Shown in pieces: positions 1 through 64,000 of a stretch of 64,000 bases of DNA. Made by a program: the position numbers and the translations under genes. The notes under the pieces were generated by a model. That model was not told the DNA's origin, made no database searches, and worked only from the letters and a program-made list of their open reading frames with translations. Source of the DNA: Micromonospora echinospora (lineage in GTDB: Bacteria; Actinomycetota; Actinomycetes; Mycobacteriales; Micromonosporaceae); NCBI RefSeq assembly GCF_014203425.1, contig NZ_JACHJC010000001.1, positions 5,978,001-6,042,000 of the forward strand. The letters run 5' to 3'. Position 1 is the first letter of the stretch; each line of letters starts with the position of its first letter.

Positions 1-37
1 TTGTAAGGCGAGTGCTCTCCCACTGAGCTACGCGCCC
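1..37 (-). tRNA. tRNA-Val (anticodon TAC), cut by the window edge
   Basis: The complement of bases 37 to 1 reads as the 5' half of a tRNA: a GGGCGCG acceptor strand, TA, a GCTC D-stem with an AGTGGGA loop closed by GAGC, then anticodon stem CTCGC and loop CTTACAA. Positions 34-36 of that loop are TAC, which reads the valine codon GTA. The 3' half, including the T arm and acceptor return strand, lies outside the window. The 5' half is a clean cloverleaf, so only its completeness is unknown. Confidence 0.9.
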
Positions 38-119
38 GGAACGCCCGTACGGCGGGCCGGAGCGGCCAGCTTACCTGCCCGCCTCCGGCCCGGTCGAACG
101 ACGTACCTGGGTGTGGGAC

Positions 120-587
120 TCAGGCGGCGACGGCCTCGGCCAGCGCCTTGCGCCAGCCCTGCTGGTCGCGCGCCTCACCGGGCATGTTCATCTCCGCGAA
201 GCGGACCACTCCGGCCTTGTCGATGACGAAGGTGCCCCGGTTGGCGATGCCCGCGACGTCGTTGAAGACGTCGTACGCCTGGGCCACCGCGCCGTGCGGC
301 CAGAAGTCGGCCAGCAACGGGAACTGGAAGCCCTCCTGCTCGGCCCAGATCTTGTGGGCGTACACGGAGTCGACGCTGACGGTCAGCACCTGGACGTCGT
401 CGTTGGCGTACTCGTCGAGGTTGTCCCGCACCTCGGACAGCTCGCCCTGGCAGACGCCGGTGAAGGCGAGCGGGTAGAAGACGAGCAGCACGGTCTTGCG
501 GCCACGGAAGTCGGCGAGCCGTACCTCCTGGTTGTTCTGGTCCTTGAGCAGGAAGTCGGGCGCCTCGGCGCCAACCTCGACGGGCAT
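120..587 (-). CDS. ahpE: AhpE-type 1-Cys peroxiredoxin
   Basis: Cytoplasmic thiol peroxidase of 155 residues that reduces hydroperoxides and peroxynitrite. The thioredoxin-fold signature is clear: FYPLAFTGVC places Pro39, Thr43 and the peroxidatic Cys46 as in peroxiredoxins. No second cysteine follows in the protein, which fits the 1-Cys AhpE class of actinobacteria, recycled by mycoredoxin or another thiol partner. It lies 8 bases downstream of a DUF3052 gene, very probably in one transcript. The same pair sits beside aceE in mycobacteria (Rv2238c/Rv2239c). The symbol rests on motif and synteny, not on an alignment. Confidence 0.9.
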   Translation of the reverse strand: MPVEVGAEAPDFLLKDQNNQEVRLADFRGRKTVLLVFYPLAFTGVCQGELSEVRDNLDEYANDDVQVLTVSVDSVYAHKIWAEQEGFQFPLLADFWPHGAVAQAYDVFNDVAGIANRGTFVIDKAGVVRFAEMNMPGEARDQQGWRKALAEAVAA

Positions 588-595
588 GTGCGCTC

Positions 596-1030
596 CTACT
601 TCTTGCTCTTGGAGCCGCGCCGCATGACGAGGCGGGCGCCGCTCCAGTCGCGGCCGGCGTTGATGGTGGAGGTCTGCTGGAGCCCGGCGGTCTGCGCGCT
701 CTCCGCGACCTCGCTCGGCTCGACGTGGCCGTCCCGGCCGGCCTTCGGGGTCAGGAGCCAGACCACGCCGTTGTCGGCGAGCGGCCCGAGGGCGTCCACG
801 AGGAGCTCGAAGAGGTCACCGTCGCCGTCTCGGTGCCAGACCAGAACCGCGTCGACCACCTCGTCGGTGTCCTCGTCGACGAGATCCCCACAGCGGTCGG
901 TCAGGGCGTCCCGGAGATCGGTGTCGACGTCGTCGTCGTAGCCCATCTCCATGACGACCATGCCCGGCTCGATACCGAACCGGTCCGCCAGGCTGCGTAC
1001 CCCGTCGGCCTGACCAGCGGTCGCGCTCAC
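596..1030 (-). CDS. DUF3052 family protein
   Basis: A 144-residue conserved actinobacterial protein of unknown function (DUF3052; neighbour and probable orthologue of Rv2239c). The start is the GTG at 1030, because AGGAGG lies 9 bases upstream and the protein then begins VSATAGQADGVRSLADRFG, the usual N terminus. The longer upstream reading has no ribosome binding site. It has an acidic middle (YDDDVDTDLRDAL), a hydrophobic core strand (DNGVVWLLTPKAG) and a basic tail (RRGSKSKK). No signal peptide or membrane segment is seen. Its pairing with ahpE suggests a common transcript; no biochemical role can be given. Confidence 0.85.
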   Translation of the reverse strand: MSATAGQADGVRSLADRFGIEPGMVVMEMGYDDDVDTDLRDALTDRCGDLVDEDTDEVVDAVLVWHRDGDGDLFELLVDALGPLADNGVVWLLTPKAGRDGHVEPSEVAESAQTAGLQQTSTINAGRDWSGARLVMRRGSKSKK

Positions 1031-1141
1031 TGTCGAGTGCCTCCTCATCTCATGCCTGCTCGTGGCGTCGGGTGACACCGTCGGGCTCAGTCCACACAGT
1101 TGCGGCTCGCCGCGCAAGTGGCGCACCGGGTGGAACGGAAT

Positions 1142-3949
1142 TTACCGTGCCAGCAGCGTACGGGCACCCTGGGTGATGGCTTCCTCCGAGACCAGTACCT
1201 GACGAGCAGCCGGACCTAATGGTACAAACGAGTCAAGTCCGGCCACACGGCGCGCGGCGCCGACGTACCCGGTGTCGACGAGCGCGGACAGCACGCCCTC
1301 GCCCACCCCGCCGGAGCGCCGCGTCTCGTCCACCACCAGCACCCGGCCGGTCGCCGAGGCCTCCCGGATGATGTCGGCCACCGGCAGCGGGGCCAGCCAG
1401 CGCAGATCCACCACGCGGCTGCCCACGCCCTCCGCGGCGAGGGTGGCCGCCGCGCGCAGCGACATCCGCACCCCGCTACCGAAAGTGACAATGGTGAGGT
1501 CCTCGGACGAGCCGATCCCGTAGACACGGGCCCGCCCGATCGGCACGTGCCGGTCCGCCCAGGCGCCCGGCTCGGCGTACTCGGCCGTCCACTCTCCGTC
1601 ACCGTCGGTGTAGAGGTCGCGGGCGTGGTAGAGCGCGGCCGGCTCCAGGAAGACGCAGACGCTGCCGTCCACCCGGGCCGCCGCCAGGCACGTACGCAGC
1701 ATCGGCGCGGCGTCGTCCGGCCGCGCCGGCACGGCGACCACGAGCCCCGGCACGTCCCGCAGTACCGCCACCGAGTTGTCGTTGCGCGCGTTGCCGCCGA
1801 GCCCGTCCTCGCCCGCCAGGGCGGCCACCCGCACCACCATCGGGTTGCGGAACGCGCCCCGGGAGAAGAACCGCATGGTGGCCGCCTCGCCGCGGAGCTG
1901 GTCCTCGGCGCTGTGCAGATACGCCAGGTACCGGATCTCCGGCACCGGCAGCATCCCGGCCAGGCCGGCGCCCAGCCCGAGCCCGAGGATCGAGGTCTCG
2001 TCCCGTGGCGTGTCGAACACCCGGGCCGCCCCGAACCGGTCCCGCAGCCCCTCGGTCACCCCGTGCGCCCCGCCGCCGGCGGCCACCCCCCGGCCGAACA
2101 CCGCCATCCCGGGGTGGTCGAGCATGCCGTCGGCGAGCGCCGCGTTGATGCTCTGCGCCAGCGTCAGCGGCCCGGTCAGCTCCGGCGGCTTGCCGCCGAA
2201 CGCCTCCGCCCGCGCCCCGGCGCCCGGACCGGCCGCCCGCGCCGCCGCGTCGGCCACCGCCCGGGACACCCGGACCGGCCGGCGTGGCGCCAGCTCCCGC
2301 ACCACGTCGACCGCGGACGCCAGTTTCGGCTCGTCCAGCACCTCCTCGGCGATGCGGCGCAGCTGCCAGCCCCGCTCGTCGTACCGGCTGAGAAGTTCCT
2401 CGCCCCCGGCGTACCCGGAGGTGACCAGCAGCCGCGCGGTGGCCAGCAAAGGGTCGCGGACCTCGCCCCCGTCGCCCTGGCCCATCAGCCGGACCGCGCC
2501 CAGATGCAGCACGGCGGGCCGGCGGTGCCGGCGCACCCAGGCGGTCGCCTCCGCCGCCACCCGGTAGCTCTCGGCCACGTCCGTGCCGTCGGCCGCGAAG
2601 TAGCGGATGCCGGGCCGGGACCGCAGCGTCGTCGCCACCCACCCGTCAGCGGAGCCACAGCTGTCCTCGCACACGAACAGGACCGGGATACGCAGGCCGG
2701 TGTGGTCGTACCAGCCGGCGGTGTTGAGCGCGGCGGTGACCGTGGCGTGGTTGACCGAGGCGTCGCCGAAGGAGCAGACCACCACGGCGTCGGCGGGCCA
2801 GGCCGCCGCCTCCGGCTCACCGTCCGCGGGCCGGGCGCCCCGGCGCAGCCGCTCCAGCGCCAGCCCCAGGCCGACCGCGCGGGGCAGGTGCGAGCCGGCG
2901 CTCGCGGCGGTCGGCACGACCGCGAGGTCGGCGCGGCCGAAGAGCTTCTGCCGGCCTCCGGCGGCCGGTTCCTCGGCGGACGCCACAATGCCGCGCAGCA
3001 CGTCGCGCGCCGCCGCCGCGAACGCGTCGTCGGGGGCAGGCGGCGGCAGATCGGGTACGCCGACAGTCGCGCCACCGTCCGCGTCCACCACGATCCCGGC
3101 TCCCACGGGAAGGCTGCCCGCCTCACCCGCCGCCGCGTTCGTCCGACCGCTCGCGCCGCCCGGCGCAGCGACGGCACCCGCCTGGCCAGCGTCGCCTCCC
3201 GCGCCCGGCCGTTCGAGATCTTGGTACGAAACGGCCCCCATAGGGGCACTTTCGCTCCAAGATCTCTCCGGTTCCCGGAGCGCGGAACGCTGCTCCTGAG
3301 AGGTGGGATCGATGGGGGGATCCTGGCTGGTGCCGCGCTGGGCGGGCAGGTCGTGCGATTCGTGGGTGGCGTCCGGCAGGGCCGGGGTGGCCGACGGGTC
3401 CGGGATGACAGCCGACGGAGCGGGGGAAACAGCCGACGAGGCGGGGGTGGCTCGCTGCGCGGAGGATGCGGCCGGCTCGTCGGGCGAGACGCCGCTTGAG
3501 GCGCCGGGGACGGCACCGGGCGAGCCGTCGACGGCGGCGTCGGGAGCGGTCTCCGGGTCGGGTGTCGGCGGGGCGGGCGGCGGCGGGGCGGCGGGGAAGG
3601 CCCCGGCGGCCTGGGCGGCGCGCAGGCAGTAGAACGCCCCGGAGCGGTGGTGCAGCAGCGCGGGGTCCGTCGGCCGCAGCGCGGCGGCCACCGCGGCGTT
3701 GCCCTCGTGCCCCGCCGACTCGATGGTGTGGTACCCCTCACCGAAGCCGTGCAGCCACTGCCCGGCCAGGTCGAGCAGCCGGCTGGTCAGTTGCGCGTCG
3801 AACAGGGCCAGCGCCTGCGCCCCGGTCAGCGGCCCGCCGTCGGGCAGTCGCTCGCCCAGGTCGCGCCGCTGGTCGGGCGCCCCGAGCGCGGCCAGTTCGG
3901 CCCGGAGCCGGTCGTCGAGATCGTGCGGGGTGGTCACGTCGGACAGCAT
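1142..3949 (-). CDS. Fused alpha/beta E1 component of a 2-oxoacid dehydrogenase-like enzyme, with a long disordered insertion
   Basis: A 935-residue thiamine-diphosphate enzyme. Residues 1-117 and about 310-580 form an E1-alpha-like module, with the ThDP signature GDASVNHATVTAALN near residue 395. Residues from about 590 form an E1-beta/transketolase-like module (PLTLAQSINAALADGML, FLEPAALY, then a C-terminal VVDETRRSGGVGEG segment). It resembles branched-chain 2-oxoacid dehydrogenase E1 subunits joined in one chain; the substrate cannot be told. Residues of about 118-310 are an Ala/Pro/Ser/Thr-rich insertion splitting the alpha module, and part of it is encoded by a 52-bp palindromic repeat at 3215-3266. 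No E2 or E3 gene is adjacent. An alternative GTG start lies five codons inside; neither start has a strong ribosome binding site. Confidence 0.8.
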   Translation of the reverse strand: MLSDVTTPHDLDDRLRAELAALGAPDQRRDLGERLPDGGPLTGAQALALFDAQLTSRLLDLAGQWLHGFGEGYHTIESAGHEGNAAVAAALRPTDPALLHHRSGAFYCLRAAQAAGAFPAAPPPPAPPTPDPETAPDAAVDGSPGAVPGASSGVSPDEPAASSAQRATPASSAVSPAPSAVIPDPSATPALPDATHESHDLPAQRGTSQDPPIDPTSQEQRSALREPERSWSESAPMGAVSYQDLERPGAGGDAGQAGAVAAPGGASGRTNAAAGEAGSLPVGAGIVVDADGGATVGVPDLPPPAPDDAFAAAARDVLRGIVASAEEPAAGGRQKLFGRADLAVVPTAASAGSHLPRAVGLGLALERLRRGARPADGEPEAAAWPADAVVVCSFGDASVNHATVTAALNTAGWYDHTGLRIPVLFVCEDSCGSADGWVATTLRSRPGIRYFAADGTDVAESYRVAAEATAWVRRHRRPAVLHLGAVRLMGQGDGGEVRDPLLATARLLVTSGYAGGEELLSRYDERGWQLRRIAEEVLDEPKLASAVDVVRELAPRRPVRVSRAVADAAARAAGPGAGARAEAFGGKPPELTGPLTLAQSINAALADGMLDHPGMAVFGRGVAAGGGAHGVTEGLRDRFGAARVFDTPRDETSILGLGLGAGLAGMLPVPEIRYLAYLHSAEDQLRGEAATMRFFSRGAFRNPMVVRVAALAGEDGLGGNARNDNSVAVLRDVPGLVVAVPARPDDAAPMLRTCLAAARVDGSVCVFLEPAALYHARDLYTDGDGEWTAEYAEPGAWADRHVPIGRARVYGIGSSEDLTIVTFGSGVRMSLRAAATLAAEGVGSRVVDLRWLAPLPVADIIREASATGRVLVVDETRRSGGVGEGVLSALVDTGYVGAARRVAGLDSFVPLGPAARQVLVSEEAITQGARTLLAR
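3215..3266. repeat. 52-bp palindromic repeat inside the E1 coding sequence
   Basis: GAGATCTTGG at the left end pairs with CCAAGATCTC at the right end, around a CCCCC-AT-AGGGG core. A second copy of exactly the same length lies at 60300-60351; I count 43 of 52 identical bases. Here it is translated in frame on the minus strand (around residues 228-245) within the disordered linker of the fused E1 protein. A GAGGTGGGATCGATGG string follows at about 3300, and a near copy precedes the other element. Confidence 0.85.
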
Positions 3950-4000
3950 TACCGACTCGGGCCCGCCGCGCCCAGTCGGACACGTTCCGCCCGGCGTGGT

Positions 4001-4483
4001 TCAGACCTCGCCGCACTCCTCCGGGCAGCCGCCGTCGGAGACCTTGAAGACGAGTTCACGCAGTGCGGCCAGTTCGGCGGTGCTCAGGTCGTCGAGCAGT
4101 CGGGAGTCCGACATGACCTGCCCGACCCGCGCACGGACCTCCCGGCCGCGCCCGGTTACCACAAGCGTCTTCTGCCGCCGGTCGGCCGGATCGGTGCGTC
4201 GTTCCACCAGCCCGGCCCGCTCCAGCCGGTCGGCCAGGCCGGTGACGTTCGACCTGTCGCAGCCGAGCTGCTCGGCGAGGTCGCGGGCCGGCTGCGGGCG
4301 GTCCGGGTCCAGTTCGTGCAGCGCGCGAGCGGCCGCGGGGGTGAGCCCCAGCCCGGCGAGCGCCTCGTCCTGGTGGTGGCGCAGCGCGGCGGCGACGTGC
4401 AGGATCCGGCGCACGGTGTCCCCGGCCAGGCTCGGCCGGTCACCGGAGCCGGGCTGATCAGCGGAGACAGTGGAGTGCGCCAT
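4001..4483 (-). CDS. MarR family transcriptional regulator
   Basis: A 160-residue winged-helix repressor-type protein. The DNA-binding part spans about residues 45-110 (ALHELDPDRPQPARDLAEQL, then a CDRSNVTGLADRLERAGLVE recognition region and the wing DPADRRQKTLVVT). Helices on both sides should form the dimer interface. The C terminus carries Cys153 and Cys157 in GGCPEECGEV, a CxxxC pair unusual in the family, which could sense oxidants or bind metal (inference). A perfect 11-bp palindrome at 4505-4515 lies just upstream of the start, consistent with autoregulation. The target genes and ligand are unknown; the YjbQ gene 57 bases upstream is on the same strand. Confidence 0.88.
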   Translation of the reverse strand: MAHSTVSADQPGSGDRPSLAGDTVRRILHVAAALRHHQDEALAGLGLTPAAARALHELDPDRPQPARDLAEQLGCDRSNVTGLADRLERAGLVERRTDPADRRQKTLVVTGRGREVRARVGQVMSDSRLLDDLSTAELAALRELVFKVSDGGCPEECGEV

Positions 4484-4504
4484 CAGCCAATTCTACGTGA
4501 CTGG

Positions 4505-4515
4505 TCAATAATTGA
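4505..4515. promoter_or_regulatory. Candidate MarR operator
   Basis: TCAATAATTGA is a perfect palindrome in a short AT-rich patch 21 bases upstream of the MarR start codon, within a region that is otherwise very GC-rich. Its position would let the regulator block its own transcription. The assignment is inferred from symmetry and location only. Confidence 0.45.
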
Positions 4516-4540
4516 TGCACTCCACTATCCGCGCCACCGC

Positions 4541-4945
4541 TCAGCCGGGCAGGAACGAGAAGCGCACCTGCCGGTCGGGGTTGTCGCCGTTGGTGTCGAC
4601 CAGGCAGATCGACTGCCAGGTGCCGAGCTGGATCCGCCCGCCGAGCACCGGCAGCGTGGCGTACGGCGGGACGAACGCGGGCAGCACGTGGTCGCGGCCG
4701 TGCCCGGGCGAGCCGTGCCGGTGCCGCCACCTGCCGTCGGTGGGAAGCAGGTCGTCGAGCGCCCGCAGCAGGTCGTCGTCGGAGCCGGCGCCGGTCTCGA
4801 TGATCGCCAGCCCGGCCGTGGCGTGCGGGACGAAGACGTGCAGCAGACCATCGCCGGCGCTGGCGACGAACCGCTCGGCCTCGCTCGTGATGTCCCGGAC
4901 GGTCGGCCGGGAGCCGGTCCGGACGGTGATCACCTCACTGCGCAT
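4541..4945 (-). CDS. YjbQ/UPF0047 family protein (secondary thiamine-phosphate synthase family)
   Basis: A 134-residue cytoplasmic protein of the YjbQ/UPF0047 family, a trimeric beta-rich fold. Family members from E. coli and archaea have weak thiamine-phosphate synthase activity, but the physiological role is unsettled. The conserved elements are present: FVPHATAGLAIIETG with its histidine, the DHVLPAF segment, and the terminal block LGTWQSICLVDTNG. The start is set at the MRSEVITV methionine; another ATG lies three codons upstream, and neither has a convincing ribosome binding site. It is divergent from aceE. Confidence 0.85.
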   Translation of the reverse strand: MRSEVITVRTGSRPTVRDITSEAERFVASAGDGLLHVFVPHATAGLAIIETGAGSDDDLLRALDDLLPTDGRWRHRHGSPGHGRDHVLPAFVPPYATLPVLGGRIQLGTWQSICLVDTNGDNPDRQVRFSFLPG

Positions 4946-5017
4946 ACGGCGCATTCTGCCGCAGTGCCCGGTTCCCCCGCCGCGCCCGCCGATAGCGCAC
5001 CCGGTGATCGCGCAAAG

Positions 5018-5031
5018 TTACTGATGGGTAC
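5018..5031. promoter_or_regulatory. Candidate operator upstream of aceE
   Basis: TTACTGATGGGTAC is an imperfect palindrome (TAC..AT..GTA) in the 181-base gap between the divergent yjbQ and aceE genes. The shape resembles sites of TetR-type acyl-CoA regulators, but no such regulator is encoded in the window. The call rests on imperfect symmetry and position only. Confidence 0.25.
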
Positions 5032-5135
5032 CTGTGTTCAGCGTCGCGTCTGAGGGTGGGAGAGGTGACGACACGCGCCACCAGGGGGCAGGATGGCGCT
5101 AGAGACCTATCCCACACGAAACCGAGGGAACGCCT

Positions 5136-7880
5136 GTGGCTACGGAACGCAAGCGCCCGGTGATCACCGCTGGTCTGCCGAGCCAGCTTCCGGACATCGA
5201 CCCTGAAGAGACCAGCGAATGGGTCGAGTCGCTCGACGGTGTCATCGACGAGCGCGGGACAAAACGAGCCCGGTACGTCATGCTGCGCCTGCTGGAGCGG
5301 GCCCGCGAGCGGCAGGTCGGGGTGCCGTCCCTGACCACCACCGACTACATCAACACGATCCCGCCGGAGCGCGAACCGTGGTTCCCGGGTGACGAGCACG
5401 TCGAGCGGCGGCTGCGGGCGTACATCCGGTGGAACGCTGCCATGCTGGTGCACCGGGCGCAGCGCCCGGAGATCGGCGTCGGTGGCCACATCTCCACGTT
5501 CGCCAGCTCCGCGTCGCTCTACGAGGTGGGCTTCAACCACTTCTTCCGGGGCAAGAACCACCCGGGCGGCGGCGACCAGATCTTCTACCAGGGCCACGCC
5601 TCCCCCGGCATGTACGCGCGGGCGTTCCTGGAGGGCCGGCTCAGCGAGTCCCAGCTCGACGGCTTCCGGCAGGAGCTGTCGCACCCCGGTGGCGGGCTGC
5701 CGTCGTACCCGCACCCGCGGCTGATGCCGGACTTCTGGGAGTTCCCGACCGTCTCCATGGGTCTCGGGCCGCTGAACGCGATCTACCAGGCGCGGTTCAA
5801 CCGCTACCTCCAGCACCGGGGCATCAAGGACACCTCCCAGCAGCACGTCTGGGCGTTCCTCGGCGACGGTGAGATGGACGAGGTCGAGTCGCTCGGCGCG
5901 ATCGGCGTGGCCGCCCGCGAGGAGCTGGACAACCTCACCTTCGTGATCAACTGCAACCTCCAGCGCCTGGACGGACCGGTCCGCGGCAACGGCAAGGTCA
6001 TGCAGGAGCTGGAGGCGTTCTTCCGGGGCGCCGGCTGGAACGTCATCAAGGTCGTCTGGGGCCGGGAGTGGGACCCGCTGCTCGCCGCGGACACCGACGG
6101 CGCGCTGGTCAACCTGATGAACACCACGCCCGACGGCGACTACCAGACCTACAAGGCGGAGTCCGGGGCGTACGTGCGGGAGCACTTCTTCGGCCGCGAC
6201 CCGCGGACCCGCAAGATGGTCGAAGGGCTGACCGACGACGAGATCTGGAACCTCAAGCGGGGTGGCCACGACTACCGCAAGCTCTACGCGGCCTACAAGG
6301 CGGCCACGGAGCACACCGGCCAGCCGACAGTGATCCTCGCCAAGACGATCAAGGGCTGGACGCTCGGTTCGCACTTCGAGGGCCGCAACGCCACGCACCA
6401 GATGAAGAAGCTGACGCTGGAGGACCTGAAGCTCTTCCGCGACCGCCTCTACCTGGACATCCCGGACAAGCAGCTGGAGGAGAACCCGTACCTCCCGCCG
6501 TACTACACCCCGGGCGAGAAGTCGGACGAGATCACCTACCTGAAGGACCGGCGCCAGCAGCTCGGCGGCTACCTGCCCACGCGCAGCACCGCGCGCAAGA
6601 CGCTGGCCATCCCGGGCAGCGAGCGGTTCGCCGACGTCAAGCGCGGGTCGGGCAAGCAGAAGGTCGCCACCACGATGGCCTTCGTCCGCCTGCTCAAGGA
6701 CATCATGAAGGACAAGGAGTTCGGCAAGCGCTGGGTGCCGATCATCCCGGACGAGGCCCGTACCTTCGGCATGGACTCGCTCTTCCCGACCCAGAAGATC
6801 TACTCGCCGCACGGCCAGCGCTACACCGCCGTGGACCGGGACCTGTTCCTGTCCTACAAGGAGTCGACCACCGGCCAGATCCTGCACGAGGGGATCAACG
6901 AGGCCGGGTCGGTGGCCTCCTTCACCGCCGCGGGAACGGCGTACGCCACGCACGGCGAGCCGATGATCCCGCTGTACATCTTCTACTCGATGTTCGGCTT
7001 CCAGCGCACGGGCGACGGGTTCTGGGCGGCGGCGGACCAGATGGCGCGGGGTTTCGTGCTCGGCGCGACCGCCGGCCGGACCACGCTCAACGGTGAGGGC
7101 CTCCAGCACGAGGACGGCCACTCGCTGCTGCTCGCCGCCACCAACCCGGCGGTGGTCTCCTACGACGCGGCGTTCGCCTTCGAGCTGGCGCACATCGTGG
7201 AGAACGGCCTGCACCGGATGTACGGCGAGGAGCAGGAGAACATCTTCTACTACCTCACCATCTACAACGAGCCGATCTTCCAGCCGGCCGAGCCGGAGGG
7301 CGTGGACGTCGAGGGCATCGTCAAGGGCATCCACCGCTACTCCCCCGCGCCGCAGGTCGGCGACGACGCGCCGAAGGCGAACATCCTCGCCTCCGGCACC
7401 GGCATGCAGTGGGCGCTCAAGGCCCAGCAGCTGCTCGCCGAGGACTGGGGCGTCTCCGCCGACGTGTGGTCGGTGACGTCCTGGACCGAGCTGCGCCGCG
7501 ACGCGGTGGAGTGCGAGGAGTACAACCTGCTCAACCCGGGCGAGGAGCCGCGGGTGCCGTACATCGCGCGGAGGCTGGCCGACGCCGACGGGCCGAAGGT
7601 CGCGGTCAGCGACTGGATGCGCGCGGTACCGGACCTGATCGCCCGCTGGGTACCCGGCGACTACACCTCGCTCGGCACCGACGGCTTCGGCATGTCGGAC
7701 ACGCGGCACGCGCTGCGCCGCCACTTCCACGTGGACGCCGAGTCGGTGGCGGTCGCCACGCTGCGCCAGCTCGCGCTGCGCGGCGTGGTGCCGGCCCACG
7801 TCCCGGCCGACGCGGCCCGCAAGTACGCGCTGGACGACGTCAACGCCGCCCCGGTCGGCGAGACCGGCGGCGACAGCTGA
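5136..7880 (+). CDS. aceE: Pyruvate dehydrogenase E1 component, homodimeric type
   Basis: A 914-residue ThDP-dependent E1 of the pyruvate dehydrogenase complex, decarboxylating pyruvate and passing the acetyl group to lipoylated E2. Length and order match the homodimeric AceE family: ThDP/Mg motif [14 protein letters not shown] near residue 242, active-site stretch [20 protein letters not shown] near residue 115, transketolase-like central domain and C-terminal regulatory domain (residues from about 715). The start is GTG 5136, preceded by GAGGGAAC. In mycobacteria aceE also lies beside ahpE and the PucR-fab genes, so it probably supplies acetyl-CoA to the fatty-acid genes further on. A perfect hairpin at 7948-7984 ends the transcript. 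Confidence 0.96.
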
Positions 7881-7882
7881 AA

Positions 7883-7940
7883 GGAGGGGCCCCTTCTTAA
7901 CGCCTCCGGCAGAGAAAGGGCCCCTTCTTAACACCTCGGG
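7883..7940. repeat. Two direct copies of a GGGCCCCTTCTTAAC repeat
   Basis: Immediately after aceE, GGGCCCCTTCTTAAC followed by (G/A)CCTC occurs twice, about 38 bases apart. It shares the GGGCCCCTT-TTAAC core with the inverted repeat downstream of fabF (19905-19990), differing in one base (CTTCTTAAC versus CTTGTTAAC). This looks like a dispersed intergenic repeat family of the genome rather than part of either gene. Confidence 0.75.
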
Positions 7941-7947
7941 TAGCAAA

Positions 7948-7984
7948 GACGGCCCGGCGTCCCTGGCGGGAACGCCGGGCCGTC
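7948..7984. terminator. Bidirectional terminator hairpin between aceE and the SRPBCC gene
   Basis: A perfect 13-bp stem (GACGGCCCGGCGT with ACGCCGGGCCGTC) around an 11-base loop sits between two convergent genes. There is no U-run, as is usual in actinobacteria, but stem strength and position fit termination from both sides. Confidence 0.8.
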
Positions 7985-8016
7985 ACCATCGCGGGCGACG
8001 CCGGGACTGGGCTCGG

Positions 8017-8463
8017 TCAGCCGACGGCGGCCAGGTCGGTCAGCCGGGCCAGCGAGTCCTCCAGGTCGGCGCCGACCCGGCGCAGGCCGAGCCGGAGCAG
8101 GGCCGCCTTGACGGGTCCGGCGGGCCACCGCACGACGATCAGCCGTACGACGGTGCCGCCGGCTTCCTCGTCCGGGGTCAGCTGGACGTAGATCTCGGTG
8201 CGCGCCTCGGCCCGGGCGCCGGCGCCCTTTGCGCGTTCGCGCCAGCCGATCAGGGTCGGCTCCTGGAAGGCGATCACCTCGGCCTCGTGCGCGGCGCCGC
8301 GTCCGGCCTGGACCAACTGCCGCCGCCCGAATCCCTCCCCGGACAGGACCTCGGCCGCGCGGACTCCCGCCAGCCAGGCCGGCAGCTGCTCGGCGCGCTG
8401 CACGACGTCCCAGACCACTTCTACCGGCGCCGCCACGTGTGCGCTGCGTTCCACGAGGATCAT
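8017..8463 (-). CDS. SRPBCC family protein (polyketide cyclase/START-like fold)
   Basis: A 148-residue helix-grip protein. The N terminus ILVERSAHVAAPVEVVWDVVQ is the usual first strand and helix of the SRPBCC fold, followed by LPAWLAGVRAAEVL, the strand GWRERAKG and a long C-terminal helix (VKAALLRLGLRRVGADLEDSLARL) that would close a hydrophobic pocket. Such proteins bind or act on hydrophobic ligands; nothing here identifies one. It converges on aceE and diverges from the GH1 glucosidase gene across an AT-richer gap. No signal peptide is seen. Confidence 0.8.
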   Translation of the reverse strand: MILVERSAHVAAPVEVVWDVVQRAEQLPAWLAGVRAAEVLSGEGFGRRQLVQAGRGAAHEAEVIAFQEPTLIGWRERAKGAGARAEARTEIYVQLTPDEEAGGTVVRLIVVRWPAGPVKAALLRLGLRRVGADLEDSLARLTDLAAVG

Positions 8464-8649
8464 GAGTATCTTTCCCCCACTTAAATCACATCCGCGATAT
8501 TCGGCACTCTATGTGTAAATCGGACTTAAGCGGACGGGTTCGGAAAAGACACGCCGAACTCCCTTGCATCAAGCAGTCATCACGGCCTATGGCGCGGCGG
8601 TCCGCCGAGCCCTAGAGTCGCGAGCACGCTTCATGTCTTGGAGGGTGAC

Positions 8650-9978
8650 TTGACGACCGCGCCGATGCCCGAGTTCCCCGCCGGCTTCCGCTGGGGGGTC
8701 TCCACCTCCGCGTACCAGATCGAGGGCGCGACCACTGCCGACGGTCGCGGTCCGTCCATCTGGGACACCTTCGCCCACGAGCCGGGCCGGGTCACCGACG
8801 CCAGCACCGGCGACCAGGCGTGCGACCACTTCCACCGGTACGCCGAGGACACCGCGCTGCTGGCCGGGCTGGGCGTGTCCGCGTACCGGTTCTCGATCGC
8901 CTGGCCCCGGATCCAGCCGGCCGGCACCGGCCCGGCCAACGCCGCCGGGCTGGACTTCTACGACCGGCTGGTGGACGGCCTGCTCGCCGCCGGCGTGGAC
9001 CCGGTCGCCACACTGTTCCACTGGGACCTGCCGCAGCCGCTGGAGGACGCCGGCGGCTGGCTGAACCGGGACACCGCGGCCCGCTTCGCCGAGTACGCCG
9101 ACCTGGCCGCGGCCCGCCTCGGCGACCGGGTGAGGCTCTGGATCACGCTCAACGAGCCGTTCATCCACATGAGCATGGGCTACGGCATGGGCGTGCACGC
9201 CCCCGGCCGGATGCTGCTGTTCGACGCCTTCCCGGTGGCCCACCACCAACTCCTCGGGCACGGTCTCGCGGTCTCCGCGCTGCGCGCCCGCACCACGTCC
9301 CCGGTGGCGATCGCCAACAACTACTCCCCGGTGCGGGTCGCCGGCGACACCGACGCGGACCGGGCCGCCGCGATGGCGTACGACGCGCTGCACAACCTCC
9401 TGTTCACCGATCCGCTGCTCGGACGCGGCTACCCGGAGGCGCCGGGTGTGGACCCGGCGGTGATCCGCGATGGGGACCTGGACGTGCTGGCCGCCCCGAT
9501 CGACGTCCTCGGGGTCAACTACTACAACCCGACCGGCATCCGGGCACCCGAGGCGGACTCGCCGCTGCCGTTCGACATCGTGCCGCTGGACGGCTACCCG
9601 CGTACCGCGTTCGACTGGCCGGTGGCCCCGGACGGCCTGCGGGACCTGCTGCTCCAACTGCACCAGCGCTACGGCGACGCGCTGCCGCCGATCCAGGTAA
9701 CCGAGAGCGGCTGCGCGTACGACGACGCGCCGGACGCCGACGGCCGGGTGCACGACCCGGAGCGGATCGCATACCTGGACGGGCACGTCCGCGCGGTGCG
9801 CGAGGCGATGGCCGCCGGTGTGCCGGTGACCGGGTACTTCGTCTGGTCGCTGCTGGACAACTGGGAGTGGGCCGAGGGCTTCACCAAGCGGTTCGGCCTG
9901 GTGCACGTCGACTTCGACACGCAGCGGCGGATGCCGAAGTCGTCGTACACCTGGTTCCGGGACCTGGTGCGGCGATGA
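8650..9978 (+). CDS. Glycoside hydrolase family 1 beta-glucosidase
   Basis: A 442-residue retaining beta-glucosidase, probably cytoplasmic, hydrolysing beta-glucosides such as cellobiose. The GH1 hallmarks are present: N-terminal [19 protein letters not shown], acid/base glutamate in TLNEPF near residue 167, and nucleophile glutamate in [10 protein letters not shown] near residue 350 (TESG instead of the commoner TENG). The C terminus [17 protein letters not shown] with [10 protein letters not shown] is standard. The start is taken as TTG 8650, four bases after GGAGGG; another TTG lies four codons earlier, before the Shine-Dalgarno sequence. The stop overlaps the start of the MFS transporter gene (ATGA), indicating a two-gene sugar uptake and hydrolysis operon. 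Confidence 0.93.
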
Positions 9979-11252
9979 CCACTGTGAACCCGACGCCGGC
10001 GTCGCTGCCGGCGGCGCTCGCCGAACCGACAGTGCCGGTACGGCGGAGCTGGATCGCGCTGATCTTCGCGGCCAACCTGGGCGTCTGGATGGCGTTCTTC
10101 ACCCCGATCCAGGTGCTGCTGCCGCAGCAGGTGGAACGCATCGCGCCGGCCGACAAGGAGGCGATGCTGGCGGTGGTGACCGGTCTCGGCGCGCTCGCCG
10201 CGGTGCTGGCGAACCCGCTCGCCGGGGCGTTGTCCGACCGCACCTCGCTGCGGCTGGCCAACCGCCACTTCGGCCGGCGGCACGTCTGGACCGCGTTCGG
10301 CGCGGTGATCGGCGCGGTCGCCCTGGTGCTGCTGGCCCGGCAGAACACCATCGCCGGGGTGGCGGTGGCCTGGGTGGCCGCGCAGGTCTGCTTCAACGCG
10401 ATGCTGGCCAGCCTCACCGCCGCGATCCCGGACCGGGTGCCGGTGGCGCAGCGTGGCGGCGTGTCCGGCTGGGTGGGCATCCCGCAGGCGCTGGGCCTGG
10501 TACTGGGCGCGGTGCTGGTGACGGCTGTGGTGACCGGCAACGCCGCCGGGTACGCCGCGATCGCGCTCGCCATGCTGCTGCTGTCGCTGCCGTTCGCGCT
10601 GCTGACCCAGGACGACCACCTGCCCCGGGAGCACCGCTCGCCGCTGCGGCTGCGCTCGCTGTTCTCCTCGATGTGGATCAGCCCGCGCCGCCACCCCGAC
10701 TTCGCCTGGGCGTGGTTCACCCGGTTCCTGGTGCAGACCGGCAACGCGCTGGGCACGCTCTACCTGCTCTACTTCCTCACCGACGGGGTACGGGTGGCCG
10801 ACCCCGAGGGCTCGCTGCTGATCCTGATCCTGCTCTACACGGTCGGAATGATGCTGACCGCGGTGGTCGCCGGGCGCATGTCCGACCGCTCCGGCCGGCG
10901 CAAGGTCTTCGTGATCGCCTCCGGGCTGATCATGGCGGTGGCGGCGCTGCTGCTCGCGGTGGCGCCGACCTGGCCGATGGCGATGGTGGCGGCGCTGCTG
11001 CTCGGCGCGGGCTACGGCGTCTACCTGGCGGTGGACGCCGCGCTGATCACGCAGGTGCTGCCCGCCGCCACGGACCGGGCCAAGGACCTCGGCGTGATCA
11101 ACATCGCCAACTCGGCGCCGCAGGTGCTCGGCCCGGCGCTGTCCGCGCCGATCGTGGTGCACCTCGGCGGCTACCCCACCCTGTACGCGGTCACCGCGGT
11201 GGTCACCGTGCTGGGCAGCGCCCTGGTAGTGAAGATCAAGTCGGTGCCCTGA
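9975..11252 (+). CDS. MFS transporter, probable sugar permease
   Basis: A 425-residue integral membrane protein with about 12 predicted helices. The start ATG 9975 overlaps the GH1 stop codon. Two MFS signature loops are visible: [24 protein letters not shown] after helix 2 and the homologous [11 protein letters not shown] in the second half. The protein therefore has the two related six-helix halves of the superfamily. Translational coupling to a beta-glucosidase makes an oligosaccharide or glucoside the likely substrate (inference). No transcription factor lies next to the pair, so its control cannot be read from the context. Confidence 0.88.
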
Positions 11253-11302
11253 CCCGGCCCCCCTGCCGGAAACCCGTCGCGGGCCGCCGTAGGCTGGGGG
11301 AC

Positions 11303-12712
11303 GTGACGGTACGTGTACGCTTCGCCCCCTCCCCGACCGGTATGTTCCACGTCGGCGGCGCCCGCTCGGCGCTGCAGAACTGGATCTTCGCCAAGCAGCA
11401 GGGCGGGGTGTTCGTGCTGCGCATCGAGGACACCGACGCGGCCCGCAACAAGCCCGAGTGGACCGAGGGCATCCTGTCCGCGCTCGAGTGGATCGGCATC
11501 GACCGGGGCAGCTACGAGGGCCCGTACTTCCAGTCCTCGTACGCCGGTGAGCACCGGGCCGCCGCGCAGCGGCTGTACGAGGGCGGCCGGGCCTACTACT
11601 GCGACTGCACCCGCGAGGACGTGCAGGCGCGTACCGGCCCGCAGCAGCGCGGCTACGACGGCTTCTGCCGCGACCGCGGCCTGGGGCCGGGCGAGGGCCG
11701 GGCACTGCGCTTCCGTACGCCCGACGAGGGCGAGACGGTGGTGGTCGACCTGGTGCGCGGCGAACCGACGTTCGAGAACAAGCTGATCGAGGACTTCGTC
11801 ATCGCCCGCGGCGACGGCTCCCCGGTGTTCCTGCTGGCGAATGTCGTGGACGACATGTCGATGGGGATCACCCACGTGATCCGGGCCGAGGAGCACCTGC
11901 CGAACACCCCGAAGCAGCAGCTTCTCTGGGACGCGCTCGGGGTCAAGCCGCCGATCTGGGCGCACGTGCCGGTGGTGGTGAACGAGAAGCGGCAGAAGCT
12001 GTCCAAGCGGCGGGACAAGGTCGCGCTGGAGGCGTACCGGGACGAGGGCTACCTCGCCGACGCGATGCGCAACTACCTGATGCTGCTGGGCTGGGCGCCG
12101 TCGGGCGACCGGGAGATCGTGCCCTGGTCGGTGATCGAGCAGGAGTTCCGGCTGGACGAGGTCAACCCGTCCCCGGCGTTCTTCGACGAGAAGAAGCTGC
12201 GCGCCTTCAACGGCGACTACATCCGGGCGCTGCCGGTGGAGGACTTCGTCGCCGCCTGCCAGCCGTGGCTCACCGGCACCGGGACCATCGCCCCGCCGCC
12301 GTGGCAGCCGGAGGAGTTCGACCCGGCCGCGTTCGCGGCGGTGGCCCCGCTGGCGCAGACCCGGATCGCGGTGCTCAGCGAGATCGTGCCGAACGTCGAC
12401 TTCCTCTTCCTGGCCGACCCGCTGATCGACGAGGCGGCGTGGGCGAAGGCGATGAAGGAGGGCGCGGCCGACCTGCTGGACGCGGCGATCGTCGCGTTCG
12501 AGGCGCTGGAGTCCTGGGACGCCGAGTCGCTCAAGGCCACACTGGAGGCCGTCGGTGCGGAGCGCGGGCTGAAGCTGGGCAAGGCACAGGCGCCGGTACG
12601 GGTCGCTGTCACCGGCCGCACCGTCGGGCTGCCGCTGTTCGAGTCGCTGGAGGTGCTGGGCCGCGACCGTACGCTGACCCGGCTGCGTGCCGCCCGCGTA
12701 CGCCTGGTCTGA
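11303..12712 (+). CDS. gltX: Glutamate-tRNA ligase
   Basis: A 469-residue class I aminoacyl-tRNA synthetase that charges tRNA-Glu (and often mischarges tRNA-Gln for amidation in actinobacteria). The HIGH-type motif is [16 protein letters not shown] near residues 9-24 and the KMSKS-type loop is KLSKRRDKV near residue 232. The Rossmann catalytic core is followed by a helical anticodon-binding region (residues of about 300-469). The start is GTG 11303; an ATG-led extension upstream would run into the MFS gene. It lies 50 bases after the MFS transporter, so it probably has its own promoter. Confidence 0.95.
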
Positions 12713-12780
12713 GCGGCAGGTCCGGCGCCGGTCGCCGCCGGCCCGGGCGTGTCGTGGCCGGGAACCGTACCCCTGTTGAG

Positions 12781-12822
12781 CGATATGCCTCTGAGTCATG
12801 ATTATGACTCAGAGGCATATCG
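12781..12822. repeat. Perfect 19-bp inverted repeat with 4-base loop
   Basis: CGATATGCCTCTGAGTCAT is followed by GATT and then its exact reverse complement. It is strikingly AT-rich for this genome and lies between convergent genes gltX and the CopC gene. It could terminate transcription from both sides, but the lack of a U-run and the sharp base composition also suit a dispersed palindromic repeat or a protein-binding site. Confidence 0.85.
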
Positions 12823-12897
12823 GCTCTCGGCGATCGTTGTGCCAGCCGCGTCACGCAGAGTGTTCCCCGCGAGCCGGCTCCCGCTGACCGGCCGGCG

Positions 12898-13500
12898 TCA
12901 GCGGCGGGCGGCCCGGCGGCGCAGCAGCAGCCCGCCGCCCAGCGCGGCCAGCACCACCACCGCGCCGGCCGCCCACAGCCAGCCCGTACCCCCGTCGTCG
13001 TTCGCCTCGGCGGCGGCCGGCGTCGGGCTCGCCCGGGTCGGCGCGGCGGTGGTGGGAGCGGCGGTCGGCGCGGCGCTGGTCGGCGGCGCGCTCGCCGACG
13101 GCGCCTCCGCCGGGGTGCCGGTGGTCAGGGTGAACCGGACCTCCCCTTTGATCGGATGGCCGTCGTCGGACGCCAGCCGGTAGGTGACGATGTAGAGCCC
13201 GGCCGCGCCCGGCCGGAACGGCACTATCACCCGCTTGCCGGAGAAGGTCGGCGCGCCGCCGGTCGCGGCCACATTGTCCGGTCCGGTGACGGTGACCTCG
13301 GTCGTGGCCTCCTTCGGCGTGGCCAGGAACCGCAGCTCGATCCGCTCCGGCGCGGCGGCCAGCCGGGCCCCGTCGCGCGGGTCGCTGCCGGTCAGTGAGT
13401 TGTGCGCGGCGGCCGGCGCGGCCGGTAGCACCGACACCGCCGCCGCCACCCCGAGCACGACCAGCCAGGTACGCGCCACACGAGCGACCCTGCCCCCCAT
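12898..13500 (-). CDS. CopC domain protein, membrane-anchored copper-binding protein
   Basis: A 200-residue exported protein. Residues 1-32 are a signal peptide ending in AAPAAA, which would leave His33 as the mature N terminus, the first ligand of the Cu(II) site in CopC proteins. The CopC beta-sandwich covers about residues 33-130 and ends with YRLASDDGHPIKGEVRFTL, which contains the Asp and His partners. Then come a Pro/Ala/Thr-rich linker (about residues 135-165), one transmembrane helix (WLWAAGAVVVLAALGGGLLL) and a basic tail. It resembles the CopC part of YcnJ-type copper proteins, tethered to the outer face of the membrane. No CopD gene is adjacent. Confidence 0.88.
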   Translation of the reverse strand: MGGRVARVARTWLVVLGVAAAVSVLPAAPAAAHNSLTGSDPRDGARLAAAPERIELRFLATPKEATTEVTVTGPDNVAATGGAPTFSGKRVIVPFRPGAAGLYIVTYRLASDDGHPIKGEVRFTLTTGTPAEAPSASAPPTSAAPTAAPTTAAPTRASPTPAAAEANDDGGTGWLWAAGAVVVLAALGGGLLLRRRAARR

Positions 13501-13558
13501 GGTTCCCTCCGTCCGGGTAAGATCCGGCCGATGATCATCGGCCGCTCATTGGTCGGTC

Positions 13559-13650
13559 TCAGCTCGCAAATAGTTCCAAATACTCTTCCACCTGCTGCAA
13601 CCAAGCGCCGTTCTGCGGAGTCTTTGTGGTGGACACCGGTCCAGTGTGAC
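13559..13650 (-). pseudogene. Possible IS630-type transposase C-terminal remnant
   Basis: The complement of this stretch reads TKTPQNGAWLQQVEEYLELF followed by a stop. This resembles the C-terminal TP.HGSWLNQVE segment of IS630-family transposases. It is only about 30 codons long, less GC-rich than its surroundings, and no upstream catalytic domain or terminal repeats can be seen. It lies between the divergent CopC and 220-residue protein genes. The assignment is tentative, because the match is short. Confidence 0.3.
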
Positions 13651-13691
13651 TGCAGCGGAAGCCAGCCATCGAACGGGGCGAGGAGGCGGCG

Positions 13692-14354
13692 ATGATCCGG
13701 AAGGTGAGACGGCTGCTGATCGCCGTGACCGGGACGATGGCGGCCCTCGCGTGCACACTGGCCCTGACCGGCACGACGGCGGCCCAGGCCGCCCCGAAAC
13801 CGAAGCCCGCGCCGACCGGCGTCGACATCACCGGCGACAAGCTCGACGAGCCGCTGCGGCTGCGCACCGACAGCCGGTCGGCCGAGGTCCACCTGGTGAT
13901 CGACCAGATCAAGTGGCTGGGCACGACCGGCCAGCTGCGCGGCCCGGCCGCCGCGGACCTCGGTCCGAAGTACACGGTGGTGGTGCACGTCGCCGCCGGT
14001 CCGCAGCGCACCTACGACCTCTTCCCCCTGGCCAAGGGCGGCCCGCGCGTCTACCGGCCGGCCAAGCAGCCGGACAGGAGCAACCCTCGCGCGGGCTGGT
14101 TCTTCGGGCGGCTCAACATGCCGGAGACGCTGCGGTCGGTAGGGGTGCCGATGCCGGCGCAGTTCGACACGCTCGCCGGTGGCATCGGCGGCGGCGACCG
14201 GGTGCTCCCAGAGGAGGCGCTCGACCCGGTGGGCGATCTCGACACCGCCCTCGGCGAACTCCAGCGGCTGCTGCTGCTCAACGTGGGCGTCGTGCTGGTC
14301 ATCACCGCCGGACTCGCCGGCATCGCGCTGCTGGTGCGCCGCCGCACCCGCTGA
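13692..14354 (+). CDS. Exported membrane-anchored protein of unknown function
   Basis: A 220-residue protein I do not recognise as a named family. Residues 1-38 are a typical signal peptide (RKVRRLLIAVTG, hydrophobic core, TTAAQAAP). The mature part includes DITGDKLDEPLRLRTDSRSA, a beta-rich stretch (YTVVVHVAAGPQRTYDLFPL) and KGGPRVYRPAKQPD. A transmembrane helix near residues 193-213 (LLNVGVVLVITAGLAGIALL) is followed by RRRTR, so the protein should be anchored with its bulk outside. GGAGG-like sequence (GAGGAGGCGGCG) precedes ATG 13692. It diverges from the CopC gene, but no link to copper can be shown. Confidence 0.75.
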   Translation: MIRKVRRLLIAVTGTMAALACTLALTGTTAAQAAPKPKPAPTGVDITGDKLDEPLRLRTDSRSAEVHLVIDQIKWLGTTGQLRGPAAADLGPKYTVVVHVAAGPQRTYDLFPLAKGGPRVYRPAKQPDRSNPRAGWFFGRLNMPETLRSVGVPMPAQFDTLAGGIGGGDRVLPEEALDPVGDLDTALGELQRLLLLNVGVVLVITAGLAGIALLVRRRTR

Positions 14355-14498
14355 ACCCGGCTGCGACGCCAGGCCCGGCGTCCGCGCGGGCGGCGTCAGC
14401 GCGGGCGGCTCCGCGTCAGACCCGGCAGCTCCGCCTCAGCACCAGCGGCTCGGCGGCCGCTCCCGGCGCGACCGGCGATTGAGCGGGCGTACCGCGCC

Positions 14499-14860
14499 GT
14501 GGCGGTGGGCGCCCGCCCAGCCCGCCAGGTCGCTGCGACAGCCCTGCTCCGGCGACGGCTCGTCCGCGAGATGCGCCGGCTCGGCGGCCCGCTGACGGGG
14601 CACCGCCGGCTCGTCCTCGGCGCGCTCCGCGGCCCGGCCGGCGGCCTGCTCGCCCTGGTGGTGCAGGCACGGCCGACGTGGGTGCGTGGCCGTGACCGGC
14701 TGGTCGTGGCCACGCCGGCACGCTTCGCCCTGGGCGCAACCGTGCTCGGCCTCCCCCTGCGCCATCCCGGCCTCCTCACCGTCGCCCTCGCGCGCCCGCC
14801 GGAACGGCCCGGGCGCGCCCTGACACCGTACTGGCCCGCCCGGACAAGATCGCCAGCGCG
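14499..14860 (+). pseudogene. Coding-like fragment of unknown origin in the gap before the PucR gene
   Basis: The 586-base gap between 14355 and 14940 has no convincing complete gene. One plus-strand frame from GTG 14499 has almost exclusively G/C third positions and a protein-like composition (RRLVLGALRGPAGGLLALVV and similar) up to about 14850, as real genes here do. There is no ribosome binding site, and the frame runs on into the PucR gene out of phase. It may be a truncated gene remnant. I do not recognise a family, and the minus-strand frames are arginine-rich and look like shadows. Confidence 0.25.
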
Positions 14861-14940
14861 TACCGGTGGAGATCGTCACGCCACGGCGACGCCGCCACCT
14901 CGGGGTGGAACCGCTGCTCAGCGCGTGTCAGGCTGGTGCG

Positions 14941-16140
14941 GTGAGCGAACCGGGCGGCACGGAGACGTCGGCGACGCTGCGCCGCATCGAACGGGCGGCG
15001 GGCAGCCTGGCCACCGCCAGCGTGGCCCGGATGGACGAGACGCTGCCCTGGTTCCGCGGCCTGCCCGCCGACCAGCGCTCCTGGGTCATGCTCGTGGCCC
15101 AGGCCGGCGTGCGGTCGCTGGTGCAGTGGCTGCGCCAGGGCGGCGGCGCGACCGACCGCACCCAGGAGGTGTCGGACGAGGTCTTCGCCGCCGCGCCGCA
15201 GGCGCTGGCCCGCTCGATCAGCCTCCAGCAGACCGTGGCGCTGATCAAGGTGACCATCGACGTGGTCGAGGAGCAGGTGTCGGAGCTGGCCGTGCCGGGC
15301 GAGGAGCAGTCGCTGCGGGAGGCGGTGCTGCGCTTCTCCCGGGAGATCGCGTTCGCCGCCGCGCGGGTCTACGCCCGGGCCGCCGAGAGCCGCGGCTCCT
15401 GGGACGCCCGGTTGCAGGCGCTGCTCGTCGACGCCCTGCTGCGCGGCGACTCCCCGGACGTGCTGGCCAGCCGGGCCGCCGCGCTGGGCTGGACGGACGC
15501 GCCGCCGGTCGCGGTGGCGGTGGGCCGCTCGCCGGGCGGCGAGGTGGCCGCCGTGCTGCACACCGTCTACCGGCAGGCCCGGCGGATCGGCGTCGAGGTC
15601 ATCGGCGGCGTGCACGGCGACCGCCTGGTGATCGTGCTGGGCGGGGCGGCCGACCCGGTGGCGGCCACGGAGAAGCTGCGTACCGCCTTCGGTGAGGGAC
15701 CGGTGGTGGTCGGCCCGGCGGTGCCCAGCCTGGACGAGGCCACCGAGTCGGCGCGGGCCGCGCTGGCCGGGTTCCGGGCCGCGCCGGCCTGGCCGACCGC
15801 GCCGTGCCCGGTCTCCGCGGACGAACTGCTCCCGGAGCGGGCGCTGGCCGGCGACACGGAGGCCCGCCGCCGGTTGCGCCACGACGTGTACGCGGCACTC
15901 GCCCGGTCCGGCGGTGAGCTGCTGGAGACGCTCGACGCGTTCTTCGCCGCCGGTGGCACGCTGGAGAGCGCCGCCCGGGCGCTGTTCGTGCACCCGAACA
16001 CCGTGCGCTACCGCCTGAAGCGGATCGCCGAGGTGACCGGCTTCTCGCCGCTGGCCCCGCGAGACGCGTTCGCGTTGCAGGTCGCGCTGACAGTGGGACG
16101 CCTCGACCCGGTGGTGCCGACGGTCTCCGACCGGCGATGA
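14941..16140 (+). CDS. fasR: PucR-type helix-turn-helix regulator, probable FasR-like activator of the fab operon
   Basis: A 399-residue transcription factor. The C-terminal PucR-type HTH is clear (AARALFVHPNTVRYRLKRIA, then TGFSPLAPRDAFALQVAL). The middle (residues of about 160-290) resembles the GGDEF-like regulatory domain of the family, and the N-terminal 150 residues are helical. The start is GTG 14941 (VSEPGGTETSATLRRIERA); upstream codons are not typical. In Streptomyces coelicolor the gene directly before fabD-fabH-acpP-fabF encodes FasR, an activator of fatty-acid synthesis, and mycobacteria have a homologue between aceE and fabD. By position this gene should activate the promoter at 16141-16237. 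The symbol rests on synteny. Confidence 0.85.
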   Translation: MSEPGGTETSATLRRIERAAGSLATASVARMDETLPWFRGLPADQRSWVMLVAQAGVRSLVQWLRQGGGATDRTQEVSDEVFAAAPQALARSISLQQTVALIKVTIDVVEEQVSELAVPGEEQSLREAVLRFSREIAFAAARVYARAAESRGSWDARLQALLVDALLRGDSPDVLASRAAALGWTDAPPVAVAVGRSPGGEVAAVLHTVYRQARRIGVEVIGGVHGDRLVIVLGGAADPVAATEKLRTAFGEGPVVVGPAVPSLDEATESARAALAGFRAAPAWPTAPCPVSADELLPERALAGDTEARRRLRHDVYAALARSGGELLETLDAFFAAGGTLESAARALFVHPNTVRYRLKRIAEVTGFSPLAPRDAFALQVALTVGRLDPVVPTVSDRR

Positions 16141-16237
16141 TCGCCGACGATCTTTGTAGGTTTCCTCTAAAGGTTCTAGTGCGGTTTGGTGCCGTACGTT
16201 ACAGCGCGGCACGCCGGTATCCGTCAGAGTCGTACAC
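16141..16237 (+). promoter_or_regulatory. Promoter region of the fabD-fabH-acpP-fabF operon
   Basis: A 97-base gap between fasR and fabD is notably AT-richer than its flanks around 16150-16190, including the short symmetry CCTCTAAAGG. This is where a FasR-type activator and the operon promoter should act. I cannot assign -35 and -10 boxes with confidence. The GTG start of fabD follows without a strong ribosome binding site. Confidence 0.45.
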
Positions 16238-17407
16238 GTGCTCGCCGTACTCTCTCCCGGACAGGGTTCACAGAAGCCCGGCTTCCTCGCGCCGTGGCTC
16301 GACCTCCCCGGCGCCGAAGCGCGTCTGCGCTGGTGGTCGGCCCTGGCCGGGGTGGACCTGATCCACCTGGGCACCGGGGCCGACGCGGACGAGATCAAGG
16401 ACACCGCCCGCACCCAGCCGCTGCTCGTCGCCGCCGCGCTGCTCGCCGCCGAGCACCTGCCGATGCACGACGTCGCGCTGGTCGCCGGGCACAGCGTCGG
16501 TGAGCTGGGCGCCGCCGCCCTGGCCGGGGTGCTGCCCGCCGAGGCCGCCGTGACGCTCGCCGGCGTACGCGGACGCGAGATGGCCGCGGCCTGCGCGTTG
16601 GAGCCGACCGGGATGGCCGCCGTGCTCGGCGGTGACCCGGACGAGGTGCTCGCCGCGCTGCGGGCCCACGGGCTGCACCCGGCCAACCGCAACGGCGCCG
16701 GTCAGGTCGTGGCCGCCGGCGCTGTCGACGGGCTGGACAAGCTCGCCGCCGAACCGCCGGCCCGCACCCGGGTCATCCGGCTCCAGGTGGCCGGCGCGTT
16801 CCACACGCCGTACATGGCGCCGGCCGAGGCCGCGCTGGCCGGCGTCGCCGCCGGTGTCACCGCCTCCGCCCCGGCCCGGATCCTGCTGTCCAACCTCGAC
16901 GGCGCGCCGGTCGGGCACGGCCCGGAGACGGTGCAACGGCTGGTCCGGCAGGTCACCGCCCCGGTCCGCTGGGACCTGTGCATGCGCACGCTCGCCGACC
17001 TCGGGGTCACCGGCGTGATCGAGCTGCCGCCGGCCGGCACCCTGGCCGGGCTGGTCAAGCGGGAACTCAAGGGCGAGGGCGCGCCGGAGATCGTCACCCT
17101 GAACACCCCCGCCGACCTGCCCGCCGCGCGGCGGCTGATCGCCCGCCACGCCGGTCCCGCCGCCCGGCCGTCCGCGCCGTGGTTCCGCGTGGTGGTCTCC
17201 CCCGCCGCCGGTCGCCTCACCCGGGCGGCCGAGGCGACGGTGGGCGTCGAGGTACGCGCCGGCCAGGTCCTCGGCCACGTCGCCGGAGGGCGAGGGCCGG
17301 TCGAGGTGACCGCGCACGACAACGGGCTGCTCACCGAGTGGCTCGCGCACCACGCCGACCCGGTCGCCCCGGGCCAGCCCCTCGTCCGCATCGGAGGAAC
17401 GCACTAA
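16238..17407 (+). CDS. fabD: Malonyl-CoA:ACP transacylase with C-terminal lipoyl-like domain
   Basis: Transfers malonate from CoA to acyl carrier protein for fatty-acid synthesis. The catalytic core (residues 1-300) has the oxyanion motif GQGSQ, nucleophile Ser86 in GHSVGE (usually GHSLGE) and catalytic His189 in AFHTPYM. At 389 residues it is about 75 longer than the usual FabD. The extra part (from about residue 315) reads as a biotinyl/lipoyl-like beta-barrel: VVSPAAGRLTRAAEA, then VEVRAGQVLGHVAG, and finally GLLTEWLAHHADPVAPGQPL. It has no lysine at the expected hairpin tip, so it cannot be lipoylated or biotinylated in the usual way. It is first in the fab operon, and the fabH start directly abuts its stop. 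Confidence 0.93.
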   Translation: MLAVLSPGQGSQKPGFLAPWLDLPGAEARLRWWSALAGVDLIHLGTGADADEIKDTARTQPLLVAAALLAAEHLPMHDVALVAGHSVGELGAAALAGVLPAEAAVTLAGVRGREMAAACALEPTGMAAVLGGDPDEVLAALRAHGLHPANRNGAGQVVAAGAVDGLDKLAAEPPARTRVIRLQVAGAFHTPYMAPAEAALAGVAAGVTASAPARILLSNLDGAPVGHGPETVQRLVRQVTAPVRWDLCMRTLADLGVTGVIELPPAGTLAGLVKRELKGEGAPEIVTLNTPADLPAARRLIARHAGPAARPSAPWFRVVVSPAAGRLTRAAEATVGVEVRAGQVLGHVAGGRGPVEVTAHDNGLLTEWLAHHADPVAPGQPLVRIGGTH

Positions 17408-18352
17408 ATGGCCGGCAGCCGGATCGTCGCGATGGGGCACTATCAGCCCTCCCGCGTCGTCACGAACGACGAGATCGCGCAGATGGTCGACACCAGCGAC
17501 GAGTGGATCCGGGACCGGGTCGGCATCGTCACGCGGCGGATCGCGGGCGACGAGACGGTGGCCGACATGGCCGCCGCCGCCGCCGGCAAGGCGCTCGCCA
17601 ACTCCGGCCTGACCGCCGCTGACATCGACCTGGTGGTGGTGGCCACCTGCTCGTCGGTGGACCGCAGCCCGAACGTGGCCTGCCGGGTCGCGGCGAAGCT
17701 CGGCATCAACGCGCCGGGGGCGTTCGACCTCAACACCGCCTGCTCCGGCTTCGCGTACGGGCTGGGCACCGTGGACCACGCGATCCGGGCCGGCGCGTCG
17801 CGCAACGCGATCGTCGTCGGCGCGGAGAAGCTCTCCGACTTCACCGACTGGACCGACCGCTCGACCTGCATCATCTTCGCCGACGGCGCGGGCGCCGCGG
17901 TGGTCACCGCGACCGCCGACGACGAGCCGGCCGGGATCGGGCCGGTGGTCTGGGGTTCCGCCCCGGAGAAGAGCGACGCGGTACGCATCGAGGGCTGGCA
18001 GCCCTACATCGCGCAGGAGGGGCAGTCGGTGTTCCGCTGGGCCACCACGGCGATCGCCCCGCTCGCGCTGCAGGCCTGCGAGCGGGCCGGGGTGGACCCG
18101 TCGGAGCTGGCCGCGTTCGTGCCGCACCAGGCCAACGGCCGGATCATCGACGGCATCGCCAAGCGGCTGAACATCCCGGACGCGATCATCGCCAAGGACA
18201 TCGTCGAGTCCGGCAACACGTCGGCGGCGAGCATCCCGCTGGCCCTGTCGAAGCTGGTCGAGCGGCGTGAGGTGCCCTCGGGCGCCCCGGTGCTGCTGTT
18301 CGGCTTCGGCGGCGGCCTGACCTACGCCGGTCAGGTCGTGCGCTGCCCCTGA
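17408..18352 (+). CDS. fabH: Beta-ketoacyl-ACP synthase III
   Basis: A 314-residue condensing enzyme that starts fatty-acid synthesis by joining acyl-CoA (branched primers in actinomycetes) to malonyl-ACP. The catalytic triad is visible: Cys112 in NTACSGFAYG, His240 in VPHQANGRI and Asn270 in ESGNTSAAS. The N terminus MAGSRIVAMGHYQPSRVVTN and the C-terminal GFGGGLTYAGQVVR are standard. ATG 17408 follows the fabD TAA stop with no gap; a GGAGGAACG ribosome binding site lies within the end of fabD. This indicates tight translational coupling to FabD, which makes its malonyl-ACP substrate. Confidence 0.95.
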   Translation: MAGSRIVAMGHYQPSRVVTNDEIAQMVDTSDEWIRDRVGIVTRRIAGDETVADMAAAAAGKALANSGLTAADIDLVVVATCSSVDRSPNVACRVAAKLGINAPGAFDLNTACSGFAYGLGTVDHAIRAGASRNAIVVGAEKLSDFTDWTDRSTCIIFADGAGAAVVTATADDEPAGIGPVVWGSAPEKSDAVRIEGWQPYIAQEGQSVFRWATTAIAPLALQACERAGVDPSELAAFVPHQANGRIIDGIAKRLNIPDAIIAKDIVESGNTSAASIPLALSKLVERREVPSGAPVLLFGFGGGLTYAGQVVRCP

Positions 18353-18435
18353 GACCCCCTCGGGCGCGAACGCGCCGAGGCGTGTGGCCGGCGACGCCGG
18401 TCACCGGTAACCCCCGATGAGAGGAACCAACCGCA

Positions 18436-18675
18436 ATGACCCGTGACGAGATCACCGCCGGCCTCGCCGAGATTCTCGAAGAGGTTGCCGGCGTGAACCC
18501 GGACGACGTGGCCGAGGGGAAGTCCTTCACCGACGACCTCGACGTCGACTCGCTCTCCATGGTGGAGGTCGTGGTGGCGGCCGAGGAGAAGTTCGGCGTC
18601 AAGATCCCGGACAACGAGGTGCAGAACCTCAAGACGGTCGGCGACGCGGTCAGCTACATCGAGGCGCAGTCCTGA
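18436..18675 (+). CDS. acpP: Acyl carrier protein
   Basis: A 79-residue acidic four-helix protein that carries the growing fatty acid on 4'-phosphopantetheine. The attachment serine is Ser39 in DDLDVDSLSMVEVV, the standard DSL motif. GAGAGGAACC before ATG 18436 is the ribosome binding site. It lies 83 bases after fabH and two bases before fabF, in the order fabD-fabH-acpP-fabF found across actinobacteria. The larger gap after fabH may allow separate expression, since ACP is usually needed in excess over the enzymes (inference). Confidence 0.96.
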   Translation: MTRDEITAGLAEILEEVAGVNPDDVAEGKSFTDDLDVDSLSMVEVVVAAEEKFGVKIPDNEVQNLKTVGDAVSYIEAQS

Positions 18676-18677
18676 TC

Positions 18678-19904
18678 ATGAGTCGTCCCGACGTCGTCGT
18701 CACCGGGCTCGGCGCGACGACCCCGCTCGGCGGGGACGTCGCGTCGACCTGGGACGCCATGCTCGCCGGCCGCTCCGGGGTGAGTGCGCTCACCCAGGAG
18801 TGGGCGGCGGACCTGCCCGTCCGGATCGCCGCCCAGCTGGCGGTCGACCCGTCCGAGGTGCTGGACCGGGTGAAGCTGCGCCGGCTGGACCGCTCCGAGG
18901 CGATCGCCATCATCGCCGCCCGGCAGGCGTGGGCCGACGCCGGGCTGGCCGAGACCGGGCCGGACCCGGAGCGCCTGGCGGTCAGCGTCGGCTCGGGCAT
19001 CGGCGGCGCCACCACCCTTCTCGCCCAGGACGACATCCTGGAGGCGTCCGGCCCGCGGCGGGTCTCCCCGCACACCATCCCGATGCTGATGCCGAACGGT
19101 CCGGCCGCCTGGGTCGGGCTGGAGCTGGGCGCCAAGGCCGGCGTACACACGGTCGCCAGCGCCTGCGCGACCGGCGCGGAGGCGATCGCGCTGGGCCTGG
19201 ACATCATCCGCGCCGGCCGGGCCGACGTGGTGGTGGCCGGCGGCACCGAGGCGGTCATCCACCCGCTGCCGATCGCCGGCTTCAGCTCGATGCGGGCCAT
19301 GTCGACCCGCAACGACGAGCCGGAGCGGGCCTCCCGGCCGTGGGACTCGGGCCGCGACGGCTTCGTTCTCGGTGAGGGCGCGGGCGTGGTGATCCTGGAA
19401 CGGGCCGAGCACGCCGCCGCCCGGGGCGCCCGGGTGTACGCGCGCCTGGCCGGCGCGGGGATCACCTCGGACGCGTACGACATCGTGCAGCCGCACGCGG
19501 AGGGCGAGGGCGCGATCCGGGCCATCGCCCGGGCGGTCGCCGACGCGGACGTGGCCCGTACCGACATCGTGCACGTCAACGCGCACGCCACCTCGACCCC
19601 GGTCGGGGACATGCTGGAGATCGGCGCGCTGCGCAAGGCGGTCGGCGACCACCCGGTGCTCACCGCCACCAAGTCGATGACCGGGCACCTGCTCGGCGCG
19701 GCCGGGGCGCTGGAGTCGATCGCCACCATCCTGGCCATCCGGGACGGCGTGATCCCGCCGACGATCAACCTGGACGACCCGGACGAGGGCCTCACCCTGG
19801 ACGTCGCCGCGCACAAGTCGCGGCACATGGAGATCCCGGCGGCGCTGAACAACGCGTTCGGCTTCGGCGGGCACAACGTGGCGCTGGTCTTCACCCGCCC
19901 CTGA
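18678..19904 (+). CDS. fabF: Beta-ketoacyl-ACP synthase II
   Basis: A 408-residue elongating condensing enzyme that joins acyl-ACP to malonyl-ACP. The Cys-His-His triad is present: Cys163 in ASACATGAEA, a histidine in VNAHATSTPVGD and one in TGHLLGAAGALE. The conserved lysine is in KSMTGH. N terminus VVVTGLGATTPLGGD and C terminus NNAFGFGGHNVALVF are typical of FabF/KasA. It starts two bases after acpP and ends the operon, followed by a strong inverted repeat. In mycobacteria a second copy (kasB) follows; here there is only one. Confidence 0.95.
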   Translation: MSRPDVVVTGLGATTPLGGDVASTWDAMLAGRSGVSALTQEWAADLPVRIAAQLAVDPSEVLDRVKLRRLDRSEAIAIIAARQAWADAGLAETGPDPERLAVSVGSGIGGATTLLAQDDILEASGPRRVSPHTIPMLMPNGPAAWVGLELGAKAGVHTVASACATGAEAIALGLDIIRAGRADVVVAGGTEAVIHPLPIAGFSSMRAMSTRNDEPERASRPWDSGRDGFVLGEGAGVVILERAEHAAARGARVYARLAGAGITSDAYDIVQPHAEGEGAIRAIARAVADADVARTDIVHVNAHATSTPVGDMLEIGALRKAVGDHPVLTATKSMTGHLLGAAGALESIATILAIRDGVIPPTINLDDPDEGLTLDVAAHKSRHMEIPAALNNAFGFGGHNVALVFTRP

Positions 19905-19990
19905 TGTAAGGAAGGGCCCCTTGTTAACAGGCGACTGTTAACAAGGGGCCCTTCCTCTACCGCAGGCGTTAACAGGGGGCCCTTCCTTAC
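19905..19990. repeat. GGGCCCCTT-TTAAC inverted repeat cluster after fabF, probably acting as terminator
   Basis: Perfect 21-base arms (19910-19930 and 19935-19955, starting GGAAGGGCCCCTTG) enclose a GCGA loop. A third half-copy at 19968-19990 can pair with the first arm instead. It begins directly after the fabF stop and faces a convergent small gene, so it can end both transcripts. The shared core with the direct repeats after aceE (7883-7940) marks it as a member of a dispersed repeat family. Confidence 0.85.
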
Positions 19991-19993
19991 ACC

Positions 19994-20215
19994 TCAGCCG
20001 CCGTTGCGGGGGTGTAGCCGGGCGGTCCGCTCGTTGCCACGCCGGTAGTTGCCGGTCCACCGGGCCATGGTCAGCTGCGGATCGTCGCCGACCTCGGCCA
20101 GGAACTGCGCGGCCCGGCCGCCGCGAAGCGTGCTCGCGACCCGCCCGTGATGCGTGATGACCACTGTCCCGTCGGCGCGCTCGACGTAGCGGAAACCCTG
20201 TGCTGCCTCTCCCAT
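19994..20215 (-). CDS. Small conserved protein of unknown function
   Basis: A 73-residue basic cytoplasmic protein, not assigned to a named family. The sequence begins MGEAAQGFRYVERADGTVVI and continues with HHGRVASTLRGGRAAQFLAE, a predicted strand-strand-helix pattern, and ends in a basic stretch. It resembles small conserved hypothetical proteins of Micromonosporaceae, but I cannot name a function. Codon use matches the surrounding genes. It converges on fabF across the repeat at 19905-19990 and lies 58 bases downstream of the GH3 gene on the same strand. Confidence 0.65.
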   Translation of the reverse strand: MGEAAQGFRYVERADGTVVITHHGRVASTLRGGRAAQFLAEVGDDPQLTMARWTGNYRRGNERTARLHPRNGG

Positions 20216-20273
20216 GGGCGCACACCCTGCCAGCCGGGGCCGCCCGGCCGCATCCGACTTAAGCCGCTGAGGA

Positions 20274-22007
20274 TCAGGTGCGGCAGGTGGTGGCCGGCAG
20301 GCCGGCGACCGGCACCGGGGAGCGGCCGGCCGGGGGGGCCTTGCCGGCGAGCACGGCTGCCAGCCCGGTCATCGAGGCCCGGGTGGACGAGTAGGTAGCC
20401 ATCAGCGTCGGGGACTTCGCCCCGGACAGCACGTACGGCGTGTCCATCGCCACCGTCACGGCGGCGTCGGCACGCAGGTCCTTCGCCCCGTCGCCGTACC
20501 CGACCAGGTGCACCACTGTGCCGCCGGAGGGCACCACCTTGACGCCGGCCGCAGTGAGCGCCTCGGTGAGCAGCTTGCGGGTGCGTTCTCGGCCGCCGGA
20601 TGAGGTCACGCTGACCGGCCCGGTCACCGCGCCGCCGCACTTGCCACGCAGCACCGTCACCGCGGCGGTGGCGAGGTCGTCGGCGGCCTTGCGGTGTGCG
20701 GCGCCGTCGAGCGTGGACAGCGCGGGCGTGTCCCGCCCGGCCAGCCGGAACTTCATGGTCAGCACCCGGGTGACCGCCTCGACAAGGCGGGCGCGGGGCA
20801 ACGAGCCGTCCTTGAGCGCGGCACGCAGCCCGTCGTACGCCTGCTTGACGTTCGGCGTCATCAGGATGAGGTCGTTGCCGGCGTTGAGCGCGCGCACCGC
20901 GGCCTCGCCCGGCGACCACTTCTTCGCCGGGGCCATGTTCATCCCGTCGGTGATCACCACGCCCTGGAAGCCGAGCTGGCCGCGGAGCACGTCGGTGAGC
21001 AGCTTGCGGGAGAACGTCGCCGGGGTGCCCGGGTCGACCGCCTTGACGTCCAGATGGGCCGACATCACCGCCAGGGCCCCGGCGCCGATCCCGGCCCGGA
21101 ACGGCGGGAACGCGAGGCGGTCCAGGTCGGCGCGGGACTGCTTGATCACGGGCAGCTCGGTGTGCGAGTCCTCGGCGCTCAGGCCGTGCCCGGGGAAGTG
21201 CTTGACCGCCGCGCCGACGCCCTCGGCCTGCAGGCCGCGTACCGCGCCGGCCACCTGCGGGGACGCGGTCGCCGGGTCGGCGCCGAAGGACCGGGAGCCG
21301 ATCACCGTGCTGCGGGTGACGAGCACGTCGGCGACCGGGGCGAAGTCGAGGTTGATGCCCATCGCGGCCAGCTCGGCCCCGGCGGCCCGCCACGCGGCCT
21401 CGGTCAGCGCCGGGTTCCCGGCGGCGCCGGCCGCGAGCGGGCTCGGCAGCAGGGTCACCCCGTCGGTGATCCGGGTGACCACGCCGTACTCCTGGTCGGT
21501 GCCGATCAGGAACGGCGCGGCGCCGGCGGGCAGCTTGCCGGCGGCGGCGCGCAGCCCGTCGGTGAGCGCCCGGACCTGCTTCGGGTTGTCGACGTTCGTG
21601 GTGGCCTGGTTGGCGGAGGTCGGGTCGTCGGCGCTGAAGCCGACCAGGATCACGCCGCCGAGCCGGTACTTCGCCACCATCTCGGCGGGGGTGTCGACGC
21701 CGGCGAGCGCCCGGTTGCCGGCCGCCGAGCCGGCCGAGACCTCGGTGGCCGAGCTGCCGTACGCGTACGGCATCAGCACCTGCCCGACCAGGTCCTCGTC
21801 GGAGAGCGTGCCGACCAGCGCGGCGGCGCGGGCGGCCGGGTCAGCGGCCGGCGGGTCGCTCGGCGCCGGCGCGGCCGACGACGGCGCCGGACTCGACGGG
21901 GTGGGACGGGGCCGGTCCGGCCCGTCCGAGCACCCGGAGACGAGCAGCGCGGTCAGTGCGGCGAGCGCGACGGCGGAGCGCCGCGAGGAAATCGACACGC
22001 GGCCCAC
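20274..22007 (-). CDS. Glycoside hydrolase family 3 lipoprotein, NagZ-like beta-N-acetylhexosaminidase
   Basis: A 577-residue exported lipoprotein. The signal peptide ends in the lipobox LLVSGC (Cys26), followed by a Pro/Ser/Ala linker to about residue 58. The GH3 domain shows IGTDQEYGVVTRI, AVKHFPGHGLSAEDSHTELP and nucleophile aspartate in VVITDGMNMAPA. The KHFPGHG..DSH block is the NagZ signature, with the histidine as acid/base. A smaller C-terminal domain follows (residues from about 455). It probably trims N-acetylglucosamine from muropeptides at the outer membrane face during wall turnover. A second GTG start three codons in (21998) is also possible. Confidence 0.9.
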   Translation of the reverse strand: MGRVSISSRRSAVALAALTALLVSGCSDGPDRPRPTPSSPAPSSAAPAPSDPPAADPAARAAALVGTLSDEDLVGQVLMPYAYGSSATEVSAGSAAGNRALAGVDTPAEMVAKYRLGGVILVGFSADDPTSANQATTNVDNPKQVRALTDGLRAAAGKLPAGAAPFLIGTDQEYGVVTRITDGVTLLPSPLAAGAAGNPALTEAAWRAAGAELAAMGINLDFAPVADVLVTRSTVIGSRSFGADPATASPQVAGAVRGLQAEGVGAAVKHFPGHGLSAEDSHTELPVIKQSRADLDRLAFPPFRAGIGAGALAVMSAHLDVKAVDPGTPATFSRKLLTDVLRGQLGFQGVVITDGMNMAPAKKWSPGEAAVRALNAGNDLILMTPNVKQAYDGLRAALKDGSLPRARLVEAVTRVLTMKFRLAGRDTPALSTLDGAAHRKAADDLATAAVTVLRGKCGGAVTGPVSVTSSGGRERTRKLLTEALTAAGVKVVPSGGTVVHLVGYGDGAKDLRADAAVTVAMDTPYVLSGAKSPTLMATYSSTRASMTGLAAVLAGKAPPAGRSPVPVAGLPATTCRT

Positions 22008-22031
22008 CGTATCGGGGCAACTCGACCGCCG

Positions 22032-22523
22032 TCACCCGACCCGGGTGAGCAGCGTCACCGGGGCGCCGTCGCCGGCGTACCGGTAGGGCTCCAGCTCGGC
22101 GTCCCAGGCGGTGCCGAGCGCCTTGTCCAGCGCGTGGGCCAGCGCCTCCGGGCCACGCGCGGCGGCCATCAGGCTGCGCAGCCGGTCCTCGCCGAGCTGG
22201 ATGTCGCCGGCCGCGCCGACGGCGGCCCGGAACAGGCCGCGGCCCGGTACGTACATGAAGCGCTCGCCGTCGACGCCGGAACTGGGTTCCTCGGTGACCT
22301 CGAAACGGATCATGGGCCACTGCCGGAGGGCAGCGGCCAGCTCCGCGCCGGTCCCCGGGCTGCCGGTCCAGCCGCACTCGGCGCGACGAGCGCCCGGATC
22401 GGCGGGCTGCGCCGTCCAGTGCAGGTTGACCGGCGCGGCGAGGACGCGCGCGATCGCCCACTCGACGTGCGAGCACACGGCGAGCGGGGTCGAGTGGACG
22501 TATACGACGCCACGCGTTGGCAC
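22032..22523 (-). CDS. DUF3145 family protein
   Basis: A 163-residue conserved actinobacterial protein. The start is GTG 22523, preceded by GGGAGGTCACC, and the N terminus VPTRGVVYVHSTPLAVCSHV is the family pattern. It continues through EWAIARVLAAPVNLHWTAQP, RFEVTEEPSSG and ends in ELEPYRYAGDGAPVTLLTRVG. The reading frame stays open far upstream, but that part lacks coding character. No export signal or membrane segment is seen. The function of the family is unknown. It is upstream of the GH3 gene on the same strand, with only 24 bases between them, so the two may share a transcript. Confidence 0.85.
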   Translation of the reverse strand: MPTRGVVYVHSTPLAVCSHVEWAIARVLAAPVNLHWTAQPADPGARRAECGWTGSPGTGAELAAALRQWPMIRFEVTEEPSSGVDGERFMYVPGRGLFRAAVGAAGDIQLGEDRLRSLMAAARGPEALAHALDKALGTAWDAELEPYRYAGDGAPVTLLTRVG

Positions 22524-22853
22524 GGTGACCTCCCGGTGAGCCGAGGTGCGTCTTCCCCTACGACCTCGTCCTACCAAGTGGTACCTGGCACCCATGATGA
22601 CTCGTGTGGCTGGTGGTGCGCCAGCGAATCGGAAAATTCGCCAGGGCCCGGCGGCGGGAAATACCCGGGCGGCTGACCCGGTTGTGCCCTCTGACGCCGC
22701 GATGACCAGCCAGGTGTCGTGGTCGTGTACAGTTCTCTGGGCGGTTCTCTGTGCCGCCGTACATCTTCGCGGGCCGGCGCTCAACCCGGGCGTCACTCGC
22801 ACAGCCCCCGGACGGCCTTCCGTCCCCACCGTACGTCTGCAAGGAGTACCTCC

Positions 22854-23183
22854 GTGGCGAGCAACACCTCTAAGACCGCGCGCGCGTCCGTCCGGGCCGG
22901 CCAGGCTGGCCAGGGTGGCGCCCTCAGCGTGCTGGGCGAGTTCAAGTACCTGATCCCGCTCAACGGCGGCAAGCACGCCTACGTGCGCAACCTGACCAAC
23001 GGCAAGACCGCGCACCTGCGCACCGACTCCGAGGCCTTCGTCGAGGAGATCCGCGTGCTGGCCGCCGCCGGCCACGCCGCCAAGATCCGCGCCGAGATCA
23101 ACGGCCTGGCCGCGTCCTACCCGGACCACGGCTGGGACGCCACCGAGAAGCGCCTGGTCGAGGCCGGCGTCTTCGAGGGCTGA
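22854..23183 (+). CDS. Small conserved protein, unknown function
   Basis: A 109-residue protein beginning VASNTSKTARASVRAGQAGQ. The start is GTG 22854, with AAGGAG seven bases upstream, the best-spaced ribosome binding site in this area. The N terminus is basic and low-complexity. From about residue 25 the chain is compact (GALSVLGEFKYLIPLNGGKH, then KTAHLRTDSEAFVEEIRVLA, and finally GWDATEKRLVEAGVFEG). It has no signal peptide or membrane segment. Near-optimal codons and a very strong terminator after it suggest good expression. I do not recognise the family, although similar proteins seem common in Micromonosporaceae. Confidence 0.8.
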   Translation: MASNTSKTARASVRAGQAGQGGALSVLGEFKYLIPLNGGKHAYVRNLTNGKTAHLRTDSEAFVEEIRVLAAAGHAAKIRAEINGLAASYPDHGWDATEKRLVEAGVFEG

Positions 23184-23203
23184 GCGCCCTCACCCGCACC
23201 ACC

Positions 23204-23240
23204 GAAACCGCCCGCCGGGATCACCCCGGCGGGCGGTTTC
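23204..23240. terminator. Strong terminator hairpin between convergent genes
   Basis: Perfect 16-base arms (GAAACCGCCCGCCGGG and its complement) enclose a 5-base loop. The hairpin follows the 109-residue protein gene and overlaps the last codons of the convergent carbonic anhydrase gene. The AAA/TTT at its base gives a short U-run in both directions. Confidence 0.88.
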
Positions 23241-23850
23241 GCGTCTGCTCCTGCGGCAGCAGCGTCACCTCGCCCGTGGCCAGGTCGTAGAGCGCGCCCT
23301 CCACTGCCAGCTCACCGGCGTCCACCGGCCCGGCCAGCCGGTCGTCGCAGCGCAGCGCTGCCACGGTGCGCCGGACGTGGCGGCGGATCGCCAGCGGATG
23401 CGCGTCCGGTTCGTCCACGCCGACGTCGGTGACCGCCGGGGCGATCCGGTCGACCACGTACGCCAGGTCGCCGCCGGGGTGCCGCCCGGTGCGCAGCGCC
23501 TCGACCGCCGAGCCGACCGCACCGCAGCGCTCATGGCCCAGCACCATCACCAGGCGTACGCCGAGCTGCCCCACCACGTACTCGATCGAGCCGCGTACGG
23601 CCCGGTCGAGCACGTGCGCCCCGGTACGGATCACGCAGATCGAACCGAACGTCTGGTCGAAGATCGCCTCCAACGGCACGCGCGAGTCGATACAGCCCAG
23701 CACCACCGCGTACGGCTGCTGGTCGCCGGAGGCCACGGCGGCGGCAGCGGTGACGTCGTGCCCGTGCACCGGCTGGCCGCTGACGAAGCGACGGTTGCCG
23801 GCGAGCAACTCGGCCAGCGCGGCGCGCGGGCTGCGGGCGGCGGACGGCAT
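23221..23850 (-). CDS. Beta-class carbonic anhydrase
   Basis: A 209-residue zinc enzyme interconverting CO2 and bicarbonate, needed for carboxylases such as acetyl-CoA carboxylase. The beta-class ligands are all visible: Cys53, Asp55 and Arg57 in LGCIDSRVP, and His106 and Cys109 in [12 protein letters not shown]. The N-terminal [20 protein letters not shown] segment is typical. The C-terminal tail ([18 protein letters not shown]) is encoded partly by the terminator hairpin at 23204-23240. No signal peptide is seen, so it should act in the cytoplasm. Confidence 0.93.
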
Positions 23851-23927
23851 GCCCCCAGCCTGGTCACCGATCCGGCCGCCGTGGGGCCGGACGCGAATCT
23901 TCTCCCCGCCCCGGTTGCCGTGGTGTC

Positions 23928-24905
23928 ATGACGGGTAACGCCGGTGTCACCGCCGGGACACCCGGTGGGCGCAAACCGGACGGCTCGGGGGTGGACGACA
24001 TGGAACTGCGGCTTCCGGACGGCGTACGCCTGCACGTGACAGTCACCGGTCCGGTCGACGCCGAGGTCACTCTGGTGATGCTGCACGGCTGGACGCTCGA
24101 CGGGCGCAGCTGGCACCGCCAGGTCGCCGACATGCGGGAGCGGTTCGGCGACCGGGTCCGCCTGGTCACCTACGACGCGCGCGGCCACGGCCGGTCGAGC
24201 TGCATGGCGCTGCGTGACGCCACGCTGGCCCAGCTCGGCGACGACCTCGCCGCGGTGGTCGACGAGATCGCCCCGTCCGGGCCAATCGTGCTGGTCGGGC
24301 ACTCGATGGGCGGTATGACGGTGATGGAGTACGCCCACCGACACCCCGACCGGTTCGCCGCGCGTACCGCCGGGCTGGTCTTCGTCTCGACCACCGCCGA
24401 GGGGCACACGCACACCGTCTACGGCCTCTCCCCCCGCATCACCCGGCTGATCCGGCTCGCCGAGACCACCGGCGCCGGGGTGCTGGCCCGGTGCGGCGGC
24501 TGGCGGCCACCGCACGCGCTGCTGCGCGCGCTGCGCCCGAGCATCCGCTGGATGCTGTTCGGCGACCGCTGCGACCCGGCGGACATCCGGCTGGTCACCT
24601 CGGCGGTGGCCCGCGCCACGCTGCGCTCGATCGGCGGGTTCCGCGCCTCGATCGGGGCGCAGCACCGGCTGGAGACGCTCGCCGCGCTCGGCGGGCTGCC
24701 CGCCGCCGCGCTGGTCGGGGACCGGGACCGGCTCACCCCGCCGCCGTGCGCCGAGTCGATCGCGGCGGCGCTGCCCACCACGGAGCTGACCGTGTGCCCG
24801 GGCGCCGGCCACATGCTGATGATGGAGCGCCCGGACCAGGTGAACGACGCCGTGGCCGGGGTGCTGGACCGGGTGCTGACCGGCCGCCCGACGACCCGCC
24901 TCTGA
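23928..24905 (+). CDS. Alpha/beta hydrolase
   Basis: A 325-residue hydrolase of the alpha/beta fold, with an oxyanion-side MLHGWTLDGRSW, nucleophile serine in VGHSMGGMTV near residue 126, acid in LVGDRDRLTPP and histidine in PGAGHMLMMERPD. A helical lid lies between about residues 165 and 235. The first 25 codons (GNAGVTAGTPGGRKPDGSG) are low-complexity, so the true start may be the ATG at 24000 (MELRLPDGVRL). The substrate, probably an ester or related compound, cannot be told. It is 124 bases upstream of the HelR gene and could be cotranscribed, but no functional link is evident. Confidence 0.85.
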   Translation: MTGNAGVTAGTPGGRKPDGSGVDDMELRLPDGVRLHVTVTGPVDAEVTLVMLHGWTLDGRSWHRQVADMRERFGDRVRLVTYDARGHGRSSCMALRDATLAQLGDDLAAVVDEIAPSGPIVLVGHSMGGMTVMEYAHRHPDRFAARTAGLVFVSTTAEGHTHTVYGLSPRITRLIRLAETTGAGVLARCGGWRPPHALLRALRPSIRWMLFGDRCDPADIRLVTSAVARATLRSIGGFRASIGAQHRLETLAALGGLPAAALVGDRDRLTPPPCAESIAAALPTTELTVCPGAGHMLMMERPDQVNDAVAGVLDRVLTGRPTTRL

Positions 24906-25029
24906 GCGTCTCCCGCTCCCGAACGGCACTGACGTACGCCACGCGGACGGCATGCCCCGGCGCTGCGGTTGCCGAGGGCCCGTACCCTCATTCAGCCCGT
25001 CGTGCCGTCCGACCACAGGAGCGCCCGCG

Positions 25030-27147
25030 TTGACCGACCAGACCACGCTGGACCGGGAGATCGCCTCCGAGCAGCGCCACCTCGACCGGGTGTACGCCCG
25101 GCTGGCCGAACTGCGCCGGTCGGCGGCCGACGCCGAGCGGGAGGGCTACCAGCTGGCCCGGGTCGGCAACTTCGGCGCGCTGGTCGAGCGGGACGCGATG
25201 GTCTTCCACGCCGCTCAGCGCCGGCACGTGCTCGACGCCGAGCACGAGGGACTGGTGTTCGGGCGGCTGGACCTGCGTACCGGGCAGGTGCTGCACGTCG
25301 GGCGCCTGGGTGTGCGGGGGGTGGACGCGGAGACGCTGGTGGTGGACTGGCGGGCCCCGGCTGCCGCCGCGTTCTACCAGGCAACGCCCGCCGAGCCGCG
25401 CGGCGTGGTGCGCCGGCGCACGATCCAGTCGGCCTCGGAAAAGGTCACCCGGATCGAGGACGACCTGCTGGACCCGGAGGCCGCGCCGCCGGAGATGGCG
25501 GTGGTCGGCGACGGGGCGCTGCTGGCCACGCTGTCCCGGGCCACCGGCCGGGGCATGCGGGACATCGTCGCCACCATCCAGCGCGAGCAGGACGAGGCGA
25601 TCCGCTCCCCCGGCAACGGCGTCACGATCGTCTCCGGCGGCCCGGGGACGGGCAAGACGGCGGTGGCGTTGCACCGGGCCGCGTACCTGCTCTATTCCGA
25701 CCGGGCCCGGTACGCCGGCGGCGGCATCCTGGTGGTCGGCCCGTCCGGCGTGTTCGTCGAGTACATCGCCTCGGTGCTGCCCTCGCTGGGCGAGGAGACC
25801 GCCACGCTGCGCTCGCTCGGCTCGCTGTTCCCGGGCCTGTCGGCGTCCCGGACCGACCCGCCGGACGTGGCGGCGGTGAAGGGCTCGCTGCGGATGCGCC
25901 GGGTGCTGGAGCGCGCGGTACGCGACGCGGTGCCGGACTCCCCGGCCGAGCTGCGCCTGCTGTACCGGGGTGAGCTGCTGCGCCTGGAGCGTCCCGCGCT
26001 GGACGCGATCCGGGACCGGACGCTGGCCCGGGGCGCGCGCCGCAACGAGGTACGCCGGGCGGCGTTCGACGCGGTGCTCGCCGCGCTCTACGCGCAGGCC
26101 CGCACGCTGCGGGTGGGCCGGCTGCCGGAGCAGCCCGCGTTCGAGGACGAGATCATCGAGCGGCCGGAGTTCCGCGAGTTCCTCAAGGCGTGGTGGCCAC
26201 GGCTGCACCCACGGCACGTGCTGGACTGGCTGGCCCGCCCGGACCGGCTGCGCCGCTACGCCGGGGGGATCCTCTCCTCGGCCGAGATCCGGCTGCTCGG
26301 GCAGGCGTACCGCACGCTCGCGACCGACGGGCTGACGGTGGCGGACATCGCGCTGCTGGACGAGCTGGACGCGCTGCTGGGCAAGCCGGTGCAGCGGGCC
26401 CGGCCCAAGCGCGACCCGTACCAGCTCGCCGGTGGCGTGCGCGAGCTGAGCACGTACGCCGATCGGCAGCGCGCCGCCCGGGCGGCGGCCCGGGAGCGGC
26501 CGGCCGACTACCGCGACTACGCCCACGTGGTGGTGGACGAGGCGCAGGACGTCTCGCCGATGCAGTGGCGGATGGTCGGCCGGCGCGGGCGACTGGCCTC
26601 CTGGACCGTGGTCGGCGACCCGGCGCAGACGGCCTGGACCGGCGACCCGCAGGAGCTGGACCGGGCCCGGGACCAGGCGCTGGGCCGGCGCAAGCGGCAC
26701 CGCTACGAGCTGACCACCAACTACCGCAACTCGGCGGAGATCTTCGCGGTGGCGGCGGCGGAGATCCGCCGGCTCTACCCGGATCTGCCGCTGCCCGACG
26801 CGGTCCGGTCCACCGGCGTGCTGCCGGTCGAGCGCGTGGTGCCCGCCGCCGAGTTGCCGGCGGCCACCGTCGAGGCGGCCGAGGCGCTGCTCGGACAGGT
26901 GGAGGGCACGGTCGGCGTGATCACACCGGTGCCGCGCCGGGACGAGGTGGCCGGCTGGCTGGGCGCGCGCGGCGCGGGCCGGCTCCAGGTGGTGACCAGC
27001 CTCCAGGCCAAGGGCATGGAGTACGACGGCGTGGTGCTGGTGGCGCCGAGCGAGATCCGGGCCGATCCCGGGTCGGGCGTGCGCACGCTCTACGTGGCGC
27101 TGTCCCGGGCGACCCAGCGCCTCACCACGCTCGACCCGGTGGGGTGA
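25030..27147 (+). CDS. helR: HelD/HelR family RNA polymerase-recycling ATPase
   Basis: A 705-residue superfamily 1 ATPase. It has a long N-terminal coiled-coil arm (residues 1-60, LDREIASEQRHLDRVYARLA), Walker A GGPGTGKTAVALHRA near residue 205, Walker B VVVDEAQDVSPMQW near residue 510 and a C-terminal SF1 motor (TSLQAKGMEYDGVVL). HelD proteins push into the RNA polymerase channels and release stalled complexes. In Streptomyces and M. abscessus the HelR branch also dislodges rifamycin and gives resistance. Assignment to HelR rather than another HelD class is an inference. The start is TTG 25030, eight bases after AGGAG. Confidence 0.88.
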   Translation: MTDQTTLDREIASEQRHLDRVYARLAELRRSAADAEREGYQLARVGNFGALVERDAMVFHAAQRRHVLDAEHEGLVFGRLDLRTGQVLHVGRLGVRGVDAETLVVDWRAPAAAAFYQATPAEPRGVVRRRTIQSASEKVTRIEDDLLDPEAAPPEMAVVGDGALLATLSRATGRGMRDIVATIQREQDEAIRSPGNGVTIVSGGPGTGKTAVALHRAAYLLYSDRARYAGGGILVVGPSGVFVEYIASVLPSLGEETATLRSLGSLFPGLSASRTDPPDVAAVKGSLRMRRVLERAVRDAVPDSPAELRLLYRGELLRLERPALDAIRDRTLARGARRNEVRRAAFDAVLAALYAQARTLRVGRLPEQPAFEDEIIERPEFREFLKAWWPRLHPRHVLDWLARPDRLRRYAGGILSSAEIRLLGQAYRTLATDGLTVADIALLDELDALLGKPVQRARPKRDPYQLAGGVRELSTYADRQRAARAAARERPADYRDYAHVVVDEAQDVSPMQWRMVGRRGRLASWTVVGDPAQTAWTGDPQELDRARDQALGRRKRHRYELTTNYRNSAEIFAVAAAEIRRLYPDLPLPDAVRSTGVLPVERVVPAAELPAATVEAAEALLGQVEGTVGVITPVPRRDEVAGWLGARGAGRLQVVTSLQAKGMEYDGVVLVAPSEIRADPGSGVRTLYVALSRATQRLTTLDPVG

Positions 27148-27180
27148 GGAGCCGCGCCGGCACCACCCACAGTTCACTTG

Positions 27181-27205
27181 CATACATAGCGATGTGAACA
27201 TACAT
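27181..27205 (+). promoter_or_regulatory. Candidate regulatory region of the CDF exporter
   Basis: Two CATACAT direct repeats (27181-27187 and 27199-27205) lie 18 bases apart in a short AT-rich gap after helR. The surrounding TTCAC ... GTGAA (27173-27198) adds loose dyad symmetry. The spacing of almost two helical turns is suited to a metal-responsive repressor, but no known box is matched. Confidence 0.3.
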
Positions 27206-27241
27206 TGGGCCCGGCCGGTACGCGGCAGGAAGGGTGTTGGC

Positions 27242-28156
27242 GTGGGCGCAGGTCATGACCACAGCGGCGCGGTGGCCAACGCGGCACACCGCCACCGCGG
27301 CCGCCTCTGGGCCGCGTTCGCGCTGCTCGCCGTCCTGATGGTGGTCGAGGCGGTGGCCGCCTTCACCACCGGCTCGCTCGCCCTGCTCTCCGATGCCGGG
27401 CACATGTTCACCGACGTGCTCGGCATCGGCATGGCCCTCGCGGCGATCACCGCCACCCGGCGCGCCGGCACCGACCCGCAGCGCACGTTCGGCCTCTACC
27501 GGCTGGAGGTGCTAGCCGCACTCGCCAACGCCGTGCTGCTCGGCGCCGTCGCGGTCTACGTCCTGGTCGAGGCGGTACGCCGCTTCGGCGAGCCGCCGGA
27601 GGTGCTCGCCGGCCCGATGCTCGTGGTGGCGGTGCTCGGCCTGCTCGCCAACATCGTCGCCTTCGCGCTGCTGCGGGCCGGGTCGAAGGAGAGCATCAAC
27701 CTGCGCGGCGCGTACCTGGAGGTGCTCGGCGACCTGCTCGGCTCGCTCGGCGTGATCGCCGCGGCGCTGGTCATCGCGGTCACCGACTGGTGGTGGGCGG
27801 ACCCCCTGGTCGCCGTCGGGATCGGCCTGTTCATCCTGCCGCGCACCTGGCGGCTCGGCCGGGCCGCGGTGCGCATCCTGGTGCAGGCAGCGCCGGAGCA
27901 CCTGCAGGTGACCGCCGTGCACGACCGGCTGGCCGCGGTCCCCGGCGTGGCCGAGGTGCACGACCTGCACGTCTGGACGCTCACCTCCGGGATGGAGGTG
28001 GCCTCGGCGCACCTGACCACCGACCCGGGCGTCGACCCCGGCGGGGTCCTTGCCGCCGCGCGGGCCGCGCTGCACGAGGACTTCTCCATCGATCACGCCA
28101 CGTTGCAGGTCGAACCCGGAGCGTCCGCGGGCGTGTGCGGAAAGACCGAGTGGTGA
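27242..28156 (+). CDS. Cation diffusion facilitator (zinc/cobalt/cadmium exporter)
   Basis: A 304-residue membrane antiporter exporting divalent metal in exchange for protons. Six transmembrane helices are predicted over residues of about 18-200. Helix 2 carries the metal site in SLALLSDAGHMFTDVLGIG, and helix 5 the partner site in EVLGDLLGSLG with nearby ADPLVAV. The cytoplasmic C-terminal domain (from about residue 205) is the family dimerisation and metal-sensing domain, with conserved VAEVHDLHVWTLTSG. A short N-terminal HDHS segment may bind metal. The start is GTG 27242 behind AGGAAGGG; a more distant ATG at 27194 is possible. Confidence 0.9.
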   Translation: MGAGHDHSGAVANAAHRHRGRLWAAFALLAVLMVVEAVAAFTTGSLALLSDAGHMFTDVLGIGMALAAITATRRAGTDPQRTFGLYRLEVLAALANAVLLGAVAVYVLVEAVRRFGEPPEVLAGPMLVVAVLGLLANIVAFALLRAGSKESINLRGAYLEVLGDLLGSLGVIAAALVIAVTDWWWADPLVAVGIGLFILPRTWRLGRAAVRILVQAAPEHLQVTAVHDRLAAVPGVAEVHDLHVWTLTSGMEVASAHLTTDPGVDPGGVLAAARAALHEDFSIDHATLQVEPGASAGVCGKTEW

Positions 28157-28296
28157 TTAGGACAGACTTAAATCACTGCGGCTGCTGTACAGTAATGTCG
28201 GTTTTGCCCCATCATGCGGCACCACGCATCGGAGCCGCGCCCGGGCAGCGCCGGTAGGCTCGGTCGCGGCCGCAGCCTCCGGCGCCACCGGCGCAG

Positions 28297-28424
28297 GTGG
28301 GGTGGCCGTCGCCTAATCGCCCGAAGGGGGCGAGCCGGGGAACCACGTACGTGGGGTGCATCCGCGTCAGCGGTAGGGATCTTCCGTCCCGAACCCGTCA
28401 GCTAACCCGGTCGGCGGTTGACGG
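28297..28424 (+). promoter_or_regulatory. Cyclic di-AMP riboswitch (ydaO-type)
   Basis: The leader of the following secreted-protein gene contains the conserved blocks of the ydaO/yuaA RNA: GCCTAATCGCCCGA, then GAGCCGGGGAACCA, GGGGTGCATCC and GTCCCGAACCCGTCAGCTAA near the end. Their order and spacing match the c-di-AMP aptamer. In actinobacteria this riboswitch is usually placed before cell-wall hydrolase and resuscitation-factor genes and turns them off when c-di-AMP is high. The expression platform lies in the last 20 bases before the ribosome binding site GGAAGGAC. The exact ends of the RNA are approximate. Confidence 0.88.
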
Positions 28425-28436
28425 AAGGACATGTGA

Positions 28437-29513
28437 ATGCCCCCAGTGGCACCTGTACGACGGACGGCCGCCCGATTGGCGGCCCTGCTCGTCGCGACGC
28501 TGACTCTCGGCGTCGCGACCGTTCCGGCCTCCCCCGCCTCGGCGGCGCCCCGGACCGCCCTGCTCGCCGCCGCACCCGGCGACGACGAAGGCGGCACGCC
28601 GGAGCTGCGCGCCCAACTCGACGCGGCCAGCAAGGGCTGGCTGGAGGCGAAGGCCGCGCTGAACCAGTCGGTGAACCGCCAGAAGCAGCTGAACGACCAG
28701 CTCAAGACGGTCGGTGTCGAACTGGCCGCACGCGACGCCAAGGTCGGCGAGATCGCCGGGGTGGCGTACCGCGCCGGCCGCCTCGGCACCGCCGCGGCGC
28801 TGCTCGACAGCAGCAGCCCGGCGGGCTTCATGGACCGGGCCGCCACCCTGGAACAGGTCGCCGCGCACGAGGACCGCACGGTGCGCGACCTGATCGCCAC
28901 CCGCGACGAGGCCACCCGCACCCGGGCCGCGCTCGACGCCGAGATCCGCGAGCAACGCAAGCAGGTCGCGGTGATGGGCAAGCGCAAGGAGCAGGCCGAG
29001 CGCGCGCTCGAAGTGGCGAACGACAGGGCGTCACGCAGCAGCAGTGGCGGCGGCGGCGGCGTCCAGGGCACCTCCAACAAGAACGCGAAGCCGGCGCCGC
29101 GCAACTCGGACGGCTCATGGCCCGCGGAGTCGTGCAGCGTCAACGACCCGACCCCGGCCAACGGCTGCATCACCCCGCGGACGCTGCACGCGCTACAGCA
29201 GGCCAAGGCGGCCGGCTTCACCCGGTACGTCTCGTGCCACCGGCCCAGCGGCTCGGGCGAGCACCCGAAGGGGCGGGCCTGCGACTTCGCCGCCCAGAAG
29301 AACGGCTTCGGGGGCGTGGCCACCGGCGGTGACCGGACGTACGGCAACAACCTGGCCGCGTACTTCGTGCGCAACGCCGACCCGCTCGCCGTGCTCTACG
29401 TGATCTGGTTCAAGCAGATCTGGCTGCCCAGCAGCGGGTGGAAGGCGTACAGCGGCGGCAACGGCGATCCGTCCAGCGACCACACCAACCACGTGCACCT
29501 GTCGGTGTACTAG
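28437..29513 (+). CDS. Secreted coiled-coil protein with a C-terminal wall-hydrolase-like domain, under a c-di-AMP riboswitch
   Basis: A 358-residue exported protein. Residues 1-38 are a signal peptide ending ASPASAAP. Residues of about 55-200 form a coiled coil (SKGWLEAKAALNQSVNRQKQ onward) like those of NLP/P60 and RipA-type proteins. A Gly/Ser linker then leads to a C-terminal domain with CSVNDPTPANGCITPRTLHA, SCHRPSGSGEHPKGRACDFA and a final SSDHTNHVHLSVY. The HP-KGRACDF and HTNHVHLS blocks resemble D-Ala-D-Ala carboxypeptidase/VanY-like zinc sites (inference). The riboswitch context supports a role in wall remodelling. The start ATG has GGAAGGAC seven bases upstream. Confidence 0.88.
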   Translation: MPPVAPVRRTAARLAALLVATLTLGVATVPASPASAAPRTALLAAAPGDDEGGTPELRAQLDAASKGWLEAKAALNQSVNRQKQLNDQLKTVGVELAARDAKVGEIAGVAYRAGRLGTAAALLDSSSPAGFMDRAATLEQVAAHEDRTVRDLIATRDEATRTRAALDAEIREQRKQVAVMGKRKEQAERALEVANDRASRSSSGGGGGVQGTSNKNAKPAPRNSDGSWPAESCSVNDPTPANGCITPRTLHALQQAKAAGFTRYVSCHRPSGSGEHPKGRACDFAAQKNGFGGVATGGDRTYGNNLAAYFVRNADPLAVLYVIWFKQIWLPSSGWKAYSGGNGDPSSDHTNHVHLSVY

Positions 29514-30046
29514 CGCGCTCCCGGGGGGCCGGCCGGATCGGGCCGGCCCTCCAGCGTCGCGCCGAGACGGGCCGCCAGGCTCAGGTGAGCCGCCCGGGCC
29601 TGACGGAACGCGTACCCGAACAGCGGCGCCGGCGCGGTCAGCGTGATCTCCACGTCGATGCGCACGGTGCCGTCGGGCTCGTCGCGCAGCCGGGTGTGGT
29701 TGCGCACCGTCGTCGCCGGCTGCTGCCGGGCCACCGTGACCACCTCGTCCTCGCTCGCGACCAGCACGTCCGCCTGGTACGTGACCGGGAAGTGCAGCGG
29801 GCCCAGTTGCAGCCGGTCGGTGATCGCGTAGCTGGCCAGCGCGCCCGGCCGGGCCGGCAGTTGCCGGACCCGGACGATCAGCGGATGCAGCTCGCCCTGG
29901 CGACTGAGGTCACCCAGCAGGGCCACCGCGTCGGCCCGGCCGCACCGGGCCTGCACGGTGTAGCTGAAGCTGTCGCTGCTCTGCAAGCGGGCCCCCTCGC
30001 CGTCGTACGTCGCGACGATCGTCCCGTACGGACGCCGGACTGGCAA
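29510..30046 (-). CDS. SRPBCC family protein
   Basis: A 178-residue helix-grip protein: FSYTVQARCGRADAVALLGD, strand LASYAITDRLQLGPLHFPV, then VEITLTAPAPLFGYAFRQAR with a closing C-terminal helix. It is probably a START-like hydrophobic ligand binder. The start is uncertain: no ATG or GTG lies near the first conserved strand, and TTG 30046 with AGGGGA upstream is the best candidate. A longer version would overlap the STAS gene. Its stop codon overlaps that of the convergent secreted protein gene. With the STAS gene 41 bases upstream it may form a two-gene transcript. Confidence 0.7.
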   Translation of the reverse strand: MPVRRPYGTIVATYDGEGARLQSSDSFSYTVQARCGRADAVALLGDLSRQGELHPLIVRVRQLPARPGALASYAITDRLQLGPLHFPVTYQADVLVASEDEVVTVARQQPATTVRNHTRLRDEPDGTVRIDVEITLTAPAPLFGYAFRQARAAHLSLAARLGATLEGRPDPAGPPGAR

Positions 30047-30087
30047 CGGGTAGAAGGTCCCCTGGCCGGAGGGGGTGTGAGCGGCGC

Positions 30088-30447
30088 TCAGGCGCCGGGC
30101 AGCACCTCGGGGGTGTCGTCGGCGAACCACGGTTCGGGAGCGCCGAAGAGGCCGAGCAGGCCGGTCACCCAGAGCTGCCGGTGCACGAACCGGCTCGGCT
30201 CGGTGACCACCAGCTTGACGCCGCTGACCTCGCAGGTCTGGAAGCCGGCGACCATGGCGCTGATGCCGACCGAGTCGATGAACGTGACGAGCCGCATGTT
30301 CAGCTCGATGCGTGCGGGACGGCCCTTCGCGAGCACCTCGGCGATCGCTTCCCGCACCTCGTACGCGGTGTCGACGTCGATCTCCCCACGGGGCGCGATC
30401 TGGACGACACCACCCGGCCGCACCGACTTCACGATCGACAGGCTCAC
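30088..30447 (-). CDS. STAS domain anti-sigma factor antagonist
   Basis: A 119-residue SpoIIAA/RsbV-like switch protein. The STAS fold is clear (GGVVQIAPRGEIDVDTAYEV, then LNMRLVTFIDSVGISAMVAG). Ser in IDSVG is the site phosphorylated by anti-sigma kinases in this family; when dephosphorylated the protein frees a sigma factor by binding its anti-sigma factor. No kinase or sigma gene is in the window, so its partners are elsewhere. The start is GTG 30447 with GGAGG eight bases upstream. The C terminus (EPWFADDTPEVLPGA) is acidic. Confidence 0.9.
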   Translation of the reverse strand: MSLSIVKSVRPGGVVQIAPRGEIDVDTAYEVREAIAEVLAKGRPARIELNMRLVTFIDSVGISAMVAGFQTCEVSGVKLVVTEPSRFVHRQLWVTGLLGLFGAPEPWFADDTPEVLPGA

Positions 30448-30880
30448 GCGAGCACCTCCACTCGCCCTTGACGGGCGCCTCATCAGTACGCGGGCCGCGA
30501 CCGAGAGTATTCCTCCAACGGCTCGGTCGCCACCCCCCGGGATGAGCAATTCGCGAACTGGGCACACCTGGGCGCACCCAATCCGGACCTCCGGGTTCCA
30601 GTTTCCCCTTCGACGCGGGCCACGACCGGCCGTACGGCCGGTCGGACCCGTCGATCCGCCGACCAGGGTAGCGGGCGCGCGCACTTCGCGACGACACCCC
30701 GCTCTCGGCGCGTTCGGGTGGTTCGTCCCGGTTTGAAAGCCTGCTAGCCGCCCGCGCCCCACTGTGGGTTTGCCGCCGCCGCGCGCGGGGCACTGCCCGG
30801 GGGAGTCAACCCGTGACGCGCCGGATGGACACCGGAGTCCGAAGTGGCCGCCGGCCTTCGGCACCCGAGGAGGTAGAACG
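30448..30880. other. 433-base divergent intergenic region
   Basis: The gap between the divergent STAS and 134-residue protein genes has no frame with good codon statistics in either direction. It should hold two promoters, and several AT-richer patches (around 30485-30550 and 30725-30740) are candidates. No repeat, riboswitch or clear operator was recognised. Confidence 0.5.
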
Positions 30881-31285
30881 ATGTTCGGATCCAACCTGCT
30901 GGACCGCCGGGGCAAGGCCGAGCGGGTCGCCGACCAGGCGTGGCAGCACCTGCTCTCCGCGGCCGGCTCCGCCGGTGACAGCGTGCGCGACGCCACCCGC
31001 GCCGCCCGCCGCAACTCCTCCGGCTTCGCCGACGACGCCACCGACCTGGTCGGCTCCGCCGCCGAGGAGGCGCGCCGGCGTGCCACGCTCGCCTTCGACG
31101 CGCTGGCCGGGCGTCGGCCCGCGCTGCCCTGGACGCTGCTGATCGCGGCGGCGCTCGCGGGCGCGGCGATCGGCTGGGCCGCCGGCACCGCCGCGCGCGC
31201 CGCGGGCAGCCGCGACCGCGCCGCGGACGAGATCGAGTTCGTGGACGTGGACCGTCCGAACTCCCCGGCCGGCCTGGACGGCTGA
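30881..31285 (+). CDS. Small single-pass membrane protein, unknown function
   Basis: A 134-residue protein with a helical, alanine-rich cytoplasmic N-terminal part (MFGSNLLDRRGKAERVADQA, then SAGDSVRDATRAARRNSSGF). One transmembrane helix lies near residues 87-107 (LPWTLLIAAALAGAAIGWAA), and a short acidic tail follows (ADEIEFVDVDRPNSPAGLDG). The architecture is like small actinobacterial stress-associated membrane proteins, but I recognise no named family. GAGGAGG lies 7 bases before ATG 30881. It ends at a strong hairpin at 31301-31341. Confidence 0.8.
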   Translation: MFGSNLLDRRGKAERVADQAWQHLLSAAGSAGDSVRDATRAARRNSSGFADDATDLVGSAAEEARRRATLAFDALAGRRPALPWTLLIAAALAGAAIGWAAGTAARAAGSRDRAADEIEFVDVDRPNSPAGLDG

Positions 31286-31300
31286 ACCGCACCCGACCGG

Positions 31301-31341
31301 CACGGTGGCCGCTCCCGGTACTCCCGGGGGCGGCCACCGTG
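31301..31341 (+). terminator. Terminator hairpin after the 134-residue membrane protein gene
   Basis: Perfect 12-base arms CACGGTGGCCGC and GCGGCCACCGTG surround a loop that can itself pair (CCCGG with CCGGG). A short TTT follows the right arm. It lies 16 bases after the stop codon. Confidence 0.8.
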
Positions 31342-31358
31342 TTTGCGTGGTGCGCTCC

Positions 31359-31381
31359 CCCTCACCCGGACCGGGTGAGGG
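31359..31381. promoter_or_regulatory. Candidate operator before the BON gene
   Basis: CCCTCACCCGG, a single A, then CCGGGTGAGGG is a perfect palindrome of 11-base arms, 78 bases upstream of the BON-protein start. The inner ACCCGGACCGGG recurs between the LAL regulator and its divergent neighbour (about 36044-36055). The TCACCC step is also shared. Operator function is inferred from this sharing. Confidence 0.4.
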
Positions 31382-31458
31382 TCGGTCACCCGGGACACGC
31401 GCAGGATCGCGGGTGCGGGACCCGTGCCCGCGCCGCCGTCGACGGGAGGGAGAGCCGG

Positions 31459-32133
31459 ATGGCCACCGACACGATCACGCGTACCGACCGGGACATCCAG
31501 TCCGCGGTGCTCGACGAACTGACCTGGGAACCCCGGGTCGGCCCCGACGAGATCGGGGTGACTGTCACCGAGGGCGTGGTGACGCTGACCGGCAGGGTGG
31601 ACAGCTACGCCAAGAAGTGGGCCGCCGAGCGGGCCGCGCACCGGGCCGCCCGGGTCCGCGCGGTCGCCAACGACCTCTTCGTCCAGATCGCCACCGCCGC
31701 CGGGCGGGAGGACCCGGAGATCGCCGTAGCGGCCGTACGGGCGCTGGAGTGGGACGCCTTCGTGCCGGTCGAGGCGCTGCAGGTGACAGTCTCCGACGGC
31801 TGGGTCACGCTGCACGGCGACGTCGAGTGGGAGTACCAGCGGCGCGCCGCCGAACGGTCGGTCGCCCGGCTCACCGGCGTACGCGGGGTGAGCAACGGGA
31901 TCGCCGTGCGCCCGGCGGTACGCGCCGACGGGCACGACCTGGCCGAGCGGATCGTGGACGCGCTCGCGCGCAACGCCGCCACCGAGGCCGAGACCGTCGA
32001 CGTCCGGGTGCACGGCGACACGGTGCTGCTGGGCGGGCAGGTCCAGTCGGCCGGCGAACGCGCGGACATCGAGCGGGTGGTGTGGAACGCCCCCGGCATC
32101 CGGGAGGTGCACAACCACCTCGTCGTGCGCTGA
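31459..32133 (+). CDS. Triple BON domain protein
   Basis: A 224-residue protein with three consecutive BON domains (about residues 10-80, 85-150 and 155-224), each with the V.V..G.VTL.G.V pattern: VTVTEGVVTLTGRVDS, VTVSDGWVTLHGDVEW and VRVHGDTVLLGGQVQS. BON domains bind phospholipids or other envelope components. This protein lacks a signal peptide, so it is probably cytoplasmic or peripheral to the membrane. Similar BON proteins accompany stress and dormancy genes in actinobacteria (inference for this case). GGGAGGGAGAG precedes ATG 31459. A 12-bp hairpin follows the gene. Confidence 0.85.
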   Translation: MATDTITRTDRDIQSAVLDELTWEPRVGPDEIGVTVTEGVVTLTGRVDSYAKKWAAERAAHRAARVRAVANDLFVQIATAAGREDPEIAVAAVRALEWDAFVPVEALQVTVSDGWVTLHGDVEWEYQRRAAERSVARLTGVRGVSNGIAVRPAVRADGHDLAERIVDALARNAATEAETVDVRVHGDTVLLGGQVQSAGERADIERVVWNAPGIREVHNHLVVR

Positions 32134-32145
32134 GCCGAACCACCC

Positions 32146-32174
32146 CGCCCGGGTGAGCCCGCCTCACCCGGGCG
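32146..32174. terminator. Hairpin between the BON and peroxiredoxin genes
   Basis: CGCCCGGGTGAG and CTCACCCGGGCG form a perfect 12-bp stem around a 5-base loop, 12 bases after the BON stop and 19 before the peroxiredoxin start. It can terminate or attenuate transcription. The GGGTGAG/CTCACCC elements also match the palindrome at 31359-31381, so it may instead be an operator. Confidence 0.55.
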
Positions 32175-32192
32175 CCGGCCATTGTGGGAGGC

Positions 32193-32687
32193 ATGAGTGA
32201 TCCGAACGGGCTGATCACACCCGGGCGGGCCGCCCCCGGCTTCACGCTGCCGGCGGCGCCGGACGGGCGACAGGTGGGTCCCGGGCAGTTCCGGGGCCGT
32301 CCGGTGGTGCTGGCCTTCTATCCCGCCGACTGGTCACCGGTCTGCGGCGAGCAGATGGCCCTCTACCAGGCGGCCCTGCCCGAGCTGGAGCGGTACGACG
32401 CGGTGCTGCTGGGCATCTCGGTGGACAGCGTCGACTCGCACCGGGCGTTCGCCGAGAGCCAGGGCATCCGCTTCCCGTTGCTCGCCGACTTCGAGCCCAA
32501 GGGCGAGGTGTCGCGCCGATACGGCGCGTACGCGCCGCGTGGGCAGTCCGACCGGGCGCTCGTGGTCGTCGACCCGGACGGCCGGGTGGCCTGGAGCCAC
32601 CTGTCCCCGCCCGAGGTGAACCCGGGCGTGGACGGCATCCTCGACGCCCTGGAGCGGCTCAACTCGGATCGGCGGGTGAACGCCTGA
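32193..32687 (+). CDS. Peroxiredoxin, 1-Cys/BCP-like
   Basis: A 164-residue thiol peroxidase. The active-site loop is AFYPADWSPVCGEQMALYQA, with the peroxidatic Cys in the usual place but Ser-Pro-Val before it instead of the Thr-x-x of most members. No other cysteine is present, so an outside thiol must resolve it. The thioredoxin-like core continues in LLGISVDSVDSHRAFAES and FPLLADFEPKGEVSRRYGAY. The start is the ATG 32193 with GGGAGG upstream. The stop codon overlaps the start of the DsbA-like gene (TGATG), suggesting that both work on the same stress. Confidence 0.88.
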   Translation: MSDPNGLITPGRAAPGFTLPAAPDGRQVGPGQFRGRPVVLAFYPADWSPVCGEQMALYQAALPELERYDAVLLGISVDSVDSHRAFAESQGIRFPLLADFEPKGEVSRRYGAYAPRGQSDRALVVVDPDGRVAWSHLSPPEVNPGVDGILDALERLNSDRRVNA

Positions 32688-33238
32688 TGACCACGCCACT
32701 TCAGGTCACCACCGCGCGGCTGCGGACCTCGGTGACCGACAGCGACCACGTCCGCGGGCCGGTGGACGCGCCGGTCACGATCGTCGAGTACGGCGACTTC
32801 CAGTGCCGGTTCTGCGGCGCCGCGTACCCGAACCTCACCGAGGTGCTGCGCCAGCGGGCCGACGTGGTGCGCCTGGCGTACCGGCACTTTCCGATCGCCA
32901 ACATCCACCCGCACGCGGAGAGCGCGGCGGAGACCGCCGAGGCGGCCGCCGCCCGGGGCCGGTTCTGGGAGATGTACGACTGGCTCTTCCAGCACCAGGA
33001 CCAGCTCGACCCGGTGCACCTGTCGCTCGGCGTCGAGCAGATCGGACTGTCGCCGGACGAGATCGCCGCGGAGGTCGGCCGGCAGGAGTACGCCGACCGG
33101 GTCCGGCGGGACTTCGTCGACGGCATCCGCAGCGGCGTCAACGGCACCCCGACCCTGTTCGTCAACGGCGTCCGCCACGACGGCGGTTACGACGTTGCCG
33201 AACTGCTGACCGTGGTGGACGCCGCCGCCGACGTCTGA
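32687..33238 (+). CDS. DsbA/FrnE-like thioredoxin-fold protein
   Basis: A 183-residue protein of the DsbA family, in the short single-domain form common in actinobacteria. The active site is CRFC in VEYGDFQCRFCGAAYPNLTE, the cis-proline loop is GVNGTPTLFVNG, and a helical insertion lies between (residues of about 75-135). It has no signal peptide, unlike secreted DsbA, so it should act in the cytoplasm, possibly reducing or shuffling disulphides. It is translationally coupled to the peroxiredoxin before it, for which it could be the reductant (inference). Confidence 0.88.
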   Translation: MTTPLQVTTARLRTSVTDSDHVRGPVDAPVTIVEYGDFQCRFCGAAYPNLTEVLRQRADVVRLAYRHFPIANIHPHAESAAETAEAAAARGRFWEMYDWLFQHQDQLDPVHLSLGVEQIGLSPDEIAAEVGRQEYADRVRRDFVDGIRSGVNGTPTLFVNGVRHDGGYDVAELLTVVDAAADV

Positions 33239-33239
33239 G

Positions 33240-36011
33240 TCAGATCAACCGCAGCTCGCGCGCCCGCCGGACGGCGTCCCGCCGGCGGGTCGCGTCGAGC
33301 TTGCGGTAGATGTTGCGCACGTGCGTCTTGACGGTGTTCACCGACAGCGACAGCTCGGCGGCGATCTCCACGTTGGACAGGATGCTCTGCAGGTACCGCA
33401 GGATGGTCAGCTCCCGCTCGGTGAGCGGCTCGTCCAGCCCGCGCGCCGGACCGTCCGCCGCCCCGGCGACCGGCTGTGCGTCCGCGCCCCGGACCAGCTC
33501 GCTCACCGTCGCCCAGTACGCGGTGCCGGAGTCCAGGTGCGCGGCCAGCAGGTCCCGTACCCCCGGGTCCGCCCGGGTGAAGACGCGCCGGAAGCCGTCC
33601 GGCTCGGCGAGCGCCAGCACCTCCTCCAGCACCCGCCCGGCCCGCCGGGCGTCCCCGGCCCCGCCGGCCAGCGCCGCGTCGAGCAGCCCGGCGGCCAGCC
33701 GTACCGGCAACGGCCAGTCCGCCGCGCCGGGCCCGGCCCAGTCGGGCACCGCCCGTTCGGCCGCGCGGGCGTCACCGGCACGCAGCAGCAACCGGGCGGA
33801 CGCCAGCGCCGGCGCCGGCCCGTCGCCAGTGGCGTCGAGCAGCGCCCGGGCGCCGTCGGCGTCACCCGTCACCGCGCGTACCTGGGCCTCCTCGGCGGCC
33901 AGCCACCCGCCCAGCTCCGGGCCGGGCGCCACCGCCCGCGCCCCGGCGAGCGTGCGCAGCGCGCCGCCCGGGTCGTCGTTGTCGGTCAGCAGCCCGGCCC
34001 GGCAGAGCGCGGCCAGCGCCGCGCCCCCCGGCTCCGCGGCGGCCGGCCCGGCCAGCGCCAGGTGGGCCGCGGCCTCCGCCGGCCGGTCCCGATGCCAGGC
34101 CACGAGCGCCAGCGCCAGGTACGCGTAGCCGCAGTCCGACCGGGCCGACCAGCCCTGACAGGCCGGCATCGCCAGCGCCTCCCCGGCGAGTTCCTCGGCC
34201 GCCCGCAACGCGCCCTGGGCCGCCTCCAGCGCCGCCGAGCGGCTGACGCAGAGCAGCTCGGTCCGCGGCCGGCCGGCCCGGCGTGCCGCCTCCCGCGCCT
34301 CGGCGAACCGGGTACGGGCCACCGGCAGCTCCCCCTCGGCCAGCGCGACCAGCCCGTGCGCGGCGCCCGCCACCGCGCGTACGTCGTCGCGCTCGGCCGA
34401 CCCGGCACGCGGATCGGCGGCGGCGTCGGCGGCCGGGCCGGAAGCGGTGGCGAGCAGGCGGTCGGCAGCCTCGCGTACCGCCTCGTGGTTCCCGCCGAGG
34501 CGGGCCAGACTCAACTCCAGGGCGGCGGCCAGCCGGCGGAACCGGTCGCGGCGCGGCGCGGGCAGGTCGTCGGCGTGGGCCAGCGCGCGCCGCAGCTGCC
34601 CGTCGGCGGCGGCCGGATCACCGGCGTACGCCCGCTCCGCCGCGGCGGCCAGCGCCAGCTCGGGATCGCGGCGGACCGCGTTCGCCGGCGGCTCGGGCGG
34701 GGGCGCCGCGGCCGTCGGCTCGTCCGGTGCCAGCTCCGGCCAGCGGCTGATCAGCAGCTCGGTGGCGGCGGTCCACTCGCCGGCGGTCAGCGCGTGCCGC
34801 ACCGCCTCGGCCGGCCGGTCGTGGGCGGCGTACCAGTCCGCCGCCCGCCGGTGCAGCTCGCGCACCTCGTCGGCGGGCAGCCGGCCCAGTTCGTCCCGGA
34901 GCACGTCGGCCAGGAGCGGATGCGGCCGGTACCACTGCGGGTTGCCGCCGTCCTGGTGGAGGAAGCCGCCCTCCCGGGCCGCCTCGGCGAGCACCTGCCC
35001 GGCGTCGGCCCGCCCGGTCAGCACGGCGGCGAGGTCGGCGCGGACCGCGACGGCCACCGCCACGCGGCGCAGGACGTCACGGGTCGCCGGGCCCAGCGGC
35101 GCGAGCACCTCGTCCCGCAGGTACGCGGCGACGTCCGGCTGGTCACCGCCGAACCGGTCCACCGCGCGGGCCGGATCGGTCCCGTCGGCCAGCGCGAGCG
35201 CGGCGAAGCGCAGCCCGGCGGCCCAGCCGGCGGTGCGCTCGGCCAGCCGGGGCACCGCCGGGGCGGGCACCGGAACGCCGTGCGCGACCAGCAGGTCGGC
35301 GACCTCGTCGGCGGTGAACGCCAGCTCGTCCGGGCCGATGAGCGTCAGCTCGCCGGCCAGCCGCCAGCGGTGCAGCGCCAGCGGCGGCTCACGCCGCGCG
35401 CCGGCCACCAGCCGCAGTCGCCCGTCGGCGTGCTGGAGCAGGAACTCCAGCCCGGACAGGGCCGCCGGGTCGGTGACCCGGTGCAGGTCGTCGAGGACCA
35501 GCAGCACCGGCCGTTCCCGCGCGGCCAGCGCGACGGCGAGCGACTCCAGCTGCTCGGGCCGGGGCGGGCCGTCCGGCACCGGTGGCGGTGGTCCCTCGTC
35601 CGGGTCCTCGGCGGCGGCCGTACGCAGGGCCGCCGCCAGATAGCCCCAGAGCCGCCGTGTCGTGTCGCCCTCGCCCACCGTCACCCAGGCCGGCGCCGGG
35701 CCGTCCCGCTCCGCCCGCGCCCAGGCGGACAACACTGTCGTCTTGCCCCAGCCGGCCGGCGCGAGCACGAGCGTCACCGGCCCGCTCGCGCCCCGCTCCA
35801 CCCGCTCCACCAGGCGGGGCCGCAGCAGACCCGGCTCGGGTGGCGCCGGTGGCGTCAGGCGGGATGTCAGCAGCGGTGGGCCGCCCGGCAGCGCACCACC
35901 GGCCAGGTCGGGTGAATCGATGCCGGCGGTACGCAGATCGGGCGTACCGGTGATCTCCCTGGTGTCGTGCGGCGCGGCCACGAATCGGACCTGGTCGGCC
36001 TCTTCCGGCAT
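33240..36011 (-). CDS. LAL/MalT-type LuxR family transcriptional regulator
   Basis: A 923-residue large ATP-binding regulator. A Walker A sequence (LAPAGWGKTTVLSAW) near residue 78 and the Walker B LVLDDLHRVTDP near residue 165 define the STAND ATPase part. The middle (residues of about 400-830) is alanine/arginine-rich and made of TPR-like helix pairs. The C-terminal LuxR HTH reads LTERELTILRYLQSILSNVE and SVNTVKTHVRNIYRKLDATR. Such regulators activate genes on binding an inducer and ATP. The start is ATG 36011, with GGGGGAGGG upstream. It diverges from a 141-residue protein and converges on the DsbA-like gene, and may control the stress cluster around it. Confidence 0.9.
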   Translation of the reverse strand: MPEEADQVRFVAAPHDTREITGTPDLRTAGIDSPDLAGGALPGGPPLLTSRLTPPAPPEPGLLRPRLVERVERGASGPVTLVLAPAGWGKTTVLSAWARAERDGPAPAWVTVGEGDTTRRLWGYLAAALRTAAAEDPDEGPPPPVPDGPPRPEQLESLAVALAARERPVLLVLDDLHRVTDPAALSGLEFLLQHADGRLRLVAGARREPPLALHRWRLAGELTLIGPDELAFTADEVADLLVAHGVPVPAPAVPRLAERTAGWAAGLRFAALALADGTDPARAVDRFGGDQPDVAAYLRDEVLAPLGPATRDVLRRVAVAVAVRADLAAVLTGRADAGQVLAEAAREGGFLHQDGGNPQWYRPHPLLADVLRDELGRLPADEVRELHRRAADWYAAHDRPAEAVRHALTAGEWTAATELLISRWPELAPDEPTAAAPPPEPPANAVRRDPELALAAAAERAYAGDPAAADGQLRRALAHADDLPAPRRDRFRRLAAALELSLARLGGNHEAVREAADRLLATASGPAADAAADPRAGSAERDDVRAVAGAAHGLVALAEGELPVARTRFAEAREAARRAGRPRTELLCVSRSAALEAAQGALRAAEELAGEALAMPACQGWSARSDCGYAYLALALVAWHRDRPAEAAAHLALAGPAAAEPGGAALAALCRAGLLTDNDDPGGALRTLAGARAVAPGPELGGWLAAEEAQVRAVTGDADGARALLDATGDGPAPALASARLLLRAGDARAAERAVPDWAGPGAADWPLPVRLAAGLLDAALAGGAGDARRAGRVLEEVLALAEPDGFRRVFTRADPGVRDLLAAHLDSGTAYWATVSELVRGADAQPVAGAADGPARGLDEPLTERELTILRYLQSILSNVEIAAELSLSVNTVKTHVRNIYRKLDATRRRDAVRRARELRLI

Positions 36012-36043
36012 GCATCCCTCCCCCTGTCGGTGCGGGCAGCGGT

Positions 36044-36095
36044 TACCCGGACCGGGCCGGTTCACCCCTTCCGGGCGAACCCGGCTCACCCGGCC
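36044..36095. promoter_or_regulatory. Divergent promoter/operator region of the LAL regulator
   Basis: Between the LAL gene and the next gene on the plus strand lies ACCCGGACCGGG, followed by two TCACCC steps (in GGTTCACCCCTT and GGCTCACCCGG). The same 12-base core occurs in the palindrome before the BON gene at 31359-31381. It may be the regulator's own target, but GC-rich chance matches cannot be excluded. Confidence 0.35.
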
Positions 36096-36171
36096 CCGGC
36101 CCACCCTGGAGGCACGCGGGCGGCCGGCCGGGCAGCGCCGGCCGCCCGAGCCCGGGACCTCGGGAGGTCAG

Positions 36172-36597
36172 GTGGCGCGGATCAGACGGCTCACGGTCGG
36201 CGCGCTGGCGCTGGCGGCCGGCGGGGCGCGGAGGCTGGCCGACCGCCTGCCGCAGCGGGCCGCAACGGATCCACGGCCGGGACGGTGGCAGAAGGTGACG
36301 GTGGCCGCCGAGCCCGAGCGGGTGCTCCCGGCCGGACGGTGGCCCGAGCCGCTGCGTCGTCTCGACGGGGCGGTCGAGGTGTGGGCCCGCCCGGCGCCCG
36401 GCGGTCGCGGCACCGAACTGGCGATCCGTCCGCTGGGCGGGGAGTGCACGCTGCCGGGGTTCGCCGCGCACCTGGTCGGCGACGACCCGGGCCGGTACCT
36501 GCGCCACGTGCTGCGGCAGACCAAGCAGCTCCTGGAGACCGGCGAGGTGCTGCGCGCGGACCGCTCGCCGCTGGAGCGGCCGGGGCCGGTGCGATGA
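36172..36597 (+). CDS. Small protein of unknown function, possibly SRPBCC-like
   Basis: A 141-residue protein starting at GTG 36172 behind GGGAGGTCAG. A hydrophobic, basic N-terminal stretch (ARIRRLTVGALALAAGGARR) may anchor it to the membrane. The rest is beta-rich (KVTVAAEPERVLPAGRWPEP, VWARPAPGGRGTELAIRP) and ends in helices (YLRHVLRQTKQLLETGEVLR). The strand order and WARP...GTE pattern recall SRPBCC proteins in which residual polyketide-cyclase features are kept, but this is uncertain. Its stop overlaps the ADH start (ATGA), so it is coupled to the next gene. Confidence 0.7.
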   Translation: MARIRRLTVGALALAAGGARRLADRLPQRAATDPRPGRWQKVTVAAEPERVLPAGRWPEPLRRLDGAVEVWARPAPGGRGTELAIRPLGGECTLPGFAAHLVGDDPGRYLRHVLRQTKQLLETGEVLRADRSPLERPGPVR

Positions 36598-37730
36598 GGG
36601 CGCTGTGCTGGGCCGGGGCCGACGCGGTGGAGGTGCGCCGCGTCCCGGACCCGGAGCTGCGCAACGCCCAGGACATGATCGTCCGGGTGCGACGCAGCAC
36701 GACCTGCGGCGCGGACCTGCCGCTCCTGGGCGGGCGGGTGCCCGAGGCGTCCGCCGGGGAGGTGCTCGGACGCGAGTTCCTCGGCGAGGTGGTCGAGGTC
36801 GGCCCGGAGGTACGCCGGCACCGGGTCGCCGACCGGGTGGTGGTGGGCGCCGCGGTGGCCTGCGGCGCGTGCTGGTTCTGCCGGCAGGGGCTGCTCGCCT
36901 GCTGCGACAACGGCACGAGCGGTGTGACCGCCGAGCCGGAGTGGGGCCAGCCGTCCGCGGGCGGTTTCGGCCGGCCGGCCCGGCTGGGCGGGTTCGCCGG
37001 TGGCCACGCCGAGTTCGTCCGGGTGCCGTACGCGGACGTGGGCGCGTTCGCCGTACCGGAGTCGGTGAGCGACGACCGGGCGGTGTTCGCCGCCGACGCC
37101 GCGCCGGCCGGCTGGTACGGCGCCGAACTGGGCGAGGTCGCCCAGGGTGACGTGGTGGCGGTGTGGGGCGCGGGCGCTGTCGGTCAGCTCACCGCCGGGG
37201 CGGCGGTGGCCCGGGGGGCGGACCGGGTGATCGTGGTCGACGACCGGGACGACCGGCTGCGCATGGTCGCCCGGCACGCCGGGGTGGAGGCGCTCAACCA
37301 CAGGTACGTGGACGTGCTCGCCGAGCTGCGCGAACGCAGCGGCGGCCGGGGCCCGGACGTGTGCGTCGACGCCTCCGGGATGCCGGCCGAGCCGAGCCGG
37401 TGGCCGCTGACCGAGGCGGACGGCGGGGCGGCGCTGCGCGAGGCGGTGCACGCGTGCCGCAAGGGCGGCGTCGTGGTGGTGCTCGACGCCCGGCCCGGTG
37501 TGGTGGACCGGTTCCCGCTCGGCGCGCTCACGGACAAGGGCCTCGCCGTCCGCGCCGCCCGGCGGCGGGGCGCGACGGCCATCCCGGAGCTTCTGGCGCG
37601 GATGGCCCGCGACGAGCTGGTGACCGAGCATCTGGCCACGCACCGGATGCCGCTGGAGCGGGGCGCCGACGGGTACGCGTTGTTCCGCGACCGGGCCGAC
37701 GGCTGCGTGCGGGTGGTCTTCACGCCGTGA
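36594..37730 (+). CDS. Zinc-type alcohol dehydrogenase family protein lacking a catalytic zinc ligand
   Basis: A 378-residue medium-chain dehydrogenase, closest in pattern to glutathione-independent formaldehyde dehydrogenases. The structural zinc site is present (CGACWFCRQGLLACC, four Cys near residues 97-108), as is the NAD site (VWGAGAVGQ, near residue 190). At the catalytic site Cys38 is kept (TTCGADLPLL), but the GHE motif that supplies the second zinc ligand is LGREFLGEV, with Arg for His. The following relay position His is Pro. It may therefore bind metal weakly or do another reaction. The start ATG overlaps the previous stop. With the saccharopine-dehydrogenase-like gene next to it, it could act on fatty aldehydes (inference). 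Confidence 0.85.
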   Translation: MRALCWAGADAVEVRRVPDPELRNAQDMIVRVRRSTTCGADLPLLGGRVPEASAGEVLGREFLGEVVEVGPEVRRHRVADRVVVGAAVACGACWFCRQGLLACCDNGTSGVTAEPEWGQPSAGGFGRPARLGGFAGGHAEFVRVPYADVGAFAVPESVSDDRAVFAADAAPAGWYGAELGEVAQGDVVAVWGAGAVGQLTAGAAVARGADRVIVVDDRDDRLRMVARHAGVEALNHRYVDVLAELRERSGGRGPDVCVDASGMPAEPSRWPLTEADGGAALREAVHACRKGGVVVVLDARPGVVDRFPLGALTDKGLAVRAARRRGATAIPELLARMARDELVTEHLATHRMPLERGADGYALFRDRADGCVRVVFTP

Positions 37731-37761
37731 AGGTGAGCGCCGTGGATGGCACACTCGGCGG

Positions 37762-38937
37762 ATGCGCGCAGACCGTCGGTACGACCTCGTCCTGTTCGGC
37801 GCCACCGGCTTCACCGGCGGGCTCACCGCCGAGTACCTGGCCCGGCACGCGCCGGAGCGGCTGCGCTGGGCGCTGGCCGGGCGTAACCCGGACAAGCTGG
37901 CCGCGGTGCGGGAGCGGCTCGCCGCGATCGACCCGGCCCTGGCCGAGCTGCCCCTGCTCACCGCCGACGTGACCGACCCGGCGTCGCTGCGGGCGGTGGC
38001 CGAGTGCGCCCGGGTGGTGGCCACCACCGTCGGCCCGTACGTGCACCACGGCGAGCCGCTGGTGGCCGCCTGCGCCGCGGCCGGCACCGACTACCTCGAC
38101 ATCACCGGCGAGCCGGAGTTCGTCGACCGGATGTACGTGCGGCACCACGCCGAGGCGGTACGCACCGGGGCACGCCTGGTGCACGCCTGCGGCTTCGACT
38201 CGATCCCGCACGACCTGGGCGTCTGGTACACGGTCAAGCAACTGCCGGCCGACGGGCCGATCGCCGTGGACGGCTACGTGCGGGCCGGTGGCCGGTTCTC
38301 CGCCGGGACGTACCACTCGGCGCTCACCGCGTTCTCCCGTACCGGTGAGACGAGCCGGGCGGCGCGGGCCCGGCGGGCGATGGAGCCCGGCCCGGACGGG
38401 CGCCGGGTCCGCGCGGTGCCGGGCAAGGTCGGCCGGGTACGCGAGTTCGGCCAGTGGGCGGTGCCGCTGCCCACCATCGACCCGCAGGTGGTCCGCCGGT
38501 CCGCGGCGGCCCGCCCGGAGTACGGGCCGGACTTCCGCTACCGGCACTTTGCGGCCATGAAGCGGCTGCCCACGGTGCTTGTCGCCGGAGTCGGGCTGGC
38601 CGGTGTGATGGGGCTGGTGAAGGTGGCGCCGACGCGGCGCTGGCTGCTCGGGCGGCTCGCCTCCGGGCAGGGGCCGACAGCCGAGCAGCGGGCGAAGTCG
38701 TGGTTCCGGGTGCGGTTCGTGGGCACCGGCGGCGGCCGCCGGGTGGTGACCGAGGTGGCCGGCGGCGACCCGGGATACGACGAGACCGCCAAGATGCTCG
38801 CGGAGTCGGCGCTCTGCCTGGCCTTCGACGACCTGCCGGAGACCGCCGGGCAGGTCACGCCGGCCGCGGCGATGGGTGACGCGCTGCTGGACCGGCTGGT
38901 CCGCGCGGGCATCACGTTCCGCACGCTGCCGGCGTGA
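37762..38937 (+). CDS. Saccharopine dehydrogenase-family protein, trans-acting enoyl reductase-like
   Basis: A 391-residue NAD(P)-binding protein. The Rossmann signature is YDLVLFGATGFTGGLTAEYL at the N terminus, followed by AGRNPDKLAAVRERL and VVATTVGPYVHHGEPLVAAC, which are the pattern of the actinobacterial saccharopine dehydrogenase-like group including Mycobacterium tuberculosis Rv2953, the trans-acting enoyl reductase of phthiocerol and phenolic glycolipid synthesis. It contains a hydrophobic stretch near residues 270-290 (LPTVLVAGVGLAGVMGLVKV). No polyketide synthase is in the window, so the true substrate is unknown. It follows the ADH gene by 31 bases on the same strand. Confidence 0.85.
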   Translation: MRADRRYDLVLFGATGFTGGLTAEYLARHAPERLRWALAGRNPDKLAAVRERLAAIDPALAELPLLTADVTDPASLRAVAECARVVATTVGPYVHHGEPLVAACAAAGTDYLDITGEPEFVDRMYVRHHAEAVRTGARLVHACGFDSIPHDLGVWYTVKQLPADGPIAVDGYVRAGGRFSAGTYHSALTAFSRTGETSRAARARRAMEPGPDGRRVRAVPGKVGRVREFGQWAVPLPTIDPQVVRRSAAARPEYGPDFRYRHFAAMKRLPTVLVAGVGLAGVMGLVKVAPTRRWLLGRLASGQGPTAEQRAKSWFRVRFVGTGGGRRVVTEVAGGDPGYDETAKMLAESALCLAFDDLPETAGQVTPAAAMGDALLDRLVRAGITFRTLPA

Positions 38938-38968
38938 GGTTGACCCTCGACCCGGTCGAGGTCACAGG

Positions 38969-40090
38969 ATGACGGCCGTGGAGAGCGAGCTTCGCAGCAT
39001 CGGCGAACTGGCCCGGGCCAGCGGCTTGACGGTCAGCGCGTTACGGTTCTACGACCGTTCCGGCGTGCTGCCCCCGGCCCGGGTGGACCCGGTGACCGGC
39101 TACCGCTGGTACGCCGAGGAGCAGGTGGCCCCGGCCCGCCTGGTGGCCGGGCTGCGCCGGGTGGGGATGCCGCTGACCGGCATCGCCGAGGCGCTGCGGC
39201 ACCGGCACCGGCCGGCCGAGGTGCACCGCCTGCTGGACGCGCACCTGCGCCGCCTGGAGGACGGCCTGGCCGACGCGCGTCGTGAACTCTCCCGGATCCG
39301 CAGCCTGATCGACCCGGAGGAGACCACTGTGACCACCCGCCTCGTGCTGTCCCGCACCGACCTCGCCGCCGCCGTGGACGCCGTACGCTTCGCCGTCGGC
39401 GCCGACCCCGCGCTGCCGGTCCTGTCCGGCGTGCTGCTGGAGGTCGCCCTCGACGGGGTGCACCTGTTCGCCACCGACCGGTTCCGGCTCGCCGTGGCCC
39501 GGGTCGGCGCCACTGTCGACGGCCCGCCGGTGAGCGTGCTGCTGCCGGTGGCTGCCGTCGACGAGCTGCGGGCGCTGCTGGACGCCGCCGGATCGCTGTC
39601 GGGCCTCGACGGCTCGGACGTTGCCGAGGTCGTCGTCACCCCCGACGGGGTGACTGTCACGGTGGCGGGCCGGCCGCTGACCGCCGTCCCGCTGCCGTAC
39701 GACTTCCCGGACTACCGGCGGCTGCTGCGGGCGCAGCTCGGCGACGCGCCCGCGTACCGGATCCCGTTCGACGGCGCGGCGCTGCGCGCGGCGCTCACCG
39801 CCGACGGCGTCCCCGTCTGCCGCCGGGCGCACGAGGGCGTCGAGCACGAGGTGGTGGCGCTCGGCCTGGACGGCCGCGGCGAGCTGCGCCTGGTCGACCC
39901 GAACGGCACGGACGGCGCGGACGGCGCGGGTGCGCTCCGGGTGGCGGTGAACCGGGAGTACCTGCTGGACGCGCTGGGGTCCGGCGACGGCCAGCTCGTG
40001 CTGGAACTGGACGGCCCGATCACGCCCCTGGCGGTGCGGCGGGCCGACGACGCGGACGCCTTCTCGGTGCTGATGCCGGTACGCCTCTGA
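38969..40090 (+). CDS. MerR regulator fused to a DNA sliding-clamp-like domain
   Basis: A 373-residue fusion. Residues 1-115 are a MerR regulator: HTH RSIGELARASGLTVSALRFY, wing RVDPVTGYRWYAEEQ and a dimerisation helix (VHRLLDAHLRRLEDGLADAR). From about residue 120 the chain resembles DNA polymerase III beta subunit: ALPVLSGVLLEVALDGVHLF then ATDRFRLAVARV, matching the first clamp domain motif PVLSGVL.E..L..ATDRYRLA. It ends in FSVLMPVRL, like the VMPMRL end of DnaN. The clamp part is about 250 residues, shorter than the 370-380 of a full DnaN. Whether it forms a ring cannot be told. Similar fusions occur in actinobacteria, but I know of no function. Confidence 0.88.
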   Translation: MTAVESELRSIGELARASGLTVSALRFYDRSGVLPPARVDPVTGYRWYAEEQVAPARLVAGLRRVGMPLTGIAEALRHRHRPAEVHRLLDAHLRRLEDGLADARRELSRIRSLIDPEETTVTTRLVLSRTDLAAAVDAVRFAVGADPALPVLSGVLLEVALDGVHLFATDRFRLAVARVGATVDGPPVSVLLPVAAVDELRALLDAAGSLSGLDGSDVAEVVVTPDGVTVTVAGRPLTAVPLPYDFPDYRRLLRAQLGDAPAYRIPFDGAALRAALTADGVPVCRRAHEGVEHEVVALGLDGRGELRLVDPNGTDGADGAGALRVAVNREYLLDALGSGDGQLVLELDGPITPLAVRRADDADAFSVLMPVRL

Positions 40091-40188
40091 CGCTCAGCGC
40101 TCGCCGGCCTCCCTCCCCCACGCTCCAGCGACAGACATCCGTGACAGTGCGTGACATCACTGCTGCCCCCGCTGCTTCACCCCTTGCG

Positions 40189-40262
40189 GACTTTGCTCTG
40201 CAGCCATCGGCGCGACGCTGACGCTCCGTCGAACGCCGCGTCGGTGGCTGCAGAGCAAAGTC
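40189..40262. repeat. Long hairpin repeat between the MerR-clamp gene and serS
   Basis: Perfect 18-base arms (GACTTTGCTCTGCAGCCA at 40189-40206 and its complement at 40245-40262) enclose a GC-rich 38-base loop with its own pairing (GCGACG with CGTCG). Outer bases (CCCCT...AGGGG) extend the stem with mismatches. The surrounding 432-base gap (40091-40522) otherwise has no gene. It may be a terminator or a dispersed repeat; its size and AT-richer arms favour a repeat. Confidence 0.8.
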
Positions 40263-40522
40263 GCCCGAGGGGCAAACCCGCCCGAGAGTGGATCCGTGAG
40301 ATTGACCAGGTCAGCGCGACCACGAGCGGATGCGGGGCCACGCACGCACCAGAGCGCCGTTACGCACTGTGAGCACATCCGATCGCCAGCACCACCACCA
40401 CGCACCGTCACCGGAACGGGCCTCGCGGCGGCGGGCTGCGCGGGCCGGGCCGGGGCGGCGAGGGCGCGACGGTAGCATCTGGAGGTCCCACCTGACTGCC
40501 TGGACGGAGGCGTACGAGCAGC

Positions 40523-41806
40523 ATGCTCGACATGGAGTTGATCCGGAAGGATCGCGAGGCGGTGGCGACCGCGCTGGCGAAGCGTCTGGATCCCGCCGAG
40601 GTCACCCGGGCGCTGGACGACATCCAGCGGCTCGACCAGGAACGACGCGCCCTGATCACGGAGATCGACGCCGAGCGGCAGCGCCGCAAGGCCGAGGCGC
40701 GGGCGTACGCGGAGGCGAAACGGTCCGGCGGCACGCCGCAGCCGGTCGCCCCGGAGGCCGAGCGCAAGCAGCTCGCGGAGCTGGAGTCCCAGCTCGACGA
40801 GGTGCAGTCCCGGCTCCGCTCGGCGATGAGCGAGCTGCCGAACCTGCCCGCCGACGACGTGGTCGCCGGGGGCAAGGAGGCCAACCGGGTGGTGCGGACG
40901 TTCGGCGAGGCGCCCGCCATCGAGAAGGTACGCGACCACGTGGAGCTGAGCCGCGCGCTCGGCCTGGTCGACCACGAGCGGGGCGTGAAGCTCGGCGGCT
41001 CGGGCTTCTGGATGTACACCGGTATGGGCGCCCGGCTGGAGTGGGCGCTGGTGAACTGGCTGATCGAGCAGAACATCCAGGCCGGCTACGAGTTCCTGCT
41101 CCCGCCGCACCTGCTGCTGGAGAGCGCCGGTTTCGCGGCCGGGCAGTTCCCGAAGTTCCACGACGACGTCTACCACATCGACAAGCAGTCGTCCTCGCGC
41201 GGCCAGTTCCTGCTGCCCACGGCGGAGACGGCGATCCTCGGCGCGTACCAGGACGAGATCCTGGAGACGCCGAAGCTGCCGTTGAAGGCGTTCGCGTACA
41301 CGCCCTGCTATCGCCGTGAGGCGGCCGGTTCGCACTCCGACGAGCGCGGCACGGTGCGCGGCCACCAGTTCAACAAGGTGGAGATCTTCCAGTTCACGCT
41401 GCCGGAGCAGGCGGGCGAGGCGCTTGAGGCGATGGTCGGGCACGTCGAGGGCCTGGTCGGCAAGCTCGGTCTGCACTTCCAGACCAGCCTGCTCGCCGCC
41501 AGTGACGCCAGCGCCTCGATGAAGAAGACGCTCGACGTCGAGGTCTGGATGCCGAGCACCGGCAAGTACAAGGAGGTGTCGTCGGTCTCCTGGGCCGGTG
41601 ACTACCAGGCCCGCCGGGCGGCGATCCGCTACCGCGAGCCGGGCGCGAAGCAGACCCGTTTCGTGCACACGCTCAACGGCTCGGCGCTCGCCACCAGCCG
41701 CCTGTTCCCGGCCATCCTGGAGCAGCACCAGCAGTCCGACGGCTCGGTGGTGGTCCCGGAGGTCCTGCGCGACAAGCTCGGCACCGACCGCCTCACCCCG
41801 CGCTGA
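40523..41806 (+). CDS. serS: Serine-tRNA ligase
   Basis: A 427-residue class II synthetase. The N-terminal coiled-coil arm that recognises the long variable arm of tRNA-Ser spans about residues 28-105 (ALDDIQRLDQERRALITEID). Class II motif 2 is CYRREAAGSHSDERGTVRGH, and motif 3 is in the last 70 residues (GSALATSRLFPAILEQHQ). The start is ATG 40523. The gene converges with ccdA and the two coding regions overlap by 14 bases at their ends. No T-box or other leader structure was seen upstream. Confidence 0.95.
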   Translation: MLDMELIRKDREAVATALAKRLDPAEVTRALDDIQRLDQERRALITEIDAERQRRKAEARAYAEAKRSGGTPQPVAPEAERKQLAELESQLDEVQSRLRSAMSELPNLPADDVVAGGKEANRVVRTFGEAPAIEKVRDHVELSRALGLVDHERGVKLGGSGFWMYTGMGARLEWALVNWLIEQNIQAGYEFLLPPHLLLESAGFAAGQFPKFHDDVYHIDKQSSSRGQFLLPTAETAILGAYQDEILETPKLPLKAFAYTPCYRREAAGSHSDERGTVRGHQFNKVEIFQFTLPEQAGEALEAMVGHVEGLVGKLGLHFQTSLLAASDASASMKKTLDVEVWMPSTGKYKEVSSVSWAGDYQARRAAIRYREPGAKQTRFVHTLNGSALATSRLFPAILEQHQQSDGSVVVPEVLRDKLGTDRLTPR

Positions 41807-42764
41807 CCCGCTCCCCCGCCGCCGTCCCCGCCTCTCCCCCGCGATCTTGCACTTGCGGCCCACGAGAAGTCCGGTTCACCCCTTCCGCCCGGGCCCCAAC
41901 TGCAAGATCGTGGGAGCGAGGGCGGGACGGGCGGGGGTGGGACGGGCGAGGGCGGCGGGTGAGGGGCAGGGCGGCCAGGAGCAGGGCCGCGAGGACCGCG
42001 GCGAGCACGGCGGGGCCGGCGGTGTCGAGGGCTCGTACCAGGGTCTGCTGGACCTCGGCGGCGGCGCGGATCACCGGGTCGGTGAAGGCGTCGTACCGGC
42101 CCTCGGCGAGGCGCACCTCGTACCAGCCGTACCAGGCGACGTAACCGCCCGCGACCACGAGCACCAGGCCGCTCAGGCGCGGCGCCCACGCGCCCGCGCC
42201 GCGCAGTCGCGCCACGACCCGGCCGCGCAGCAGCGCCACGGCGAGCGCGGCCACCCCGACCACGAGCGCCATCCCCAGCGCGTACGCCCCGAACAGCGCC
42301 AGCCCGCGCACCGGCGACCCGGCCCGCAGGCTGGTCACCACGATCGCCAGGAACGGCGCGATCGCGCAGCTCAGCGACGTGAGCGCGTACGCCGCGCCGA
42401 ACAGCACCATCGACGGCCAGGTGCGGGTGAGCCGGGGCGCGGCGCGCAGCGGGCGCGGCGCGGGCAGTCGCCGTCCGGCGAGCAGCCAGCACCCGGCCAG
42501 CGTCAGCAGCACGCCGAGCGTGACAGTCAGCCACGGCAGCCGGGGGCGCAGCCAGTCCGCGGCCGGCGCCACGGCCAGCCCGAACGCGCCGAACACCAGC
42601 ACGTACCCGAGGGTGAGCGCGGCCGTCGCGGTGAGCGCGCGGCCGACCGCGCCGCGCCCGTCGGCCACCAGCAACGACAGGTACGCGGGCAGCATCGCGA
42701 AGCCGCACGGGTTGACCGCGCCGAGCATGCCCGCGGTCAGGGCGAGCAGCAGCGCGCCGGTCAT
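41793..42764 (-). CDS. ccdA: CcdA family thiol:disulphide transmembrane electron carrier
   Basis: A 323-residue membrane protein with six or more helices that passes electrons from cytoplasmic thioredoxin to outer thiols. The conserved cysteine motifs are NPCGFAMLP in helix 1 and LSCAIAPFL in helix 4, as in CcdA/DsbD. The last 60 residues, after TRRPRPSHPRPSRPRS, are not family-like: they are encoded by an inverted repeat at 41842-41910 and run into the convergent serS gene. The gene starts four bases inside the end of the TlpA gene (ATGA) and is last in a four-gene redox operon, where TlpA is the obvious electron acceptor. Confidence 0.9.
   Translation of the reverse strand: MTGALLLALTAGMLGAVNPCGFAMLPAYLSLLVADGRGAVGRALTATAALTLGYVLVFGAFGLAVAPAADWLRPRLPWLTVTLGVLLTLAGCWLLAGRRLPAPRPLRAAPRLTRTWPSMVLFGAAYALTSLSCAIAPFLAIVVTSLRAGSPVRGLALFGAYALGMALVVGVAALAVALLRGRVVARLRGAGAWAPRLSGLVLVVAGGYVAWYGWYEVRLAEGRYDAFTDPVIRAAAEVQQTLVRALDTAGPAVLAAVLAALLLAALPLTRRPRPSHPRPSRPRSHDLAVGARAEGVNRTSRGPQVQDRGGEAGTAAGERVSAG
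41842..41910. repeat. Inverted repeat with CGATCTTGCA arms, read as the end of the ccdA gene
   Basis: Arms at 41842-41861 and 41891-41910 match at 18 of 20 positions (left CGATCTTGCACTTGCGGCCC). The right arm of another element near 60216-60236 carries the same 20-base unit with one base changed (CGATCTTGCAGTTGCGGCCC on its complement). The element lies within the last codons of ccdA, so the gene's C-terminal tail comes from repeat DNA. Confidence 0.8.
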
Positions 42765-43354
42765 CCCCGGGCCAGCGTCTCGACCTGCCGGGTCAGCGCC
42801 TCACCGTCCAGGAATCCCTGGTGGACGACCCGGCCGGTTCGGTCCAGGACGACGAACGTGCTCTGCTCGGTCACCTTGAACCGGCGCCACAGCGCGCCCT
42901 TCCGGTCGTCGATCTGGGTCGTGCCGGCCAGGTCGAACTCGGTGACGAAGTCCTTCATCGCCTTCTGCTCGCCGAGCCCGGCGACGCCGACGATCGGGAC
43001 CGTGTCCCGGTAGGCGGGGGCGATCTCGGCCACCGTCCACGCCTGGCTGGCGCAGGTGGCGCACCAGGGCGCCCAGAACCAGAGCAGCACCGGCCGCCCG
43101 GCCAGGTCGGCGGCGGAGAACGCCGTACCGTCGAGGGTCTTGCCGGTGAACGACAGCGTGGCCGGCACCGCGGCCGGTGGCGCGGACGTCGGCCCGCCCG
43201 GCGTCGCGACCGGGGACGCGATGTCCGACGGCGCGGCGGCCGGGGCCGCGGGGGGCACCGCGCCGGCCTCGGGTCCGGCCGCGCAGGCCGTGGCGGCGGC
43301 GAGCGTGGCGGCCAGTACGGCGGCGGTGAGGCGGCTGGCGGCGCGCGGTGGCAT
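42761..43354 (-). CDS. TlpA-like thioredoxin-fold lipoprotein
   Basis: A 197-residue exported thiol-disulphide protein. The signal peptide ends at about Cys24 (LAAATACAAGP), a possible lipobox. An Ala/Pro-rich linker follows to residue 65. The thioredoxin domain has the active site CATC in LLWFWAPWCATCASQAWTVA and continues with GVAGLGEQKAMKDFVTEFDL and STFVVLDRTGRVVHQGFLDG. It is anchored outside the membrane and should be reduced by CcdA, encoded immediately after with overlapping stop and start codons. TlpA/ResA proteins serve cytochrome c maturation or keep other outer thiols reduced. No cytochrome c gene lies nearby, so the target is unknown. Confidence 0.9.
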   Translation of the reverse strand: MPPRAASRLTAAVLAATLAAATACAAGPEAGAVPPAAPAAAPSDIASPVATPGGPTSAPPAAVPATLSFTGKTLDGTAFSAADLAGRPVLLWFWAPWCATCASQAWTVAEIAPAYRDTVPIVGVAGLGEQKAMKDFVTEFDLAGTTQIDDRKGALWRRFKVTEQSTFVVLDRTGRVVHQGFLDGEALTRQVETLARG

Positions 43355-43375
43355 CGGCGGCTCCTGGAGTGGTCG

Positions 43376-44839
43376 CTACTCGGCCCGGACCAGCCGGAGC
43401 GCGAGTTCGGGACAGACCTTTACCGCCTTGAGCGCGCCCTCGCGCAGCCACGTCGGCACCGGGGTGGGCGGGAACGCCGGGTATCCGTTGCCGTCGAGCC
43501 GGATGAAGTCCGGCACCACGTGCGCGCAGAGCCCGTGCCCGTCGCAGCGGGACCAGTCCAGCGTGAGCTTCTGCGGGTTGGCGTCGGGCGCGCCGGGCAG
43601 GCCCATCGTGCCCTTGACCCGCTTGCCGCAGCCCTCGCCGGTGGCGTGCAGCCGCAGGTCGTCGGCGAACACCTCCATGGCGGACAGCGCGAACCGGGCG
43701 GTGCCGTCCGGGTGGCTGCACGCGCCGCGTCCCTTGACGTCGCCAGCCGCGGCCCGGACCAGTTCGACCGGGGCGCTGCCGGAGACCGCGAGGTCGACCG
43801 AGCGGGCCAGGTCGGGCAGGCCCATCTTGCACGGGCCGCACTGCCCGGCGGACTCGCCGGCCAGGTAGCGCACGACCTGGGCGGCCTCCCCGAGCGGGCA
43901 GGTGTCGGCGCCGAGCGGCACGATGATGCCGGCGCCGAGCGTGCCACCCACTGCGGTGAGCCCCTTGCGGGACACCTCGGCCCGGTCCGCCGCCGCCGCG
44001 GTGATCCACTTTCCGTGGTAGCCGCCCATCAGGATGCCGGGGCCGGGCGGGACCTCGCACAGGTCGAGGATCTCGCGCAGCGGGGTGCCCGCGGCGCACT
44101 CCACCACGGCGGGCCGCTTCGCCGACCCGGTGACGGTGAGCAGCACCGTGCCCGGCTCGTCGTCGGTGCCGAGCGCGGCGTACTCGTACGGGCCGATGCG
44201 GGCGGCGACGGCGAGCTGGGAGTACGTCTCGGCGTTCGACAGCAGCGTGGGCAGCCCGCCGACGCCGGAGTCGCTGGAGCGCTTCTTGGTGCCGGGCGGG
44301 ATGTGCGGAAGGCCGTTGATGCCGTTGACGAGCGCGCCGCCCTCGCCGGAGATGAACCGGTGCGGCACCGTGACGATGGTGGTCGGCACCGGCATCCGCC
44401 GTTCCTGCAACGCCTCGGCCAGCGAGGGCCGACCCACGTCGTCGTCGGCGACGCCGATGACGATCTCCTCCGCGTCCAGCGCGAACGCGGCCAGCGCGGC
44501 GCCGTCCAGGATCAGGTGCGGGGCGCGAGTGAGCAGCACCTTGTCCTTCCAGCTCGCCGGTTCCCCCTCGGTGGCGTTGACCACCACCACGGCGGAGAGG
44601 TCCTGCCGCTCGCAGGACTCCAGCACCGCGCGCAGCTTGCGGGCGAACGGGAAACCCGCGCCGCCCTTGCCCTTGAGGTCGATCGCCTCGGCGAGCCGCA
44701 GCAGCGCCGCCGGTTCCATCGGGCCGATCGGGCCGTGCACCTCCTCGTGGGCGAGCAGGTCGAGCCGGCCGAACTCGGCGAAGCCGGCGGTCAGGCGGGG
44801 CTCGCCGACGCAGGCTACCGGCGGGACGGTCCGCGTCAC
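43376..44839 (-). CDS. NuoF-like NADH dehydrogenase subunit fused to a single-cluster ferredoxin
   Basis: A 487-residue electron-input protein. The NuoF-like part (residues 1-400) has the FMN/NADH glycine-rich site KGKGGAGFPFARKL near residue 57, the SLBB-type middle region, and the [4Fe-4S] site ESAGQCGPCKMGLPDLA with GRGACSHPDG. The C-terminal 80 residues look like a single-cluster ferredoxin: DWSRCDGHGLCAHVVPDFI and later VKVCPELALRLV. The other complex I subunits are not encoded here. The stop is 21 bases before the TlpA gene and its start overlaps the end of the membrane protein gene (44836-44839). It should take electrons from NADH and hand them to the membrane partner. Confidence 0.9.
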   Translation of the reverse strand: MTRTVPPVACVGEPRLTAGFAEFGRLDLLAHEEVHGPIGPMEPAALLRLAEAIDLKGKGGAGFPFARKLRAVLESCERQDLSAVVVVNATEGEPASWKDKVLLTRAPHLILDGAALAAFALDAEEIVIGVADDDVGRPSLAEALQERRMPVPTTIVTVPHRFISGEGGALVNGINGLPHIPPGTKKRSSDSGVGGLPTLLSNAETYSQLAVAARIGPYEYAALGTDDEPGTVLLTVTGSAKRPAVVECAAGTPLREILDLCEVPPGPGILMGGYHGKWITAAAADRAEVSRKGLTAVGGTLGAGIIVPLGADTCPLGEAAQVVRYLAGESAGQCGPCKMGLPDLARSVDLAVSGSAPVELVRAAAGDVKGRGACSHPDGTARFALSAMEVFADDLRLHATGEGCGKRVKGTMGLPGAPDANPQKLTLDWSRCDGHGLCAHVVPDFIRLDGNGYPAFPPTPVPTWLREGALKAVKVCPELALRLVRAE

Positions 44840-46536
44840 CGGGCCTCACCCCGCAGCCCGGCCCAGTACGCCCCGTCGACCGCGTCCGCGTCGGCCCGCT
44901 TGCGACGAGACCGGCTGTCCTTGCCGGCCCGCATGGCGCGGCGGGAGGCGAGGTCGACAAGCGTCGGGGTGTCGTCCACGAACGCCTCGTCGGCGTCGTA
45001 GCGGGCCGGCGGGCGCCAGTAGTCCGGCTCCTCCGGCACGTCCTCCTCGTCCCGGTAGCGCCGGCCGGACCCGCTGAGCGGCTCCGCCGACATCGGGGTG
45101 CCGGAGATCGGCCCGGCCGAGATCGGCTCACCGGAGACCGGGCGGGTCTCCCAGCGGCGCGGGCTGTCCCACGGCTCCTCCGCCTCGTTGCCGACACGCG
45201 GCGGCGCGGAGTAGCGGGCCACCTCGGCCGGGCTGGCGTAGCGGCTGCTGTCCGGCGGGGCGGAGTGGCGGCCGCCGGTGTCCGGGGGCGCGGAGTGGCG
45301 GCCACCGCTCTCCGGCGGCGCCGAGTAGCGGGCGGCTACGTCCTCGTCGGCCCGGGAGCGGCGACCGGCCCGTTCCTCGTCCAGCCGGGACCGGCGGCTC
45401 ACCCGCTCCTCCTCGGTCCGGGACCGGCGGCCCGCCGGCTCCTCGCCGGACCGGCGACGACGGCGGGACCGTTCGCCGTCGGACCGGCGTGCCGGCACCA
45501 GTTCCTCGTCCCGGTCGAGGAGGACCGGCTCGCGCTCCTCCTCGCGTACCCGGACGGCGACCCGCTCCTCGTCGCGGCGGCGGGCGGCGGCCGCACGGAC
45601 CGGTTCGCGCAGCGACCCGGGTTCCGGCACCACGGGTACGGCGAACCGCTCGGGGTCGCGCCGCCGGGCGGTGCCGGCCGGCGCGGTCCAGGTGGCGGTC
45701 GCCTCGGCCCAGCGGCCCCGGCCGGCGCCGCTGTCCTCCTTGGTGGTGGCCTTCTTGCGGGTGATCGCGGCGAACACGCCGGTCCGCTCCTCGCCCTTGC
45801 CGGCCATGGCCTTGTTGAGCGCGGCGGCCTGATGCTGTTCCCGGCTGCGCTTGCCCAGGTGGACGGAGAGCCGCACCATCAGCGCCAGCACCACGGCCAG
45901 CACGCAGGCGAGGTAGCTGAGCAGCACCCAGGTCGCCGCGGGCCGGCCGGCGTTGAGGCCGTGCACCAGCGCGAACGGCCAGGACACGTAGGCCATCGAG
46001 TGCAGTGCCCGCCAGAACCACTTGGGACCGACTCCGGCGAACCGGACCCGGACGATTCCGGTCCAGAGCACGCCCACCATCAGCAGCGCGGCGACTGTGC
46101 CCAGTCCGACGTAGAGGCCGGTGCCGCCGATGAACGGCACCACCGCGTCGGTGGGGCCGGCCCGGCCGATCGCCACCTTGGTGATGACGTGGAAGACCAG
46201 TCCGGCCACGCCGAGCACGCCGGTGGCGCGGTGCGCCGACTGGAGCAGCACGCGGTGCCGGATGAGCAGCACCAGGCGGTCGGTGGCGAGCAGGCCCAGC
46301 ATCACGGTGATGCTGAGCGCGACCAGGGCGACCACCCCGGCGAAGAACTCGGTGAAGAAGAATCCGTACGAGTACATGAGCCCGCCGGCACCGGCCAGCT
46401 CCACTCCGGCCCACGCGAGGCCGAGCGCGGAAGCGGTCAGCGCCGCGATCGCGGACTTCGACATGGTCCGGACACCACGGCTGCTGGTGGTGGTCCGGAC
46501 GGTCGTCGTCTTCTCGTTCTGCTGTGCCCGGGCCAT
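44836..46536 (-). CDS. Ferric reductase-like heme membrane protein with a long charged C-terminal tail
   Basis: A 566-residue protein. About six transmembrane helices lie in residues 25-215, in the arrangement of ferric reductase/YedZ-like heme b proteins: histidines in LLIRHRVLLQSAHRATGVLG, LVFHVITKVA, ALHSMAYVSWPFALVHGLN are candidate heme ligands. The rest, about 330 residues, is predicted to be cytoplasmic, disordered and rich in Arg/Glu/Asp. It contains 11-residue repeats (GRRSRTEEERV, SRRSRLDEERA, GRRSRADEDVA), then four SAPP(E/D) repeats. The start is ATG 46536 after GAGGAG; longer starts at 46590 are possible. It is first in the redox operon and overlaps the NuoF gene, the likely electron donor. 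Confidence 0.85.
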   Translation of the reverse strand: MARAQQNEKTTTVRTTTSSRGVRTMSKSAIAALTASALGLAWAGVELAGAGGLMYSYGFFFTEFFAGVVALVALSITVMLGLLATDRLVLLIRHRVLLQSAHRATGVLGVAGLVFHVITKVAIGRAGPTDAVVPFIGGTGLYVGLGTVAALLMVGVLWTGIVRVRFAGVGPKWFWRALHSMAYVSWPFALVHGLNAGRPAATWVLLSYLACVLAVVLALMVRLSVHLGKRSREQHQAAALNKAMAGKGEERTGVFAAITRKKATTKEDSGAGRGRWAEATATWTAPAGTARRRDPERFAVPVVPEPGSLREPVRAAAARRRDEERVAVRVREEEREPVLLDRDEELVPARRSDGERSRRRRRSGEEPAGRRSRTEEERVSRRSRLDEERAGRRSRADEDVAARYSAPPESGGRHSAPPDTGGRHSAPPDSSRYASPAEVARYSAPPRVGNEAEEPWDSPRRWETRPVSGEPISAGPISGTPMSAEPLSGSGRRYRDEEDVPEEPDYWRPPARYDADEAFVDDTPTLVDLASRRAMRAGKDSRSRRKRADADAVDGAYWAGLRGEAR

Positions 46537-46710
46537 CTGCTCCTCGATCGTCTCACGGCGGCGCCCCCACCGACCGACCCTGCTCCCCACTCAGGTACGG
46601 AGCGACGGCGCGGACGGATCACCTCCGGTGGCGAATTTCTCGGCGGGTTTTTCGAACCGTCCGCACCGGACGCGCGTGTAGCGCCTGACGCAACGACGAA
46701 TGCGCATGCG

Positions 46711-46739
46711 TTGACAGTCCTTGCAACATTCTCGTAACC
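46711..46739 (+). promoter_or_regulatory. Candidate promoter and operator of the amylase gene
   Basis: TTGACA at 46711 is a good -35 box, with a weak -10 (GTAACC) 17 bases later. Between and after these are TTGCAA-type motifs (CCTTGCAACATT, CCTTGCCGCAAAA and GGGCTGCAAG). They resemble sites of LacI-type maltose/amylase regulators in Streptomyces. The call is an inference from position and motif. Confidence 0.4.
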
Positions 46740-46828
46740 TTGCCGCAAAATTTCAGCGCGGGCTGCAAGAAGCCAGCACTGAGACAGGCTCCACTCCCCC
46801 GCACCCCCGCACCCCCGCAGGAGTCCTG

Positions 46829-48274
46829 ATGCACCGACGCCGATTCCGCGCCGCGGCGCTCGCCCTGGGCCTGGCCGCGAGCCTGCTCGTCCCGATCACG
46901 GCGGCGGCTCCCCCGGCCACCGCCGCCACCCCGGGCGCCAAAAAGGTCATCGTCCAGCTCTTCGAGTGGAACTGGACCTCGGTGGCCGCCGAGTGCACCA
47001 GCACGCTGGGCCCGAAGGGCTACGGCTACGTGCAGGTGTCCCCGCCCCAGGAACACGTCAACAGCAGCCAGTGGTGGGTGTCCTACCAGCCGGTCAGCTA
47101 CCGGATCGAGTCCCGCAAGGGCACCCGCGCGCAGTTCCAGTCCATGGTGAACACGTGCCACGCGGCGGGCGTGAAGGTGATCGTCGACGCCGTGGTCAAC
47201 CACATGTCCGGCCAGGAGAACGGCGGCACCGGCTGGGCCGGCTCGTCGTACGGCCACTACAACTACCCCGGCGTCTACTCGGCGCAGGACTTCCACTACT
47301 GCGGGCGCAACGGCAACAACGACATCGCCAACTACAACGACCGGTACGAGGTGCAGAACTGCGAGCTGGTCAACCTCGCCGACCTCAAGACCGAGTCGGA
47401 GTACGTGCGCGGCCGGCTCGCCGCGTACCTCAACGACCTGCTCTCCCTCGGCGTCGACGGTTTCCGGCTGGACGGCAGCAAGCACATGCCGGCCGCCGAC
47501 ATCGCCGCGATCAAGGCCAAGCTGAACCGCAGTGCGTACCTGGTGCAGGAGGTCATCTACGGCGCTGGTGAGCCGATCCAGCCGACCGAGTACACCGGCA
47601 ACGGTGACGTGCACGAGTTCCGGTACGGCAAGGACCTGGCCCGGCTGTTCAACAACGAGCGGCTGGCGTACCTGAGGAACTTCGGCGAGTCCTGGGGCTA
47701 CCTGTCGAGCGCGAAGGCGGTGGTCTTCACCGACAACCACGACACCCAGCGCGAGGGCGGCGTGCTCACCTACCGCGACCGCGGCACGTACGCGCTGGCG
47801 AACGCGTTCATGCTGGCCTGGCCGTACGGCACGCCGGCGGTGATGTCGAGCTTCACCTACAGCGGCCGGGACCAGGGTCCGCCCGCCGACGGCAGCAACC
47901 GGATCACCAACGTCACCTGCTACTCGGGCTGGGAGTGCGAGCACCGCTGGCCGGTCATCGCCAACATGGTCGGCTTCCGTAACGCCACCGAGGGCGCCGG
48001 GGTCTCCAACTGGTACGACAACGGCTACCAGCACATCGCGTTCAGCCGTACCGGCAAGGGCTACCTGACGATCAACGACGAGGGCACCGCGGTGAACGGG
48101 CGCTCGTACTACACCGGGCTGCCGGCGGGCCGCTACTGCGACGTCGTCCACGGCACGTTCAGCAACGGCTCGTGCAGCGGGCCGGTGATCACCGTGGACT
48201 CGTCCGGCTGGTTCGCCGCGAACGTCCCCGCCCACGACGCGATCGCCATCCACATCGGCGCGAAGCTGAGCTGA
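46829..48274 (+). CDS. Secreted alpha-amylase (GH13)
   Basis: A 481-residue exported starch hydrolase. Residues 1-33 are a signal peptide ending PPATAAT. The catalytic barrel has all three family carboxylates: nucleophile Asp in GVDGFRLDGSKHMP, acid/base Glu in AYLVQEVIYGAGE and the transition-state Asp in FTDNHDTQRE. The calcium-site region VIVDAVVNHMSGQ is present. A C-terminal beta domain (residues from about 400) ends the chain, and no starch-binding module is appended. GCAGGAG precedes ATG 46829. It has its own promoter region with TTGCAA-like repeats and a strong terminator at 48289-48326. Confidence 0.95.
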   Translation: MHRRRFRAAALALGLAASLLVPITAAAPPATAATPGAKKVIVQLFEWNWTSVAAECTSTLGPKGYGYVQVSPPQEHVNSSQWWVSYQPVSYRIESRKGTRAQFQSMVNTCHAAGVKVIVDAVVNHMSGQENGGTGWAGSSYGHYNYPGVYSAQDFHYCGRNGNNDIANYNDRYEVQNCELVNLADLKTESEYVRGRLAAYLNDLLSLGVDGFRLDGSKHMPAADIAAIKAKLNRSAYLVQEVIYGAGEPIQPTEYTGNGDVHEFRYGKDLARLFNNERLAYLRNFGESWGYLSSAKAVVFTDNHDTQREGGVLTYRDRGTYALANAFMLAWPYGTPAVMSSFTYSGRDQGPPADGSNRITNVTCYSGWECEHRWPVIANMVGFRNATEGAGVSNWYDNGYQHIAFSRTGKGYLTINDEGTAVNGRSYYTGLPAGRYCDVVHGTFSNGSCSGPVITVDSSGWFAANVPAHDAIAIHIGAKLS

Positions 48275-48288
48275 GCCACCCGCACCGC

Positions 48289-48326
48289 GAAGCCCCCGTA
48301 CCCGTAGTACCGGGTACGGGGGCTTC
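48289..48326 (+). terminator. Terminator after the alpha-amylase gene
   Basis: Perfect 16-base arms GAAGCCCCCGTACCCG and CGGGTACGGGGGCTTC enclose TAGTAC, starting 15 bases after the amylase stop. It lies immediately before the L,D-transpeptidase gene, which therefore has its own start of transcription. Confidence 0.88.
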
Positions 48327-48347
48327 CGGTCAGTTACAGTCAGTTTT

Positions 48348-49238
48348 GTGCTGTTCGACCGGTTTGCCACGCGCCGGCCTCCCGGCTGGCTGATCGCCGC
48401 GCTCGCCGTACCGCTGCTGCTCGTCACCGCGCTGCTGGTCGGCCGCGCGCTCACCGTCACGCCCGCGCGCCCGTCCGCGCCGGTCGCCGCCGCGCCTTCG
48501 GCCACGACCGCCGCGCCGAGCCCGTCGCCGTACGAGTCGGTGCCGCCCGCCGCGCCCCCGCCGGACGACCTGCCGGTGGTCACCTACGACCCGGCGCCGC
48601 GCGGCTTCCCGCCCGACCCGGACCCGGCCGACACCCGCCCGCTCAGCGAAGGGCTGCGCCCGAACCGGAACGTGGCCGCGTACGACGCGCCGGGCGGCCG
48701 TCCGCTGGCCTTCCTCGCGCCGACCATCAGCGGCGTACGGCTCACCGTGCCGATCGTCGAACGCCGCTCCGGCTGGACCGCCGTGCTGCTCCCGTCGGCA
48801 AACCGCACCATCGCCTGGCTGCCCTCGGGCGGCTGGACCACTGTGGCGCTGCGCGACCAGATCGTGGTGGAACGGCGCACCCACCGGCTCACCTGGCAGC
48901 GGGACGGGCGCGCGATGCGCACCTGGCCGGTCAGCCTCGGCATGTCCGGCCAGCTCACCCCGCTGGGCCGCACGTTCGTGCTGGGCCGCACCCCGCCCCC
49001 GGAGGCCGTCTACGGCGGCGTCGACATCTTCGCCCTCGGCGCGATCCCCGACGACCCGGACGCGGTGCCGACCGGCCTGCGCGGGGCCCACATCGGACTG
49101 CACAGCTGGCACAACGACGACACGCTCGGCAGGAACGTCACGAACGGCTGCATCCGGCTGACCCGCAGCGCCCAGCGCCTGCTCCTGACCGAGGTCGAGC
49201 CGGGCACCGCCTTCGTGGTTGTCGACCGCCTGCCCTGA
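48348..49238 (+). CDS. L,D-transpeptidase (YkuD domain), membrane-anchored
   Basis: A 296-residue cell-wall enzyme that forms 3-3 cross-links or attaches proteins to peptidoglycan. A transmembrane anchor lies near residues 13-35 (GWLIAALAVPLLLVTALLVG), followed by an Ala/Pro/Ser linker. An SH3-like part (SGWTAVLLPSANRTIAWLP) precedes the YkuD domain from residue 165. The catalytic motif HxxxxxxxxxxxNGCIR is HIGLHSWHN ... RNVTNGCIRLTRSA, with the Cys near residue 268. The start is GTG 48348, 22 bases after the amylase terminator; a ribosome binding site is not obvious. Confidence 0.9.
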   Translation: MLFDRFATRRPPGWLIAALAVPLLLVTALLVGRALTVTPARPSAPVAAAPSATTAAPSPSPYESVPPAAPPPDDLPVVTYDPAPRGFPPDPDPADTRPLSEGLRPNRNVAAYDAPGGRPLAFLAPTISGVRLTVPIVERRSGWTAVLLPSANRTIAWLPSGGWTTVALRDQIVVERRTHRLTWQRDGRAMRTWPVSLGMSGQLTPLGRTFVLGRTPPPEAVYGGVDIFALGAIPDDPDAVPTGLRGAHIGLHSWHNDDTLGRNVTNGCIRLTRSAQRLLLTEVEPGTAFVVVDRLP

Positions 49239-49245
49239 GTCGGGC

Positions 49246-49866
49246 TCAGCCCAGCAGCCAGCCGTTCGCCTCGGCCACCCGCACGGCGTCGGCCCGGTTA
49301 CGGGCGCCGGTCTTGCCGATCGCGGCGGAGAGATGATTGCGAACAGTCCCCTCGGACAGGTGCAACGTCGCCGCCAGCTCGGCCACCGTGCCGCCACCAC
49401 GCGCCGTACGCAGCACCTCGGTCTCCCGCTCGGTGAGCGGGCTCGGCCCGGTGGCCAGCGTCTCGGCGGCGAGCGCCGGGTCGACCACCCGCAGCCCGGC
49501 GTGCACCCGCCGGACCGCGTCGGCGAGCTGCCGGGCCGGGGTGTCCTTGACCACGAAGCCGTTCGCGCCAGCCTCCATCGCCCGGCGCAGGTAGCCGGGA
49601 CGGCCGAACGTGGTCACCACCAGCACCCGGCAGGACGGCAGCGCGGCCCGCAGCGCGGCGGTGGCGGCCACCCCGTCCAGGCCCGGCATCTCCACGTCGA
49701 GCAACGCCAAGTCCGGGCCAGCGCGCAGCGCCTCCGGCACCACCTCGTCGCCGCGGCTCACCTCGGCCACCACCGTCAGGTCCGGCTCCAGCGACAGCAG
49801 CGCCGCCAGCGCGCCCCGGACCAGCGCCTGGTCGTCGGCGAGCAGCAGCCTGATCGGCTCGGTCAC
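49246..49866 (-). CDS. NarL/LuxR family response regulator, DesR-like
   Basis: A 206-residue two-component regulator. The receiver domain has the acidic pair ADD at residue 10-12, the phosphoacceptor aspartate in LALLDVEMPGLDG, and the Thr/Lys switch in VVTTFGRPG and FVVKDTPARQ. The C-terminal HTH is ELAATLHLSEGTVRNHLSAA, giving the NarL type. Its gene overlaps the histidine kinase gene by four bases (ATGA). It probably controls the ABC exporter genes that precede the pair, in the actinobacterial DesKR-ABC arrangement. Confidence 0.92.
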   Translation of the reverse strand: MTEPIRLLLADDQALVRGALAALLSLEPDLTVVAEVSRGDEVVPEALRAGPDLALLDVEMPGLDGVAATAALRAALPSCRVLVVTTFGRPGYLRRAMEAGANGFVVKDTPARQLADAVRRVHAGLRVVDPALAAETLATGPSPLTERETEVLRTARGGGTVAELAATLHLSEGTVRNHLSAAIGKTGARNRADAVRVAEANGWLLG

Positions 49867-51023
49867 GGGTGCGTCCCTCCGTCCGGATCCGCCGCAGGCA
49901 CCGTCACCCGGAGCAGGAAACCACGCCCGTCGTCCGGCCGCGCCACCGTCACCGTCGCGTCCAGCCGCCCGGCCCGCTCGCGCAGCCCGGCCAGCCCGTG
50001 CCCGGCCGTGCCCCGCGGGTCCGCCGGCCCTCGGCCGTCGTCGCGTACCTCCACCGCCGACGGTTCCACCCGGATGACGCAGCGCCGCGCGCCGCTGTGC
50101 CGCACCACGTTGGTCACCCCCTCACGGACCGCCCAGCCGAACAGCTCGTCGCGGTCCACCGGCAGCGGCGGCACGGACTCCGGCAGCTCCGCGACGACGC
50201 CCGCGGCAGCCAGCGCCGACCGGGCGCCGGCCAGTTCGGAGGCCAGATCCACCCCGCGATACGCCCCGACGGTGCCCCGCACGTCGGCCAGCGCCTCCCG
50301 GGCCAGCCGCTCGATGTCGGCGATCTCGGTGGCGGCCCGGGCCGGGTCCAGCGGCAGCAGCCGGCCGGCCAGTTCCGCCTTGACCGCCACCACAGTGAGC
50401 GAGTGCCCGAGGATGTCGTGCAGGTCCCGGGCGGCGCGGACGCGTTCCTCGGCCACCGCCAGCCGGCGGATCTCCTGCTGCGCGGCCTGGAGTTCGCCGT
50501 TGCGCTGGGCCAGCCGGCTCACCCCGAACATGGCGAACGAGGCGAGCAGCACGGCGAAGACCAGCGTGCTCTCGTGCTCCCAGCCGGGCACCAGACGTGC
50601 GGTCACCGGCGGCGTCGCCGCGGCGAGCACCACCACGACCAGCGCTTCCGCTGACGGCAGCAGGAACACTGCGGCGGCGGCCACGAACACCAGTGTGGTC
50701 AGCCAGTCGCCGCCGGTGCCCGGGATCCCGGCCAGGCCGAGCGCGAGAAGCACGGCGATCAGCAGCCGGGCCCGGCCGGGCGGCACCGGCAGGTTGCGCT
50801 GCCGGCGGGCCCGGGCCCACTGGAAGATCAGCACGTACGCCACGGCGAACGCGACGAGCGAGCCGATCCCGACCAGCAGCCGCCACATCTGCGGCTGGTG
50901 CAGTGCGGTGGTGAACGGGATGTTGAGGAAGAACAGCCAGACCGCCGCCAGCAGCCAGCCGGTGAACCGCCAGTGGCGGTTCGCCGGCCGGACCGGGCCG
51001 GCTGGTGGCGTCACGCCGATCAC
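49863..51023 (-). CDS. Sensor histidine kinase, DesK-like
   Basis: A 386-residue membrane kinase. Five hydrophobic helices in residues 10-165 form the sensor, without a large outer domain. The HisKA_3 dimerisation helix contains the phosphoacceptor in AARDLHDILGHSLTVVAVKA near residue 208, and the ATP-binding domain has DGRGPADPRGTAGHGLAGLR. The DesK-type lack of an outer domain fits sensing of membrane state or of a membrane-active compound. It lies 12 bases downstream of the ABC permease gene and overlaps the response regulator gene, so four genes form one operon. Confidence 0.92.
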   Translation of the reverse strand: MIGVTPPAGPVRPANRHWRFTGWLLAAVWLFFLNIPFTTALHQPQMWRLLVGIGSLVAFAVAYVLIFQWARARRQRNLPVPPGRARLLIAVLLALGLAGIPGTGGDWLTTLVFVAAAAVFLLPSAEALVVVVLAAATPPVTARLVPGWEHESTLVFAVLLASFAMFGVSRLAQRNGELQAAQQEIRRLAVAEERVRAARDLHDILGHSLTVVAVKAELAGRLLPLDPARAATEIADIERLAREALADVRGTVGAYRGVDLASELAGARSALAAAGVVAELPESVPPLPVDRDELFGWAVREGVTNVVRHSGARRCVIRVEPSAVEVRDDGRGPADPRGTAGHGLAGLRERAGRLDATVTVARPDDGRGFLLRVTVPAADPDGGTHP

Positions 51024-51035
51024 GCTAGACCTCGC

Positions 51036-51836
51036 TCAGACCCGTGTGGTGTCGCGGCGGAACAGGCGGGCCGCGCCGAGTACGAAGAACACGGTCCAGG
51101 CGGTCACGTTCGCCACCGCCGCCCAGTCCACCCCGGTGCCGGTCAGTGGCGCGCGTGCGAGCTGACCGACCCCGTACACCGGGGTGAACTTGGCGATCTG
51201 CTGCATCGCGCCGGGCAGCAGCTCCAGCGGGACGAACAGGCCGCCCAGCATGGCCAGGATGGCCAGCGCCGGGCCCATGAACTGCATGACGTTCTCGGCC
51301 GGGGCGAGGTAGCCGACGAACAGCCCGAACGCGGCGAACACGAGCGCACCGATCCAGGCGGTCAGCCCGGACTCGACCCAGACGTGGGCCGGCAGCCGCA
51401 CCCCGGAGGCGGCGCCGACGGCGAACTCCACGAGTACGCCGAGCAGGCCGAGCACCATCGCGGTGGCCACTTTCGTCGCCACGTACGCGGCGGGGCGCAG
51501 CGGGGTGAGCCGCAGTTGCCGGCTCCAGCCGAGCGCGCGTTCGGTGGCGACAGCCGCGCCGGCGCTCGTGGTGGCCACCATCGCCGCGTACACGGCCAGG
51601 CTGATCATGATCCAGCCGGTGACCGGCAGCCCGTTGTCGAGCTTCTCGCCGCGCGTGGGCAGCCCGAACAGCAGGAAGAACACGGCCGGCATGACCAGGA
51701 TGAACAGCAGCGTACGGCGGTTGCGCAGCACCCGGCGGATCTCGATGGCGAGCACCGGCGCGCAGAACCCGCCGAGCGCGGGCGGCCGACGGTCGGCCGC
51801 GCGGGCGCCGGTGGTGGACGAGGTCGTGGCGGTCAT
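51036..51836 (-). CDS. ABC transporter permease (ABC-2 type)
   Basis: A 266-residue ABC-2 membrane subunit with six predicted helices: FILVMPAVFFLLFGLPT near residue 50, MISLAVYAAMVATTSAGAAV, VATKVATAMVLGLLGVLVEF, IGALVFAAFGLFVGYLA, FMGPALAILAMLGGLFVPLE and a final VTAWTVFFVLGAARLF. The G.F.P....P segment is family-like. It pairs with the ATPase gene 23 bases upstream and is expected to export a lipid, peptide or antibiotic-like compound. It precedes the two-component genes in the same operon. Confidence 0.9.
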   Translation of the reverse strand: MTATTSSTTGARAADRRPPALGGFCAPVLAIEIRRVLRNRRTLLFILVMPAVFFLLFGLPTRGEKLDNGLPVTGWIMISLAVYAAMVATTSAGAAVATERALGWSRQLRLTPLRPAAYVATKVATAMVLGLLGVLVEFAVGAASGVRLPAHVWVESGLTAWIGALVFAAFGLFVGYLAPAENVMQFMGPALAILAMLGGLFVPLELLPGAMQQIAKFTPVYGVGQLARAPLTGTGVDWAAVANVTAWTVFFVLGAARLFRRDTTRV

Positions 51837-51859
51837 GGCAGGACTCCCCGAGGGTCGAT

Positions 51860-52750
<891 letters not shown>

Positions 52751-52861
52751 GTCCCGATGCTCCGGCGTGCGGTGTCCGGTTCCCCGGAGCGGCAGTCACC
52801 TTCCGGCCGTGACATTTGTCAGGGCGGAGTGAGGACCGCGGCGGGCGGGGTATGCCGCGGC

Positions 52862-53713
52862 ATGAGCGCACCGACGGGACGGGTCGACACGATCGTGCTC
52901 ATCCACGGCCTCTGGATGACCTCGCGGAGCTGGGAGCACTGGGCGCAGCGGTACGCCGCACGCGGCTTCCAGGTGCTCACGCCCGCCTGGCCCGGCATGG
53001 ACCGCGAGGTGGAGGAGCTGCGGGCCGACCCGGCGCCGATCGCCGCCCAGCGGATCGCCGACATCGCCGAGCACTACGCGGCGATCGTCCGGGACCTGCC
53101 GCGCCCGCCGATCATCATGGGCCACTCGTTCGGCGGCCTGGTCGCCCAGTTGCTGCTGGACCGGCGCCTCGGCGCCGCAGTGGTCGCCGTGCACCCCGCG
53201 CCGGTACGGGGCGTGCTCAAGCTGCCGCCCAGCACGCTGCGGTCCGGGTACTCCATCCTGCACAACCCGGCCAACCGGCACCGCGCCGTGCCGTTCACGC
53301 CGGAGGACTTCCGGTACGCCTTCGGCAACACCATCAGCCAGGAGCAGTCCGACGCCGCCTGGGAGCGGTACGCCGTACCGGGCGCCGGGCACGTGCTGTT
53401 CGAGGCGGCGTTCGCCAACCTGGACCCGAACTCGGCCAGCGCGATCGACAAGAAGCGCAGCGACCGCGCCCCGCTTCTCATCACCGCGGGCGGCGAGGAC
53501 CACGTGGTGCCCGCAACCTTGGCCAGCTCGATCGCCAACCTCTACCGGAGTTCGACGGCGCTCACCGGCTACCGGGAGTTCCCCGGCCGGTCGCACTTCG
53601 TCGGCGGCGAACCGGGCTGGGAGGAGGAGGCGGACTACGCGCTGGAGTGGGCGGTCGAGGCGGCGAACGAGTTCTCCCCGACAGTGGTCGCCGAGGCCCC
53701 TCGACGGCGCTGA
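52862..53713 (+). CDS. Alpha/beta hydrolase
   Basis: A 283-residue hydrolase with IVLIHGLWMTSRSWEHW at the oxyanion side, nucleophile serine in MGHSFGGLVAQLLL near residue 97, acid in GGEDHVVPATLA and histidine in FPGRSHFVGGEPGWEE. The lid covers about residues 120-200 (RSGYSILHNPANRHRAVPFT). The family pattern is that of non-haem haloperoxidase/esterase-like actinobacterial proteins; the substrate is unknown. It diverges from the ABC exporter operon across about 110 bases. The start is the ATG 52862, without a good ribosome binding site. Confidence 0.85.
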   Translation: MSAPTGRVDTIVLIHGLWMTSRSWEHWAQRYAARGFQVLTPAWPGMDREVEELRADPAPIAAQRIADIAEHYAAIVRDLPRPPIIMGHSFGGLVAQLLLDRRLGAAVVAVHPAPVRGVLKLPPSTLRSGYSILHNPANRHRAVPFTPEDFRYAFGNTISQEQSDAAWERYAVPGAGHVLFEAAFANLDPNSASAIDKKRSDRAPLLITAGGEDHVVPATLASSIANLYRSSTALTGYREFPGRSHFVGGEPGWEEEADYALEWAVEAANEFSPTVVAEAPRRR

Positions 53714-53742
53714 CCCACCGGGAACCATCCCGCGCTCGTATA

Positions 53743-53770
53743 GATATCAAGATCTGCCGAACTTGATATC
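53743..53770. promoter_or_regulatory. VapBC operator palindrome
   Basis: GATATCAAG and CTTGATATC (9-base arms, 10-base spacer) lie 38 bases before the VapB start, in an AT-rich patch. VapB-type antitoxins repress their own operon by binding such paired sites, so this is the likely operator. Confidence 0.7.
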
Positions 53771-53807
53771 ATCGACTCGTTCGACTGGCCGGACGAGGAG
53801 GCGCAGA

Positions 53808-54017
53808 GTGTCCCGAACCATCCTTGACGTCGACGACGACCTCCTGGCCGAGGCCGCCGAGATCCTCGGCACGGGCACCAAGAAGGCCACTGTCAACGCC
53901 GCGCTGCAGGAAGTGGTCAACCGGGAGAAGCGCCGGGAGTTCGCCGACTGGCTTAAGAGCGGCGGCCTGCCGGACCTCACCGACCCGCAGCAGGCGTCGA
54001 AGCCCGAAGCGGCATGA
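53808..54017 (+). CDS. vapB: VapB-type antitoxin
   Basis: A 69-residue antitoxin. The N-terminal ribbon-helix-helix is VSRTILDVDDDLLAEAAEIL and TKKATVNAALQEVVNREKRR, and the tail REFADWLKSGGLPDL would thread into the toxin active site. The start is GTG 53808 with GAGGAGG upstream; the ATG-like start earlier includes the operator. Its stop overlaps the toxin start by four bases (ATGA). The pair is preceded by a palindromic operator. Confidence 0.85.
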   Translation: MSRTILDVDDDLLAEAAEILGTGTKKATVNAALQEVVNREKRREFADWLKSGGLPDLTDPQQASKPEAA

Positions 54018-54433
54018 CGCAGGAGCGCTACCTACTCGACAAGTCTGCGCTGGCCAGATGGCCGAAGCCCGCCGTGGCACCCGTCCTGGACGAGTTGTCC
54101 GAGCGCGGTCTACTGGCGGTCTGCGGGGCGGTCGAGATCGAGGTGGTGCACAGCGCCCGCTCGGCCAAGGACGCGCAACGCGCCCGATGGCTGCTTCGCG
54201 GCTTCGACTGGCTCGCCATGCCGGACGACATCTGGGATCGAGCCATCGACGTGCAGGTGCAGGCGCTGCACAAGGGCAACCACCGGGCGCTCTCGATGGC
54301 CGATCTGCTGATCGCCGCCACCGCCGAACGGCATGGCGCAACAGTCCTGCACTACGACGGCGACTTCGACCTGATCACCGCCATCACCGGGCAGCCGACG
54401 ACGTGGGTCGTCCCGGCCGGAAAGGCCGACTGA
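54014..54433 (+). CDS. vapC: VapC-type PIN-domain toxin
   Basis: A 139-residue ribonuclease toxin. PIN active-site acids are in place: Asp9 in YLLDKSALAR, Glu in GAVEIEVVHSARS, Asp in MADLLIAATAERHG and the last Asp in HYDGDFDLIT. VapC toxins cut tRNA or rRNA when freed from VapB. The start overlaps vapB. The chain is full length, and the active site is intact, so the system is probably functional. The target RNA cannot be read from the sequence. Confidence 0.9.
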   Translation: MTQERYLLDKSALARWPKPAVAPVLDELSERGLLAVCGAVEIEVVHSARSAKDAQRARWLLRGFDWLAMPDDIWDRAIDVQVQALHKGNHRALSMADLLIAATAERHGATVLHYDGDFDLITAITGQPTTWVVPAGKAD

Positions 54434-54501
54434 CCGGCTACGGCCCTCGAGGTCGGGTAGCGCCGCCGCGAGCAGCGCCGCGGTGTCCGGGACGAGCCCG
54501 T

Positions 54502-54720
54502 TCACGCGCCGGCCGCCCCGTCGCCCCCGAACTGGCGCAACCACTCCATGTTCCGGTCGTGCTGCTCGTCGGTGATCGGCGGCTGTTGTGCCAGCCTCCG
54601 GCGGGCCCGCTCGACGTCCTCGTCGGTCACCGCGTAACCGACGTTATCGGCCACGGCTCGTGCATACTCCGCTTCCGGTACGGCACGAGCGCGTCCGCCC
54701 CTGGTCCGTCGGGTGCTCAT
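54502..54720 (-). CDS. Small protein of unknown function, last gene of the DivIVA operon
   Basis: A 72-residue charged protein: MSTRRTRGGRARAVPEAEYA, then TDEDVERARRRLAQQPPITD and EQHDRNMEWLRQFGGDGAAG. It is mostly helical, without cysteines or membrane segments. The start ATG 54720 overlaps the stop of the zinc-knuckle protein gene (ATGA), so it is translated with it. It is not a named family; gene order alone links it to the DivIVA-like protein. Confidence 0.65.
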   Translation of the reverse strand: MSTRRTRGGRARAVPEAEYARAVADNVGYAVTDEDVERARRRLAQQPPITDEQHDRNMEWLRQFGGDGAAGA

Positions 54721-54971
54721 CGCGGCCGGAACCGCCGGGAGCACTCACCGTCGTGTCCGGGCCGGAGCAGACACCGCTGTCCACCGGGCAGTAAGCGGTC
54801 GCAGAACACCCAGTGGCGAACGTTCTGGTCGTCCTCCGCCGAGACAGTGGTGCCGCCGGGCTCGGTCTGTGGCAGGACGTGCGTCCAGTGCGCCACCACC
54901 CGGGCCAGCCGCTGAGCCGAGAGCAGGTCGTTGACGACGACCGGCAGGTGGATCATCCAGCGCTCGGTCAC
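54717..54971 (-). CDS. Small protein with a C/C/H/C zinc-knuckle-like end
   Basis: An 84-residue protein. The N-terminal half (WMIHLPVVVNDLLSAQRLAR) is a predicted strand-helix unit, and the middle holds EDDQNVRHWVFCD. The end carries CDRLLPGGQRCLLRPGHDGE followed by Cys: C-x8-C-x5-H-x3-C, a plausible single zinc site. The GTG start overlaps the DivIVA-like gene's stop (GTGA). I recognise no named family. The zinc assignment is inferred from spacing. Confidence 0.65.
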   Translation of the reverse strand: MTERWMIHLPVVVNDLLSAQRLARVVAHWTHVLPQTEPGGTTVSAEDDQNVRHWVFCDRLLPGGQRCLLRPGHDGECSRRFRPR

Positions 54972-55282
54972 CTGTCGTACCCCCGTTCGTTGCGTGCCCG
55001 GGCCTGCTCCGACTGCCAGCGGCGCAGCGCGTTCTTGATCCGGTCGGTCTCCCGGCGGCTCTGCGCCAGCGCGTCGTAGACGGCGGCCAGGTCACCGGCG
55101 ACGCGGTCGAGGAACTCCCGCACCTCCTGCGGGTCGAGCCCCCGCCGGCCCAGCTGGGTCGTCCGGAAGCTCCGCTCACGGACCTGCCAGGGGCGCAGGG
55201 GCTGGTAGGCGGACGAGCGGTAGCAGGTCGATCCGAGGACCGACCGCCGGCGACGCCGGACACGCCGGAGGAAGACGCGCAT
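54968..55282 (-). CDS. Small DivIVA domain protein
   Basis: A 104-residue protein. After a basic N terminus (MRVFLRRVRRRRRSVLG) comes a DivIVA-type segment: LRPWQVRERSFRTTQLGRRG and LDPQEVREFLDRVAGDLAAV, then a short coiled coil. The F-T...GL-P-EV-EFLD pattern is the membrane-targeting N-terminal motif of DivIVA/Wag31, but the long coiled coil of a real DivIVA is missing. It may sit at curved membranes or interact with the larger DivIVA. It is first of three overlapping genes, divergent from the Scr1-type regulator. Confidence 0.8.
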   Translation of the reverse strand: MRVFLRRVRRRRRSVLGSTCYRSSAYQPLRPWQVRERSFRTTQLGRRGLDPQEVREFLDRVAGDLAAVYDALAQSRRETDRIKNALRRWQSEQARARNERGYDR

Positions 55283-55621
55283 GACAGGACCTGCCTCTCA
55301 CCGTCGAGATCGAACCGTGGAAGGGCGGGCCCACCGGCCCGCCCCGCACCGGCGGACCCACCCCGGCACCTGCCACCGCAGCCTTCGACCAGCAGTACGT
55401 CAGCAGGGCTCACATGGCCACTGAACAGCGAGAACTCCACAGTGGTCGCAGAGGCAGTGAAGCACTGGACCAATTCAATTGCAACATTGCAATAGCAGCT
55501 CGACGATAGCGACCTGGCCGAAGAGAAGTACTCGCTGTGACGTGTCTATTGATTGTGAGACAACACGGCGCTTCAATTGGACGTCCGCTAGTTGAGGAAC
55601 AACCGCAGTCGGAGGCAGCGC
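55283..55621. promoter_or_regulatory. Divergent promoter region with a 7-2-7 palindrome
   Basis: The 339-base gap between the DivIVA-like and Scr1-type regulator genes has no gene. It contains ATTGCAACATTGCAAT at 55478-55493, a perfect palindrome of 7-base arms with a CA spacer, inside an AT-rich patch unlike its surroundings (55470-55600). This is a good candidate operator for the divergently encoded HTH regulator. Promoters for both operons should flank it. Confidence 0.55.
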
Positions 55622-56527
55622 GTGTCACAAGGAGTCACTGGCTCGACGATGTTGCGACGGCAGATCGGCCGCAAGTTCGAGTCACTGCGCAAGTCCGCAG
55701 GACTGACGATGGAGCAGGCTGCGGAACGTCTGGACCGAGCACGGGCGACGCTGCATCGGATCGAGAACGGTGCCGAGCACGTCCGCTTCCGGCAGGCAGA
55801 CGTACAACAGATGCTCGACCTATATGGGGCATCCACCGACGATCGTGAGCTGCTGCTTGCCCTGACGGCAGCCACCAGAGAGAACAAGAACTGGTGGCAC
55901 GACTACGTCGGCTCGGGCCTACCGCGCTGGTTCCAGCTCTACATCGGGCTTGAAGCTGCCGCATCCAACATCCGGCAGTACGAAGCCGAACTGGTTCCCG
56001 GTCTGCTCCAAACACGCGCCTACGCCGAGGAGGTGTTCCGAACGCCTGGCGGCTCGATCGACGCGAAGGACAGCAGCGAGCGGCAGCGGGCGATCCAACT
56101 ACGCGTCGAACGGCAGGCGCTCCTTACCCGGTTCTCCGCGCCGCAACTCAGCGTGATAATCAACGAGGCCGTATTGCTTCGACGAGTCGGCAGCGCCACG
56201 ATCATGGCCGAACAGCTCCACCAGATCCTGAAGGCAGCAGAGCTACCCAACGTAACCATCCAAGTTGTGGAATTTTCCGCCGGGCTCCATGCCGGGGCCA
56301 TGGCGGGAGCCTTCTCGATCTTGGACTTCCCGAAGGACAGCAATGGCAAGGAGGTGGAACCACCGGTGGCTTACCTGGAGGCAGCGACCGGCGCCATCTA
56401 CCTCGACAAGCCGCACGAAATCGCCGCCTACGACACCATCTGGGCCGACATGACGAGCCGCGCCCTCACCGAGCCCCGATCGAAGAATCTGATCCAGCAA
56501 GTCGCAGAGGAGTACTCCCGTGCCTGA
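55622..56527 (+). CDS. Scr1-type helix-turn-helix regulator (XRE HTH plus DUF5753)
   Basis: A 301-residue protein of the actinobacterial Scr1/DUF5753 type, often paired with DUF397. The XRE HTH (KFESLRKSAGLTMEQAAERL, then RARATLHRIENG) covers residues 12-65. The DUF5753 part follows: ENKNWWHDYVGSGLPRWFQL, YEAELVPGLLQTRAYAEEVF, and TIQVVEFSAGLHAGAMAGAF. Base composition is visibly lower in GC than in neighbours, which suggests later acquisition. The start is GTG 55622 with GGAGG six bases before it. Its stop overlaps the DUF397 start. Confidence 0.88.
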   Translation: MSQGVTGSTMLRRQIGRKFESLRKSAGLTMEQAAERLDRARATLHRIENGAEHVRFRQADVQQMLDLYGASTDDRELLLALTAATRENKNWWHDYVGSGLPRWFQLYIGLEAAASNIRQYEAELVPGLLQTRAYAEEVFRTPGGSIDAKDSSERQRAIQLRVERQALLTRFSAPQLSVIINEAVLLRRVGSATIMAEQLHQILKAAELPNVTIQVVEFSAGLHAGAMAGAFSILDFPKDSNGKEVEPPVAYLEAATGAIYLDKPHEIAAYDTIWADMTSRALTEPRSKNLIQQVAEEYSRA

Positions 56528-56720
56528 CCTGACCGGTGCCGTCTGGCGCAAGTCGAGTCGCAGCAACAACGGTGGCAACTGTGTCGAGGTCGCCGACGGC
56601 CTGCCCGGCGTCGTGGGGCTACGTGACAGCAAGGACCCCGCCGGCCCGGCCCTCGCCTTCCCGCCTAGCAGTTGGACCGCCTTCATCCGGGCCGTCAAGA
56701 ACGAGACGCTGGGCCACTGA
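56520..56720 (+). CDS. DUF397 protein
   Basis: A 66-residue protein: TGAVWRKSSRSNNGGNCVEV then ADGLPGVVGLRDSKDPAGPA and SWTAFIRAVKNE, the complete DUF397 pattern. It starts at GTG 56520, overlapping the regulator gene by eight bases. In Streptomyces such pairs influence antibiotic production and development, with a toxin-antitoxin-like relationship proposed. Its partner is the HTH gene before it. Confidence 0.9.
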   Translation: MPDLTGAVWRKSSRSNNGGNCVEVADGLPGVVGLRDSKDPAGPALAFPPSSWTAFIRAVKNETLGH

Positions 56721-56941
56721 CCGGCCGTCTCGGCTGGTGGCAGGCGTACGACGACGTGCTGCCGGACGATGCGGACCGGCCCGGCCGCACCATCCAGATC
56801 CTGACCTTCGGCGCGGACGAGTACGGGTCGATGGGCAGCGCCTTAAGCGTGCTGACCTTCCCCGAGCCGGCCGATCCGGGGGTCGTCTACGTCGAGACCC
56901 GCGCGGGTAGCCTCACCCTGGGGGCGATCGACGAGCTATGA
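56718..56941 (+). pseudogene. Decayed DUF5753 regulator remnant
   Basis: The frame between the two DUF397 genes encodes LGWWQAYDDVLP, then directly RTIQILTFGADEYGSMGSAL and TFPEPADPGVVYVETRAG. These are two separate pieces of the same domain as in the upstream regulator (NWWHDYVGSGLP near residue 80-90 and IQVVEFSAGLH near residue 220). The HTH and about 125 middle residues are gone. It ends 14 bases before the second DUF397 gene, just as the intact regulator adjoins the first. It therefore looks like an internally deleted duplicate. An open frame through it may still be translated. Confidence 0.7.
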
Positions 56942-56954
56942 GAGGACGGCGCGG

Positions 56955-57161
56955 GTGGAAGAGGCCAACCAGGCGACGGTGACCTGGCGCAAGAGCACCC
57001 GCAGCAACGGCTCCGGCGACTGCGTTGAGGTCGCCGACAACCTGCCCGGCGTGGTCGGACTCCGCGACAGCAAGGACCCCACCGGCCCGGCCCTCGCCTT
57101 CGACCAGGCAGCCTGGTCGACCTTCGTCGCGAGCGTCAAACAGCGGTCGTTCCGCCGCTGA
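56955..57161 (+). CDS. Second DUF397 protein
   Basis: A 68-residue DUF397 protein: ATVTWRKSTRSNGSGDCVEV, ADNLPGVVGLRDSKDPTGPA and AFDQAAWSTFVASVKQRSF. It is clearly a paralogue of the first copy (56520-56720). The start is GTG 56955; an alternative exists a few codons later. Its natural partner regulator is reduced to the remnant just upstream, so this copy either uses the surviving regulator or is orphaned. Confidence 0.88.
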   Translation: MEEANQATVTWRKSTRSNGSGDCVEVADNLPGVVGLRDSKDPTGPALAFDQAAWSTFVASVKQRSFRR

Positions 57162-57244
57162 CGTCCTGACGGCTTCGCCCTGGTGCCCTGTGAGATGCCA
57201 CCCGGCCCTGGTGTGCGGGTGGGTGTGCCGGGTATGACGGGAAC

Positions 57245-58384
57245 ATGAGGGCGAGTTTCCGTCTGGGTCGGATCGCCGGCGTACCGGTCGGCGTCAACTG
57301 GAGTGTCCTGGTCATCTTCGTGCTGATCGCGTGGGCGCTGTCGGCGAGCCTGTTCCCCGCCTCGTACCCCGGTCACTCCCCCGTCGCCTACTTCGCGGCC
57401 GGTCTGGCCGCCGCTGTGGTCTTCTTTGTCGGCCTGCTCGCCCACGAGGTGGCGCACGCGGTCGTCGCCAAGCGCAACGGCATCGAGGTCGAGGGGATCA
57501 CGCTCTGGCTGTTCGGCGGCGTCGCCGAGCTGAAGGGCGAGGCGAAGGACCCGGGCGCCGAGCTTCGGATCGCCGGGGTCGGGCCGCTGGTCAGCCTGGT
57601 CCTCGGCGTGTTCTTCGCGGCGATCGCGGTGGCCGTCGCCGCAGCGGGTGGGCACGGGCTGCTGCTCGGCGCGCTGGCCTGGCTGGCGGGCATCAACGTG
57701 CTGCTGGCGATCTTCAACGTGCTGCCCGCCGCCCCGCTGGACGGCGGGCGGCTGCTGCGCGCGGCGGTCTGGAAGTTCACCGGCGACCGGACGAAGGCGT
57801 CGGTGGTGGCGGCCCGCGCGGGCTGGGTGCTCGGCGTCGTGCTGATCGGGCTCGGCCTGTGGCGGTTCCTGACCGGCGCCGGGTTCGGCGGGCTCTGGCT
57901 GGCGCTGATCGGCTGGTTCCTGCTCGGCGCCGCCGGCCAGGAGGAACGCGCCGCCCGGATGGGCGACGCGCTGCGCGGCATCCGGGTGGGCGACGTCATG
58001 ACGCCGCAGCCGCAGACCGCGTCCGGCGACCTCACGGTGGCCGACTTCGTCGACCACTACCTTTTCGCGTACCGGCACTCGGCGCTGCCGCTCACCGTCG
58101 ACGGCAGGCCGGTCGGTCTGGTCACGCTCGCTCGGGTACGCGGCATCGCGGCGGATCGCCGCGCCTCGACCACGCTGGCCGAGGTGTCCTGCCGGGCCGA
58201 CGAACTGGTTCTCGCCCGCCCGGACGAGCAGCTCACCGACCTGCTGCCCCGCCTCAACGAGTGCACCGACGGCCGGGCACTCGTGGTGATCGACGACCAG
58301 TTGGTCGGCATCGTCTCGCCCAGTGACATCAGCCGGGCGGTCCAGCGCGGCAGTCTGCGCCAGCAGACGCCGGCCGGGCGCTGA
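57245..58384 (+). CDS. Site-2 protease family membrane metalloprotease with CBS domains
   Basis: A 379-residue S2P/Rip3-like protease. The zinc site is HEVAH in FVGLLAHEVAHAVVAKRNGI, and the third ligand Asp is in LPAAPLDGGRLLRA. About six transmembrane helices fall in residues 15-235. The C-terminal two CBS repeats (residues of about 245-370; VGDVMTPQPQTASGDLTVAD and VGIVSPSDISRAV) may sense nucleotides. S2P enzymes cut membrane-bound anti-sigma factors or clear signal peptides. No anti-sigma gene is adjacent. The start is ATG 57245. Confidence 0.92.
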   Translation: MRASFRLGRIAGVPVGVNWSVLVIFVLIAWALSASLFPASYPGHSPVAYFAAGLAAAVVFFVGLLAHEVAHAVVAKRNGIEVEGITLWLFGGVAELKGEAKDPGAELRIAGVGPLVSLVLGVFFAAIAVAVAAAGGHGLLLGALAWLAGINVLLAIFNVLPAAPLDGGRLLRAAVWKFTGDRTKASVVAARAGWVLGVVLIGLGLWRFLTGAGFGGLWLALIGWFLLGAAGQEERAARMGDALRGIRVGDVMTPQPQTASGDLTVADFVDHYLFAYRHSALPLTVDGRPVGLVTLARVRGIAADRRASTTLAEVSCRADELVLARPDEQLTDLLPRLNECTDGRALVVIDDQLVGIVSPSDISRAVQRGSLRQQTPAGR

Positions 58385-58386
58385 GG

Positions 58387-59613
58387 TCAGTCCCGGGGGA
58401 AGTAGCGGTCCATCTCGGCGGTGCGGAACTTCCCCTTCGGGTCGAACTCGCGCAGCAGCGTGGCAAAGTCCTCATGTCGGGGGTACGCGGCGGCGGGATC
58501 GCGCTCGAACAGCTTGCCCCAGTGCGGGCGCGGCGCGAACGGGGCGAGCCGCTCCTCCACCTCGGCCAGCACCGGCGCGACGGCCACCGGGTCGCCGATC
58601 CAGGTGAAGTGCAGCGCCAGCGAGTCGCGCCGGAAGTTCGGGCTCAACCACAGCTCGTCGGCGGCGATCGTCCGCAGCTCGCAGATCTGGAGCACGGCGG
58701 CGATCCGCTCGGCGATCGGGTCGAGCGCGGCGAGCGCCGCCGTCGCGTCGCCGCGGGCGACGTGCCACTCGGACTGCAGTTCGTCGCCGCTGCTCGGGGT
58801 GAAGCCGAGCCGGAAGTGCGGCAGCCGCTCGTGCCACGGCCCCGGCTCGCCGAGCTGCGCGGTGCAGTGCTCCGGTGACATGCCGGGCACCGGGTGCCGG
58901 GGCGAGTCGGCGGCCACCGTGTCCAGCCAGTCGGCGGGCGGCGGGGCCTGATCGGCGTACTGCTTCACCCACACCTGGTCCAAGCGCTCCGAGCGCCACG
59001 AGGTGAAGACGCTGACGCTGTACGCGGCGTCGAGCGCCTCGTCCAGCGCGGCGCGGGGCAGGCCGAGACGGACGTGCTGGCGCACCGCGTACGTGGGCAC
59101 CACGTCGAGCGTGAGCCGGGTGACCACGCCCAGCGCGCCCAGGTTGACCACCAGCCCGGCGAACCGCGGATCGCTGCGGTCGACGGTGATCAGGTCGCCG
59201 TCGGCGGTGACCAGTTCCAGCCCGGCGACGGCGGCGGCGAGGTTGCGGTTCCGCGCGCCGGAACCGTGGGTGGCGGTGGCGACCGAGCCGGCCACCGAGA
59301 TGTGCGGCAGCGACGCGAGGTTCGCCAGCGCGTACCCCTGAGCCTGGATCGCGGTGGCGAGATCGCCGTAGCGGACGCCGGCCGCGACCGTGACGGCGCC
59401 GCGGTCCGGGTCGAGCGCGACGGTGGGCGGCAGGCCGTCCAGCGCGATCTGGGTGCCTGTGGTGTCGCCGAGCCGGTTGAACGAGTGGCCGGTGCCGACG
59501 GCCCGGACCAGGTCGGCCTCCGCGACCAGCCGCCGCAGCTCGTCGGTCGAGGTCGGCCGCGATCGGGTACGCGCCGACCAGCTGACGTTTCCGGCCCAGT
59601 TGGTGTCCGTCAT
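58387..59613 (-). CDS. FAD-binding oxidase, alditol oxidase-like
   Basis: A 408-residue flavoprotein of the VAO family. The FAD domain shows VRAVGTGHSFNRLGDTTGTQ, with the GHSFN histidine in the position that binds FAD covalently in alditol oxidases, and LPHISVAGSVATATHGSGAR. The substrate domain ends in PHWGKLFERDPAAAYPRHED and DPKGKFRTAEMDRYF, the pattern of Streptomyces alditol oxidase and D-arabinono-1,4-lactone oxidase. It probably oxidises a sugar alcohol, giving H2O2. The start is set at ATG 59613 (MTDTNWAGN); two ATGs lie 9 and 12 bases upstream. It converges on the S2P gene with two bases between. Confidence 0.88.
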   Translation of the reverse strand: MTDTNWAGNVSWSARTRSRPTSTDELRRLVAEADLVRAVGTGHSFNRLGDTTGTQIALDGLPPTVALDPDRGAVTVAAGVRYGDLATAIQAQGYALANLASLPHISVAGSVATATHGSGARNRNLAAAVAGLELVTADGDLITVDRSDPRFAGLVVNLGALGVVTRLTLDVVPTYAVRQHVRLGLPRAALDEALDAAYSVSVFTSWRSERLDQVWVKQYADQAPPPADWLDTVAADSPRHPVPGMSPEHCTAQLGEPGPWHERLPHFRLGFTPSSGDELQSEWHVARGDATAALAALDPIAERIAAVLQICELRTIAADELWLSPNFRRDSLALHFTWIGDPVAVAPVLAEVEERLAPFAPRPHWGKLFERDPAAAYPRHEDFATLLREFDPKGKFRTAEMDRYFPRD

Positions 59614-59680
59614 GCGCTGCATCATCCGCCATCATGCGCCGGCAGGGTTGCCCCGGCCACTCGGCGGGAATCCTGGCGAG

Positions 59681-60052
59681 ATGAGCAGCTACCGCGACCC
59701 GAGCCTCCGCGGCGACGTGTACCCGTCGGAGGAGGAGATCGACCCGACCGGCGTGGACCCCGACCTCACCGGCACCACGCCTCCCGCGACCGCCCCGGTT
59801 CCGGGGCCCACGCCGGAGCCCGAGCCCGCCCCGGTGCCCCACCCGGGGCCGCCGCCGCGTCAGGCGTCGGGCCGGTCGATCGTGACCCGGCACCTGGACG
59901 GCTCCGTCGAGGTGGTGACGGACCTGGACGGCGACGGTGTGGCCGACGTCGTGCAGGTCGACCTGGACGGCGACGGCGTGCCCGACGTGACGTACCTGGA
60001 CATCGACCGCGACGGCCGCCTCGACACCGTCCGCCGCGCAACCCCACGCTGA
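59681..60052 (+). CDS. Small acidic protein with Ca-binding-type DxDGDG repeats
   Basis: A 123-residue protein. Residues 1-65 are Pro/Glu-rich and disordered. Residues of about 68-120 contain three consecutive DxDxDG loops: VVTDLDGDGVADVVQVDLDG, GDGVPDVTYLDIDRDGRLDT. Each has alternating acids at positions expected for EF-hand/dockerin-type Ca binding. There is no signal peptide, which is unusual because such repeats usually belong to exported proteins. The start is ATG 59681 with GGCGAG upstream. I do not recognise a family beyond the repeats. Confidence 0.75.
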   Translation: MSSYRDPSLRGDVYPSEEEIDPTGVDPDLTGTTPPATAPVPGPTPEPEPAPVPHPGPPPRQASGRSIVTRHLDGSVEVVTDLDGDGVADVVQVDLDGDGVPDVTYLDIDRDGRLDTVRRATPR

Positions 60053-60401
60053 CGCGCCCGGCGCTCGCGCGACTCGGCGACGATCTTGGAGTTCCGACGC
60101 CCGGATTGTCGCGCGCGCGAGGCTCGGCTCCACGATCTGGGGGGGGCGCCCACACCGTTGATCATGCAGTTACTGCCCCGACAAGAGCCGTAAATCCGGC
60201 ACCGAAAGGGCCGCAACTGCAAGATCGCGGGGCTTGTGGGGGTGGTGCGGGAGCGCCTCCCGTAACGTGAGATTGTCGTTTCGCGAGGTGGGACCGATGG
60301 AGATCTTGGTAAGAAAGGGCCCCTATGGGGGCCGTTTGGTACCAAGATCTCGACGGGAGGCGGGAGGCGGGAGGCGGGACGGGCGGCGCGCCCCGGGCGG
60401 G
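60053..60401. repeat. Intergenic repeat cluster
   Basis: The 349-base gap holds no gene but several repeat pieces: CGATCTTGGAGTT near 60078, an inverted repeat pairing TGATCATGCAGTTAC (from 60160) with a CTGCAAGATC arm (about 60216-60236) that matches the element in ccdA, and the 52-bp palindrome at 60300-60351. It appears to be a hot spot where different repeat families have gathered. Confidence 0.75.
60300..60351. repeat. Second copy of the 52-bp palindromic repeat
   Basis: GAGATCTTGG and CCAAGATCTC ends enclose GGGCCCCTATGGGGGCC. It is the same length as the copy inside the E1 gene (3215-3266) and identical at 43 of 52 positions by my count. Differences partly preserve pairing (for example both outer arms are unchanged). 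GAGGTGGGACCGATGG precedes it, similar to a string near the other copy. Confidence 0.85.
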
Positions 60402-61331
60402 TCAGACGTGGGGCATCACCTCGGCGGCTACCAGCTCCAGGTGGTCCAGGTCGGTCAGGTCGAGCACCTGGAGGTAGGCCCGGGAGCTGCCGGTCTCGGC
60501 GTACCGGCCGAGCGTCTCGACCACTTCGGCGGGTGTGCCGGCGGCGCCGTTGGCGCGCAGCTCGTCCGGGTCGCGGCCGATCACCTCGGCGCGGCGCTTC
60601 ACCTCGGCCTCGTTGCGGCCGCAGCAGAGCACGAGCGCGTTGGACCAGGCCATCGTGGACGGGTCGCGGTCGATCTCGGCGCAGGCGTCGCGCACGCGCT
60701 GGAACTGCGCCACGGTGTCCTCGACCGAGGCGAACGGCAGGTTGAACTCGTCGGCGTAGCGGGCGGCCAGGCGGGGCGTGCGCTTCGGTCCCATGCCGCC
60801 GAGCAGGATCGGCGGGCGGGGGCGCTGCACCGGCTTGGGCAGCGCGGGCGAGTCGCTGACCGGGTAGTACGTGCCGGGGAAGTCGAACGTGGAGCCCGCC
60901 GGGGTGGACCAGAGCCCGGTGATCACCGCGAGCTGTTCCTCCAGCCGGTCGAACCGCTCCCCCAGCGGCGGGAACGGGATGCCGTACGCGGCGTGCTCCT
61001 CGGCGTACCAGGCGGTGCCGATGCCCAGCTCGACCCGGCCGCCGCTCATCTGGTCGACCTGCGCCACGGTGATCGCCAGCGGACCTGGTAGCCGGAACGT
61101 GGCGGCGGTCATCAGCGTGCCGAGCCGGATCCGGGTGGTGTCGCGGGCCAGCCCGGCGAGCGTGGTCCAGGCGTCGGTCGGGCCGGGGTCACCGCTCACC
61201 GAGCCCATCTTCAGGTAGTGGTCGGAGCGGAAGAACGCGGCGAAGCCGGTCTCCTCCGCGCGCCGGGCCACCGCGAGGAGCAGGTCGTAGGTGGCGCCCT
61301 GCTGGGGTTCGGTGAAGATCCGCAGTTCCAT
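60402..61331 (-). CDS. LLM class F420-dependent oxidoreductase
   Basis: A 309-residue luciferase-like TIM-barrel oxidoreductase, probably using F420. It shows MELRIFTEPQQGATYDLLLA, RSDHYLKMGSVSGDPGPTDA, GTLMTAATFRLPGPLAITVA, QMSGGRVELGIGTAWYAEEH and PPILLGGMGPKRTPRLAARY, the standard pattern for the TIGR03560-type group of actinobacteria. The physiological substrate is unknown. It diverges from the ArsR regulator gene. The start ATG is at 61331. Confidence 0.88.
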   Translation of the reverse strand: MELRIFTEPQQGATYDLLLAVARRAEETGFAAFFRSDHYLKMGSVSGDPGPTDAWTTLAGLARDTTRIRLGTLMTAATFRLPGPLAITVAQVDQMSGGRVELGIGTAWYAEEHAAYGIPFPPLGERFDRLEEQLAVITGLWSTPAGSTFDFPGTYYPVSDSPALPKPVQRPRPPILLGGMGPKRTPRLAARYADEFNLPFASVEDTVAQFQRVRDACAEIDRDPSTMAWSNALVLCCGRNEAEVKRRAEVIGRDPDELRANGAAGTPAEVVETLGRYAETGSSRAYLQVLDLTDLDHLELVAAEVMPHV

Positions 61332-61382
61332 GCCCCGAGCATATGGAGCCGGCCGGCGCGAGGCAGCGCGACCTACCATTCC

Positions 61383-61419
61383 TTGCCAGACATATAACCG
61401 ATGAGGCATATTGAAGCTG
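61383..61419 (+). promoter_or_regulatory. Putative promoter of the arsR-SRPBCC operon
   Basis: TTGCCA at 61383-61388 and CATATT at 61407-61412, 18 bases apart, would place the transcription start close to the GTG at 61419. Two CATAT copies (61391-61395 and 61407-61411) could be an operator. The reading suggests a leaderless message, but TATAAC at 61393-61398 is an alternative -10. Confidence 0.35.
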
Positions 61420-61727
61420 TGACAGTCGACGCCTTCGCCGTGCTGGCCGAGCCCTCCCGGCGCCGCATCCTGGACCGGCTGCGCCGGGCGGAGAGCAGCG
61501 TCGGCGAGCTGGTGGACGCGCTGGGCATGAGCCAGCCGGCCGTCTCCAAGCACCTGCGCGTGCTCCGCGACGCCGGCCTGGTCACCTGCCGTACTGCGGC
61601 GCAGCGGCGGATCTACCGGGTCGACATCACGCCGCTACGGGCAGTCGACGACTGGCTCGGGCCGTACCGGTCGATGTGGACCGCGCACCTCGACGCCCTG
61701 GAACGCCACCTCGACAGTCAGGAGTGA
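61419..61727 (+). CDS. ArsR family transcriptional regulator
   Basis: A 102-residue winged-helix repressor: VTVDAFAVLAEPSRRRILDR, SSVGELVDALGMSQPAVSKH and LRVLRDAGLVTCRTAAQRRI, with RSMWTAHLDALERHLD at the end. It lacks cysteine pairs or histidines for metal, and is of the type paired with an SRPBCC (AHSA1) gene. The start GTG 61419 fits the probable transcription start; an ATG six codons upstream is also possible. The next gene starts four bases after its stop. Confidence 0.88.
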   Translation: MTVDAFAVLAEPSRRRILDRLRRAESSVGELVDALGMSQPAVSKHLRVLRDAGLVTCRTAAQRRIYRVDITPLRAVDDWLGPYRSMWTAHLDALERHLDSQE

Positions 61728-61730
61728 CAG

Positions 61731-62252
61731 ATGGACCGCGACACGTTCCGTCCCGGCCCGCTCGCCCGGGTGGAGCTGACACCCGAGAACGAACTGGTGT
61801 TCGTCCGCGAGCTGCGGCACCCGCCGGAGAAGGTGTGGACCGCGCTCACCGACCCGGATCAGCTCGCCGGGTGGGCGCCGTTCCTGACCGACCGCGACCT
61901 GGGCCGTACCGGTGACGCCGTGCTCAGCACCGTCGACGGCGACCAGAGCTACCCGGCGCCGGCCCGGGTGCTGCGCGCGGACCGGCCGCACCTGCTGGAG
62001 TACACCTGGGGCGACGACAGGCTCCGCTGGGAGCTGACGGCGAACGGCGACGGCACCACGCTCACGCTGCGCCACCGGGTCGGCGGTCCCGACCTCGCCG
62101 CGATGACGGCCGCCGGCTGGCACCTCTGCCTCGACGTCGCCGCGCGTCTGCTCGACGGCGACCCGGTCGGCCCGATCCGGGGCGCGGAGGCGAAGGACTT
62201 CGGCTGGGCGGAGCTACGCGACGCGTACGCCGAACGCCTGGACCGCGACTGA
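61731..62252 (+). CDS. SRPBCC/AHSA1 family protein
   Basis: A 173-residue helix-grip protein: ELVFVRELRHPPEKVWTALT, DPDQLAGWAPFLTDRDLG, PHLLEYTWGDDRLRWELTA and GDGTTLTLRHRVGGPDLAAM, followed by a long last helix (AAGWHLCLDVAARLLDG). It matches the AHSA1 pattern of SRPBCC proteins regularly found next to an ArsR repressor in actinobacteria and gram-positives. The pair may respond to a small hydrophobic compound (inference). GACAG precedes ATG 61731. Confidence 0.85.
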   Translation: MDRDTFRPGPLARVELTPENELVFVRELRHPPEKVWTALTDPDQLAGWAPFLTDRDLGRTGDAVLSTVDGDQSYPAPARVLRADRPHLLEYTWGDDRLRWELTANGDGTTLTLRHRVGGPDLAAMTAAGWHLCLDVAARLLDGDPVGPIRGAEAKDFGWAELRDAYAERLDRD

Positions 62253-62261
62253 CGCCTGCCC

Positions 62262-62645
62262 TCACCCGGTCCGGCGGCGCAGCCAGCCGGCGGCCCCGCC
62301 GACAAGCGTCGTCCCGATGGTGGTGCCGATGGCCACCAGCGCCGCCCCGACCGCCCACAGGCCGGTGTCGTCGGTCGAGGCGGCGTGCACCGCCCACGGC
62401 ACGGTGAACGCCACTGTCATCACTGTTGCCACCAGCCAGATGTTCAGCCACCAGCCGGCGACGGCGGCCAGCGCGCCCAGGGTCAGCACCGCGGCGGCGA
62501 CCTGCCAGACCGCGTACGGCCCGCTCATGTCGCCGGTCTGCGGGTCCACGGTCCAGCCGGACTCCCAGCTCAGCCAGGCCACCCAGGCGCCGGCCGTGGC
62601 CAGCGCCAGGAACAGACCGCCGAGCAGCGTACGTCTCGTTGTCAC
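62262..62645 (-). CDS. Membrane protein of unknown function
   Basis: A 127-residue protein with four predicted helices: RRTLLGGLFLALATAGAWVA, VWQVAAAVLTLGALAAVAGW, LNIWLVATVMTVAFTVPWAV and LWAVGAALVAIGTTIGTTLV, with a short basic tail. WLSWESGWTVDPQTGDMSGP between the first and second helix is outside or loop. The start is GTG 62645 (weak ribosome binding site). I recognise no family. It diverges from the DrrA-type gene and converges on the SRPBCC gene. Confidence 0.7.
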   Translation of the reverse strand: MTTRRTLLGGLFLALATAGAWVAWLSWESGWTVDPQTGDMSGPYAVWQVAAAVLTLGALAAVAGWWLNIWLVATVMTVAFTVPWAVHAASTDDTGLWAVGAALVAIGTTIGTTLVGGAAGWLRRRTG

Positions 62646-62772
62646 GCCTTCGATCCTGCCCGGGCCGGCGGGGCGGGCGAATGAGCACGCGTACTCGATT
62701 TCGCCGCCGCGCACACGGCGGTGTGCGCGGCGTGTGCGCCCGGTGCCAGCGGCCCCGGTCATCGTCGGCGTC

Positions 62773-63729
62773 ATGAGTTACGCATTCGAGGCAGAGGGCC
62801 TGGTCAAGCGGTTCGGTACGACGACCGCGCTGGCCGGGATCGACCTCGCCGCACGCCGGGGGACCGTGCTGGGGGTGCTGGGGCCCAACGGTGCCGGCAA
62901 GACCACAGCGGTGCGGATCCTCGCCACACTGTTGCGCCCGGACGAGGGGCGCGCCATTGTCGGCGGCCACGACGTGGTCACCGACGCCGCCCGGGTACGG
63001 CGGCTGATCGGGCTGACCGGCCAGTACGCCTCGGTCGACGAGGACCTGACCGGTACCCAGAACCTGGTGCTGATCGGCCGGCTGCTCGACCTGAGCCGTC
63101 GGGAGGCCCGGGCGCGGGCGGCGGAGCTGCTCGCCTGGTTCGGCCTGACCGACGCGGCCGGACGCCCGACCAAGACGTACTCCGGGGGTATGCGCCGTCG
63201 CCTGGACCTGGCCGCGAGCCTGGTCGGCCGGCCGGAGGTGATCTACCTGGACGAGCCGACGACCGGCCTGGACCCGGCCAAGCGGGAGGAGATGTGGGGC
63301 GTGGTCCGCTCACTTGTCGACGACGGGTCGACGGTGCTGCTGACCACGCAGTACCTGGACGAGGCCGACGCGCTCGCCGACGAGATCTCGGTGATCGACC
63401 ACGGCCGGGTGATCGCGCACGGTACGCCCGGCGAGCTGAAGCGGATCGCCGGCAGCCAGACGATCGTGGTCCGGCCGACCGATCCGGGCCGGATCGGCGC
63501 TGTCGCCGAGATCCTGCGCGCCGCCACCGGGGCCGATCCCGAGCTGCCCCGGCCGGGCGTGCTCACCGTGCCGGTGGACGACGACGCCACGTTCACCGCA
63601 GTGGTCCGCCGGCTCGACGAGGCCGGCATCGGGGTGGTCGAGCTGGCGTTGCGGCTGCCCAGCCTCGACGAGGTGTTCTTCACGTTGACCGGCCACGGCG
63701 CCGAGGAGCCCACGGAGGTGGCGGCATGA
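62773..63729 (+). CDS. DrrA-type ABC transporter ATP-binding protein
   Basis: A 318-residue ATPase: Walker A GPNGAGKTTAVRIL, Q-loop LTGQYASVDEDLTG, signature YSGGMRRRLDLAASL, Walker B VIYLDEPTTGLDPAKRE and H-loop LTTQYLDEADALADEISVID. The C-terminal extension from residue 230 (IVVRPTDPGRIGAVAEILRA to VFFTLTGHGAEE) is typical of daunorubicin resistance DrrA proteins. It likely powers export of a natural product or lipid. The start is ATG 62773; its stop overlaps the permease start (ATGA). Confidence 0.92.
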   Translation: MSYAFEAEGLVKRFGTTTALAGIDLAARRGTVLGVLGPNGAGKTTAVRILATLLRPDEGRAIVGGHDVVTDAARVRRLIGLTGQYASVDEDLTGTQNLVLIGRLLDLSRREARARAAELLAWFGLTDAAGRPTKTYSGGMRRRLDLAASLVGRPEVIYLDEPTTGLDPAKREEMWGVVRSLVDDGSTVLLTTQYLDEADALADEISVIDHGRVIAHGTPGELKRIAGSQTIVVRPTDPGRIGAVAEILRAATGADPELPRPGVLTVPVDDDATFTAVVRRLDEAGIGVVELALRLPSLDEVFFTLTGHGAEEPTEVAA

Positions 63730-64000
63730 CCACGACGACCCGTACGGCGGCGACGCCGTCCCGGACCGGCGCCACCCACACCGCGGCCCGTCCGTTCGGG
63801 CTGGTCCGGCACAGTCTCGCGCTGGCCGGCCGCAGCCTGGTCAAGACGATCCGGACCCCGGAGCAACTGCTCGACGTCACGCTCCAGCCGATCGTCTTCG
63901 TGCTGATCTTCGTCTACCTGCTCGGCGGCGCGGTCGCCGGCTCGCAGCACGAGTACCTGCAGTTCCTGCTGCCCGCGATCATGGTGCAGACCGTGCTGTT
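63726..64000 (+). CDS. DrrB-type ABC-2 permease, cut by the window edge
   Basis: The first 91 residues of a membrane permease: a charged N terminus (MTTTTRTAATPSRTGATHTA), then LVRHSLALAGRSLVKTIRTP and a first hydrophobic helix LQPIVFVLIFVYLLGGAVAG, then HEYLQFLLPAIMVQTVL. The pattern is that of DrrB. It is translationally coupled to the DrrA-type ATPase. The rest of the gene lies outside the window. Confidence 0.88.
   Translation, partial: MTTTTRTAATPSRTGATHTAARPFGLVRHSLALAGRSLVKTIRTPEQLLDVTLQPIVFVLIFVYLLGGAVAGSQHEYLQFLLPAIMVQTVL

Follow-up and report, generated by a model that had tools for sequence, protein, structure and literature searches.

The window, a 64-kb stretch of DNA from Micromonospora echinospora (64,000 nucleotides), carries on its forward strand a gene that joins a MerR-type helix-turn-helix to domains II and III of a DnaN sliding clamp. 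The frame upstream, a saccharopine-dehydrogenase-like gene, stops at 38937, and a gene judged by eye to be serS-like lies downstream. The fusion gene has a predicted promoter of its own and a predicted internal start, and its features are as follows.

38940..38945, + strand: -35 element TTGACC (TTGAC in 80 of 80 named loci)
38946..38964, + strand: 19-bp spacer with the dyad CTCGACC-C-GGTCGAG, the proposed operator (arms 38946-38952 and 38954-38960)
38965..38970, + strand: -10 element CAGGAT, overlapping the ATG at 38969
38978..40090, + strand: MerR-clamp fusion gene, 370 aa from GTG (a start at 38969 adds 3 residues)
38996..39199, + strand: MerR helix-turn-helix domain (PF13411 in Pfam), residues 10-77 when counted over 373 aa
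39212..39310, + strand: long helix with a presumed dimerization role, model residues 79-111
39316..39322, + strand: internal Shine-Dalgarno sequence GGAGGAG, 6 nt before the internal start
39329..39331, + strand: internal start GTG, residue 118 of 370, with a predicted clamp-only product of 253 aa
39329..40087, + strand: pseudo-clamp made of DnaN domains II and III, including the pocket for partners and drugs

The preliminary description took the gene to run from 38969 to 40090. Its reading frame is borne out, with no internal stop in the translation, but its start is not: the ATG at 38969 overlaps the -10 element, and the GTG at 38978, 7 nt past that element, is the likely start of a 370-aa protein. 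We compared the best 80 of 554 confirmed named loci, which represent 12 named genera and one MAG, with 46 loci from Micromonospora. An in-frame ATG or GTG lies 6 to 8 nt beyond the -10 hexamer in 75 of the 80, a spacing (here that of GTG 38978) from which the mRNA is probably leaderless.

Homology of both parts to the families first proposed for them is real. MerR_1 (PF13411) matches at 4e-15 (56 bits against a cut-off of 21.6), and DNA_pol3_beta_2 (5e-12) and DNA_pol3_beta (8e-6) are likewise above their Pfam cut-offs; the three clamp-type motifs named earlier are all present in the translation of 38969 to 40090. The match to DNA_pol3_beta_3, clamp domain III, is weak (0.0024) and below its cut-off. 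Residues 121-373 match positions 123-367 of the DnaN model TIGR00663 (2.6e-17) with 62.8 bits, under the equivalog cut-off of 137.65. Solved clamps in the PDB match the sequence, the best being 8dj6 (6.5e-13), and the helix-turn-helix resembles solved BmrR-type chains by the same kind of match. A check of the clamp region returned a clamp fold and no unrelated fold, and the clamp motifs proved to be conserved among orthologues, a point set for checking beforehand. The remark that this region is shorter than a full clamp is exact, as domain I is absent and domains II and III are kept. By analogy with other MerR proteins, the long helix presumably serves dimerization. Judged from its sequence, the protein is clamp derived but not a clamp. 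Pfam finds one ordinary DnaN in this genome; a second full DnaN, GriR-like, was considered and rejected on that count.

Among 7997 candidates scored, 2375 proteins matched at E ≤ 1e-3, and the 120 of these that were listed contain MerR domains and PF02767. A match at E ≤ 1e-25 was found in 24 of 296 genomes of the class, and the fusion at E ≤ 1e-40 in 77 of 81 Micromonospora genomes; the annotation in databases is “MerR family transcriptional regulator” or “DNA polymerase III subunit beta family protein.” The mycoplanecin producer was not among the matches listed (120 per listing), which says little. In Micromonospora parastrephiae, the fusion gene ends after 206 codons, possibly a decaying copy or a sequencing error. 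With the fusion and overlapping frames set aside, none of the top 45 protein clusters around the 80 loci occurs in more than 5 of 13 genus groups; because neighbors differ from genus to genus, a function based on them (the saccharopine-dehydrogenase-like and serS-like genes here) was dropped. This genome has a second MerR fusion (L003; G000:C1:719628-720020 and the surrounding frame), composed of a helix-turn-helix and a domain that by eye resembles a PP2C phosphatase; TTGACC-19 bp-CAGCGT forms a promoter of its own, and an internal ATG lies where the two domains meet. Fusions of MerR with household proteins may form a wider class.

In clamps, 18 residues of domains II and III form the partner pocket (PMC11139829, in excerpt). 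Their counterparts in the fusion protein, in the 370-aa numbering, include the following.

T166, R168, F169, R170, L171, P244, R248, L249, N325, Y328: pocket residues
V364, M366, P367, V368, R369: further pocket residues

We compared 29 DnaNs with 67 fusions of group A and 9 of group B, a diverged subfamily (L023 to L031; about 32 to 38% identity). Across the 18 positions, group A shows 72% identity and 92% similarity to DnaN (subsite I, 75% and 96%; subsite II, 65% and 84%), an identity that random draws of 18 positions reached in 0 of 2000 trials. At the 12 pocket positions that are at least 90% conserved in DnaN, identity is 89% and similarity 97%, compared with just 31% and 39% at 63 equally conserved positions outside the pocket. 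Single residues are retained in most of the 67 group A sequences: T172 in 66, R176 in 67, P242 in 64, N320 in 64, M362 in 67, P363 in 67, and R365 in 60. Group B has kept subsite I (78% identity, 90% similarity) but not subsite II (30% and 37%) and, for that reason, may sense a different ligand.

The domain III ring interface fares differently from the pocket, with 5% identity and 13% similarity between group A and DnaN at 14 positions assigned to it. Four of these, 272, 273, 298, and 304, are named in PMC11139829. On these alignments, the pseudo-clamp is ring incompetent, its interface lost and its pocket selectively conserved. The preliminary description had envisaged a true ring built by a different oligomer, but the lack of conservation at the domain III interface makes that improbable; its alternative, a ligand domain with the clamp fold, draws good support from the selectively conserved pocket and the MerR-type promoter at the gene.

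A second start codon is predicted, from its Shine-Dalgarno sequence and position, to yield an effector-only isoform. At the junction of linker and clamp, 41 of 63 group A genes have an ATG preceded at 4 to 10 nt by GGAG, GAGG, or AGGA (48 counting GTG, ATG thus being the codon in 41 of the 48 genes possessing an internal start); the next-best window elsewhere in the alignment has 6 (15 counting GTG). This count covers the 63 group A rows of the alignment, including this gene, and not all 80 loci. AGG accounts for 13 of 16 Arg codons just ahead of the internal start versus 38 of 3114 elsewhere. A raw count of Shine-Dalgarno plus start in 74 genes (6 of the 80 were left out, their motif not being found) gave 51 in the junction window and up to 26 and 23 in other 25-codon windows; since raw counts alone are unspecific, the argument rests on the alignment-based ATG count and the AGG bias. 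The internal start is absent from 15 of the 63 genes, 14 from Micromonospora and one from Plantactinospora, and those printed keep neither Shine-Dalgarno sequence nor start. TipA has two start codons, one for the full-length TipAL and one for TipAS, which consists of the effector part and sequesters the drug (PMC7762955, in excerpt).

The 80 loci have, upstream of the fusion, TTGAC(C/T), a CTCGACC..GGTCGAG-type dyad in the spacer, and a CAGGAT-like hexamer. The 19-bp spacing with a fitting hexamer (TTGACN-19 bp-[CT]ANNNT) is seen in 75 of them. An activated MerR dimer distorts such a 19-bp spacer, making the promoter usable for RNA polymerase. The predicted operator is present at the gene's own promoter, and this is the 1 strict site in the window. 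In the whole genome, the 22-base operator occurs at 14 places with at most three mismatches, versus 1 for the reversed control, and the top three are the MerR-clamp gene (0 mismatches), a YunG-family gene (1), and the dnaA-dnaN gap (2). The YunG-family gene (PF24585; L115, G000:C1:3709513) has the dyad with that one mismatch and a poor -10. Group B mostly has another operator, of the TTGACCTTC..GAAG type. Seven of 27 genomes contain it, six of them at the fusion gene, and the seventh (G107) has no fusion at E ≤ 1e-25. By carrier, it was found in 6 of 10 group B genomes, solely at the fusion.

These promoters bear on whether the clamp part is a mere dimerization module or scaffold without a ligand, or the dnaN operator the property of another MerR protein. 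Promoter layouts are common to MerR proteins, and the promoter of the second fusion in this genome has the same 19-bp spacing, but its spacer sequence is different, a dyad of the same type stands at the self-site in all 80 loci printed (the strict pattern matches in 69), and the pocket is selectively conserved; we regard this explanation as very improbable.

In 81 Micromonospora genomes, the strict pattern gave 141 sites and its reversed control 0. Of these sites, 68 are at the fusion gene, 48 before dnaN, the commonest non-self target, and 25 elsewhere. The dnaN sites lie 662 to 688 bp ahead of dnaN on the same strand, in 48 of the 81 genomes. The preliminary suggestion that the regulator is tied to replication thereby gained unexpected support, the operator of its own gene being found also upstream of dnaN. 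In this genome, the site (2 mismatches) lies 690 bases before the dnaN start, with 2 exact DnaA-type boxes in between. Identity across an alignment of 30 dnaN upstream regions is 90% in the site, 58 to 75% in the upstream flank, and 84 to 88% in the downstream flank; a reading of the site as a sharp conserved island was dropped because the downstream flank is nearly as conserved.

The exact dnaN site is absent, by the strict pattern, from 29 of 77 gene-bearing Micromonospora genomes. The upstream regions were read in 21 of these: 6 have a near-site with 2 to 6 mismatches (G308, G373, G324, G336, G368, and G310), in 11 the site is degenerate, its -35 broken; in 1 (G332) it is shifted; and 3 have no site at all (G095, G307, and G366). 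The 4 gene-less genomes have no intact dnaN site, three being blank and G344 showing a broken -35; co-absence of gene and dnaN site gives a Fisher p of 0.025 over genomes (these 4 included) that are not phylogenetically independent.

The 25 other sites precede genes for an MFS exporter (14), TPR-like proteins (6), and YunG-family proteins (3, one on a 31-aa match); the last 2 have no family call, and one of them precedes a distantly MFS-like frame. Close homologues of the exporter (E ≤ 1e-60) were found in 6 of 25 chosen genomes and not in this one; the strict pattern had not picked up those 6 genes, whose promoters resemble the site with 4 to 7 mismatches. Gene-less G344 also retains an MFS gene with a site-like promoter. 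YunG-family genes lie downstream of the operator in G333, G373, weakly G312, and Asanoa (L310) as well.

Outside Micromonospora, 33 named genomes contain 34 strict sites, 28 at the fusion and 6 extra, which precede TPR-like genes (4), a YunG gene (1), and nothing assigned (1); none in these 33 genomes stands before dnaN. Among 44 first-round genomes, 24 with the fusion, the strict pattern was found in 12, every one a group A carrier, and G208 has the single non-self site outside Micromonospora in that set. In several Micromonosporaceae, the gene behind the operator encodes a small TPR-like protein (L260, L264, L266, L267, L270, L261, L311, L312, L314, and L316), and a TPR-like sequence that looks similar by eye stands in frame behind the MerR-clamp protein at L023, a group B locus. 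Some fusion carriers have a second DnaN (G018, G191, and G261 and Micromonospora G303, G326, and G328), with 42 to 45% and 61 to 77% identity to the DnaN of this genome; these are possibly resistance clamps. In G018, G191, and G261, which have a group A fusion, the strict pattern shows the self-site alone.

The targets help to weigh what the pocket binds. As a clamp-occupancy homeostat, it would bind the clamp-binding motifs of the cell's own replication and repair proteins, not a drug; when free clamp was scarce, surplus partners would occupy the regulator and dnaN would be raised. The partner-peptide pocket is kept and dnaN leads the non-self targets in Micromonospora with its 48 sites, but a free-partner sensor explains dnaN control and not the exporter behind 14 of the 25 other sites. 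The uneven spread of the fusion (24 of 296 genomes of the class at E ≤ 1e-25), the lack of a dnaN site in the 33 named genomes outside Micromonospora, and the autoregulated dual-start layout, as in TipA, also make this proposal unlikely. A shade less probable again is a pseudo-clamp that senses some other hydrophobic small molecule or peptide unrelated to the clamp, with dnaN control secondary. Group B has lost subsite II, and YunG and TPR proteins, for which we know of no link to replication, are among the targets; the clamp pocket, moreover, accepts unrelated small molecules (excerpt of PMC11139829). Against this, the group A subsites are closer to those of DnaN than a free-drifting pocket would need, and the dnaN site is present in 48 of 81 Micromonospora genomes.

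The fusion protein is likely a MerR-type switch with two-thirds of a clamp as its sensor, the drug- and partner-binding pocket intact. The proposed sites point to control of its own gene and of the genuine dnaN, the arrangement expected of an alarm that responds to clamp-attacking antibiotics. We lean toward a one-component MerR activator whose pseudo-clamp would sense a clamp antibiotic and raise its own expression and that of dnaN and the exporter. The fold, the pocket conservation, the loss of the ring interface, the operator sites, and the internal Shine-Dalgarno sequence and start were computed here; we infer protein binding at the operator sites, the identity of the ligand, activation, and the sponge role. 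A pocket ligand, most likely a natural product of the griselimycin/mycoplanecin kind, would bind the pseudo-clamp of the MerR dimer, and promoters with a 19-bp spacer would become usable. Expression would then rise for (i) the regulator's own gene, where in many lineages translation from the internal start could add a clamp-only product that mops up the ligand in the manner of TipAS; (ii) in many Micromonospora, dnaN, which encodes the true clamp; and (iii) in some species, genes for an MFS exporter and for small proteins of the TPR or YunG kind. A clamp-directed antibiotic is favored as the ligand because both drug subsites are kept, because the proposed regulon unites the drug target with, in some species, an exporter, and because the layout is TipA-like and the spread in actinomycetes patchy. 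The clamp pocket binds griselimycin, cyclohexyl-griselimycin, and mycoplanecin A (excerpt of PMC10817943).

The fuller account, in which actinobacteria made a target-mimic antibiotic sensor out of two-thirds of the clamp, one gene gives both activator and sponge, dnaN is wired in through a promoter between dnaA and dnaN across many Micromonospora, and efflux is added in some species, is more tentative, and we put it a little short of an even prospect. If true, it would mean that clamp antibiotics are common enough in soil for a dedicated response to evolve and spread, that the drug's own target was recruited as sensor, and that bacteria can control dnaN from the gap between it and dnaA by means of a ligand-gated activator. 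It would also provide a ready-made reporter promoter as a genetic handle for finding clamp inhibitors and would hint at a protection route that producers and neighbors may use.

In openly licensed text, titles, and abstract openings, we recognized no paper describing a MerR-sliding clamp protein; its likenesses are to parts of known systems. TipA shares the order of MerR helix-turn-helix, coiled coil, and C-terminal effector domain and is itself autoregulated with a dual start (excerpt of PMC7762955). In the MerR-clamp protein, however, the effector is a pseudo-clamp, and dnaN itself is probably among the targets in many Micromonospora; the TipAS domain PF07739 is absent among its 7 Pfam hits at E ≤ 10, and by analogy it would work like TipA without being a member of that family. 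Its domains II and III are folded as in DnaN and its pocket has the same two subsites, but domain I is lacking, the interface is not conserved, and the clamp part is fused to a DNA-binding regulator. Producers of griselimycin and mycoplanecin carry a second DnaN, GriR or MypR, for which self-resistance is proposed; these too are clamp-derived proteins thought to protect against clamp antibiotics (excerpt of PMC10817943). They are, however, full-length DnaNs encoded inside biosynthetic clusters, whereas the MerR-clamp protein is a regulator without domain I. BmrR and other drug-binding MerR activators are similar in the helix-turn-helix and have the 19-bp spacer logic in common, with a different effector fold. 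The beta-lactam sensors BlaR1 and MecR1 have a sensor domain related to the drug's target family, as we propose for the MerR-clamp protein, but they are membrane receptors with a protease, unrelated to it in fold and pathway.
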